A stretch of 40,620 bases of DNA, taken from NCBI GenBank assembly GCA_937867415.1, contig CALMKO010000086.1, positions 1-40,620 of the forward strand. The letters run 5' to 3'. Below the pieces are notes generated by a model, which saw nothing but the letters and a program-made list of their open reading frames with translations, did no database searches and was not told the DNA's origin. The translations under genes were made by a program, and so were the position numbers. Below, piece by piece: positions 1 through 40,620 of this stretch. The first letter of the stretch is position 1. Each line of letters starts with the position of its first letter. Source of the DNA: an uncultured Verrucomicrobiota bacterium. GTDB taxonomy: Bacteria > Verrucomicrobiota > Verrucomicrobiia > Verrucomicrobiales > Akkermansiaceae.

Positions 1-13
1 GATAAGAAGGAAG

Positions 14-86
14 TACGAGGACTGGGACTCGAACCCAGGACCAATTGATTAAAAGCCAACTGCTCTACCAACTGAGCTATCCTCGC
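14..86 (-). tRNA. tRNA-Lys (anticodon TTT)
   Basis: Read on the minus strand this folds into a standard 73-nt cloverleaf: a 7-bp acceptor stem closed by a G-U pair, a GCTC/GAGC D stem, an anticodon loop CTTTTAA giving anticodon TTT, a 5-nt variable loop and a CTGGG/CCCAG T stem around TTCGAGT. The discriminator base is A. CCA is not encoded, since the sequence continues CTTCC. It decodes AAA/AAG lysine codons. Confidence 0.96.
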
Positions 87-199
87 CTTCATACCCGCAT
101 GCGCGGGGCGGGACGAATAGAAGCGGTGCCGGAGCTTGGCAAGCTGATTTTTGGAAGAATTTGAAGTTTCTTTGATTTGTCATCAATTCAACGGGGGGA

Positions 200-1036
200 T
201 TAGCGCTTGCTGCCCCGTTCCGGCAACTGCCATAGCGGATTTTCGGGCACCATCTCCTTCATCGCGGGAACTTGGCGGATCCAGATCCGATACGTATGAG
301 GCGAGACCACGAGAGTCTGAAGAATCACCGATCCCACAAAAAGGCAGATCAGGGCAAGCATCCGTGCCGGCACGAGCGGTGTTGCGGTCACCTGGTGGCC
401 GCCAGCGTGGTCCCAGAGGGTGTTGCCAAGGCGCGAGGCGGTGAAAACACTAAGCGCCTGGCAAAACACAGCAAGCAGCTCCCAGCCGAATCCGACGCCG
501 GTGAACATCACCCGCGTGGCTCGCTGGGTGGACTCGGCGAGATTCATCAGCGACCCGTCTTGGTTGGTCACGCGGAGACCCAGCAACCATTTGCCGGGAG
601 TCGTGCCGAAATGCTGAAGCAGCAAGATTTCTATCACAAACCAAGGAATGTAGCGGAGAAACATGATCCACGGGTTGAGCAGGGTGCCCTCGATGTCCTG
701 ACCGGCTCCCCACATCCCCAACCACCAAAGGCCTGAGTAGAGAAATAGATCGAGCCAGCGGGCACAAAAACGGCGCAGGTAAAAAACTTGGCGGGGCAGC
801 GGAGGGGGCGGCGGATTTTCTGCGGGCGGGCTCTCTTCCGCAGGCTCGGACGTGCGCTTGATTAGCTCGAACTCCCGGGAAAACAGGTCGATCTCAGCCA
901 GAGGCTTCCAACTCGGCAGTCCCTCATGCCAGGCCAAGGTGGTGGCGGACAACTCGCCGGATTCGATGCTGCGCCGCGCTTCAAAGTCGTGAATGGGTCC
1001 GACTTTTTCGCCATCACGGATGATCCAAATGTCCAT
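200..1036 (-). CDS. GYF_2/RDD-domain membrane protein
   Basis: This is a 278-residue integral membrane protein. Residues 1-50 look like a GYF_2 domain (IWIIRDGEKVGPI start, a W..GLPSWKPL core), a probable protein-interaction module. A proline-rich linker (about 65-80) leads into an RDD domain: the Arg/Asp of RRFCARWLD in the first membrane segment, the GTTPGKWLLGLRV loop typical of RDD proteins, and further hydrophobic segments near 185-200 and 225-245. RDD proteins are poorly defined; some have been linked to transport. The start lies 3 nt after the stop of the upstream LolC/E-like permease, so the two are almost certainly co-transcribed and may act together at the envelope. No specific substrate can be named. 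Confidence 0.88.
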   Translation of the reverse strand: MDIWIIRDGEKVGPIHDFEARRSIESGELSATTLAWHEGLPSWKPLAEIDLFSREFELIKRTSEPAEESPPAENPPPPPLPRQVFYLRRFCARWLDLFLYSGLWWLGMWGAGQDIEGTLLNPWIMFLRYIPWFVIEILLLQHFGTTPGKWLLGLRVTNQDGSLMNLAESTQRATRVMFTGVGFGWELLAVFCQALSVFTASRLGNTLWDHAGGHQVTATPLVPARMLALICLFVGSVILQTLVVSPHTYRIWIRQVPAMKEMVPENPLWQLPERGSKR

Positions 1037-1039
1037 GGC

Positions 1040-2590
1040 TTAGAGGTTTCTGAGGGATTTGGCGGCATCGCTACGGGCCGCGAAAAAAGCCGGAACCAGC
1101 GCGGCGATCGAGCAGAGACTGAAGGCCATCACCGCGAACACCGCCTGCTCCCAGGGATTGTTGTAGGCAGGAAGGATGTCGAAGCCCGTGAAGGATGACG
1201 AGAATGGGTCGAAGCCCAAGGTGCGGAACAGTGCCTGGATCTCGCCGCGGAAATGGATCACGAGCCGGCCAAGTCCTACCCCGAGGATGGCACCCAGGGT
1301 GCCGAGGATCATTCCCTGATAGAGAAATACCCGGATGATTTGATTGGGAGCCGCGCCCAGTGCTTTCATGACGCCGATCTCCCTGCGCTTCTGGATGGTG
1401 ACCGTGAACATGACCGCCATCATGGAGAAGGCGGAGACGAGGATGATGAAGGAGAGGAGGAAATACATCATGCCGCGCTGTTGTTCGATGAGGGCGAAGA
1501 AGGCCTGGTATTGCTGGCCCCAGGTGATCAGGGTCCAGTCTTCTCCGAGCGTGTTCCGGGCACTGGTGGCGAAGGTCTCCGCCTGATAGGGATCATCCAA
1601 CCGGAGTGCGATTCCTTGCACCGAGTCCCCCAGCCCCGCGAGGTCTTGAGCGAGTGGCAGCGGCACGAACAAATCCGGCGTCACCGCCATTTGCGATGCC
1701 TGATAGACGCCGGTGACCATGGCCTCTTTCGGCAGCACGATGCTTTTGAGTCCCTTGAGCGTTTCTCCGTCCATCTTCTCGACATCGGTTGTTTCGAGGC
1801 GCTTGAGCAACGCTTCGATCTCAAGCTTGGTGTCCGGCCCGAAGCGGAAAACCTGGGCGGCATCATCTTTTTCCGAGGCATCCATGGTGACGAGAATTTG
1901 TGAAACGAGCTCGTGCTCGGGGGCGCGGATCTTTTCTGCCAGTAGCGACTCGAGGGTGGAATAGGCACTGCGGTAGATGTCGAAGGTGATGGTGGATTGC
2001 TCCCGGTCGGCCACCCAGCCCTTGAGAATCGCGTTGCGGGCCCTGTTCCAGGGTTCAGCAAAGGCTTCGCGGAGCGGGGGATTCTCGGTGGCTTGATAGG
2101 CACGCATCACTTCCTCGAAGTTGCGGGTGGAGTAGAGCCGGAGCTTTGCGCCCACACCGACCTGGAGCTGGTCGGCGAGTATCGAGGAAATCACCACCCG
2201 ATCATCGATCCCAAGATCGGCGGATGATTCTGGGTGGTGGGTCATGTCTAACATCTCCGCGATCCCCGCCACCTGGGCCGCGTCCGTGGTGTCGATGCCC
2301 CGGAACAAAACCGGGCGCTGCCATGACTCCACGTCCACGATCACGTTGTCCGAGATGTAGGCAGTCGCGGCCTCGACTTGAGGAAGCGTCTTGGCGCGTG
2401 CCGCAGCGGCCTGCCAGTCCGCCATGCGGCTGCCGACGGGTCCTTGATTGACGAGCACGTGGGGCGTGAACCCGAGCAGGCGGTTTTTCACATTCCGCTC
2501 CAAGCCTGCATAGACGGCCATGACCACCACCAGCACGAGCACTCCGAGCATGACGCCGACGAGCGAAATCAGGCTGAAGGATGAAAGCAT
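1040..2590 (-). CDS. LolC/LolE-like ABC transporter permease (FtsX family)
   Basis: The 516 residues from the only ATG show the MacB/FtsX layout: an N-terminal membrane helix (SLVGVMLGVLVLVVVMAVYAG), a periplasmic domain of roughly 300 residues, and three C-terminal helices with the FtsX core (QKRREIGVMKALGAAPNQI). By family this is the membrane subunit of an ABC system that moves lipoproteins or acts mechanically on the envelope. No ATPase gene is adjacent. The start is doubtful. The open frame extends upstream to a TAG at 2660-2662, and that stretch encodes RSFSLLLARRYLNPRRS, the N-terminal motif normally found in LolC/E proteins, yet it contains no ATG, GTG or TTG. An ATC at 2648-2650 preceded by AAGGG is the best candidate for the true start (about 536 residues). 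Confidence 0.9.
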   Translation of the reverse strand: MLSSFSLISLVGVMLGVLVLVVVMAVYAGLERNVKNRLLGFTPHVLVNQGPVGSRMADWQAAAARAKTLPQVEAATAYISDNVIVDVESWQRPVLFRGIDTTDAAQVAGIAEMLDMTHHPESSADLGIDDRVVISSILADQLQVGVGAKLRLYSTRNFEEVMRAYQATENPPLREAFAEPWNRARNAILKGWVADREQSTITFDIYRSAYSTLESLLAEKIRAPEHELVSQILVTMDASEKDDAAQVFRFGPDTKLEIEALLKRLETTDVEKMDGETLKGLKSIVLPKEAMVTGVYQASQMAVTPDLFVPLPLAQDLAGLGDSVQGIALRLDDPYQAETFATSARNTLGEDWTLITWGQQYQAFFALIEQQRGMMYFLLSFIILVSAFSMMAVMFTVTIQKRREIGVMKALGAAPNQIIRVFLYQGMILGTLGAILGVGLGRLVIHFRGEIQALFRTLGFDPFSSSFTGFDILPAYNNPWEQAVFAVMAFSLCSIAALVPAFFAARSDAAKSLRNL

Positions 2591-2870
2591 GGAGCGACGC
2601 GGATTGAGATAGCGCCGGGCGAGGAGTAGGCTGAACGAGCGATTCTTGATGCGCCCTTGCTAACCCGTGATCGGGCGCTGGGCAAGCGCTAGTGTCGCAG
2701 GGGCTGCGACCGCGGGCGGAGCAGCCAGGGAAACGGGTGGCTGCAAGCCGCCGCAACTTCAATCCTTCCCAGGCATCCGCTCGATTGGGATCAAAAAAAA
2801 ATTCACTATCGACTTGAGCGAAGGTCCTGCCGAGTTCAGGTTCCTCCAGCTTCAGCCGAGTCATATCACC

Positions 2871-3407
2871 ATGGTCAGCAGTTCTCCCAATACTCTCCAC
2901 ACCGCCTACGATTCCAAGATCGAGGGCAATGTCATCGTCACCCGAGTGGATGCCGCCATCAACTGGATGCGGAAAAATTCGCTGTGGCCGATGCCCATGG
3001 GGCTGGCTTGCTGTGCGATCGAGTTGATGGCTACGGCATCCAGCCGCTTTGACATTTCCCGCTTCGGCATGGAGGTGATGCGGTTTTCGCCGCGTCAGGC
3101 GGATGTCCTGATCGTGTCAGGCACGGTTACCTACAAGATGGCGCTGGCGGTAAAGCGGGTGTGGGACCAGATGCCCGAGCCCAAGTGGTGCATCGCCATG
3201 GGCGCTTGTGCGTCGAGCGGCGGGATGTATCGGAGCTACGCGGTTCTCCAAGGCATTGACAAGCTCATCCCGGTGGATGTGTATATCTCCGGTTGTCCAC
3301 CACGGCCTGAGGCGCTGATTGAGGGCTTGATGAAGCTTCAGACGAAGATCGAGTCCGAGCATTCCACGCTCGATCAGAAGCGTTCGTTGATCGAAGAAGT
3401 TGTCTGA
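2871..3407 (+). CDS. nuoB: NADH-quinone oxidoreductase subunit B
   Basis: NuoB sits in the peripheral arm of respiratory complex I and holds the terminal [4Fe-4S] cluster N2, which passes electrons to quinone. With the ATG at 2871 the protein is 178 residues, normal for the family. The four ligands are visible: the adjacent Cys47-Cys48 (GLACCAIEL), Cys113 (GACASSGGM) and Cys142 ([10 protein letters not shown]). The frame is open back to 2667, but that extension is low-complexity and unlike NuoB, so 2871 was chosen. nuoC follows after 22 nt. No nuoA precedes it and no nuoD follows, so this is a detached nuoBC pair and the remaining subunits must be encoded elsewhere. Confidence 0.95.
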
Positions 3408-3429
3408 AAATTTTCCAATCCGTTTTTCC

Positions 3430-3999
3430 ATGTCTGTCACCGCCGATGTCACAACGCTCCAAAGTTTCTTTGGAGAAAAAGTTTGGGAAACCCTCGAATT
3501 CCGAGGCGAGCACACCGTGCGGGTTGAGCTCGCCTCGCTCCACGCGCTTCTTAAGAAGTGCCGGGATGACTTGGGTTACGAGTTGATTCTGGACATCTCA
3601 AGCATTGACCATTTCGGGGAGGATCCCCGGTTTGAGATGGTTTATGAAATCGCGACCCTGGATGACTCCAAGCACTTGCGGGTCAAGGCGAAGGTGGCGG
3701 AGGACGAGTCCGTGCCAAGCATCACGGACATCTGGCTGGGTGCGGATTGGCATGAGCGGGAAGTTTGGGACATGATGGGGATTCCATTCACCGGACATCC
3801 CAACATGAAGCGCATTCTGATGTGGGAGGGCTATCCGTTTTTCCCGCTGCGCAAGGATTTCCCTCTAGCGGGGCGTCCTTCTGACATGCCGGATGTGGCA
3901 TTTACCGGAGTGGCCCCCCTCGAAGGCGGCCCCTTCGTGACTTGTGCCGGCGGGGAGGATGTCGCCCGCCGCGAGCCACGGGCACAAGTGGTGAAGTAA
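3430..3999 (+). CDS. nuoC: NADH-quinone oxidoreductase subunit C
   Basis: NuoC is a connecting subunit of the complex I peripheral arm. The 30 kDa-subunit signature is complete: ADWHEREVWDMMGIPFTGHP, followed by NMKRILM and PLRKDFPLAG. The ATG at 3430 gives 189 residues; a TTG at 3400 would overlap the nuoB stop and is less likely. The protein is a stand-alone NuoC, not fused to NuoD, and ends in a short charged tail. It is co-transcribed with nuoB. A rhomboid protease gene begins 45 nt downstream in the place where nuoD is normally found. Confidence 0.94.
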   Translation: MSVTADVTTLQSFFGEKVWETLEFRGEHTVRVELASLHALLKKCRDDLGYELILDISSIDHFGEDPRFEMVYEIATLDDSKHLRVKAKVAEDESVPSITDIWLGADWHEREVWDMMGIPFTGHPNMKRILMWEGYPFFPLRKDFPLAGRPSDMPDVAFTGVAPLEGGPFVTCAGGEDVARREPRAQVVK

Positions 4000-4044
4000 G
4001 CTTGGGGTTCCAGCCAAGCGCCGCTGCCTTGCACTTTCACCGCC

Positions 4045-4809
4045 ATGCCTCCCCCCGGTCGGTCATTTTCTGATGCGGGTCATCATTTTCGCCAACTGGC
4101 TACGGCTTCAGTCACTTGGTTCTGGGTGGGTCTCATCCTCGCGATCGAGTGTGTGGTGATGGTGGCGGGTGGGCACAACCAGCAGCCCGCCTGGTCCTGG
4201 TTTACGACCTTGGGCCTGAGCCGGGAAGGGGTGTTCAGTGGTAAAGTCTGGCAACTTGTCAGCTATGGGTTTCTGCACGGTGGTTGGGGTCACCTCGGGT
4301 TGAATGGGGTTCTGCTGTTGATTGTCGGATCCAGGATAGAACACATCACCGGTCGTGGCAACTTAAGCAAAGCCTTGCTGCTGGGGGTGCTGGGGGGCGG
4401 GATCGGGCATTTGTGGTTGGCTCCGGGCGGCGCAGACGCGCCTTTGTTGGTCGGGCTTTCCGGCGGCTGTCTGGGGCTGCTGCTGCTGTTGGTCACGCTG
4501 TCGCCGCAGTCGCGGATGATGCCGCTTCCACTATCCGGGCGCAGTCTGGGCTTGGGCGTCCTATCGGCCGAGTTGTTTTTGACGCTGCTCAATCCCTCGC
4601 TGGGGTTTCCTGGCCTTGCCGGACTCGGACGGAGCCTCGTGGCGCATGGCATGGGCGGGCTTTTTGAAATGGGCCATGCCTGCCACTTCGGCGGGGGGGT
4701 GGCGGGTTGGCTTTTCGGGCGCTGGTTGCTGCGTCAGCGCGTTTCCCTCACCAGCCTCCGTCGCGCCAGGGAGCGGCGCGAGGCCATGGATGTGAGGCGA
4801 GGGAGGTAG
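4045..4809 (+). CDS. Rhomboid-family intramembrane serine protease
   Basis: This is a 254-residue polytopic membrane protein. The catalytic dyad is visible: Ser139 in GLSGG and His214 in HACHFGGGVAG. The HxxxN oxyanion-region motif is present as HGGWGHLGLN (His78, His83, Asn87). Rhomboids cleave helices of membrane substrates within the bilayer, and the substrate cannot be predicted here. The gene follows nuoC on the same strand and ends just before a strong hairpin shared with the convergent lipoprotein gene. The protein stops shortly after the last helix with a basic tail (RRARERREAM). Confidence 0.9.
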   Translation: MPPPGRSFSDAGHHFRQLATASVTWFWVGLILAIECVVMVAGGHNQQPAWSWFTTLGLSREGVFSGKVWQLVSYGFLHGGWGHLGLNGVLLLIVGSRIEHITGRGNLSKALLLGVLGGGIGHLWLAPGGADAPLLVGLSGGCLGLLLLLVTLSPQSRMMPLPLSGRSLGLGVLSAELFLTLLNPSLGFPGLAGLGRSLVAHGMGGLFEMGHACHFGGGVAGWLFGRWLLRQRVSLTSLRRARERREAMDVRRGR

Positions 4810-4817
4810 CGATTTGG

Positions 4818-4851
4818 CCTGGAATGCCGCACTTGCGCGGCGCATTCCAGG
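4818..4851. terminator. Hairpin between convergent genes, probable bidirectional terminator
   Basis: A perfect 10-bp inverted repeat (CCTGGAATGC at 4818-4827 and GCATTCCAGG at 4842-4851) lies 8 nt after the rhomboid stop and 8 nt before the end of the opposing lipoprotein gene. No clear T tract follows on either strand, so termination is inferred from position and stem strength. Confidence 0.5.
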
Positions 4852-4859
4852 GGTTCAAG

Positions 4860-5741
4860 TCAGTTTCTGCCTTGGGGGCCCCGGCGACTTTCTCCGGAAA
4901 ATGGATTTCTCATTTGGCTGCGGAGTCCGCCTCGCGAGCCTTGGCCGCCTTGGGGTGTGGCCATGGGCTGGAGCGGCGGGCTAGCCTCGTCCGGAGCGGC
5001 AAGCCCGCGAATTTCCGAACGAGTCGCGGGTGGAGCTTCTTGGCGCCGCGACACCGGTGGTTGGCGGAAGCGGGCTTCCCCCTGTCCGCCGGGATTTCCC
5101 ATCTGTCCGCGGGGGTCACCCCGGAAGCTCTGGCGCGGGGCGGGACCGGAAAAATTTCGTGGTGCCGGGGCGTTGGAATCCATCAAGGGGTTTTCCCGAG
5201 TGGACGAGCGGGAAAACGGGCGTTGGCGGAACGAACCTTCTTGAATGGGCCCCCGATTCCGAAATCTACCGGTGTCCACGGATTGCTGGCGCACTTGGTT
5301 GGACCAGGCGTAGTTTGAGCGCCGGTAGAGAGCTTCACGATTGCGATAGTTGTGGATCGTCACGCTGTGGACGCCCACGGGCGGCGGGCAAAACGCCCGG
5401 CCGGGGCGCCAACCGTGTGGGTGGGGCACGCCAAAGACCACAGGTGGGCGGAAGCCGATGGGGTAGTAACCGTTCAGATACGGGTCGTAGTAACAACGCC
5501 GGTTGAAATCATAATAGCTGAAGCAGTGCGGATCATAGCCCCAGCGTGGATTACCGGTTGCCACAAACACCGACGTGGAAAATCCCGGGTGGCCATAACC
5601 GAAACCCGGGCCGAAGCCCGGAGCGAAACCGGTGGAGTAGGAGGCGCTTGCCACGCCGGGCGAGTAGTATGGATCATAAGCGCACGACGCGGAGAACAAG
5701 GCTGCGACGGCCCCTAAAAGAAGCGGAAGGTAATTCTTCAT
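4860..5741 (-). CDS. Gly/Arg/Pro-rich lipoprotein of unknown function
   Basis: The 293-residue protein starts at the ATG at 5741, which places a clean lipoprotein signal at the N-terminus: MKNYLPLLLG, a hydrophobic stretch, and lipobox SASC with Cys20 as the lipidated residue. An ATG 27 nt upstream would spoil the signal. The mature part opens with a Gly/Tyr/Phe/Pro-rich region (YDPYYSPG, GFGPGFGYGHPG), continues with YDPHCFSYYDFNRRCYYDPY and PPPVGVHSV, and ends in about 150 residues rich in Gln, Arg, Gly and Pro that are probably disordered. Such proteins are usually envelope-associated. No enzymatic motif was seen. Confidence 0.8.
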   Translation of the reverse strand: MKNYLPLLLGAVAALFSASCAYDPYYSPGVASASYSTGFAPGFGPGFGYGHPGFSTSVFVATGNPRWGYDPHCFSYYDFNRRCYYDPYLNGYYPIGFRPPVVFGVPHPHGWRPGRAFCPPPVGVHSVTIHNYRNREALYRRSNYAWSNQVRQQSVDTGRFRNRGPIQEGSFRQRPFSRSSTRENPLMDSNAPAPRNFSGPAPRQSFRGDPRGQMGNPGGQGEARFRQPPVSRRQEAPPATRSEIRGLAAPDEASPPLQPMATPQGGQGSRGGLRSQMRNPFSGESRRGPQGRN

Positions 5742-5817
5742 GCGATTATGACAGCACAGCCGGCCCATCTATTCGAACGGATTTCAAAAGATTTTTCGCC
5801 TTCGTTGCTCCTGTGCA

Positions 5818-5847
5818 TTGACAGGGGGGGAGGTTCTTCGATTTCAT
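5818..5847 (+). promoter_or_regulatory. Candidate sigma70-type promoter for galE
   Basis: An exact TTGACA hexamer (5818-5823) is followed after 18 nt by TTTCAT (four of six matches to TATAAT). It would start transcription only about 10 nt before the galE ATG, leaving a very short leader, so the call is weak. Confidence 0.25.
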
Positions 5848-5862
5848 GGGGAAAAGCAATCG

Positions 5863-6888
5863 ATGGACCACGCGCAGGAAACGATTTTGATCACGGGAGG
5901 AGCGGGTTACATCGGTTCCCACACGGTAAGGCTTCTCGCTGGCCAGCGGCGGAAGATCGTGGTCTTGGACAACTTGGTATTTGGTCATGAACAAGCCATA
6001 TTGGATCCCGATGTCGAGCTGGTGGTCGGTGATGTAGGGGATCAGGAGCTGGTGCGTTCATTGTTCGCCAAGCATCAATTCGGCGCCGTAATCCATTTCG
6101 CCGCTTACGCCTACGTCGGGGAATCCGTGACCAATCCCCTTAAATACTACCAAAACAACACCGCCGAGCCGATCAAGCTGCTTCAAGTGATGCAGGAATA
6201 CGGCTGTAAGGTTTTTGTGTTTTCCTCGACCTGCGCCACCTACGGGGTGCCCGACAAGCTGCCGATCACTGAAACGAATCAGCAAAAGCCCATCAATCCG
6301 TATGGCATGAGCAAGTTGATGGTGGAGCATATTCTCGCCGACTGCGGAATCGCCTGGGGGCTGCGGAGTGCGTGCCTGCGCTACTTCAATGCGAGCGGCT
6401 GCTCGATGGATGGATTGATCGGTGAGGATCATGACCCTGAGACGCACCTGATTCCCCGGGTGATGATGGCGGTCACAGGCGAGATCGAACACATCGAGGT
6501 GTTCGGCACCGACTACGACACGCCGGACGGCACCTGTATTCGCGACTACATCCACGTCGAGGACCTGGCGGATGCCCACGCGCGCGCGCTCGATCATCTG
6601 GCCGCAGGTGGCGCTTCTGTCCGTTGCAACCTCGGCACGGGAGTCGGCGTGTCAGTCAAAGAAATCATTTCAGCCGTCGAAGAAATCACCGGTAAGAGTG
6701 TCCCTGTAAAATACGGTCCTCGCCGCGAGGGAGATCCTGCGTCTCTCGTGGCAGACCCTGCCCTGGCCGAGGAACTCCTGGGCTGGGTCGCAAGCCGCAA
6801 GGATATTCGCGATATGGTCCGTCCGGCGTGGACCTGGATCTCAGGTTCCCGGGGCGGGAGATACCCGGAAAATGTGAAATCTTCGTAA
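5863..6888 (+). CDS. galE: UDP-glucose 4-epimerase
   Basis: GalE interconverts UDP-glucose and UDP-galactose with bound NAD, feeding polysaccharide and lipopolysaccharide synthesis. The ATG at 5863 gives 341 residues, the normal length. The NAD-binding motif GGAGYIG is at residues 12-18, and the short-chain-dehydrogenase catalytic residues are in SSTCATYG (121-128) and NPYGMSK (Tyr147, Lys151). The substrate region RYFNASG and the late motif DGTCIRDYIHVEDLADAH are intact. It stands alone between a divergent lipoprotein gene and the prepilin-like cluster. An earlier in-frame start (5818) would add a non-conserved leader. Confidence 0.94.
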   Translation: MDHAQETILITGGAGYIGSHTVRLLAGQRRKIVVLDNLVFGHEQAILDPDVELVVGDVGDQELVRSLFAKHQFGAVIHFAAYAYVGESVTNPLKYYQNNTAEPIKLLQVMQEYGCKVFVFSSTCATYGVPDKLPITETNQQKPINPYGMSKLMVEHILADCGIAWGLRSACLRYFNASGCSMDGLIGEDHDPETHLIPRVMMAVTGEIEHIEVFGTDYDTPDGTCIRDYIHVEDLADAHARALDHLAAGGASVRCNLGTGVGVSVKEIISAVEEITGKSVPVKYGPRREGDPASLVADPALAEELLGWVASRKDIRDMVRPAWTWISGSRGGRYPENVKSS

Positions 6889-6898
6889 TCGCGATGTA

Positions 6899-6929
6899 TT
6901 GACATTTGCGCTTGCGGTCTGACTCGATT
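6899..6929 (+). promoter_or_regulatory. Candidate -35 element upstream of the prepilin cluster
   Basis: An exact TTGACA lies at 6899-6904 in the 76-nt gap before the first prepilin-like gene. No good -10 sequence appears at 16-19 nt; the best is TCGATT at 6924-6929. Only the -35 match is seen directly. Confidence 0.25.
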
Positions 6930-6964
6930 CGGGCCATCTTTTTCCCAACCCAATCCTCTAACCC

Positions 6965-7711
6965 ATGTATTCCAGTTCTTCTCAATTTTGTTCTCGGAAG
7001 CCTTTGCCAGCATTCACCTTGGTGGAAATGCTGGTGGTGATCGCGATCATGTCGATTCTAATGACCGCGGGTGCCATCGGTCTTGGCGGCATGGGCGGGA
7101 AGGGGGTAAGCAGCGGCGTTGCCACGGCGGAGTCGCTATTTGCCGAGGCCCGGTCCATCGCCGTCGGCCAGCGGACGAGGGCGCGCGTGCTTGTTGCCGA
7201 CCGATTGACCAATAATCCCGCTGACAATCTCCGGCGCATCGTTGTCGTTTCGGCAGCGATCGATCCCTTGACCGGCAGGGAGGCAATCCCGGAGAATTGG
7301 GTTCTATCCAGCCGTGGGGCGGTGCTGCCGGATCAGACGTTCTTCAGCACGGAGTTCAGCAAACGCGATTTTCAATCCGGCGGGGCCATGATTCAAACCA
7401 CGCAATCTCAGGCGAGTTGGAAGGCGGCTTATCAAGGGACCTATTTTTTCTATGAATTCAACGCGGAAGGAATTTGCACCACGGGCGTCACGGCCTCAGG
7501 ACCGACTACCACCTACCGGGCACCAAGTTTCGTTCTCGGAGCGGGAGCGAGAAATGTGAGGAATCCGACCGAACGCCCCCGTGTGACCGCGGCTGGCAAG
7601 CGCGACTTCGGAGGATTTGCCATCTGGCGCAATGGTCAAACATCGATCTTCCGCAGTCCTGACCAAATCGCGACCGGCATTAACAACCTCAACTCCGGAG
7701 CAGAATTCTAA
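6965..7711 (+). CDS. Prepilin-like protein, possibly Verru_Chthon cassette D type
   Basis: The 248-residue protein carries a type IV prepilin / type II pseudopilin N-terminus: a 16-residue leader, processing site PLPA|FTLVEML with the conserved Glu at mature position 5, then a hydrophobic helix (LVVIAIMSILMTAGAIGLGG). The residue before the cut is Ala rather than the usual Gly, which prepilin peptidases can tolerate. The globular part (SLFAEARSIAVGQRTRARVLV) resembles GspH/FimT-type minor pseudopilins. It is the first of three consecutive prepilin-like genes (3 nt before the next). By analogy with the four-gene Verru_Chthon cassettes this would be the D-type member. That assignment is from memory of the family pattern and needs a profile search. 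Confidence 0.8.
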   Translation: MYSSSSQFCSRKPLPAFTLVEMLVVIAIMSILMTAGAIGLGGMGGKGVSSGVATAESLFAEARSIAVGQRTRARVLVADRLTNNPADNLRRIVVVSAAIDPLTGREAIPENWVLSSRGAVLPDQTFFSTEFSKRDFQSGGAMIQTTQSQASWKAAYQGTYFFYEFNAEGICTTGVTASGPTTTYRAPSFVLGAGARNVRNPTERPRVTAAGKRDFGGFAIWRNGQTSIFRSPDQIATGINNLNSGAEF

Positions 7712-7714
7712 TTC

Positions 7715-8440
7715 ATGAAACCCAATTCCCATCGCTTGCGGAGCGGCTTTACGCTGCTCGAAACGGTCATCGCCATTGGCGTGCTCGCCGTGCTTCTCAC
7801 TGGATTTATGGTGGTTTTCACTCCTGCGGCGGATGGAATCCGCAAGTCCATCAATGTGCAGCAGGCGGATCGCTTCGCCTCGACCCTTGAAGAGGAGTTG
7901 GTAACGCCGCGCATCGGCTCAGGCGGCCAGATGGATTTCCGGACAGGATTCGACAAGTCATTCGATTGGATCATGGGATCCCAGAATGTGGCGAACGCCC
8001 TGGTCGTCTATCAATACCGCGGCCGCCCTAACAATTTGCGGCCGGATGGGACGCCCACGCCAGAGCCGAACGCCATTGGCAGACTGCCAGGCAGGGATTA
8101 CATCGTCGTTTCAACCGTCCGACGCAGAAATGATCCGAGGTTTGCCGAGGACTTGGCGGCTCTCGAAGGTGCGGTCTATGTGGTGAAATGCACCCAGTTG
8201 GTTTTCGGGGCGAATGGTCTGATTCTGTCGCCACAGCCGGGGAGCATTCGCGATCCGAAGCCGAACGGAGGCGCTGCGGCAAGACCGGATGATTATCCTG
8301 AAGCCGTCATCGCCTTTACCGCCGACTTTCACATGATGCCGTCGAAGGATCCCGGCTTTTACACGGGGAGTGCTTTCAATACCCGATTTCAAAATGCCCG
8401 GAATCCGGTGTTTTCCCGGAATCTTGCGGTCCGTCGTTGA
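7715..8440 (+). CDS. Prepilin-like protein, possibly Verru_Chthon cassette B type
   Basis: The 241-residue protein has an 11-residue leader, processing site RLRSG|FTLLETVIAIGV with Glu at mature position 5, and a single N-terminal helix running to about residue 34. The exported part contains a glycine- and asparagine-rich middle and a late segment (YPEAVIAFTADFHMM). It lies 3 nt after the first prepilin gene and 18 nt before the third, so the three form one operon. The likely role is a minor pseudopilin in a type II secretion-like or type IV pilus-like machine. No assembly ATPase, inner-membrane platform or prepilin peptidase gene is in this window, so the machine itself must be encoded elsewhere. 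Confidence 0.78.
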   Translation: MKPNSHRLRSGFTLLETVIAIGVLAVLLTGFMVVFTPAADGIRKSINVQQADRFASTLEEELVTPRIGSGGQMDFRTGFDKSFDWIMGSQNVANALVVYQYRGRPNNLRPDGTPTPEPNAIGRLPGRDYIVVSTVRRRNDPRFAEDLAALEGAVYVVKCTQLVFGANGLILSPQPGSIRDPKPNGGAAARPDDYPEAVIAFTADFHMMPSKDPGFYTGSAFNTRFQNARNPVFSRNLAVRR

Positions 8441-8458
8441 TCTTCATCATTCGTTCCT

Positions 8459-9385
8459 ATGAAAACCCAGTCTTATCATTCTCCCAAACGTGGTTTCACC
8501 CTGATGGAGTTGATGGTGGCCATGGCCATCACCACAATCATCGTTACGGTCCTGGTCTCGATCACCTCCATCGCATTGGATACCTGGAATCGAAGCCGCT
8601 CGGAGCTCCGCGCCTCCCGGCAGGGGAAGGCGATGATCGATACGATCGCCCGGGATTTCGAATCGATGGTGGTCCGGCGCGGAAATGCGAACGAATGGCT
8701 ATCCGCCATCGCGGAAACGCGCGGGATTGGTCGGAACCTGCAAAGCACGAATGCTTCCAGGTTGATCTTTTTCACGGCTGCTACCGATCGCTACAATGGT
8801 GAGATCGGTGTCGTGAACCGGGACCGCGGTGGCGATGTCTCATGCGTTGCCTATGAGCTTCAATACAAGGATCCGCTCGCGACCGGTGCCACAGGCAGGT
8901 TTGAGACCTTCGTCATGAGCCGTCTGTTGGTGAATCCGGATGAAACATTCGCAAGATTGCTCGGAACTCCGGATTTACCCACGGCCTTCACTTCGTTCGC
9001 GCCAACTGTTTCGAATCCGGAGAATTTCGTCTGTGAGAATGTGTTTCAGTTTTCGGTGACCTTCAATATCCAAGTCAGCCAGGTCAATGGGACGACGACC
9101 ACCCTGGTGAATGTCCCTGTGACGGTCGGTTCCAACGGTGGGGTGAATGCCGCGCAAAGATTCCGCATCCTCGGTTCGGGCATTGATACGGATGCCGCGG
9201 GAGGAGTGACGCCTGCCCAACTCGCGGCAGGCCGCCTGACTTCGATGCAGATTTCGGTCACGGTGCTCTCGGATCTTGGCGTTGACCAGTTGCGGACGCG
9301 TTCCTTTTCCGGAAATCAGCAGGCTGAGTTTCTCGCGAAGAATTCCTACCAGTATTCCAAATTGGTGCAGCTTCCGGGGATGTGA
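8459..9385 (+). CDS. Prepilin-like protein, possibly Verru_Chthon cassette C type
   Basis: The 308-residue protein has a 12-residue leader and processing site PKRG|FTLMELMVAMAI with Glu at mature position 5, followed by a helix (TTIIVTVLVSITSIAL). The next part (SRQGKAMIDTIARDFESMVVRR) matches the GspJ-like pattern in which residues after the helix read R..(A)..D.IARD, as in the large C-type members of the Verru_Chthon cassettes. It is the last gene of the prepilin operon and converges on the methyltransferase gene 27 nt downstream. The very large A-type protein of the full cassette is not present. Confidence 0.8.
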   Translation: MKTQSYHSPKRGFTLMELMVAMAITTIIVTVLVSITSIALDTWNRSRSELRASRQGKAMIDTIARDFESMVVRRGNANEWLSAIAETRGIGRNLQSTNASRLIFFTAATDRYNGEIGVVNRDRGGDVSCVAYELQYKDPLATGATGRFETFVMSRLLVNPDETFARLLGTPDLPTAFTSFAPTVSNPENFVCENVFQFSVTFNIQVSQVNGTTTTLVNVPVTVGSNGGVNAAQRFRILGSGIDTDAAGGVTPAQLAAGRLTSMQISVTVLSDLGVDQLRTRSFSGNQQAEFLAKNSYQYSKLVQLPGM

Positions 9386-9412
9386 CCGGTGGCGGAGGTT
9401 TCTCACTGGGAT

Positions 9413-10069
9413 TCATCCGGACTCCCGGGTGAGGACGATGAGGTGGTTGTTGAATGGAGTTTTCCCCCACAGGGGTTTGACGGTCACCGTGCCGTATGAG
9501 CCTAGAATCTCGTTGAAGTCCCCGGCGCTCGGATAGTGGGACGGGGCAGCCTTCATCCAAAGTGTGATCTTGGCCAACCAGTCTCCGAGAGCGGTGATTT
9601 TGAATCTCCATGACTGATCCCGCAGGCCGGAGCGGATGATCAGTTTCCCGCCGGGAGCGACCCGGGAAGCTGCGAGCTTGAGCAAGGATTCCTGCTCGGT
9701 GGGCTGGAAAAACTGTAAGATGTCGAGGATGCTGACATTCCCTTGATGGGCTGGCAACCCGCTGCGGGCGTCATGATGGAGAAAGGATAGATCCACCGCG
9801 TCATGATTGTGAGAGGCCTCTCTGGCGGAGCTGATTTTCCGCGCGTCATAGTCCAGTCCCAGAATGGGCACCTTGATTCCCTCCGCTCTCAGGAAAAAGG
9901 CGAGCAAGCCCAATCCGCAGCCGAGATCAAGCAGGGGCAGCGCGGAGTGACGGAGCTCGGTGCTCAGTGCTGCATACAAAGGATCCGTCCGCAGCTTCGC
10001 GGCGACATAGTGCCGGTCCCAGCGCCCGGGGAAAAGAGCGGCGATTTTTTCGAAACCTACGTTGGTCAT
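9413..10069 (-). CDS. Class I SAM-dependent methyltransferase
   Basis: The 218-residue protein shows a Rossmann-type SAM-binding fold: motif I LLDLGCGLG (46-54), the acidic residue binding the ribose in GLDYD (Asp73), and a later acidic segment before the VAPGGKLIIRSG strand. The substrate is unknown. Its ATG overlaps the stop of the upstream family-2 glycosyltransferase by 4 nt, so the pair is translationally coupled. The association with a glycosyltransferase suggests modification of a lipid-linked or exported product. It is the last gene of the minus-strand block that begins with the ABC exporter. Confidence 0.85.
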   Translation of the reverse strand: MTNVGFEKIAALFPGRWDRHYVAAKLRTDPLYAALSTELRHSALPLLDLGCGLGLLAFFLRAEGIKVPILGLDYDARKISSAREASHNHDAVDLSFLHHDARSGLPAHQGNVSILDILQFFQPTEQESLLKLAASRVAPGGKLIIRSGLRDQSWRFKITALGDWLAKITLWMKAAPSHYPSAGDFNEILGSYGTVTVKPLWGKTPFNNHLIVLTRESG

Positions 10070-10848
10070 GGGGAAGGGGGGCTGAGTGACTCAAGAGGAT
10101 TCGCCCCGCGGCTGATGAGCATGGGAGCGCGTGCTAGAAACCCTAGAAACAGCCGGAAATGCATCCATGAGAGCAAGGCGTTGTCTCTCAGATAGCGGAA
10201 TTGGGAAATGCCGCCCTCCTCCTTGGTCGGATAGCGAACGGGCGTGGGGAGATTGATCACCGGCACGCCGCGCCAGGCGAGGCGCACGGCGACTTCCGGA
10301 TCGAAGTCGAACCGCCGTGCATGGGAGGTCGATTCCATGACGGCGAGAAGATCGCTTGCCGGATAGAGCCGCATTCCAAAGAGCGAGTCGTCCACGCCCC
10401 AGCCGAGGGTTTCCAGATTGACCCAGAAATTTGAAACCTTGCGGCCATTGACGCGCAGGGCAGGGGCGGCGGAGTCGAAAATCGGGCGTCCAAAGATGCT
10501 TGCTTCGGGGTGGCTGGCGGAGATGCGGAAAAACTCGGGAATCATGCCTGCGGGATGTTGGCCATCTGCATCCATGGTCAGGACGTGGCTGAAGCCGGCA
10601 TGGATCGCTTGCCGGAGTCCGTGCAGCACCGCTGCGCCTTTTCCGGAATTCCCCGCGAGGAAAATGATTCGGAATTCGGGGTTTTGAGGTCCAAGAAATG
10701 CTTCCGCAAGAGCGGGGGAGCCGTCCGTCGAGCCGTCGATGATCAGCCAGAGGGGTGTTTTCAACATCAAGGCGGCCCGCACGGTTTCGAGGAGGATCGG
10801 GCCGGTGTTGTAACTTGGAATCAAGATGAGGGGTCGAGCACGGGACAT
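10066..10848 (-). CDS. Family 2 glycosyltransferase
   Basis: The 260-residue protein has the GT-A fold markers of family 2: an N-terminal strand LILIPSYNTG, DGSTDGS (38-44), the segment AGNSGKGAAVLHGL, and the metal/nucleotide-binding DADGQHP (Asp93 and Asp95). A late motif VRYPTKEEGGISQFRYLRDN and a short hydrophobic C-terminus (RLFLGFLARAPML) suggest membrane association. Such enzymes often act on polyprenyl phosphate or lipid acceptors. It overlaps the methyltransferase by 4 nt and follows the TolC-like gene after a 117-nt gap, so it may share transcription with the export system. Donor and acceptor cannot be named. Confidence 0.88.
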   Translation of the reverse strand: MSRARPLILIPSYNTGPILLETVRAALMLKTPLWLIIDGSTDGSPALAEAFLGPQNPEFRIIFLAGNSGKGAAVLHGLRQAIHAGFSHVLTMDADGQHPAGMIPEFFRISASHPEASIFGRPIFDSAAPALRVNGRKVSNFWVNLETLGWGVDDSLFGMRLYPASDLLAVMESTSHARRFDFDPEVAVRLAWRGVPVINLPTPVRYPTKEEGGISQFRYLRDNALLSWMHFRLFLGFLARAPMLISRGANPLESLSPPSP

Positions 10849-10965
10849 GTCTCACTGGGTCTATGCTGCATCGTGGGCTGGGGCAAGCATTGGCTGAATT
10901 CTGCCGGAATCACCGGTGGGGTTTCCGGGCTGGACAAAGGGCCGTTGGCGGCAAATGCCGGCTTT

Positions 10966-12390
10966 TCACTTCGTCTTGCCGAGAAGGTCGGACGGGGCGT
11001 CCGAGGCGATTGCCGCCTGATAGTCGGCCATGGCCCTCAGGCGGGCAAGCTTGGCGTCGATCTCGAGGACTTTGGCGTCGAAGGTCGCTTGTTCACGAAT
11101 CTGCAGAGCCAGAAGGTCGGAAGCTCCTTGGAGGAAACGGTCATTCTCCGCATTTTCCAGTTCCACCGCGAGCGCCACGTTGGTGGCTGCGCGTTGCAAT
11201 GCTTCATCCGTGGCTTGCAGGGCGGAAAAGGCGTCGTTGGCATCGGCCAGAATCCGATCGCGGGTGAACTTTTTCTGTTCATCGAGCCGTTTCAATTCCG
11301 CATCGATGGCGGAGAGTCGGCCTTTGGCTTCATTGTTGCCGATGGGGACTGAGAACCGGAGCAGGCCGGAGATTTCCGTGGGATCAATATCCGAGGGGCG
11401 GCCATTGCCGAGCGCTTGGTTGAATTCGAGAGCGAGGTCGAGGTTGGGCTTGAGGTTGTTACGGGCGAGCCGTCGATCGATGCCGCCTCGGGTGATGAGG
11501 AGGTCGATTTCGCGGTTTTCCGGGCGGCGGAATGCGGCGATTCCCCGGTCATTGATCAACTGCACGGAGTCGGGCATGACGGGTGTTGGGAATTCATCAG
11601 GAAGCCGAGCGCGCTCGGGGGTGATGGGGTCGCCGGATTTGGAGTCGCGATGGAACAGAGAAAGCTCGATGGAGGTGGCCTCGAAGGAGCGGCGGGCATT
11701 GAGCACGCCGATTTCGCGACTGACCACGAGGCGTTGGTTGTCCACTTGGGTGATCCTGGCGATGGCTCCGAGTTTGACTTGTTCTTTCAAGGCCCCGTCC
11801 CGCTTCAGCGCGATATCGAGAAGATTCTCCGCAACGGCGAGTCGTTTGCCGGCGGCAAGCCAGCTGAAATAGGAGATCCGTGCGGACCGGTGGAAGGTCA
11901 GGTATTGGCGCAGGACGAATGGGTCTGCCAATTCGCGCTCCACGGCCGCCCGGCCGATGCCGGCACGGCGGGAGTCGAATTCACGGTTGCGCAGCAAGGG
12001 CATGCGCAGCCCCAGCACAGCTTCACCGCCATCCGCGGTGCGGTCTTTACGGTCGTAATCCGCTAAAAATCCCGAGCTTAGACGGTAGCCGCTGTAGATG
12101 TCGATCCCGCCGGCTTCGAGCGGTTTTTCGAGAAAGAATCCCCCGGAGACACCATCGTAGTAGTTCAGCGGATTCATCCTGAGGTTGCTGCTTGCGATGG
12201 CATCGAAGGCACCTTGGGCTTGCCGGACCCGGCCGTTGGCAATGTCCTGCTGGAGCCAGGCGGCGAGTAGCGGGGGATAGTTCTGCCGCACGGTGCCGAG
12301 CACTTCATCAAGTAGCAGAGGCTTCGCGCTCAGGGGAAACGCGGCGGTGAACAAAAGCAAGGTGATGGCGGATCGGAAGTGGGATCTCAT
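10966..12390 (-). CDS. TolC-like outer-membrane efflux protein
   Basis: From the ATG at 12390 the protein is 474 residues and begins with a cleavable signal peptide (MRSHFRSAITLLLFTAAFPLSA|KP). The body has the two-repeat, helix-rich layout of outer membrane efflux proteins, with long amphipathic helices near residues 180-250 and 370-450 and beta-strand parts between (GGIDIYSGYRLSSG; LDLALEFNQALG). It would form the outer-membrane channel for the HlyD-type adaptor. Its ATG overlaps the adaptor stop by 4 nt (ATGA). An earlier in-frame start at 12459 would overlap the adaptor gene and bury the signal peptide. Confidence 0.9.
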   Translation of the reverse strand: MRSHFRSAITLLLFTAAFPLSAKPLLLDEVLGTVRQNYPPLLAAWLQQDIANGRVRQAQGAFDAIASSNLRMNPLNYYDGVSGGFFLEKPLEAGGIDIYSGYRLSSGFLADYDRKDRTADGGEAVLGLRMPLLRNREFDSRRAGIGRAAVERELADPFVLRQYLTFHRSARISYFSWLAAGKRLAVAENLLDIALKRDGALKEQVKLGAIARITQVDNQRLVVSREIGVLNARRSFEATSIELSLFHRDSKSGDPITPERARLPDEFPTPVMPDSVQLINDRGIAAFRRPENREIDLLITRGGIDRRLARNNLKPNLDLALEFNQALGNGRPSDIDPTEISGLLRFSVPIGNNEAKGRLSAIDAELKRLDEQKKFTRDRILADANDAFSALQATDEALQRAATNVALAVELENAENDRFLQGASDLLALQIREQATFDAKVLEIDAKLARLRAMADYQAAIASDAPSDLLGKTK

Positions 12391-13655
12391 GGTTTCTTCT
12401 GAGATGGATCTTCTTTCATGCCCTTGCCGATCGAAGGGAAGCCGTTGATCTGTCTCCACAGCTCAAACCACAAGGGGACTTCGTCGAGCAGGACCCATGC
12501 CCTCGCTCTCACGCCTTCACGCAGCCAGCGGCCTCCTGTCGGCCAGCCGACCTTGACGGGGCCCTTGCCATCGCCGCGGTCTACAAGGTCATCGGCGGGT
12601 GCCACGACAACGCGAAAGCGACCGCTGCCGTCATCGGTCGCATCCACGAAAACCACCTCGCCGTTGAAGGTGCCGATGGCGAGTTGAGGCCAGCCGATGA
12701 TCTGGATGGCGGGCCAGCCTTCAAAAGCGATTCTGACCGGGCTGCCGGGGCGGACCTGATCGCCAATCTGCGCCCGTGGGACGATCAGAGGCATGTCGTT
12801 GCCGTCCACCCAGACCTCGATGAAACGGGTTTGTGTCTCGGGGATGATGACGCAGATCAATTTGCCGGGGCTCAGATAGCTGCCATCCGTGACGGGCACG
12901 GTGAGGACGATTCCGTCGCGCGGAGAGGTGACGATCTGGCGCTGGTTCTGGCTGAGACGGATCTCAAGGGTTCCGAGTTCTTCCTGGGCTTTGGCGATTT
13001 CGCTCTTGGCCGAGTCCCGTGATGCGACAAGAGCGGCGATCACCGAGTCGAACTGGTTTTCGGTTTGCTTCATCGTTGCCTCGCTGGAGATGAAATCAGC
13101 GGTGGTGGAGTCTCGCCGGAGGATTGCCTGTTCATGTTCGCGGCGGGAAACCAAGCCCTTGCCGAAAAGAGCGGCTACCCGCGAGTGGTCGAGTTCGGCC
13201 GTCTCGGCAGCGATGCGCGCGGCATTGATTCTCTGGCGTGCTGAGTCAAGGGCTTGCATCTTGGCCATCTGCTGCTGAGCCATTTGCTCTTCAAGCGCGG
13301 CGACTCTGCTCTGAGCAAGAGCGACGCGGTCGGTCACGGCGGATCTTTGGTTGCGGATGTTGTCGAGGAGGTTCGGGTCGTTGTCCTGGATTTCCGCGAT
13401 GAGATCTCCGGTCTTGACCCGTTGACCTTCGAAGACGTGTAGTTTTTTCATCCGGCCGGGAACGAGTGCTTCGACATTGATTCGGCGGTCTAAGGGGTCG
13501 TTGGCAGTCACCTTGCCGCTGCCTCGGACGAACTGCCGCCATGGTGCGAACAGCAGGCCGATCACGCCAAGGACGAAGAATACGATGAGAATCCGGCTGA
13601 TCAAATGCGGGAGGCGATTCGATCCGGTGAGGTTGATGGCGGGGAGTTGGCGCAT
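12387..13655 (-). CDS. HlyD-family periplasmic adaptor (membrane fusion protein)
   Basis: This is a 422-residue adaptor with one N-terminal membrane helix (about 20-42), a barrel-sandwich half-motif (GRMKKLHVFEGQRVKTGDLIAEI), a long alpha-helical hairpin rich in Ala, Gln and Arg (about 100-240), the returning half (TSPRDGIVLTVPVTDGSYLSPG) and a beta-barrel domain. It would bridge the inner-membrane ABC protein and the TolC-like channel. It lies 45 nt after the ABC gene and overlaps the TolC-like gene by 4 nt, giving the complete set of parts of a type I export system. No obvious secreted substrate gene (for example an RTX-repeat protein) is nearby. Confidence 0.9.
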   Translation of the reverse strand: MRQLPAINLTGSNRLPHLISRILIVFFVLGVIGLLFAPWRQFVRGSGKVTANDPLDRRINVEALVPGRMKKLHVFEGQRVKTGDLIAEIQDNDPNLLDNIRNQRSAVTDRVALAQSRVAALEEQMAQQQMAKMQALDSARQRINAARIAAETAELDHSRVAALFGKGLVSRREHEQAILRRDSTTADFISSEATMKQTENQFDSVIAALVASRDSAKSEIAKAQEELGTLEIRLSQNQRQIVTSPRDGIVLTVPVTDGSYLSPGKLICVIIPETQTRFIEVWVDGNDMPLIVPRAQIGDQVRPGSPVRIAFEGWPAIQIIGWPQLAIGTFNGEVVFVDATDDGSGRFRVVVAPADDLVDRGDGKGPVKVGWPTGGRWLREGVRARAWVLLDEVPLWFELWRQINGFPSIGKGMKEDPSQKKP

Positions 13656-13700
13656 GAGATGGGTGCGAAAAGGGTCGTTGAAAAATTCGAAAACGGCGGA

Positions 13701-15965
13701 CTACTCGGAAATCCGCTCTGGCGCGGATTCTTGTGACGGCTGAGTTACCTGGTATTTGGTCAGCTCGATCTTCCGGTTGCAGTAGCTGATGACCTCGGGC
13801 ATCCGGGTGGCCACGACGACCGTCCATGGTAAACCGCTGCCGAGCACGAGTTGGGTGAGGCGCTGGAGGGTCTGGTCGTCAAGTCCGTCGAAGATCTCGT
13901 CGATCAGAAGCAAGCGCGGTTTCTGGACGAGGGCACGCGCGACGGTGAGTGAAATCCGTTGGCGGGTGGACAAGGGTGAGCCACCGATCTTGAGGCGGAG
14001 GTTGAGACCTTCCGGACGATTGAGGAGCTCGTCCAACAGGCCCACTTTTTCAAGGGCCATGCGGACCTCTTCCATGGCGATTTCCGGACGTCCCAGGCGC
14101 AGGTTTTCAACAATCGTTCCGTCCACAAACTCGTCAGGACGGAGGATCTGGGTTTGATTCCGCAAGCTTTCAAGATGCCAGTTCCGGGAGTCAAGGCCAT
14201 CAAACGAGAGATGTCCGCTGGAGGGTTGGCGCACGGCGAAAAGCAATTCCAGCATGGAACTCACCCCGCTGCCTTGGGGGCCGAAGAGGCCCACTCGATC
14301 CCCGGGCTCGAGTTCGAAACTCTTGTTCTCGAAAATGACAGGCCCATCGTCATAGCTGAAGCTGAGTTCATTGGCGGCAACCGCCATGCCGAGATCGCGA
14401 TTCGTATTTGCAGGTTTTTCCCCCACCTCGATTTCGGTCTCGAGATCGAACAGGTGCCCGAGCTTGTCGGTCGCGGCCATGGTGTCATACCACGATTCGA
14501 GCATTTTGCCCAATTTGACCAGTGAGGCGACGATGCTACTCATGATCAGCTCGCTGGCGACCAGTTGCCCGAGTGTGAGTTGTTGGCTGAGGACCAGCCA
14601 TGTTCCGATGAAGAGCAAGGCAACGCTGGCAATCACCGAGATGACAAGCAGGCCGATGATTTGTTGGAAAAGCACGCGGAAGTGACCGCTGCGCTTATGG
14701 ACAAATTCCGTCGCCAGCATGTTTGCCCGCTGGTAGGCCATCTCGTATCCACCCGGACCTTTGAAAAGCAGCGGGTAGGCCGCGATTTCCTCGAACCAGC
14801 CGACCAGATCATACTTGGCGCGGGACTCTTGGATGGCAGTGCTTACCGCCTTGCGACCCAGCAGCCCGATCATCGCGACGAGAATCACAATCAAAACCGC
14901 GACGAAGGCCATGAGAATCGGATGGTAGAGCGCAAGCAGTGTCATCCCGACGAGGCTCGCCGCCAGGATATTGATGCCGTCGAGAAGGAAAAGAGCGGTG
15001 TTTTTCTTGACGGTGGCGATGTCAAGGAACCGGTTTACCAGCTCCGGTCCGTAAACCCCGTCAAATGCCTTGGCGCATACCCGCGGCAAGCGGTACGCGA
15101 GATCACCCGCGGCTCTTACGAAGATGCGTCTCTGGATCAACTCCGCCACGTAATACTGGAATGCGATGATCATCGCCTGCAGAATAAGGCAAACAGTGAG
15201 GATCTGTGCGACGATCACCAAGGCCTGCATGTAGGGTTCAGCCTGGGCTCCAAAAGCGAGATTGGTCACCACGGTGTCCACCGTCAACGGAAGGGCGAGG
15301 TATAAAATCCCGGAAAACATCGCGAAAACGAGCAGCATCAGAATGTCCCGCCGCTCCGGTCTCAGAATGTTTAAAAACCGATAGAAAGGAGACATGTGGT
15401 GGGCCGAATGCCCGCCATCGTGATGCTCATCCTCATCGGCTTCCCGGTGGCTTCTGGTGCCGTAGCGGCATGCCAATTCCCTGTCCTGGGCTTTGCTGGC
15501 AATACTGGCGTCCCTTGCTGGGCTTTCCGCGTGAATCAGACCCACTTCCACGACGTCGCTCACACTTTTCAAGCCCAGGCGCACTGCCAGTCGCGCGCGG
15601 GAAATCGTCTCCGAACTGCCCAGCTCCTGGTCGTAGCGGGCAAGTCTCACTTGAAAAGTACTCGCATAGCTGACGATGAGAAACTGCTGCTCGGGTTCAC
15701 ACCACAGGACGATTGGAGAATCAACATTCGCGTGCCAGACCGCCTCGGAAAGCGGAATTCGCACGGGCGTGAGCCTGAGGCCCAGTTCGCTCACGGCGAT
15801 CGACAAATGCGCCAGTGGGTCACCGGGTGCCCGGTCTGCGATGACATTGATGAGATGGCGGATACGCTCCGTGTCGAAGCGTTTGTCGGTCACTTGGCCG
15901 AGTCTTACTAGCATTTCCACGCTTAAGCAGCGCTGGTGTGATGGTGGTTCGGGTGATGCAGGCAT
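13701..15965 (-). CDS. Type I secretion-like ABC transporter with degenerate ATPase domain
   Basis: The 754 residues comprise an N-terminal cytosolic domain (1-190) in the position of the C39-like domain of HlyB-type exporters but without a Cys-His protease site, a His/Asp/Glu-rich linker (173-190), a six-helix ABC transmembrane domain (about 205-490) and a nucleotide-binding domain (about 510-754). The ATPase motifs are unusual. Walker A reads GPQGSGVSS with Val568 where Lys is required. The Q-loop reads ILRPD (Arg for Gln). The signature is LSTRQ (665-669) instead of LSGGQ. The H-loop His is Thr720. Walker B is intact (LLLIDE, Asp689-Glu690). A homodimer would therefore lack a standard ATP site. 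It heads the operon with the HlyD- and TolC-like genes and gives no sign of frameshift, so the changes look inherited rather than recent decay. Confidence 0.9.
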   Translation of the reverse strand: MPASPEPPSHQRCLSVEMLVRLGQVTDKRFDTERIRHLINVIADRAPGDPLAHLSIAVSELGLRLTPVRIPLSEAVWHANVDSPIVLWCEPEQQFLIVSYASTFQVRLARYDQELGSSETISRARLAVRLGLKSVSDVVEVGLIHAESPARDASIASKAQDRELACRYGTRSHREADEDEHHDGGHSAHHMSPFYRFLNILRPERRDILMLLVFAMFSGILYLALPLTVDTVVTNLAFGAQAEPYMQALVIVAQILTVCLILQAMIIAFQYYVAELIQRRIFVRAAGDLAYRLPRVCAKAFDGVYGPELVNRFLDIATVKKNTALFLLDGINILAASLVGMTLLALYHPILMAFVAVLIVILVAMIGLLGRKAVSTAIQESRAKYDLVGWFEEIAAYPLLFKGPGGYEMAYQRANMLATEFVHKRSGHFRVLFQQIIGLLVISVIASVALLFIGTWLVLSQQLTLGQLVASELIMSSIVASLVKLGKMLESWYDTMAATDKLGHLFDLETEIEVGEKPANTNRDLGMAVAANELSFSYDDGPVIFENKSFELEPGDRVGLFGPQGSGVSSMLELLFAVRQPSSGHLSFDGLDSRNWHLESLRNQTQILRPDEFVDGTIVENLRLGRPEIAMEEVRMALEKVGLLDELLNRPEGLNLRLKIGGSPLSTRQRISLTVARALVQKPRLLLIDEIFDGLDDQTLQRLTQLVLGSGLPWTVVVATRMPEVISYCNRKIELTKYQVTQPSQESAPERISE

Positions 15966-16018
15966 GAAATGGTCTGATGGGGTAACGACACCAAATCGAA
16001 ATTTGTGTGAAAAATATT

Positions 16019-16038
16019 TCGTGAATTTGAAATCACGA
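16019..16038. promoter_or_regulatory. Inverted repeat in the divergent exporter / small-gene intergenic region
   Basis: TCGTGA (16019-16024) and TCACGA (16033-16038) form a 6-bp dyad with an 8-nt centre that itself pairs in part, giving 8 of 10 symmetric pairs over 20 bp. It lies 53 nt upstream of the ABC exporter ATG on the other strand and about 100 nt upstream of the 16138 gene. The position suits an operator; the regulator is unknown. Confidence 0.35.
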
Positions 16039-16137
16039 TCTCGGGTGCGATGTCTCGCAGCAGTTCACATGCCTTTCAGGCAGAATTGAACGACGGTTAG
16101 AGCTTTGCATGCGCCATTCGATTTCGCAAGAACGTTC

Positions 16138-16449
16138 ATGCCTGACTCCGAATCATCCTCGCTGACCCTGTTGCTGTTTTCCATCTGTGGCTTGCTCCTG
16201 CTCATCATTTTGTGCCTATTGGCGAGGGTTCTATCGCGTCTGAAAGCCATGGAACGTCTACTCGAACAAGGCCCGACGCGTCTTGGGCGGGCCACGGTGC
16301 CGCCTCCCCATGCTGAAACATCACCAAGCGGAGCCTTTGAGGCGTTCCTTGCCGAAGATCCCGAACGGCGCAACCTGCCAAGGGGGGAGCAGTCTAGCGC
16401 TTATCGTCAATGGAGGCAGGAAAAGGGGATGAATTGGACGAATTCATAA
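16138..16449 (+). CDS. Small single-helix membrane protein of unknown function
   Basis: From the ATG at 16138 the protein is 103 residues; a TTG at 16105 is possible but less likely. It has a short polar N-terminus, one strong membrane helix (LTLLLFSICGLLLLIILCLLA, given here as two halves of one segment from residue 9 to 29), a basic stretch (RVLSRLKAMERLLEQ) and a soluble tail whose end (AFLAEDPERR, then YRQWRQEKGMNW) looks conserved in style. I do not recognise the family. It lies 189 nt upstream of actA on the same strand, but the CRP-like dyad sits between them, so it is probably a separate transcript. Confidence 0.65.
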   Translation: MPDSESSSLTLLLFSICGLLLLIILCLLARVLSRLKAMERLLEQGPTRLGRATVPPPHAETSPSGAFEAFLAEDPERRNLPRGEQSSAYRQWRQEKGMNWTNS

Positions 16450-16587
16450 GCGGGCCCGCAAAATCTGCACAGCGCTTCATGATGGTATCCGAAATTCATC
16501 AAATTTTGTTTTTTTGGCATTGCATGAAGTGAGTTCGTTTGCATCCTCCCCGCGTCCGGAACCACCCCGGAATCTTTCAAGGTGAGT

Positions 16588-16605
16588 TTGTGAAAACTTT
16601 CACAA
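16588..16605. promoter_or_regulatory. CRP/FNR-type operator upstream of actA
   Basis: TTGTGAAA-AC-TTTCACAA is a perfect 8-bp dyad that contains the exact CRP-family consensus TGTGA-N6-TCACA (16589-16604). It ends 33 nt before the actA ATG in the 189-nt gap and is the only such exact match I noticed. This suggests control of the whole respiratory operon by a Crp/Fnr-family regulator. Whether it activates or represses depends on where transcription starts, which the sequence does not settle. Confidence 0.5.
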
Positions 16606-16638
16606 GCTTGATTTTCTCAGCACTGCATCGCGCTTGTC

Positions 16639-17346
16639 ATGGCAAACATCTTCCCTCGCTGGTCCAACTTACTACCTCTCAAGATCGCCGTCTGTGCCGG
16701 GACCGTGGCGGCTGGAGTAGCTCTGGCAATCACCTACTACGCCACGCCCAAAACCACAGTCGTAGGCTACCAGCCTTCGCAGCCGATCCCATTTTCCCAC
16801 AAGATCCACGTCGACCAACTCGGAATGGACTGCCGCTACTGCCACTCGTTCGTGGACGTCGCCGGCCACTCGAACGTTCCTACCGGCAGCACCTGTTGGA
16901 ACTGTCACCAACACGTCCAGCGTGACAGCCCGAAACTCGCACCCTTGCACAAGTCGATGGATGTGAACTACCCGGGTTACGATGGCAAGCCGATCGAATG
17001 GGTTCGTGTGCACAAGACTCCTGACTACGTCTATTTCAACCACTCCGCCCACGTCAACCGGGGCATCTCATGCCAAAGCTGCCACGGCGACGTGAATAAA
17101 ATGGAGGTTGTTTACCACGCTGAATCTCACTCCATGGGATGGTGTCTTGATTGTCACCGCGCCCCCGAGAAGCACCTGCGCCCCCTTGAAGAGGTTTATA
17201 ACTTCAACTACAACGCACAGGACTACCTTTCGAAAAATCCAGAACTCGCCAAACAAGGCGTCAAGACCATCGAGGATCTTGGGATCAAGCTCAAGGAACA
17301 GTTCATGGTGAAGCCCAAGGAAACCTGTGCCGCCTGTCACCGTTGA
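16639..17346 (+). CDS. actA: ACIII subunit ActA, pentaheme cytochrome c
   Basis: ActA is the multiheme c-type subunit of alternative complex III, which replaces cytochrome bc1 by oxidising quinol and passing electrons to periplasmic carriers. The 235 residues include an N-terminal membrane anchor (about 13-34) and exactly five CxxCH heme motifs: Cys65-His69, Cys86-His90, Cys145-His149, Cys169-His173 and Cys230-His234. The fifth motif ends one residue from the C-terminus. Additional His residues (for example in FSHKIHVDQ and FNHSAHVN) are typical distal heme ligands. It is the first gene of the respiratory operon and begins 33 nt after the CRP-like dyad; actB follows after 36 nt. Confidence 0.95.
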   Translation: MANIFPRWSNLLPLKIAVCAGTVAAGVALAITYYATPKTTVVGYQPSQPIPFSHKIHVDQLGMDCRYCHSFVDVAGHSNVPTGSTCWNCHQHVQRDSPKLAPLHKSMDVNYPGYDGKPIEWVRVHKTPDYVYFNHSAHVNRGISCQSCHGDVNKMEVVYHAESHSMGWCLDCHRAPEKHLRPLEEVYNFNYNAQDYLSKNPELAKQGVKTIEDLGIKLKEQFMVKPKETCAACHR

Positions 17347-17382
17347 TTCTCTCCAACTTTCCATCCATCTCCAACGTCTAAC

Positions 17383-20300
17383 ATGAGTAAGCGCATTTGG
17401 CATCACCCCGAAGTTCCCGCAGGCGAAACCACCGTCGCTTGGCGCAGTGCGGGCCAGCTTGAGGACACCGCCGATTTCCGGCAATGGCTCGACCGCGAGT
17501 TCCCTCAGGGGGCTGCCGAGCTGGCGGATGGCTCCGAGTCGGAAACCTCTCGTCGTTCGTTCCTGAAACTCATGGGGGCATCCACCGCTCTGGCGGGTTT
17601 CGGCATGGTCGCTTGCCGCCGTCCCGAGGCTTACATCGTTCCATACACCAAGGCCCCAGAGTGGGTCATCCCGGGGAAAGCGACCTACTACGCATCGTCG
17701 ATGCCTCGCGCTCAAGGTGCCACACCACTGGTGGTCACCACTTTTGAGGGACGCCCCACCAAGCTGGCTCCCAACAAGCTCCATCCCGATGCGGACGGCA
17801 CGGACGCCTTCGCGCAGGCCTCCGTTCTCGATCTCTACTCTCCTTCGCGCTCAAGGACTTTCCTCAAATCCGGTCAAAAAGCCGCACGCTCGGAGTTCGA
17901 GGCGACTCTCGCCACTCTTGCTGCCGACAAGGCTGCTAAAATTGGGTTCCTCTTCGGTGCCGACGACAGCCCTACCCGCACCCGCCTCACCAAGGAGCTC
18001 GCCGCCAAGTTCCCGGCTGCCAAATTTTATCAATACGAAGCCCTGACCGGTGACGCCGCCAACGTGGCGCTCGGCGACGGCGTGAAATTGGTTGCGGATT
18101 TTACCAAGGCGGATCGCATCGTCTCACTCGACTGTGACTTCGCAGGGACCGACTCCCAAGGCCCGGTGACGCCTTTCTTCGATCGTCGCAAGCCTGAAGG
18201 GAAGGCTTACGAAAACGCGCCGGACGCTGCGACCATGAATCGCCTCTATTCCGTCGAGGCTGCCTTCACCCTCACCGGTGGAATGGCCGATCACCGGCTG
18301 CGGGTTTCACCGAGCCAGGTGAACGCCGTGGCGGCGCAAATCGCCCGCGGTCTCGGCATCCAAGTCGGTGCTGCGATCGTCACCCCGGCCCTTACCGACC
18401 CCATCGAAATCGCCTGGGTGGATGGACTTGTTGCCGACCTCAAGGAGAATGCCGGGAAATCCGCCGTCCTGGTCGGCTCGCGCCAGAGCCTCTCGCTCCA
18501 CCTCATCGCTTTTGCCATCAACTCCGCCCTTGGCAACATCGGCGAGGGGAAGCCGCTTCTCGCCGTGCAAACGGGCTTGAAGGGCCTGGCAGACATCGCT
18601 GCCCTCAAAAAGGATATCGACTCCAAAGCGGTTGAAACACTCGTCCTCCTGACTCCTTCAAACCCGGTCTATGACGCTCCTGCCGATCTCCAGTTCGCGG
18701 AATCCCTCGCCAAACTGAAGACCAGCATCCACCTCGGGACCCGCACCGACGCGACCGCTCACGCCGCCACCTGGCATGTTCCGGCAGCCCACTACCTCGA
18801 ATCCTGGTCAGACGCACATACCGCCAGAGGCACTTATACGGTAGTGCAGCCGATGATTCTTCCGCTCTACAAGGATTGTGTCTCGGAACTCGAGCTGCTC
18901 ATCGCCCTTCTGTCTGACGGCGGAAAGCTCCTGAACGGTGAGGGTGAAAAAGGTGCCGCCTCTCCTGCATATACCGCCGTCCGTTCCACCTTCTCCGCAT
19001 TGGGTGGAGCGGGAGAAGCTGCTTGGAAAAAGCTCCTCCGGGATGGCTTCTTCGACGGCCCAGGCTATCCGGTTGTCAGTCCAAGCCCTCGTCCGGATAC
19101 TTCTGCCCCCTTGCTCGGATTTGCACCCACCAAGGATGCGCTCGAGGTCATTTTCTCGACAGACTCGTCCATTTTCGACGGTCGCTGGATTGACAACGGC
19201 TGGTTGCAAGAGGCACCGGATCCCATCTCCAAGCTGACTTGGGACAACGTCGCATTGGTTGCTCCCAAAACCGCCAAGGAACTCGGGATCTACGACCAGA
19301 TCGTTCAACTCCAAACCCAGTTTGCATCTCGCTCGCCTGACGACGAAGCGCAAAACAGGACCTCGCCCATGATCAACGTCACGGTCAACGGTCAGAGCCT
19401 GGAGATTCCCGTTCTCGTTTCCTTCGGCCAAGCGGAAAACACTCTCGTCATCCCGCTCGGTTACGGCCAGGGCTTTGATGAATCGGACGAACTCGAGCGA
19501 GGCCCCAGGAATGCGTCCCACGTCGGACTGGTCGGCGTGAATCGTGGATTCAACGCTTACCCGCTCCGCACCGCCACCTCTGCCTACTTCGCCGCCGGAG
19601 CCAAGGTGACTCCGCTCAAAAAGCGCTACTCAGTCGCCCTTACCCAAGAGCACAGTGCCATGTATGGCCGCGCCCTTGCCCGGGAAATCTCCACTCAGGA
19701 TGATGTGGTCAAAGGCTCTTTCGTCGCGCAGCTTGATGACGTCGCCAAACAAGGCAACGACTCCCACGCTCCGCCGAACATTTCTCTCTATAAATCCGAA
19801 GATCGCTCTGGGAAGCCACTCATCAACGATCCTCTCCACCAGTGGGGGATGTCCATCGACCTCTCCTCCTGCATGGGCTGCAACGCCTGCTTGGTCGCCT
19901 GCCAATCGGAGAATAATATCCCGATTGTCGGAAAGACCCAGGTCGCCATGGGGCGCGAGATGCACTGGATCCGCATGGACCGCTACTTCGCTTCTCAGGA
20001 GTTCGCGACCGACGAGCACGGCAACAAGATCAAGGAAAACGGCGAATACAAAAAGAACCCCGAGTGGATCCGCGATAACCCGGCCTTCGTCCCGCAGCCT
20101 GTCGCCTGTGTGCATTGTGAATCCGCACCTTGTGAAACCGTCTGCCCCGTCAATGCCACCATCCACACGGAAGATGGTCTCAATGCCATGGCTTACAACC
20201 GCTGCATCGGAACCCGATACTGCGCGAACAACTGCCCCTACAAGGCCCGCCGCTTCAACTACTTTGACTACAACAAGCGCAACCCGCTCATCGCCCACAA

Positions 20301-20769
20301 CCTCTACAAGGGGCCCTTCGGCGAGAAGCAGACGGGTGAGGCGCCACACCTCCAAAAGAATCCGAACGTCACCGTCCGGATGCGCGGGGTGATGGAAAAA
20401 TGCACCTACTGTGTCCAGCGCTTGCAGGACTCTGTGATTCGCCAGAAGCGTGGCCAAAAACAGGAAGCTCTGGTCGCTGGCAAGCCATCCACCGAGATGC
20501 AAGTCAGCGTCAATACCCTCCGCATTCCTGTGGATTCAGTCAAAACCGCCTGTCAGGACGCCTGCCCAGCCGGGGCCATCACCTTTGGAAATCTCCTCGA
20601 CGAGGAGAAATCCGCCGTAGGACGCAGCAAGCGCATCAAGCGGAACTACGACCTCCTCAACTACATCGGAACGCTTCCACGCACCAGCTACCTCGCCCGC
20701 GTGAAAAATCCGAACCCGAACATGCCTGACGCCAAGTTCATCGGCAAGGCCACCGTCCACATGGTCTGA
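17383..20769 (+). CDS. actB: ACIII subunit ActB, molybdopterin-enzyme-like / iron-sulfur fusion
   Basis: This is the 1128-residue periplasmic core of ACIII. Residues 57-75 carry a twin-arginine signal (RRSFLK) followed by a hydrophobic stretch ending in Cys78 (GMVAC), placed about 55 residues in, as ActB proteins often show. The middle is homologous to molybdopterin oxidoreductases; in this family that domain has no Mo cofactor. The C-terminal part is a ferredoxin-like domain with cluster ligands at Cys830/833/836/840, Cys909/912/917/921, Cys941/947/951 and Cys1007/1010/1057/1061, matching the three [4Fe-4S] plus one [3Fe-4S] known for ACIII. It relays electrons from quinol toward the ActA/ActE hemes. 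It is followed by actC after 43 nt. Confidence 0.96.
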
Positions 20770-20812
20770 CTTCAGTATTTCAGCTTTTCAGAATTTTAGC
20801 ATCTACCCCACC

Positions 20813-22291
20813 ATGGCATCCACCATCGAAAAAGCACCTGAGACCCACACTGGAGTGAAACTCCCAGTGCTTGAGCGGGAAAAGCTCATTCTCAGCGGAA
20901 GGTCCTACCACTGGATCACGGAACGCATCTGCGGCGTTCTGGAAAATCGCCAACCCTTCCTGTGGTGGCTGATCTTCCTTCCCTCGGCACTCATTGCGCT
21001 GATCGGCGTGGGGGGCGGGCTGACCTATCTTGTTTCCACGGGCGTCGGCGTCTGGGGAATGTCGAACCGGGTCTTCTGGGGCTTTGATATCACCAACTTC
21101 GTGTTCTGGATCGGTATCGGTCACGCAGGGACCCTGATCTCGGCGGTCCTTTTCCTCACCCGCCAGAATTGGCGAACCTCCATCAACCGCGCGGCGGAGG
21201 CCATGACCATCTTCGCTGTGATTTGCGCGGGTATCTTCCCCGCCTTCCACGTCGGCCGGGTCTGGTTCGCTTGGTTCCTCGCCCCCGTACCGAATGCCAA
21301 TGCCATCTGGCAAAACTTCAAGTCGCCTCTTCTCTGGGACGTCTTCGCCGTCTCCACCTACTTCACCGTCTCGTTGATTTTCTGGTATCTCGGAATGGTT
21401 CCCGACCTCGCCACCATCCGTGACCGCTGCAAGCCCGGCCTGCGCAAGGTGCTCTACGGGATCTTCGCCCTCGGATGGCGCGGCGGAAACCGCCAGTGGA
21501 GCCACTACGAGATGGCTTACCTCCTCCTTGCCGCACTTTCCACACCCTTGGTGCTCTCGGTTCACTCGGTCGTCTCCTTCGACTTCGCGACCTCGGTGGT
21601 TCCTGGTTGGCACACCACCATCTTCCCTCCCTATTTCGTCGCCGGTGCCATTTTCGGCGGATTTGCCATGGTTCTCACGATCATGGTGCCCGCCCGCTTC
21701 ATCTACGGCCTTCAGGATCTCATCACCATGAAGCACATCGACAACATGGCCAAGATCATCCTCCTCACGGGCACGATAGTCGGCTATGCCTACCTCATGG
21801 AGCTTTTCGTCGCCTTCTACTCGGGCGCGATTTATGAAATGGACGCCTTCAAGTTCCGCATCGCCGGTCCATATTGGTGGGCCTACGCAGCCATGATGGG
21901 CTGCAACGTGCTCGCACCACAGGTCTTCTGGTTCAAGGCTTGCCGTGAAAACCTCTGGGTCATCATGATCGTGGCCATGTGCGTGAACGTGGGAATGTGG
22001 TTCGAACGCTTCGTCATCATCTGCACCACCCTCGCACGGATGTGGCTACCGGGCGATTGGAAAACCTACTCACCCAGCGGCGTGGAGTTGATGACTTTCG
22101 TCGGCACCATCGGACTCTTCCTCACATTGTTCATGATGTTCCTGCGCTTCCTGCCCTGCATCAACATTGCCGAGGTCAAGTGGACACTTCCGGAGTCGGA
22201 CCCACACTTCGACGACAAGAATGACCACCCGGACCACGGCGTTGTCATCGAACCCGCCTATCAAAAAGAGCTCGCTGAGAGCAACGTCTGA
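20813..22291 (+). CDS. actC: ACIII subunit ActC, NrfD-like membrane protein
   Basis: The 492-residue polytopic protein has about ten membrane segments, including [21 protein letters not shown] near the start and [17 protein letters not shown], in the NrfD/PsrC fold. In ACIII this subunit forms the quinol-binding site near the periplasmic side beside ActB. The motif [13 protein letters not shown] and the later [12 protein letters not shown] are conserved in ActC/ActF proteins. It ends with an acidic soluble tail ([14 protein letters not shown]). The gap to actD contains a short AATCT-type repeat. Confidence 0.95.
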
Positions 22292-22322
22292 TATCTCAAA
22301 TCTCCAATCTGAAATCTGAAAA

Positions 22323-22880
22323 GTGAGCACCACCCGCAAACGCGTTTATGGTTACCTGGCCGAGTTCAAGAGCGCTTCCGCTCTGTATAAGGGCGCGGAA
22401 AAAATCCGCGACGCCGGCTTCAAGAAGTGGGATTGTTATTCCCCCTATCCGATTCACGGGCTCGATGCGGCCATGGGCATGAAGCGGTCGATCCTCCCCT
22501 GGTTCGTCTTCTTCGGTGGTATGACCGGCACGGCTACGGCTTTTGCCCTCGCCTACTCGACCCAGGTGTTGATTTACCCCACCATCGTCCAGGCCAAGCC
22601 GGTGAACATTTTCACGGTTCCAGCGTTTTTCCCGATCATGTTCGAGCTAACCATTTTGTTTTCCGGCTTCACGGTTCTTTTTGGGTTGCTCGCATTGATG
22701 CAGCTCCCACGCCTCAATCACCCGCTTTTTGCCAGCAAGCAGTTTCACCGCGCCACCGACGACGGCTTCTTCCTCGCCATCGAGGCGCGGGATCCGAAGT
22801 TCAGCCCCAGTGGCACTCGTGAGCTCCTCGCGGATATCGGCGGCTCCAACATCGAACTGGTCGAGGAAGAGGATTCCTAA
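22323..22880 (+). CDS. actD: ACIII subunit ActD (DUF3341)
   Basis: The 185-residue protein has a soluble N-terminal domain (YLAEFKSASALYKGAEKIRD, then WDCYSPYPIHGLDAAMG) and two membrane helices (PWFVFFGGMTGTATAFALA; PAFFPIMFELTILFSGFTVL), the standard ActD layout. In ACIII it is a structural subunit without cofactors. The start is GTG at 22323, 31 nt after actC; no ATG is available nearby. The C-terminal segment (FLAIEARDPKF) is also family-typical. Confidence 0.92.
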   Translation: MSTTRKRVYGYLAEFKSASALYKGAEKIRDAGFKKWDCYSPYPIHGLDAAMGMKRSILPWFVFFGGMTGTATAFALAYSTQVLIYPTIVQAKPVNIFTVPAFFPIMFELTILFSGFTVLFGLLALMQLPRLNHPLFASKQFHRATDDGFFLAIEARDPKFSPSGTRELLADIGGSNIELVEEEDS

Positions 22881-22921
22881 GATCCCACTCTCAAACTTCA
22901 AATTCCAATTTCCCCATCTAG

Positions 22922-23572
22922 ATGCGTTACTTCTTTCTAATCTACGCGCTCGTCGCGTTGCTCGTCGTCGGAATCTTCGGAATCCGTGGCCAGAAGTTTG
23001 AAAAGCCTCCGGTCCGGATCTTCCCGGATATGGATAATCAGGACAAACTCAAGGCCCAAAAGCCGGACGCCTTTTTCTCAGATGGTATCGGTTCCCGGCT
23101 TCCTGTGACTCAGACCCAGCCCCGCGGCTTCAATGAGGCAGGCGCCAAGTCCATCGGCGGGATCTCGGAATACGAGTTCGGCGGCCAGACGGGCTACTAC
23201 TACACCGGCCACCTCGGGGATTATTTCGGCAACGGGATGCCGGAAGAACTCAAGCTCACCGAAGCATCCGCGCAGTCCCTCATCCAGCGGGGTAAGGAGC
23301 GCTACGGCGTTTACTGTGCCATCTGCCACGGTGCATCGGGAGATGGCCAGGGAATCACCGGCAACTACGGAGTTCCCGGTATCGCCAATTTCCATCTCGC
23401 CAATTTCAAGTCGGATTCTTACCCCGACGGCCGTATGTTCGAAGTCATCACCGTCGGCAAAGGCATGATGGGTGGTTACGGCTACAACATCCCCGTAGAG
23501 GATCGCTGGGCGATCATCGCCTACGTCCGCACGCTGCAAGTTGCCAAAGATTCGCAAGCCAAGGCCCAGTAA
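22922..23572 (+). CDS. actE: ACIII subunit ActE, monoheme cytochrome c
   Basis: The 216-residue protein has an N-terminal hydrophobic segment (FFLIYALVALLVVGIFGI) and one heme c site, CAICHG, at about residues 137-142. The methionine-bearing region near GKGMMGGYGYN probably supplies the distal ligand. No lipobox Cys follows the hydrophobic segment, so it is likely anchored by the uncleaved helix. ActE carries electrons between ActA and the downstream acceptor in ACIII. The ATG overlaps a small degenerate repeat-like spacer after actD; actF follows after 22 nt. Confidence 0.92.
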   Translation: MRYFFLIYALVALLVVGIFGIRGQKFEKPPVRIFPDMDNQDKLKAQKPDAFFSDGIGSRLPVTQTQPRGFNEAGAKSIGGISEYEFGGQTGYYYTGHLGDYFGNGMPEELKLTEASAQSLIQRGKERYGVYCAICHGASGDGQGITGNYGVPGIANFHLANFKSDSYPDGRMFEVITVGKGMMGGYGYNIPVEDRWAIIAYVRTLQVAKDSQAKAQ

Positions 23573-23594
23573 CAATTTTCCTGACATCAACGAA

Positions 23595-24908
23595 ATGGCA
23601 CACCACCACCACGTCACCTCCGCCGACATCGCGATCAACGGCGATCATCTCGATCCGTCCAAAAGCGCAAAGATCAAGACCAGCGCCCTGATCGTGATGA
23701 TCCTTGGCACCTTGGCGAGCGTTTATCTTTTGTTCTTCGGGCCCGAAAAACTTCAGGGAACCTACGCCTATTCCTGGTTATTCGCATTCTACTTCTTCCT
23801 CACGCTCTCCATCGGTGGCGTGTTCTGGACACTTCTCCACAATGTCTCCAACTCCAGCTGGGGCACCTCCGTCCGCCGCGTGTTTGAAAACCTGGGCTCG
23901 ACTTTCCCCTGGATGTTTCTTTTCGCCATCCCCCTCTTGCTCCCTCAGGTCCAGCATTATCTCTACGAGTGGATGAACATTCATCGCGAGGCGCATGGAG
24001 CCGTGAAAGAGCATCTCCACCACGCGGACCACCTCCTTTACAATAAGTATTGGTATATGAACATCCCGTTCTGGTACGGGCGGATGCTATTCTATGCGGT
24101 GGCTTTCAGTGCGGTGATCATCCTTCTCCGCAAGCTCTCCACCGATCAGGATACGGATCCCAATCCCGGCACGGCACGCCTGCTCAAGGCCCGCTATCAC
24201 TCGAACTACCCGCTCATCATCTTCGCGTTGACCATCACTTTCACGGGCTTCGATTTCGCGATGGGCCTCGATTACAAGTGGTTCTCCACGATGTGGGGCG
24301 TCTATTTGTTTGCCGGAGCGGCGCTTAACTCGATGGCGGTCATCGTGCTCGTCTGCACTTGGTTGAAAAGCCAGGGCCACCTCAAGCATGTCACGGGACC
24401 CGAGCACTTTCACATCATGGGCAAGCTCATGTTCGCCTTCACAACATTCTGGGCCTATATCACCTTCTCCCAGTTTTTCCTGATCTGGTACGCCAACATC
24501 ACCGAAGAGACATCCTACTTCCTCATCCGCAATACCGGTAATTGGAACATCGCGAACTATGTGCTCGTGTTCGGTCACTTCGTAGTTCCTTTCGTGGTCC
24601 TGCTTCAGGCGTGGTTGAAGAGGAATCCCAAGCTCCTGTCCATCGTCGCGGTTTACACCTTGGTGATGCATGCCCTCGACCACTACCTGATCGTCATTCC
24701 GGAGCGAGGAGTCTCTCTCGGGAAAATCGCTCCTGAAATCTTCGGTGATATCCAGGTGTCCATTCCCGGAGCCTTCTGGGGGGATATTCTCGCTTTCGTG
24801 ACCATCGGAGCAGGTTTTGTTTTCTTCCTTCTTCGCGCTCTCGGCCAACATTCACTCTACCCAAACCGCGATCCGCGCATCCTCGAATCCGCGAACGTCT
24901 CTAACTGA
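23595..24908 (+). CDS. actF: ACIII subunit ActF, NrfD-like membrane protein
   Basis: From the ATG at 23595 the protein is 437 residues; an in-frame start at 23541 overlaps actE and is rejected. It has about ten membrane segments and is the second, shorter NrfD-like subunit of ACIII, paired with ActC. The N-terminus MAHHHHVTSADIAINGDH is histidine-rich. Motifs such as YYFFLTLSIGGVFWTLLHN-type first helices and FTGFDFAMGLDYKWFSTMWG in mid-protein match ActF. It closes the actABCDEF set, and the next gene starts 14 nt later. Confidence 0.93.
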   Translation: MAHHHHVTSADIAINGDHLDPSKSAKIKTSALIVMILGTLASVYLLFFGPEKLQGTYAYSWLFAFYFFLTLSIGGVFWTLLHNVSNSSWGTSVRRVFENLGSTFPWMFLFAIPLLLPQVQHYLYEWMNIHREAHGAVKEHLHHADHLLYNKYWYMNIPFWYGRMLFYAVAFSAVIILLRKLSTDQDTDPNPGTARLLKARYHSNYPLIIFALTITFTGFDFAMGLDYKWFSTMWGVYLFAGAALNSMAVIVLVCTWLKSQGHLKHVTGPEHFHIMGKLMFAFTTFWAYITFSQFFLIWYANITEETSYFLIRNTGNWNIANYVLVFGHFVVPFVVLLQAWLKRNPKLLSIVAVYTLVMHALDHYLIVIPERGVSLGKIAPEIFGDIQVSIPGAFWGDILAFVTIGAGFVFFLLRALGQHSLYPNRDPRILESANVSN

Positions 24909-24922
24909 TATCTTCTTTGCAC

Positions 24923-25681
24923 ATGGACCCATCCCGCGACAATCCCATCCTCCGTTTCGCCACATTCTGGTGGGGACTTGGAACCTTTTTGATCTTTGCA
25001 ATGATCCTTGCTGCTATTTGGATTTTTGTGAAATCCAATCCGGCCACTCTCGAAGATGCAGCGGCGCAACCGCGCTATGCGACCAAGGCCAAGGTCGATG
25101 AGGCACAGAAGGCAAACATCTCCCAGGAGGCAATCGACGCGGCGATGCTAGCCGTAGGCAAGAAGCTTCTTGAGTCCAAGCCTGCTGCGGTCGAACTCCC
25201 TGCTCAGGTGGTGCCCGGCTCTGAGACTGCCAAAAAGCTGGCAGCCGCCCCTGCGGTGGATACCTCTGCGATTGATGCGGCTCCTGCTGTCCCTGACGCG
25301 CCCATCGATCCTGCGGTCATGGAGGCGGGTAAGGTTTCATACATGCTCTGCGGCGCTTGCCATGGCCAAAATGGCGAGGGGGGGGCCATCGCACCGCCGC
25401 TCGCTGCATCCGAGTGGGTCACTGGCCCGGTTTCCAATTTGATCAAGATCCAACTTCGTGGGTTGATCGGACCCATTTCAGTAGCCGGAAAGGAATACGA
25501 CATGCCGGGCGGAATGGCAGCGCTGAGCTATCAGACGGATGAGCAGATTGCCTCGGTCCTGACCTATATCCGCAACAGTTTCGGTAACAAGGCCTCCGCC
25601 GTGACTCCCGCACAGGTTGCAGCCCTCCGCAGCGAAGTTGGCAAACCCCAGGTCACTGCCGCCGAACTAATCAAACCTTAA
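24923..25681 (+). CDS. Membrane-anchored monoheme cytochrome c
   Basis: The 252-residue protein has one N-terminal membrane helix (about 14-36), a long Ala/Pro/Val-rich linker (about 85-130) and a C-terminal cytochrome c domain with heme site CGACHGQ (Cys143, Cys146, His147) and likely distal Met in EYDMPGGMAAL. It ends with a short conserved-looking tail (VTAAELIKP). It lies between actF and the CcoN-like gene. A tethered cytochrome here would suit electron transfer from ACIII to the aa3 oxidase, whose subunit II carries no heme of its own. A related tail (MVTAAELEAG) occurs in the second cytochrome at 27986, so the two may be paralogues. Confidence 0.88.
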   Translation: MDPSRDNPILRFATFWWGLGTFLIFAMILAAIWIFVKSNPATLEDAAAQPRYATKAKVDEAQKANISQEAIDAAMLAVGKKLLESKPAAVELPAQVVPGSETAKKLAAAPAVDTSAIDAAPAVPDAPIDPAVMEAGKVSYMLCGACHGQNGEGGAIAPPLAASEWVTGPVSNLIKIQLRGLIGPISVAGKEYDMPGGMAALSYQTDEQIASVLTYIRNSFGNKASAVTPAQVAALRSEVGKPQVTAAELIKP

Positions 25682-25700
25682 TTTCCATCTGTAAACGTCG

Positions 25701-27209
25701 ATGTCTTCCGCTAACACAACTACCAGTGACCAGGACGCCTTGCTGCGTGCGGGAATTGATCGCTCCTTGCGCCACCCGGTGATGTTCTTCCTTACCAGCG
25801 GTGCCGCGTGGCTCGCTGTTTCGATCGTCTTGGGTATTCTCGCCTCGGCAAAGGTCCATAGCCCGGAGTTTCTTGCCGGCTGTTCCTGGTTGACCTACGG
25901 ACGCGTTTTTCCAGCTCACATCAATGCGCTGATTTACGGTTGGGGATTCCAAGCGGCGTTTGGCGTTTTGATTTGGATGATGGCTCGTCTTTCCCGGAAG
26001 GAGTGCACAGCTGCCGGGATGATCCTCGCCGCAGGTCACATTTGGAATCTCGGGGTCTCTCTAGGCCTGGTCGGGATTCTTGCCGGATTTGGCACGGGAA
26101 TGCCATGGATGGAGTTCCCTGCATTCGCGTGGCCTGTTCTGCTCTTTAGCTATATTGCCATTCTGGTCTGGTCTTTCATTCAATTCCGGGTTCGCCCTGC
26201 AGGGCATGTGTATATCTCCCAGTGGTATTTCCTCGCTGCCATGATCTGGTTCCCATGGATCTACATCACTGCCAATACCCTGTTGCATTGCCTGCCGGGC
26301 CATCCGGTCATGGCTAATGGAATCAATGCTTGGTTCAAGTCGGGCGTGATCTTCCTGTTCTTCACTCCGGTCGCACTTGGGACTGCCTATTACCTCGCGC
26401 CCAAGGTCACGGGCCAGCCGGTGCATAGCTACTCTCTCGCAAGGGTCGGTTTCTGGTCCCTCGCATTGATCGCTCCCTGGGCGGGGATGCAGAAGTTGCT
26501 GGGTGCGCCAATTCCTTATTTTCTCCCCTATGTCGGCGCGGCCGCTACGGTCTTGCTCTTCGTGCCACTCATCACAGCCGCACTCAATATCCTGCGGACT
26601 TCCATGTCATCTCCTGAGACTCTCGCGGCCAGTCCTTCGCTCAGATTCATGATCGCCGGTATCACCGGCCTCGTGGTCCTCGTCGTGGCCGGTGTCGTTC
26701 TCAATCTGCCTGGGTCCACCCTGCCGCTCACCCAGTTCTCCATGTCGGGCTACGGTTTTGAAATCCTCGCCATCTACGGGTTTTTCAGTTTTGTAATGTT
26801 TGGCGCGGTTTATTTCATCGTCCCCCGGGTAACCCGGCGCGAGTGGCTGTCACGGCGCTTGATGAAAATTCACTTCCTGTTCTCGGTCTATGGAATCCTT
26901 ACCGTCGCTCTGATCGCATTGTTCGGCGGGCTCCAGCAAGGCATCGGTCAGGAAGACTGGCAACAACCGTGGCAAAGCGCCGCCACCCGCGCCTATCCCT
27001 ACGCGGTGGCTACCACGATCGCTTGGTGCTTCATTCTTTTTTCAAACATTTTCTTCTTCCTCCATCTCGCCTTGATGTGGCTGCGGCTTGGGCGTAGGAG
27101 CTCCCACCCGACTCTCCTGGTGGCTGCGCATGATCATCATTCGGCAAGCCCGCATGGTGAGGAGGGTGATATTGACAATGCCGGTCCCGGGCACATGCCT
27201 GCTCACTGA
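25701..27209 (+). CDS. CcoN-like heme-copper oxidase homologue lacking all active-site ligands
   Basis: The 502-residue, roughly 12-helix protein is homologous to subunit I of cbb3 oxidases. Helix II retains His73 (FPAHINALIYGWG), one ligand of the low-spin heme. Ungapped comparison with remembered CcoN segments shows the other ligands gone. The CuB His of WYGHNAVGFF is Ser214, and the CuB pair of WAGPHHLHY is Gln264-Lys265 (WAGMQKLLG). The active-site Tyr is Ala258, and the heme b/b3 pair of GHVHSGALG is Phe353/Ile355 (GFEILAIYG). The flanking framework is well kept (YYLAPKV, AVYFIVPRVT, MKIHFLFSVYGI). It therefore cannot bind CuB or a high-spin heme and probably binds no heme. It is followed by a CcoO-like gene 37 nt later. 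The C-terminus is His-rich. The probable role is structural; catalysis is excluded by these residues. Confidence 0.85.
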   Translation: MSSANTTTSDQDALLRAGIDRSLRHPVMFFLTSGAAWLAVSIVLGILASAKVHSPEFLAGCSWLTYGRVFPAHINALIYGWGFQAAFGVLIWMMARLSRKECTAAGMILAAGHIWNLGVSLGLVGILAGFGTGMPWMEFPAFAWPVLLFSYIAILVWSFIQFRVRPAGHVYISQWYFLAAMIWFPWIYITANTLLHCLPGHPVMANGINAWFKSGVIFLFFTPVALGTAYYLAPKVTGQPVHSYSLARVGFWSLALIAPWAGMQKLLGAPIPYFLPYVGAAATVLLFVPLITAALNILRTSMSSPETLAASPSLRFMIAGITGLVVLVVAGVVLNLPGSTLPLTQFSMSGYGFEILAIYGFFSFVMFGAVYFIVPRVTRREWLSRRLMKIHFLFSVYGILTVALIALFGGLQQGIGQEDWQQPWQSAATRAYPYAVATTIAWCFILFSNIFFFLHLALMWLRLGRRSSHPTLLVAAHDHHSASPHGEEGDIDNAGPGHMPAH

Positions 27210-27246
27210 TCCCTAATGATCAATCTGAACCTCTAGAATTTTTCCA

Positions 27247-27948
27247 ATGAGCTTACGTCTATTTATTCTCGGTCTTTCCGCCTCGTTCGGGGTTGCTTGG
27301 TTATGCGTAGTGATCGTGCCCTACTTGAAAATGCGTGATCTCGCTCCGATCGTGCTGGATGAGGCGAAGGACGGCAAAACCGGGATTTTCTATCCAAAGC
27401 GCACGGGTAGAATTGCAGACGGGGCCAAGGTTTATGCTGAAAACGGCTGCTACCTCTGCCATACCCAAGTGGTTCGCCCGACTTACGCGGGTAACGATTT
27501 ATACCGTCCGGACTGGGGTGGTCTTAAATCGGATCCAGATCGCGGCGACACCCGCCGCGAGACCAATCCCTACGATTTCTTCGGCGAGAAATTCGCTCAA
27601 GTTGGTGTCTCACGGATGGGGCCGGATCTTTCCAACCTCGGGCGCAGGGTGGAGTCGATCTACGCGGTAGGTGGAGATCCTGCACAGTGGTTGTTCGCTC
27701 ACCTCTACAATCCCCGCGCCGAGCCTGCTCGCTATAGTTCAACTTGTCCCTCCTATCGTTTCCTCTTCGAGACCCGCCGTGTTAAAGGTAACCCCTCGCA
27801 GGCGGCGCTTCCATTCCATTCCCCGGAAGGAACGGAGCTGGTCCCAAGTTCGGATGCGAAGGCGCTGGTTTCATACCTTCTTTCCCTGAAAAAGGACCAG
27901 CCAGTGCCGGCGGTATTGAATTTCTCACCGCCGAAAAACAACGGCTAA
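27247..27948 (+). CDS. ccoO: CcoO-like membrane-anchored monoheme cytochrome c
   Basis: The 233-residue protein matches subunit II of cbb3 oxidases: an N-terminal membrane anchor (about 4-26), heme site GCYLCHTQVVRP (Cys68, Cys71, His72), and downstream motifs DLYRPDWGG and SRMGPDLSNLGRR, the latter with the likely distal Met. In cbb3 enzymes CcoO passes electrons to the catalytic subunit. Here its partner CcoN-like protein has no active site, so the heme must deliver electrons elsewhere, perhaps to the aa3 oxidase encoded downstream. All CcoO features appear intact, which argues that the pair is functional. Confidence 0.9.
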   Translation: MSLRLFILGLSASFGVAWLCVVIVPYLKMRDLAPIVLDEAKDGKTGIFYPKRTGRIADGAKVYAENGCYLCHTQVVRPTYAGNDLYRPDWGGLKSDPDRGDTRRETNPYDFFGEKFAQVGVSRMGPDLSNLGRRVESIYAVGGDPAQWLFAHLYNPRAEPARYSSTCPSYRFLFETRRVKGNPSQAALPFHSPEGTELVPSSDAKALVSYLLSLKKDQPVPAVLNFSPPKNNG

Positions 27949-27985
27949 GACCTTGAATTTTTTTTGATCCTACCTAATTTCGACC

Positions 27986-28750
27986 ATGTCTAAGCAGAAT
28001 GAAAATCCCGACCTTGATGAGTCCATCAATGTGTCCGAGGCGCACTCCAGCGTTGTTCGCGAGGCGGCGGCTTGTGCTCGCGAAAAGCGTATCGTAGAGA
28101 ATGGTATCGCTCCTGTCTCGCTCTGGGCGGTGGTTGCCTGCGGTGTCGTTCTTCTCATCGCAGGGGGGATCCTCGGTGCTGGCGGCAACTTGTTCGCCTA
28201 TGGCAGCACCTACCGCGAGGGATACGTGAGGACCGCTCCGCCGGGAATGGCCGATACCGGCCCTGTCCCGAAGGAAGCTCTTGCAGCATACATGGCCAAG
28301 GGCGCGAAAATTTATTCGGCCAAGTGCAACGGCTGTCACGGCTCTGATGCCAAGGGTAATGGCTCTACCTTCCCGACTCTCGTCGGATCCAAGTGGGTGC
28401 TGGGGGAGACCGAGCGCTTCGCCATGGTCATTCTCAATGGTCTTCAGGGACCTGCCAGCACCGGCAATACCTACGGGGTCATGCCTCCTCAGGGAATCGG
28501 AATGACCCCCGAGGATCTCGCAGGCATCATGACTTATGTGCGCAACAACTTCGGAAATTCCGTCGGCGATGTCGTCACTACCGACATGGCCAAGGCGGCT
28601 ATCGAAACCTCTGCGGCACGCAAATCCGCGGGAAACATGGTCACCGCGGCTGAACTCGAAGCAGGCCACGTCAAAGCCCTCGCTGGCGAGGCGCTCGACC
28701 CAAAGGCTCTTCTCGATCCCATCACCTTGGCTCCTGCCAAGGCTCCTTAA
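27986..28750 (+). CDS. Membrane-anchored monoheme cytochrome c (CcoP-like position)
   Basis: The 254-residue protein has a 40-residue polar N-terminus, one membrane helix (about 43-66) and a cytochrome c domain with heme site CNGCHGS (Cys114, Cys117, His118). GVMPPQGIGMTPEDLAGIMTYVRNNFG (cited here only by its first and last parts, MPPQGIG and YVRNNFG) is the usual distal-Met and C-terminal helix region. The tail MVTAAELEAG resembles that of the 24923 cytochrome. It occupies the place of ccoP but has one heme instead of two. The aa3 subunit I gene follows after 45 nt. Confidence 0.87.
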   Translation: MSKQNENPDLDESINVSEAHSSVVREAAACAREKRIVENGIAPVSLWAVVACGVVLLIAGGILGAGGNLFAYGSTYREGYVRTAPPGMADTGPVPKEALAAYMAKGAKIYSAKCNGCHGSDAKGNGSTFPTLVGSKWVLGETERFAMVILNGLQGPASTGNTYGVMPPQGIGMTPEDLAGIMTYVRNNFGNSVGDVVTTDMAKAAIETSAARKSAGNMVTAAELEAGHVKALAGEALDPKALLDPITLAPAKAP

Positions 28751-28795
28751 TTCAATTTCAACGCAAGTTTTCAACCTTTACCGTTCATCGGAATC

Positions 28796-30700
28796 ATGAG
28801 TTCTCACGCCACCACCGACACCGGGCACGATGCCCATCACGACGACCACCACCACGATCCGGGCTTCATCAGAAAGTGGATTTTCTCGACCGATCACAAG
28901 ATCATCGGCCTGCAATACGGTATCACTGCGCTACTCTTCCTTGCTTTCGGCTTCTACCTGATGATGGTGATGCGCTGGAGTATCGCTTATCCCCACCAGC
29001 CCCTTCCCGAGTGGATGAGTTGGGTGTTTACGGATGGTTGGAAAGCCCGCTGGCTTCAGGATGGCAAGGTGACCGGTGAGACCTATAACATGTTCGGTGC
29101 CATGCACGGGACCATCATGGTGTTCCTTGGGATCGTGCCGCTTGGTTTTGGCGCGTTCGGAAACTACGTTACGCCCTTGCAGATCGGAGCGCCCGACATG
29201 GCGTTCCCGCGCCTCAACATGGCGAGCTACTGGATCTACCTCCTTGGTGGCTTGATCATGTGCGGTTCCTTCTTCTTGGAATCCGGCTCCGCGAAATCCG
29301 GTTGGACGAATTACTCGCCGCTTGCAGGCTTCGCAGACGGCCAGATCGTCAACCAGTGGCTCGCTGGGCAGACGCAGTGGCTCGTCGGGCTTGTGTTTTT
29401 GATCACTTCCTCGCTCCTCGGATCGGTCAACTTCATCACCACCATCATCAACCTCCGCGTCAGGGGGATGACCTGGATGCGCATGCCCTTCTTCGTCTGG
29501 GCCATGCTGGTCACGGCATTCCTGCTTCTCCTTGCGTTCCCGCCCCTCGAGGCTGCCGGTATCATGCAGCTGATGGACCGTGTCGCACATTCATCGTTCT
29601 TCATGCCTTCCGGCCTGTTCACCAAGAGCGAGGGTCTTGCCGACCTTTCCGGCGGTGGCTCACCGCTCCTTTTCCAACACCTGTTCTGGTTCCTTGGTCA
29701 CCCGGAGGTCTATGTGCTCCTGCTTCCTGCGTTCGCGTGTGTGGCTGAGATCATCCCGGCAAATACCCGCAAACCGCTTTGGGGCTACAAGTCGATGGTT
29801 TACTCGGTTCTCGCCCTCGGTTTTCTTTCCTTCGTTGTGTGGGCGCACCACATGTATATGACTGGAATGGGCGCGGCGGTTTCCACCTTCTTCCAAACCA
29901 CGACGGTCCTGATCTCAGTGCCTTCCGTGGTGATCATCACCGCATTACTCATCTCGCTATGGGGTGGCTCCATCCGCTTCACCCCACCGATGATGTGGGC
30001 CTGCGCATTTATCCCGATGTTTGGAATCGGCGGGCTTACCGGGCTTCCTCTCGCATTCAATCTCGCAGACCTCCATCTGCACGATACTTACTACGTGATT
30101 GGTCACTTCCACTACGTCGTGGCTCCGGGGATTCTTTTCGGCTTCTTTGCAGGAATCCTCCACTGGTATCCCAAGTTCACCGGACGTTACATGAGCAAGA
30201 CGCTCAATCACCTCCACTTCTGGCCTAGCCTGGTTTGTATGAATCTGATCTTCTTCCCGATGCTTGTCCAAGGCATGGCCGGATTCCATCGCCGCTGGTA
30301 TAATGGTGGCGATGCCTACCTCGAAAAGGCTGCTGATGGAGTGAACGTGTTTGGCCAGACTGTGGCACAGCACATCGATCTTAATATCATCATGTCCATG
30401 GGAGCTTGGACCTTGGCGCTCTTTCAGATTCCATTCATCATCAATCTTTTCACTGCCTGGAAAGTTGGTAAAAAAGTCGAGAATGACAACCCTTGGAATG
30501 CCACAACGCTTGAGTGGGCCACTCCGACACCTCCCGGCCATGGCAATTTCCTCAAGGAGCCTGTGACTTACCGTGGTCCTTACGAATACAGTCGCGAGGA
30601 TTGTGAAGATGACTTCCTCCCTCAGTGGTCGGCCCCAAGGCGCCTCGATCCGGCTATCGCCCCCGGTGGGACTGAATCCAAGCCAGTGGCACACTCCTAA
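28796..30700 (+). CDS. ctaD: Cytochrome c oxidase subunit I (aa3 type)
   Basis: The 634-residue protein is the catalytic subunit that reduces oxygen and pumps protons. All cofactor ligands are present: His104 and His439 for heme a, His437 for heme a3, and His302, His351 and His352 for CuB. Tyr306 is in GHPEVY, the cross-linked tyrosine position. The D-channel Asp134 (GAPDMAFPR) and Glu304 are also present, as in A1-type oxidases. The K-channel lysine is not: the segment normally VPTGVKIFSW reads VPSVVIITAL, so Lys is Ile380. The N-terminus (residues 8-20) is a His/Asp cluster, and an acidic soluble tail of about 90 residues closes the protein. Gene order is I-III-IV-x-x-II. Confidence 0.95.
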   Translation: MSSHATTDTGHDAHHDDHHHDPGFIRKWIFSTDHKIIGLQYGITALLFLAFGFYLMMVMRWSIAYPHQPLPEWMSWVFTDGWKARWLQDGKVTGETYNMFGAMHGTIMVFLGIVPLGFGAFGNYVTPLQIGAPDMAFPRLNMASYWIYLLGGLIMCGSFFLESGSAKSGWTNYSPLAGFADGQIVNQWLAGQTQWLVGLVFLITSSLLGSVNFITTIINLRVRGMTWMRMPFFVWAMLVTAFLLLLAFPPLEAAGIMQLMDRVAHSSFFMPSGLFTKSEGLADLSGGGSPLLFQHLFWFLGHPEVYVLLLPAFACVAEIIPANTRKPLWGYKSMVYSVLALGFLSFVVWAHHMYMTGMGAAVSTFFQTTTVLISVPSVVIITALLISLWGGSIRFTPPMMWACAFIPMFGIGGLTGLPLAFNLADLHLHDTYYVIGHFHYVVAPGILFGFFAGILHWYPKFTGRYMSKTLNHLHFWPSLVCMNLIFFPMLVQGMAGFHRRWYNGGDAYLEKAADGVNVFGQTVAQHIDLNIIMSMGAWTLALFQIPFIINLFTAWKVGKKVENDNPWNATTLEWATPTPPGHGNFLKEPVTYRGPYEYSREDCEDDFLPQWSAPRRLDPAIAPGGTESKPVAHS

Positions 30701-30742
30701 GTTATCTCTATTCCGCTCACTTCATTAGCTTCCCCGTTCAAC

Positions 30743-32356
30743 ATGGAAATTCCTTACCTTGTCACTCCCCGTAAAGATACGGGTCTCTTCAATTCAAAAA
30801 TCGCCATTTGGTTGTTTCTGGCTTCTGAAGTGATGCTTTTCGGCGGGTTCTTCTCGGCTTACGTCTTCCTGAGATTGGGGGCGGACTATCCTTGGCCCGA
30901 GCGGACGCTTCCAGTCTTGCCGGGCTTGATCAACACCTTTGTGCTCATCGGTTCGTCGGTCACCGTTGTCTTCGCCTGGGCTTCCCTGAAGTTGCGGAAC
31001 TGGAGGAATTTCCAGATTTACATGGGCATCACCGTGTTTTGTGCGGTGGTTTTCATGGTTTTCAAAGGGATCGAGTATAACGTGAAGTTCCACCACCAGG
31101 CTGTGCGCTTGAAGGACTACACCGTCATCGAGGGGCATCTTGGATACGAGAAGGAGGGTGAGCAGTACGTGCTCGATCATAAGGGCAACCGTGTTGAGGA
31201 AAATCTGATCTTCATCGAGGCCTCCAAGCTGACCTTCAATACGGTCCGTTTCCATAAGCCTTGGGTTGATGAACTGCTCGGTCAGGCGGAGCACCGCAAG
31301 GCCAAGATCGTCCTCGCGGAGGATGTCTCGGCAGTGACCGAGGAGGGCAAGGCTCCAACCGTGATCGCAAAGGCAGGGGAACTTTTTTCCAACGATCTGC
31401 TCGGGAGGATCCAGAAGGAGCATCTCGCCGCTCGGTCCCACAACGGTCAGGAAAGGACTGACGCGCTGCGTGCGGAGTGGGTCAAGGCCAAGGCCGATAA
31501 CCCAGGCAAAAAGGGTTGGCAAATTGCCTCCACCGTCAACATCGACGCAGCCGCGCTTGCTCCGAAGCTTCTCACCGAGATTTCAACTGTCTCATTCAAC
31601 GTCGAGCCAGCGACGAAGTTCGAGTTTAAGCCTCGTGATATCAAGGAGGCGGATGGACAGTCCAGGCTCCGAGATGATACCGTGGTGGACGGTAAGCTGC
31701 TCGCCAGCCCGATGGTGTTCCATCACGTGGACGCCATCGATTTCCAACACCTGGCGATGAAGGCCGAAGCCAAGGGGCTTGATCCCATGCAGGCAATCGA
31801 AAATTCCTGGCTGATTCAGAACAGTCCGTTCGCGAAGGCGGCTTGGACATGGCATAAGGGCGAGGTTGCGAAACTCGAGAAGAAGTTGCTCGATGGCTAC
31901 GGTCTCGGCGACGATAAAAAGCCGAGACGCGTTCCGACCCATAAGGAGATGTACCGCATCGGCTGGAAAGATCTTGGCGCCAAGGCGGAGAGTGAGGGCG
32001 GTGTGAAACTTTCCTGGATGGACAAGACCAAGGAGGAGTTCCTCGGGCCGAACTATGACGCCCGTGGCGAAGCAACTTTCCCCGGCTTTTCAGTTCCTCG
32101 CGAGCAGGTCGGTTTTGCTGCCAAGTTCACGCCTGCCTGGAACACCTATTATGCCTTGTATTTCACCATGACGGGTCTTCACGGACTTCACGTGATCGGT
32201 GGTGCGCTGGTGCTGGCATATTATCTTTTCTTTGGGCGTAAAATGTATCTCGAAAACCCGGAGTGGCTAGCCAATCGGGTTGAAATCGGCGGCCTTTTCT
32301 GGCACTTCGTCGACTTGGTCTGGATCTTCGTTTTCCCGATCTTCTATTTGATGTAA
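30743..32356 (+). CDS. ctaE: Cytochrome c oxidase subunit III with large internal insertion
   Basis: The 537-residue protein is about twice the family length. Three helices (about 18-43, 62-82, 90-110) and two C-terminal helices (about 465-498, 515-537) match a five-helix subunit III, including FLASEVMLFGGFFSAY, FKGIEYNVKFHH, TGLHGLHVIGG and FWHFVDLVWIFVFP. Between the third and fourth helices lies an insertion of about 340 residues (119-457): hydrophilic, rich in Lys, Glu and Ala, with no heme motif. Topology inferred from subunit III puts it on the periplasmic side. The frame is uninterrupted, so it is a real insertion. Subunit III normally stabilises the D-channel side of subunit I. Confidence 0.93.
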   Translation: MEIPYLVTPRKDTGLFNSKIAIWLFLASEVMLFGGFFSAYVFLRLGADYPWPERTLPVLPGLINTFVLIGSSVTVVFAWASLKLRNWRNFQIYMGITVFCAVVFMVFKGIEYNVKFHHQAVRLKDYTVIEGHLGYEKEGEQYVLDHKGNRVEENLIFIEASKLTFNTVRFHKPWVDELLGQAEHRKAKIVLAEDVSAVTEEGKAPTVIAKAGELFSNDLLGRIQKEHLAARSHNGQERTDALRAEWVKAKADNPGKKGWQIASTVNIDAAALAPKLLTEISTVSFNVEPATKFEFKPRDIKEADGQSRLRDDTVVDGKLLASPMVFHHVDAIDFQHLAMKAEAKGLDPMQAIENSWLIQNSPFAKAAWTWHKGEVAKLEKKLLDGYGLGDDKKPRRVPTHKEMYRIGWKDLGAKAESEGGVKLSWMDKTKEEFLGPNYDARGEATFPGFSVPREQVGFAAKFTPAWNTYYALYFTMTGLHGLHVIGGALVLAYYLFFGRKMYLENPEWLANRVEIGGLFWHFVDLVWIFVFPIFYLM

Positions 32357-32383
32357 TATTCCAAACTGACTCCATCCAATCTT

Positions 32384-32725
32384 ATGGCTGATACTCCTGA
32401 AGCAATCAAAAAGTCTGTCAAAACGTATTTGTTCGTTGGCGGAATCCTTTTCCTGGGAACCATCATTACCGTTCTTGTAGCAACTGTCCCCGCGCTCGAT
32501 ATCGGGCGTCATGGATTCGACGCGATGGACTGTATTCTGGGCCTGGCGATCGCCACCTTCAAGGCGAGTTTGGTCGCTTACATTTTCATGCACCTCAACC
32601 ACGAGAAAAAAGCGGTCTATTGGCTTTTTGGCTCTGGTTTGGTGATGGTTTGTAGTTTAGCCTTCCTCACGGCTCTGGCGATCTTTGACCCGATCTACGA
32701 CGTCTTTTTCTACTCGGGGAAATAA
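32384..32725 (+). CDS. Cytochrome c oxidase subunit IV-type protein
   Basis: The 113-residue protein has three membrane helices (TYLFVGGILFLGTIITVLVA; LGLAIATFKASLVAYIFMHL; WLFGSGLVMVCSLAFLTALA). The motif FKASLVAYIFMHLNHEKK is characteristic of the CyoD/CtaF-type small subunit of bacterial heme-copper oxidases, which helps assembly and stability and carries no cofactor. It lies 27 nt after subunit III and 21 nt before a small two-helix gene. Confidence 0.88.
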   Translation: MADTPEAIKKSVKTYLFVGGILFLGTIITVLVATVPALDIGRHGFDAMDCILGLAIATFKASLVAYIFMHLNHEKKAVYWLFGSGLVMVCSLAFLTALAIFDPIYDVFFYSGK

Positions 32726-32746
32726 CCGCCCAAACCAACCACGCGC

Positions 32747-32947
32747 ATGTCACTCAAGGGATTCCACATCGTATTCGTGTCAGTCTGCACGCTGCTCTTT
32801 TCGTTCCTCGCCATTTGGGCGTTTGGTTTCGTAAGGGACGCGTCCGTGGCGCTGACAGTGCTTGGTGGCGTCGGCGCGCTTGGAGCGATTCTCATGCCCG
32901 TCTACGGGGTTTGTTTTTATCGGAAAATCTCCAAGATTCATATCTAA
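32747..32947 (+). CDS. Small two-helix membrane protein in the oxidase operon
   Basis: The 66-residue protein has two hydrophobic segments (IVFVSVCTLLFSFLAIWAFGF and LTVLGGVGALGAILMPVYGV, each slightly over or at 20 residues and split by FVRDAS). It ends in a basic tail (YRKISKIHI). I do not recognise the family. Its place between subunit IV and the next small gene, with 21-nt spacers and the same strand, points to an accessory or assembly subunit of the aa3 oxidase. Confidence 0.7.
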   Translation: MSLKGFHIVFVSVCTLLFSFLAIWAFGFVRDASVALTVLGGVGALGAILMPVYGVCFYRKISKIHI

Positions 32948-32968
32948 CTGTTTATTCTTCGCCATCCC

Positions 32969-33190
32969 ATGAACGCTCATCCCATCTTGATCGCCTGCTC
33001 GACCTGCCGGACCTCCATGATCGAAGGCGGCGGAGATGCTGCGGGTTGGTCGATCTTTTTCCTCCTCGTCGTGATCCTGTCGATGCTTGGTGGGATTTGT
33101 TTTTTCATGTTCAGGATCGCAAGGCGCGAGAAGGAGAATTTCGATCCTTTGCTCTCCGACGATCTTTCCAGCACTTCCACTCAGCACTGA
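32969..33190 (+). CDS. Small one-helix membrane protein with N-terminal CxxC
   Basis: The 73-residue protein begins MNAHPILIACSTCRTSM, giving a CSTC motif at residues 10-13. It then has one membrane helix (about 27-48, SIFFLLVVILSMLGGICFF) and a soluble acidic tail (FDPLLSDDLSS). The CxxC on one side of the membrane could bind a metal or take part in thiol chemistry, for example copper delivery to CuA of subunit II, encoded 24 nt downstream. That role is a guess from position; no family was recognised. Confidence 0.68.
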   Translation: MNAHPILIACSTCRTSMIEGGGDAAGWSIFFLLVVILSMLGGICFFMFRIARREKENFDPLLSDDLSSTSTQH

Positions 33191-33214
33191 GCTTCTTTCA
33201 TCATCCTATTCTTT

Positions 33215-34009
33215 ATGAGTCCTTCCAAATTCCTCGGTATTCCGGAAAATTTTTCTGCCCACGGTGGTCAAGTCGATCACATGATCGATGTGGTGCATTG
33301 GTTCATGATCGCGCTGTTCGTCGGCTGGACCTTGTTCTTCTTTTACTGCATCTTCCGGTTCTGGCATCGCAACAATCCAAAGGCATCCTACACCGGAGTC
33401 CGTAGCCACTTATCCAGCCATCTCGAAGTAGGGGTAATCATCGTGGAAGCTGTTCTGTTGTTTGGTTTCGCTTTTCCGTTGTGGGCGGACCGGGTGGATC
33501 ATTGGAAACAAGTGCAAAACCTCAATCCTGTGCGCGTCCGCACGGTGGGTTGGCAATTTGGTTGGACTTATCATTACCCCGGTGCCGATAATAAGTTCGG
33601 TCGTAATGATCCCAATCTGATTTCGGGCACCAATGACCTTGGGATTGATTACACCGACCCCAATGCACTTGACGACTTCACCAGTCCGATCTTGAAGCTG
33701 CCCGTGGATCAGGCTGCCGTGCTCAACATCGGCACCAAGGATGTGATTCATAACTACCACATCATCCCGATGCGAATTCAGCAGGACGCTATTCCGGGTA
33801 AGGAAATCCCGATGTGGTTCACCCCGATCAAGACTTTGGAAACTTTTGTGGTTTGCGGCCAGCTTTGCGGCGAGGGTCATGCGAACATGATCGGAACCAT
33901 GGAAGTCACTCCAAAGGACCAGTTCGATTCTTGGTTCAAGGGGCAAACCGAAGCTGCTCTTAAGGCGAACAGCCCGAAGCCTGCGGCACCTGTCACTGCA
34001 CAGAATTGA
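33215..34009 (+). CDS. ctaC: Cytochrome c oxidase subunit II (CuA)
   Basis: The 264-residue protein has two membrane helices (about 29-49 and 70-90, the second with Glu78) and a C-terminal cupredoxin domain carrying the dinuclear CuA centre. Ligands are His179 (DVIHNY), Cys214 and Cys218 (CGQLC), His222 and Met225 (GHANM). The residue between the cysteines that supplies a backbone ligand is Gln216 rather than the usual Glu, as in some ba3-like oxidases. WQFGWTYHYPG is the electron-entry aromatic patch. There is no C-terminal heme c domain, so electrons must come from a separate cytochrome, presumably the tethered ones upstream. It is placed last in the oxidase set instead of first. Confidence 0.94.
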   Translation: MSPSKFLGIPENFSAHGGQVDHMIDVVHWFMIALFVGWTLFFFYCIFRFWHRNNPKASYTGVRSHLSSHLEVGVIIVEAVLLFGFAFPLWADRVDHWKQVQNLNPVRVRTVGWQFGWTYHYPGADNKFGRNDPNLISGTNDLGIDYTDPNALDDFTSPILKLPVDQAAVLNIGTKDVIHNYHIIPMRIQQDAIPGKEIPMWFTPIKTLETFVVCGQLCGEGHANMIGTMEVTPKDQFDSWFKGQTEAALKANSPKPAAPVTAQN

Positions 34010-34018
34010 TCGTTCATC

Positions 34019-34336
34019 GTGGCTGATTTCACCGAAATCGACAGCGACGACTTTAGGAATCTCCTGCTGGAGATCGGAAAGACGCACATTCCCTTCGGCA
34101 AGTTCGGGATCAAGGCCTACCCGCCGGCGGGGGTGCCGATCATGGATCTCCCCCATGAGTATCTCTGTTGGTTTTTGCAACGTGGGTTCCCGAAAGGGCG
34201 GCTGGGTGAACTCATGGCCCAGGTTTGCGAAATCAAATCGGTCGGGATGGACTCGGTCTTTGATCCGATTCGCAAGGCGAATGGCGGACGTTACAGGCTT
34301 TTGCCAACACGAGTCAAAAATGTGGATTTTGAGTAA
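34019..34336 (+). CDS. DUF3820-family protein
   Basis: The 105-residue soluble protein has the DUF3820 signature: IPFGKFGIKAYPPAGVPIMD, then LPHEYLCWFLQRGFPKGRLG and VCEIKS. The family function is unknown; it is widespread in bacteria. The start is GTG at 34019, 9 nt after the oxidase subunit II stop, so it may be carried on the same transcript, though nothing in it suggests a respiratory role. A short dyad (ATGCTT-T-AAGCAT at 34342-34354) follows before obgE. Confidence 0.85.
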   Translation: MADFTEIDSDDFRNLLLEIGKTHIPFGKFGIKAYPPAGVPIMDLPHEYLCWFLQRGFPKGRLGELMAQVCEIKSVGMDSVFDPIRKANGGRYRLLPTRVKNVDFE

Positions 34337-34394
34337 ATTTCGATGCTTTAAGCATTGCCGTTGACCTCGGTCCTGTGGCTGGCGATTCTCCAAC

Positions 34395-35447
34395 ATGTTT
34401 ATTGATCACATCCGCATCTTCGGAAAGGCTGGCGACGGCGGAAATGGCGTTGTCTCATGGCGCCGTGAAAAATTCGTGCCCCGCGGTGGCCCGGATGGTG
34501 GCGACGGTGGTGCCGGGGGGGACATCATTCTGGTGGTGGATGCCTCCACGGATAATCTTCGCGCCTACCACTACGACCCCAAGCTCATCGCGGAAGATGG
34601 GAAAAATGGCGCAGGTGGCCGGAAAACCGGGAAAAGCGGCAAGCAGGTGATTGGAAAAGTCCCACCCGGCACCGTCGTCTATCGCAGCAATGCGGTCACC
34701 GTGCAGGAAGCCGTGGAATTCGAACGCAGCGCGGAGGGAATCGACCTGGAGCCCATCGCCGACCTCACGGAGATCGGCCAACAATTCGTCCTCTGCAAAG
34801 GCGGCGAACCCGGACAGGGCAACTGGAATTTCAAGACCGCAACCAACCGCACACCCGTCGAGCACACGCTCGGAACTCCCGGCGAGCAGTCAGTATTCTA
34901 CCTGGAACTCCGCCGCATCGCAGATGCGGGCTTGGTTGGATTTCCCAATGCGGGTAAATCCACACTTCTAGGCCAACTTTCCCACGCCAAGCCCAAGGTG
35001 GCTTCTTACCCGTTCACCACGCTTCAACCGGTCGTCGGGGTGGTCGAGTTCCCGAGTTACCGCCGCTGCACCATCGCCGATATTCCGGGGCTCATCGAAG
35101 GTGCCCACGAAAATCGCGGCTTGGGTCACGAGTTTCTCCGTCACATCACCCGCTGCCGGGTTCTGTTGTTTGTCATCGACATGGCCGGCAGCGAGGGCCG
35201 CGATCCCATCAGTGATCTGGAAATCCTCCGCCGCGAAATCAAGGAATACGACGACGAGCTCGCACGCTTCCCATGGAAAATCATCGCCAATAAAATGGAT
35301 CTCGAAGTTGCGGCCGAGAATCTCAAAATCTTCCGGGAGCGCTTCCCAAAGATCGACATCATCCCGATTTCCGCCGATACTGGCCTTGGGCTTGAGGACC
35401 TCAAGCAGGTGCTCGATAACGAAATCGGCCACCGCACCGACAAGTAG
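34395..35447 (+). CDS. obgE: GTPase Obg/CgtA
   Basis: This essential GTPase acts in late 50S ribosome assembly and stress control. The 350 residues hold a glycine-rich Obg domain (1-160: GKAGDGGNGVVSWRREKF, GGPDGGDGGAGGDI) and a G domain with G1 GFPNAGKST, G3 DIPGLIEGAHENRGLG and G4 NKMDL. It ends soon after the G domain, so the variable C-terminal OCT domain is absent, as in many phyla. A TTGACC at 34361-34366 may belong to its promoter. The gamma-glutamylcyclotransferase-like gene starts 8 nt downstream. Confidence 0.95.
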   Translation: MFIDHIRIFGKAGDGGNGVVSWRREKFVPRGGPDGGDGGAGGDIILVVDASTDNLRAYHYDPKLIAEDGKNGAGGRKTGKSGKQVIGKVPPGTVVYRSNAVTVQEAVEFERSAEGIDLEPIADLTEIGQQFVLCKGGEPGQGNWNFKTATNRTPVEHTLGTPGEQSVFYLELRRIADAGLVGFPNAGKSTLLGQLSHAKPKVASYPFTTLQPVVGVVEFPSYRRCTIADIPGLIEGAHENRGLGHEFLRHITRCRVLLFVIDMAGSEGRDPISDLEILRREIKEYDDELARFPWKIIANKMDLEVAAENLKIFRERFPKIDIIPISADTGLGLEDLKQVLDNEIGHRTDK

Positions 35448-35455
35448 CAACTTTC

Positions 35456-35851
35456 ATGCATCACGACTCCACGCCGCAGCTTGTGTTTGTCTATGGCACC
35501 TTGCGCCGCGGCGGTTCCAACCATTTTCGGATGGCGGGATCTGAGTTTGTTTCGTCCGGCACCATCCGGGGGCGCATGTATCGGATCGACTGGTATCCGG
35601 GGCTCGTGCTTGATCCAACAGGCGGGGAAATCCACGGCGAGGTCTATCGGGTGGGCGTCGAGCAACTCCAGGCTCTGGATCGCTTCGAGGGGCTCTCGGC
35701 GGGTGAAATCGAAGGCAGCGAATACCGCAGGGTGGAAACGACCGTGGTGAGACAGGATAGCCAATCCGTCACCGCATGGGTGTGGGAGTGGCTGGGGATT
35801 GTCGATGAAAGCCAGCGCCTTGCCGACGGTGACTGGCTCAAGGAGGAATGA
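35456..35851 (+). CDS. Gamma-glutamylcyclotransferase-like (AIG2/YtfP) protein
   Basis: The 131-residue protein has the family substrate-loop motif VFVYGTLRRGGSNH near the N-terminus and the candidate acid residue in ALDRFEGL (Glu78), followed by YRRVETTV. Members cyclise gamma-glutamyl groups or belong to the YtfP group with unclear activity, so a precise substrate is not assigned. It is 8 nt after obgE. The stop codon overlaps the AGGAGG ribosome-binding site of the following gene. Confidence 0.85.
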   Translation: MHHDSTPQLVFVYGTLRRGGSNHFRMAGSEFVSSGTIRGRMYRIDWYPGLVLDPTGGEIHGEVYRVGVEQLQALDRFEGLSAGEIEGSEYRRVETTVVRQDSQSVTAWVWEWLGIVDESQRLADGDWLKEE

Positions 35852-35855
35852 CATC

Positions 35856-36266
35856 ATGATGAGGCACCGGGACATCAGGTCGCCCATCGAGTGGGCAAGG
35901 CGGGTGAATCGATCATGGCTTGTAAGAAGTAATCTGAATGACCATGCGGAGGCGTGGCTGGCGTATCTGGAAGAGCTCAACGACGGGCGCTTGCTGCGGT
36001 CCTGTGAAACCGCCCGCGCCATGTGTCAGCTGCGCAACCTCGAGGGAGATCCCAAGCCTTGGTTCTATGTCGGGCTTTTCCAGTTGGCCACGGCTGCGGA
36101 GGCCAAGCGCTTTTTAGACACCCACCGGGTGACCAAGGCCTTGGTGCCGACGATGGAGAATGACCCGGAGGTGCGGCTCTGGTTGGACCGGGTAGGGGCG
36201 GAAACCCATGAATTGCTCGACGAGCTAAGGCAAGGGCTGCGGCGGCTTCACCCGCAGAAATCCTAG
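35856..36266 (+). CDS. Hypothetical soluble protein
   Basis: From the ATG at 35856 the protein is 136 residues; a perfect AGGAGG at 35841-35846 decides this start over an earlier ATG inside the previous gene. It is mostly alpha-helical, with EAWLAYLEELNDGRLLRSC, then KPWFYVGLFQLATAAEAKRF and a Leu/Arg-rich C-terminus (HELLDELRQGLRRLHP). No membrane segment, signal or known motif was seen. It is probably co-transcribed with obgE and the cyclotransferase-like gene. Confidence 0.7.
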   Translation: MMRHRDIRSPIEWARRVNRSWLVRSNLNDHAEAWLAYLEELNDGRLLRSCETARAMCQLRNLEGDPKPWFYVGLFQLATAAEAKRFLDTHRVTKALVPTMENDPEVRLWLDRVGAETHELLDELRQGLRRLHPQKS

Positions 36267-36371
36267 TTCTCCTCAATCGAGCGGAGCTGGGCCTGGAAAC
36301 CTCATGGTTTTTGAAAGGCGGAAAAGCATCCATGACTTGAAAGTGATTTCAAAAATCCTCATCGTCGCGCT

Positions 36372-37532
36372 GTGACCGATCCTCCCCTCAGCCCCATCGC
36401 ATTCTTCGCCCATGAACGAGGGGACGCGCGGGTGATCAAGCGGATCACCGCGCTGCAGAATCAGGGGAGGGAGGTGATTGGTTTCACCTTCCATCGCGTG
36501 CGGGACAAGCCGGATGCGGCGCCGACGTGGGAGAATGTCCACCTCGGCACCACCTATAACCGCCGCTATTTCCAACGGCTTTGGGTGTTTGCCACATGCG
36601 TGGGCGTGTTGTGGGTGAATCGGTCGCGCCTTCGTGCTTGCGGCGTGATCTATGTGGTCAATACCGACAATGCGACGCTCGCTCTGTTAGGCCGCTTTTT
36701 CGCAGGCCGCGCGATCCCTGTGGTGCTTGAGCTGGCGGATATCCAGCCCGCGATGACCGGCGCAGGCTTGGTCTCAAGAATCCTCCGCCGGATCGAGCGC
36801 TTCGTGTTGGCACGTTCGGAATTGTTGGTCACCACTTCACCGGGTTTCGTGCGGGAGTATTTCCACCCGGTTCAACACCATGCGGGTGAGATATTCTTGT
36901 TGGAAAACAAGGTCTATCCGAGTGGCCGGCTGCCTGCTGCTGTTGTTCGCGACGGCGGGCCTGCCGCTTGCGGAAGACCTTGGGTCGTCGGGTGCTTCGG
37001 AGCTCTGCGCTGCCGCCGGAGTCTTGAGTTGATGCACTCCTTGGCGGAGCGCCTGGGAGACCGGATCAGGATCGAGCTCCGTGGCTATCCATCGGGAACC
37101 TTGGTGGAGGATTTTGAAATGCTGCTCGGGAGCCTGCCGAATTACCAGTTCAAGGGTGCCTATCAGTACCCGGATGAACTCGCTCAAATCTATGGTTCGG
37201 TGGATTTTAATTGGACCTTCGACGAGAGCGACCCCGGTGGGAACTCGGCGTGGCTGCTGCCTAACAGAATTTATGAAGGTGGCTGTTTCGGCGTCCCTGC
37301 GCTGGGGGGCTCCGCAACCGAAACCGGCCGCTGGATCCAGCAGCAGGGACAGGGGTGGACATTCCAAGAACCCCTGGAAGAGAATTTGATCGGTTTTTTC
37401 GAAGCTCTGGAGGTCTCTGGATGGGAAAAGGTCCGTCAGGCCTGCCTTGCGCATCCTCGAAGCGAGTTCACGGGCGAGGCGGATTACCTACGCCTTTCCG
37501 AGCGCTTGACGGCACTGGAAAAGCGCTTGTGA
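36372..37532 (+). CDS. Glycosyltransferase, GT4/GT-B type
   Basis: The 386-residue protein has a GT-B layout: an N-terminal half opening with PIAFFAHERGDARVIKRITA and containing VVLELADIQPAM, and a C-terminal half with WVVGCFGALRCRRSLELM and a donor-binding region ending LLPNRIYEGGCFGVPALGG, in which the Glu of the usual E-x7-E pair is in YEGG. Such enzymes add sugars to cell-surface polysaccharides or lipids. The start codon is GTG at 36372, and the 105-nt gap upstream suggests a separate transcript. Donor and acceptor are unknown. galE lies far away on the same segment, and no sugar operon surrounds this gene. Confidence 0.8.
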   Translation: MTDPPLSPIAFFAHERGDARVIKRITALQNQGREVIGFTFHRVRDKPDAAPTWENVHLGTTYNRRYFQRLWVFATCVGVLWVNRSRLRACGVIYVVNTDNATLALLGRFFAGRAIPVVLELADIQPAMTGAGLVSRILRRIERFVLARSELLVTTSPGFVREYFHPVQHHAGEIFLLENKVYPSGRLPAAVVRDGGPAACGRPWVVGCFGALRCRRSLELMHSLAERLGDRIRIELRGYPSGTLVEDFEMLLGSLPNYQFKGAYQYPDELAQIYGSVDFNWTFDESDPGGNSAWLLPNRIYEGGCFGVPALGGSATETGRWIQQQGQGWTFQEPLEENLIGFFEALEVSGWEKVRQACLAHPRSEFTGEADYLRLSERLTALEKRL

Positions 37533-37602
37533 TCACGGACGGGTTGTCTAGCCTGCCGCCAACCAAATGTTCTCAGCGCAACATCAGCCATCCCGTTTTT
37601 TC

Positions 37603-39255
37603 ATGATCGGTCGCAGCTTCTCTCTCGCCTTGGCCTGCGGATGGCTCGTTTCTTGCGCCACTCAGGGGCCTTCTTCGCTGGCGGTAACCCAAGTCCTGAA
37701 TGGCGACCGACTCGCCGATGCGGATGAGTTACTCAAGCGGGCGGAAGGGCTCACCACGGACGCTGAAGCGGCGGCGGTTTATTCGCTGCGGGCAGGGGAG
37801 ATCGCCTGGAAGTTCTTGGATACCGATGGCGGCTCCGTCGCGGACGTAAAGGCCTTACCCTTGGATCAACGACACGCACTCAAGGTGCTGACAACCGCCA
37901 CGGAGAATCTGGCGCCGCAGTTCACAGGCGCGAATTACCAGCCCGTTCGGACCTTCTCCCATGCAGGTTATTCTTATCAGGTCGATGCCTCACGAGTTAA
38001 AGGCAAGGGCATGTTCCCCTTGGCCAAGCTGGTTGGCGTCAAGCCTGCACATGAGGTTCCGCGGAAGCTTTGTAAAAACTGGCACTGCGAAGATGGCGCC
38101 GGAGCGGCTTTTTCACCCCGGTGGAGTATCCCAAACGACCCGGGCATGAGTCGCTTCGTCTCGAAAAGCCGGGGCTACCTTGAGCCAATCAGCGGTGTTC
38201 TTACCTTTGATTCACGTGGGAAAACAGGTGCTCCACGGAGAGCTTCCCTTACCGGGTATGATCCTACGATGATCTCCCGCGTCCGCCTTGGGGCTACGGA
38301 CTACCCGCTCGCTGCCGACTTCACCGCTCCCATCGTTGATCAGACCCAGGATATCCAGGAGCTCCGAATCGCGCTGCAAGGTCTGATTCACCCGGATGTC
38401 TTGGATGCCAAGCTGATCATGCTGGAGCCCTACAATCCCCAAAGAATTCCAGTTCTTTTGGTCCACGGTCTCAACTCGCATCCACGGATGTGGAGAGATG
38501 TCATCAATGACCTCCGGGCCGATCCGGAGCTTCGCGGGCGCTACCAATTCATGGTGTTTTATTACCCGACCGGCTGGCCGATCAGTTACTCGTCCATGCG
38601 CCTGCGCGAGGAGCTTGCCGCCTTCGAGCAGAAGGTAGGGAAACCGAAAAACATGCTTCTTGTAGGCCATAGCATGGGGGGATTGCTCTCACGCATGCAG
38701 GTGGTCACCCCGGGGAAGGTGATTTGGAATACCCAGCTTGGAAATGAAGCCGATCGCCTGGACCGCAAGCTGCCGCCGAACCACCTCGTTCGCCGGATGC
38801 TGCAATTCCAAGCCGACCCCGACATCACCCGGCAGGTCTACATCTGCACCCCGCACCGTGGCAGCAGTCTTGCGGACCTCTCCCTGACCAACTGGTTCGT
38901 CAAGATCCTCGCGCTTCCCACTCGTATCAGCGGCGCCATCCTGGACATCCCCGGTGCTCTCGCCGAGCCCGCGAAAATGACCAGCGTCAAAGGACTTTCG
39001 CCGACCAATCCACTCTACACGGCGCTCGATCAGATCCCCATCGAAGTTCCTCATCACACCATCGTCGGCGACCGCGGCAAGGGGGACACCCCGCACAGCA
39101 GCGACGGCGTCGTGCCCTACTCCAGCTCGCATCTGGCGGAAGCCGAGTCCGAGGTGATCGTTCCCGATGGGCATGGCGGCTTCAAGCACCCGCTTGCCAT
39201 CGAGGAATTGCGCCGGATCTTCCTGCTCCATGCCGGGATTCAAGGAAATCCCTGA
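37603..39255 (+). CDS. Alpha/beta-hydrolase lipoprotein
   Basis: The ATG at 37603 was chosen because it puts a lipoprotein signal at the N-terminus (MIGRSFSLALACGWLVSC, lipidated Cys18), giving 550 residues; an ATG 36 nt upstream would add a polar leader. After a helical N-terminal part (LADADELLKRAEGL) comes an alpha/beta-hydrolase domain. The oxyanion loop is in LLVHGLNSHPRMW, and the nucleophile elbow GHSMGG has Ser357. Asp501 in SSDGVVPYSS and a His in DGHGGFKHP (524 or 529) complete the likely triad. The lipase-like features fit an envelope esterase or lipase. It is followed by rpmI after 72 nt. Confidence 0.85.
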   Translation: MIGRSFSLALACGWLVSCATQGPSSLAVTQVLNGDRLADADELLKRAEGLTTDAEAAAVYSLRAGEIAWKFLDTDGGSVADVKALPLDQRHALKVLTTATENLAPQFTGANYQPVRTFSHAGYSYQVDASRVKGKGMFPLAKLVGVKPAHEVPRKLCKNWHCEDGAGAAFSPRWSIPNDPGMSRFVSKSRGYLEPISGVLTFDSRGKTGAPRRASLTGYDPTMISRVRLGATDYPLAADFTAPIVDQTQDIQELRIALQGLIHPDVLDAKLIMLEPYNPQRIPVLLVHGLNSHPRMWRDVINDLRADPELRGRYQFMVFYYPTGWPISYSSMRLREELAAFEQKVGKPKNMLLVGHSMGGLLSRMQVVTPGKVIWNTQLGNEADRLDRKLPPNHLVRRMLQFQADPDITRQVYICTPHRGSSLADLSLTNWFVKILALPTRISGAILDIPGALAEPAKMTSVKGLSPTNPLYTALDQIPIEVPHHTIVGDRGKGDTPHSSDGVVPYSSSHLAEAESEVIVPDGHGGFKHPLAIEELRRIFLLHAGIQGNP

Positions 39256-39327
39256 GGAGCCGGAATTGCCAAAATAAACCCATTTTCTCCTTGCCAAGAG
39301 GGTGGCGATCCCTAGTTTTCCCGTCCC

Positions 39328-39540
39328 ATGCCAAGAGTCGGAGGAAAAGCAAAAACACGGAAAGCCGTTGCCAAGCGTTTCAAAGTCACTGGGACAGGGA
39401 AAATTCTTCGTCGCAAACAAGGGGCTCGCCACTTGTTGCAAGGCAAGAACAGCAAACGCAAGCGTCGTCTTGGCCAAGCTGCTCTCGTCTCCGACGCTGA
39501 CCTTCGCAACGTCAGAGAGAATCTTCCTTTTTCCCGGTAA
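39328..39540 (+). CDS. rpmI: Large ribosomal subunit protein bL35
   Basis: The 70-residue, strongly basic protein has the L35 pattern ([41 protein letters not shown]) and normal length. It binds 23S rRNA in the large subunit. rplT follows, as in most bacteria, but infC, which usually precedes rpmI, is absent here and is replaced by the hydrolase gene. A TTGCCA at 39291-39296 could be part of its promoter. The spacer to rplT is unusually long (143 nt) and structured. Confidence 0.97.
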
Positions 39541-39683
39541 CCTGGAAATCGCAGCAACGAATAATAGTCCCGTCCGCTTATCGGGCGGCCTTTACACAGC
39601 CTGATCCCGCAAGGGAAACAAGAACAGTCGAGACTGTGGAAGGAAATGAAATCAACGGTCTGTTCAAACTGAAACAATAACAA
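39541..39683 (+). promoter_or_regulatory. Structured rpmI-rplT spacer, possible L20 autoregulatory leader
   Basis: The 143-nt gap contains three consecutive stem-loops: CCGTCCG/CGGGCGG (39570-39588), TCCC-GCAA-GGGA with a GNRA tetraloop (39605-39616), and ACAGT-CGAG-ACTGT (39624-39637). L20 represses its own operon by binding leader RNA in other bacteria, so an autoregulatory element is plausible. Only the hairpins are seen; their function is inferred. No Shine-Dalgarno is visible directly before rplT. Confidence 0.35.
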
Positions 39684-40064
39684 ATGCCACGTGCCACCAA
39701 CTCACCGGCCAGTCGCGCCCGCCGCAAGCGGACGCTGCTCCGTGCCAAGGGTTTCCGCGGTTTCCGCTCGAAACTCTTCCGTTACGCCAAGGACGCTGTC
39801 CGCAAGGCGATGACGTATGAATATCGCGACCGGAAAAAGCGCAAAGGTCAATTCCGCCGTCTATGGACCCAGCGTATCAACGCTGCCTGCCGTAACGAGG
39901 ATCTGACTTACTCACGCTTCATCGAAGGTCTCAAAGCCGCCGGTATCGAAGCTGACCGCAAGATCCTCTCGGACCTCGCGATCAACGACGCTGCCGCCTT
40001 CTCGGCCATCGTTGCCCAAGCGAAGAAAGCCCTCGAAGCGAAAGCCGCTTCCAAAGCCGCCTAA
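39684..40064 (+). CDS. rplT: Large ribosomal subunit protein bL20
   Basis: The 126-residue basic protein has the complete L20 sequence pattern: [20 protein letters not shown], then [17 protein letters not shown] and [11 protein letters not shown], ending with an Ala/Lys-rich tail. It is an early-assembly 23S rRNA-binding protein and in several bacteria a translational repressor of its own operon. A strong intrinsic terminator begins 22 nt after its stop, so it is the last gene of the rpmI-rplT transcript. pheS, a common neighbour, is not found. Confidence 0.97.
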
Positions 40065-40086
40065 GCCCGGGATCCCAACCCTCAAC

Positions 40087-40120
40087 ACGCCGTCCAGCCT
40101 CGCGCTGGGCGGCGTTTTTT
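40087..40120 (+). terminator. Intrinsic terminator after rplT
   Basis: A 12-bp stem (40087-40098 with 40104-40115, one G-T pair) and a 5-nt loop are followed directly by a run of six T. It is placed 22 nt after the rplT stop. Confidence 0.92.
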
Positions 40121-40341
40121 ATGCGTGCTTGAAGCTCCGACTCGCAAGCAGTGGAGCCGTTCCGAACGGTCACGAAAAATTCATCAATCGGTCCTTTCTG
40201 TAGACCATTTGCCAAAAATGATTTCCGAAATCCTCACAAAAGACTGATACCACCGTTTGAATCGCCTGATACTCGCGAATCGCCCGCCCCCACCAGCTTC
40301 CCAATCTTGATACTTGCACGCTCGAAGCGCTGGAAGTGGCG

Positions 40342-40620
40342 ATGAGTTGTGGGCGTGCCGGCAAGGTCTTCCGGCGTCTCAACGCGATCCATTTGCTGTT
40401 GATAGGAGCGGATTACGACATCGTGCTGCGCAACAGCCGTGCAAGCGGACGGATGTTGCGACTCTGGATCTCACGCTTCAACGCGCAGGGAATCGACGGG
40501 CTCATCTATCGGCCGCGCCCCGGCCGCCCCCCCGCAAGCTCGATGGCAGTGAGGTGGACCGGATCATCCGACCACGTAATGGCTAATCTAAGCTATGGTG
40601 GTGGGGTGCGGCGAGTTGAT
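40342..40620 (+). mobile_element. IS630-type transposase, N-terminal region, partial and probably frameshifted
   Basis: An in-frame stretch, open from 40270 and with an ATG at 40342, encodes a helix-turn-helix region like that of IS630-family transposases: RRLNAIHLLLIGADYD, then RMLRLWISRFNAQGIDG and IYRPRPGRPP. At the C run near 40528-40534 the expected continuation (RKLDGSEVDRII) moves to the next frame, where a stop soon follows. The original frame stays open to the window end but no longer looks like a transposase. IS630 elements sometimes use programmed frameshifting, so this could be either a live element or a remnant. The terminal repeats and catalytic DDE region are not in view. Nothing else was recognised in 40121-40341. 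Confidence 0.55.

Follow-up and report, generated by a model that had tools for sequence, protein, structure and literature searches.

The window, a stretch of 40,620 nucleotides from an uncultured bacterium of the Akkermansiaceae (phylum Verrucomicrobiota), carries on its forward strand a respiratory operon in which the genes of an alternative complex III (ACIII) are followed by a cassette resembling cbb3 oxidase genes and by the genes of an A-type oxidase:

16639..17346, + strand: ActA, 235 aa, with five CXXCH motifs and no additional cytochrome domain (motif count)
17383..20769, + strand: ActB of ACIII (sequence features, gene order)
20813..22291, + strand: ActC (sequence features, gene order)
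22323..22880, + strand: ActD (sequence features, gene order)
22922..23572, + strand: ActE, a monoheme cytochrome c (profile, motif, gene order)
23541..24908, + strand: ActF, named by position and relatives; the true start may be downstream of the listed TTG
24917..25681, + strand: membrane-anchored monoheme cytochrome c, upstream of the CcoN-like gene (profile, motif)
25701..27209, + strand: CcoN-like protein, 502 aa, with the fold of cbb3 subunit I and without catalytic ligands (ORF, profile matches, alignment, AlphaFold model)
27247..27948, + strand: CcoO-like monoheme cytochrome c of the FixO family, 233 aa (profile, AlphaFold model)
27986..28750, + strand: membrane-anchored monoheme cytochrome c of the Cytochrome_CBB3 family, downstream of the CcoO-like gene (profile, motif)
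28796..30700, + strand: CoxA, A-type oxidase subunit I, with intact GHPEVY, HH and HFH ligand motifs
30743..32356, + strand: CoxC-like subunit III, 537 aa
32384..32725, + strand: CoxD-like subunit IV
33215..34009, + strand: CoxB, subunit II, with the CuA motif and no fused cytochrome c domain (motif scan)

No Pfam match was found for ActF. CoxA is, as judged from its sequence, the working oxidase of the operon. The CoxC-like protein is about twice the usual size, as it is in many relatives (529–685 aa), apparently owing to a large insertion between transmembrane helices.

The operon, with the order ActABCDEF / small membrane protein or cytochrome / CcoN-like / CcoO-like / cytochrome c / CoxACDB, is conserved in about 70 public Akkermansiaceae loci, in line with an earlier reading made from the sequence only, which had described a tight respiratory operon. 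Across the class Verrucomicrobiia the cassette of CcoN-like, CcoO-like and cytochrome c genes lies directly downstream of ACIII, and the order ActB-C-D-E-F / CcoN-like / CcoO-like / cytochrome c was found in nearly all class relatives read (about 150 loci). Several lineages show no Cox genes beside the cassette within the stretch read. The gene preceding the CcoN-like gene encodes a short one-helix protein without heme motif in many relatives (L153, L165, L174 and L062 were compared) and a cytochrome c domain in the window's group, so that a heme domain was gained or lost at this spot. The same genome also encodes a true CcoNO fusion (contig C55), which scores 604.7 bits on the NCBIfam ccoN profile and has all ligands present.

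The uninterrupted, full-length ORF of the CcoN-like protein matches Pfam COX1 (PF00115) over 414 residues (27–440) with 142.9 bits at a cut-off of 34.8 bits, while its match to ccoN is weak, with 105 bits at a cut-off of 583 bits. Among solved structures it is closest to five CcoN chains (E 1e-17 to 1e-23). An AlphaFold model built with 32 homologues (pLDDT 83, pTM 0.87) superimposes on CcoN from Pseudomonas stutzeri (3mk7) with Z 45.3 and 2.3 Å over 447 residues, and in the structure comparison the top five matches were all CcoN, followed by cytochrome c-dependent NO reductases. By descent and modelled fold the protein can be placed among the heme-copper oxidases with their 12-helix COX1 architecture, and the model agrees with the preserved framework of cbb3 subunit I and the complete gene that the sequence-only reading had recognised.

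The protein was aligned with P. stutzeri CcoN1 (3mk7), the true CcoN from the same genome and about 95 relatives. The following codons were assigned by alignment and conservation:

25917..25919, + strand: His73, the sole retained heme-ligand position (P. stutzeri H60)
26340..26342, + strand: Ser214, on the CuB ligand position H207
26472..26474, + strand: Ala258, on the position of the active-site tyrosine Y251
26490..26495, + strand: Gln264-Lys265, on the CuB ligand positions H257-H258
26757..26765, + strand: Phe353-Glu354-Ile355, replacing the HxH motif (H345 of heme b3, H347 of heme b)

A functional cbb3 oxidase has three CuB histidines, which are replaced here by Ser214, Gln264 and Lys265, and an active-site Tyr, which is Ala258; of the heme b pair H60/H347 and the b3 ligand H345 only His73 remains. 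Further replacements concern R57 (Phe70) and W203 (Ala210). Loss of catalysis is near certain from these replacements. Exactly these changes of the ligands and the Tyr had been given in the sequence-only reading, and the multiple alignment bears them out at every position; the ligand helices align without gaps to 3mk7 and to the CcoN from the same genome, in keeping with the three ungapped regions described there. His113, His169, His196 and His242 had been named as residues that might occupy the ligand positions instead, and none of them does so in the alignment: His113 is conserved in Akkermansiaceae, as is His391, but both lie off the ligand positions, and the family shows no conservation of His169, His196 or His242. 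The low identity of only about 20% to solved CcoN might suggest that the residues were misaligned and that the protein is a normal cbb3 oxidase whose histidines have shifted. We give this practically no credence, as the alignment is ungapped against several intact intermediates at 35–41% identity, the model superimposes over 447 residues, and no unassigned conserved His lies at the right positions. In our literature search we found no paper describing ligand loss in an ACIII-linked CcoN-like protein; the surveys Refojo 2010 and 2012 lay outside this search and may note it.

About 68 public Akkermansiaceae homologues have the ligand losses in common, except that some lineages show a lone His at either 214 or 264, and all of them possess His at position 73 wherever it is covered (67/67). 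The replacing residues are variable, with S, G, Q, Y, A or H at position 214, F, Y, L or M on the former b3 ligand position and I, V, M or L on that of the former heme b partner. Erratic losses had been named as a finding that would speak against a retained role; in Akkermansiaceae the losses themselves are shared and only the replacing residues are not fixed. A search of 388 genomes of the phylum revealed CcoN-type relatives in 123 of them, with the single-gene form linked to ACIII found in the class to which the window belongs. Scoring of ten positions (R57, H60, W203, H207, Y251, H257, H258, Y317, H345 and H347) separated the proteins mainly into two groups, one with all ten kept and one with most of them lost, and intact versions exist at the same operon position as dead ones. 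An intermediate state is seen in L186 and L187, where R57, H60, W203 and H347, the set belonging to the low-spin heme, are still present and the CuB ligands, the heme b3 ligand and the Tyr are missing. In Akkermansiaceae H60 is the only position kept, now and then together with a further His; Verrucomicrobiaceae retain H60 and in many cases H207, and several other dead lineages have lost H60 as well. The same losses are thus not fixed across Verrucomicrobiota, a point that the sequence-only reading had raised, as the site was lost several times separately and many relatives have a complete one. In other families of the phylum CcoN and CcoO are encoded as a pair of single genes with complete ligand sets and without ACIII in the vicinity (L088–L097); these pairs differ from the CcoNO fusions as well as from the ACIII-linked form.

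His73 is invariant also in the Verrucomicrobiaceae sampled, and because of this complete conservation in two families the cofactor-free role proposed in the sequence-only reading remains unproven. The CcoN-like protein might bind one b heme via His73, with a second axial ligand that is unidentified or none at all, and act as a heme sensor or transmembrane electron relay. Such a function would be consistent with the invariant His73 beside a freely varying former partner position, and L186 and L187, which keep both low-spin ligands, R57 and W203 without the binuclear site, show that a heme-b-only state exists. We nevertheless consider it unlikely for the window's protein, as neither former ligand position has been taken over by another conserved His or Met, and several other dead lineages lost the His73 equivalent yet keep the gene.

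To take a closer look at the history of these losses, three trees were compared. In the ActB+ActC tree of 85 loci intact and dead forms are interleaved, requiring at least 8–9 changes, or at least 13 losses under every rooting if regain is excluded. Irreversible-loss counting gave 8 losses on the CcoO-like tree and 3 on the CcoN-like tree, in which the dead branches are long and the program warns of false joins. A single ancient loss was rejected on these counts. The trees probably disagree because long dead branches attract each other, and cassettes might also have been exchanged between lineages. Because of this disagreement only a minimum of three independent losses of the active site can be called firm on the phylogenetic evidence, whereas about thirteen are likely. 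One case has the support of the ACIII tree as well as of the gene tree: L070 is dead, and its close relatives L191, L194, L202 and L203 are intact.

The dead state is old and under selection, not one of decay. For close Akkermansiaceae pairs the median dN/dS was 0.052 for the CcoN-like and 0.072 for the CcoO-like gene, compared to 0.036 for ActC and 0.029 for CoxA, and dozens of positions are invariant in the Akkermansiaceae CcoN-like protein. Together with the full-length gene and the conserved operon, this strong purifying selection indicates that the CcoN-like gene is retained, as the sequence-only reading had argued when it proposed a dN/dS analysis. Relative to ActB+ActC, the CcoN-like protein diverged by a factor of 0.8–1.9 in intact pairs, of 0.84–1.5 in Akkermansiaceae and their sister family and of up to 2.8 in other dead lineages, a pattern that fits a burst of change followed by new constraint. 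The variable residues at the former ligand positions and the roughly twofold faster change in some lineages, compared with intact members, could be expected from a relic in slow decay that persists by virtue of the useful operon around it. This explanation is very improbable: it would need a neutral dN/dS near 1 and is already contradicted by the observed selection, by ORFs that are full length almost throughout, by the invariant positions and by rates near those of intact members in the window's family and its sister family. Decay was rejected on these grounds.

Turning to the partner subunit, the CcoO-like protein matches the FixO profile with 40 bits at a cut-off of 29.6, and its AlphaFold model matches CcoO chains with a Z of about 10. 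Two of its features are relevant here:

27448..27462, + strand: CXXCH heme c motif, Cys68-His72 (sequence, conservation)
27745..27747, + strand: Cys167, on the distal Met ligand position (alignments)

The CXXCH motif is present in every relative examined, even beside a dead CcoN, and the heme c has thus outlasted the oxidase. In cbb3 oxidases the Met of an S-x-M-P motif is the distal heme ligand of CcoO. This Met is found in most other relatives and is replaced by Cys in 69/69 Akkermansiaceae CcoO-like proteins; Cys167 is their only conserved Cys outside CXXCH, and in a profile alignment to solved CcoO it falls exactly on the distal Met. We infer that Cys167 binds the heme, and that the CcoO heme of Akkermansiaceae has probably exchanged His/Met for His/Cys ligation; this change would reduce its potential or turn it into a redox gate instead of a simple relay. 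The description of the partner as an intact CcoO in the sequence-only reading has to be amended accordingly with regard to the distal ligand, while the heme motif is present. In L212, L213 and L078 the ORF with the CcoO-like protein is much longer (498–684 aa), suggesting an extra domain or a fusion.

The loss extends to verrucomicrobial methanotrophs. Genome G042 encodes a XoxF identical over 577 residues to PDB 4mae, which we take to be the methanol dehydrogenase of M. fumariolicum SolV, and three pmoA-type genes. Its CcoN-like protein (L100) shows G, S, W, E, S, S, H, F, F and V at the ten positions, from which we conclude that the ACIII-linked CcoN-like protein of SolV has no active site; the site is likewise lost in the ACIII-adjacent proteins of the methanotroph loci L084–L087. 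The other COX1 proteins of G042 are two of A-type, two that are related to each other and of which one was matched to ba3, and one without NCBIfam match. This last one, a 476-aa protein of the COX1 superfamily (L230:973-2403), is possibly a NO reductase subunit. None of these further COX1 proteins is recognised as a CcoN, and no other recognisable CcoN was found in the methanotroph genomes, SolV included. A review citing Refojo 2010 describes a functional cbb3 (C-type) oxidase adjoining ACIII in verrucomicrobial methanotrophs and Opitutaceae (PMC8498564), the Kam1 genome paper names the cassette a cbb3 oxidase beside ACIII and ties it to high oxygen affinity (PMC6688271), and the same assignment is repeated in PMC10205796 and PMC11102522. 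A functional cbb3 oxidase at the ACIII-linked locus of Methylacidiphilum is not supported by the residues at these positions. The "cbb3 oxidase" invoked there for high oxygen affinity lacks an active site, and published respiratory models of verrucomicrobial methanotrophs need correction.

Two small genomes of the class point to the function of the intact form. In G001 (99% complete; L196) and G146 (98% complete; L063) the intact ACIII-linked form is the single COX1 protein, and a cytochrome bd subunit I was found in neither genome. As the sole COX1 protein without cytochrome bd, the intact form is probably their terminal oxidase, making both genomes a natural system for showing the role of the ancestral form. 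Every sampled genome with a dead form has at least one further COX1 protein, so that loss of the site seems to occur where respiration is served by another oxidase. A stricter rule, according to which the form is dead only if Cox genes are adjacent, was unsupported: several dead cassettes have no Cox genes in the stretch read, and the intact L062 and L069 have Cox genes nearby.

What could a dead CcoN do beside ACIII? In cbb3 oxidases electrons pass from CcoP via CcoO and heme b to the heme b3-CuB site (PMC7876108). The CcoO heme of the window cannot deliver electrons into CcoN because the CcoN hemes are gone, and the path ends at CcoO. Direct bridges between ACIII and an oxidase are known as subunit IIc in Rhodothermus and as an extra cytochrome domain of ActA in Flavobacterium (PMC5928083); neither type is present here, since CoxB contains no CXXCH, and hence no cytochrome c domain, and the CXXCH motifs of ActA account for five hemes only. 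The cassette supplies up to three membrane-anchored c hemes, and their positioning between ActE and CuA by the dead CcoN-like protein would be the most economical reading. The best explanation, which we favour as moderately probable, is accordingly that this protein serves as a non-catalytic membrane scaffold holding c-type hemes that pass electrons from ACIII to the aa3 oxidase. By this reading it is the core subunit of an ACIII-linked C-type (cbb3-like) oxidase; the heme b3-CuB site and at least one ligand of the low-spin heme are lost. Next to ACIII, it would hold the heme c of the CcoO-like protein and the flanking monoheme cytochromes in place and in the right orientation. Electrons from ActE would then reach CuA of the neighbouring aa3 oxidase without a soluble carrier, bypassing the heme b of CcoN. 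Judging solely from the conserved operon, the cassette may be part of an ACIII supercomplex.

Some observations speak against this scaffold. The invariant His73 is not required by a purely structural role and leaves room for a b heme, and a bridging function is opposed by the lineages without Cox genes adjacent to the cassette and by the Cys-ligated heme, which would be a poor relay between two high-potential sites. The tight and conserved linkage to ActF, found also in loci without adjacent Cox genes, could also point to an assembly or stability subunit of ACIII, comparable to ActG or ActH, with no role in electron transfer. Accessory subunits of ACIII are known (PMC5928083). Such a function is improbable, as a pure assembly factor would not need the heme motif that the CcoO-like protein has kept in all lineages examined, and the intact members resemble a working oxidase. 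A bolder reading, which appears doubtful, is that the oxidase repeatedly became a non-catalytic adaptor of ACIII and that a switch of the CcoO heme to His/Cys ligation in Akkermansiaceae created a low-potential redox valve, sensor or catalytic c heme of a new kind on a heme-free CcoN.

In summary, the locus represents a clear and widespread case of a heme-copper oxidase core that is selectively kept after the whole reaction site has gone. As intact forms, intermediates with the heme b ligands only and dead forms occur at the same operon position, the conversion can be studied stepwise. The scaffold also provides a testable model for electron transfer from ACIII to an oxidase where a fused cytochrome c is absent. 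Compared to CcoN and CcoO of the cbb3 oxidases from P. stutzeri (3mk7/5djq) and R. capsulatus (6xkw), the cassette has the same folds, the same order of N, O and cytochrome c and the CXXCH of CcoO. It differs from them in the CcoN-like protein, which lacks the CuB ligands, the Tyr and two of the three heme ligands and scores weakly on ccoN, with 105 bits at the cut-off of 583 bits, and in the exchange of Met for Cys at the distal heme c position of CcoO. The published ACIII-adjacent C-type oxidase (PMC8498564) is the same cassette directly after the Act genes, but its active site is absent in SolV, related methanotrophs and many others, whereas it is intact in other relatives of the class. With the ACIII-caa3 and ACIII-aa3 supercomplexes of Rhodothermus marinus (PMC5928083) and Flavobacterium johnsoniae the operon shares the arrangement of ACIII followed by oxidase genes, and direct transfer from ActE to the oxidase, as proposed there, is likewise proposed here. 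In those two systems the bridge is a cytochrome domain on subunit II or ActA, whereas the operon of the window carries an N-O-c cassette instead.
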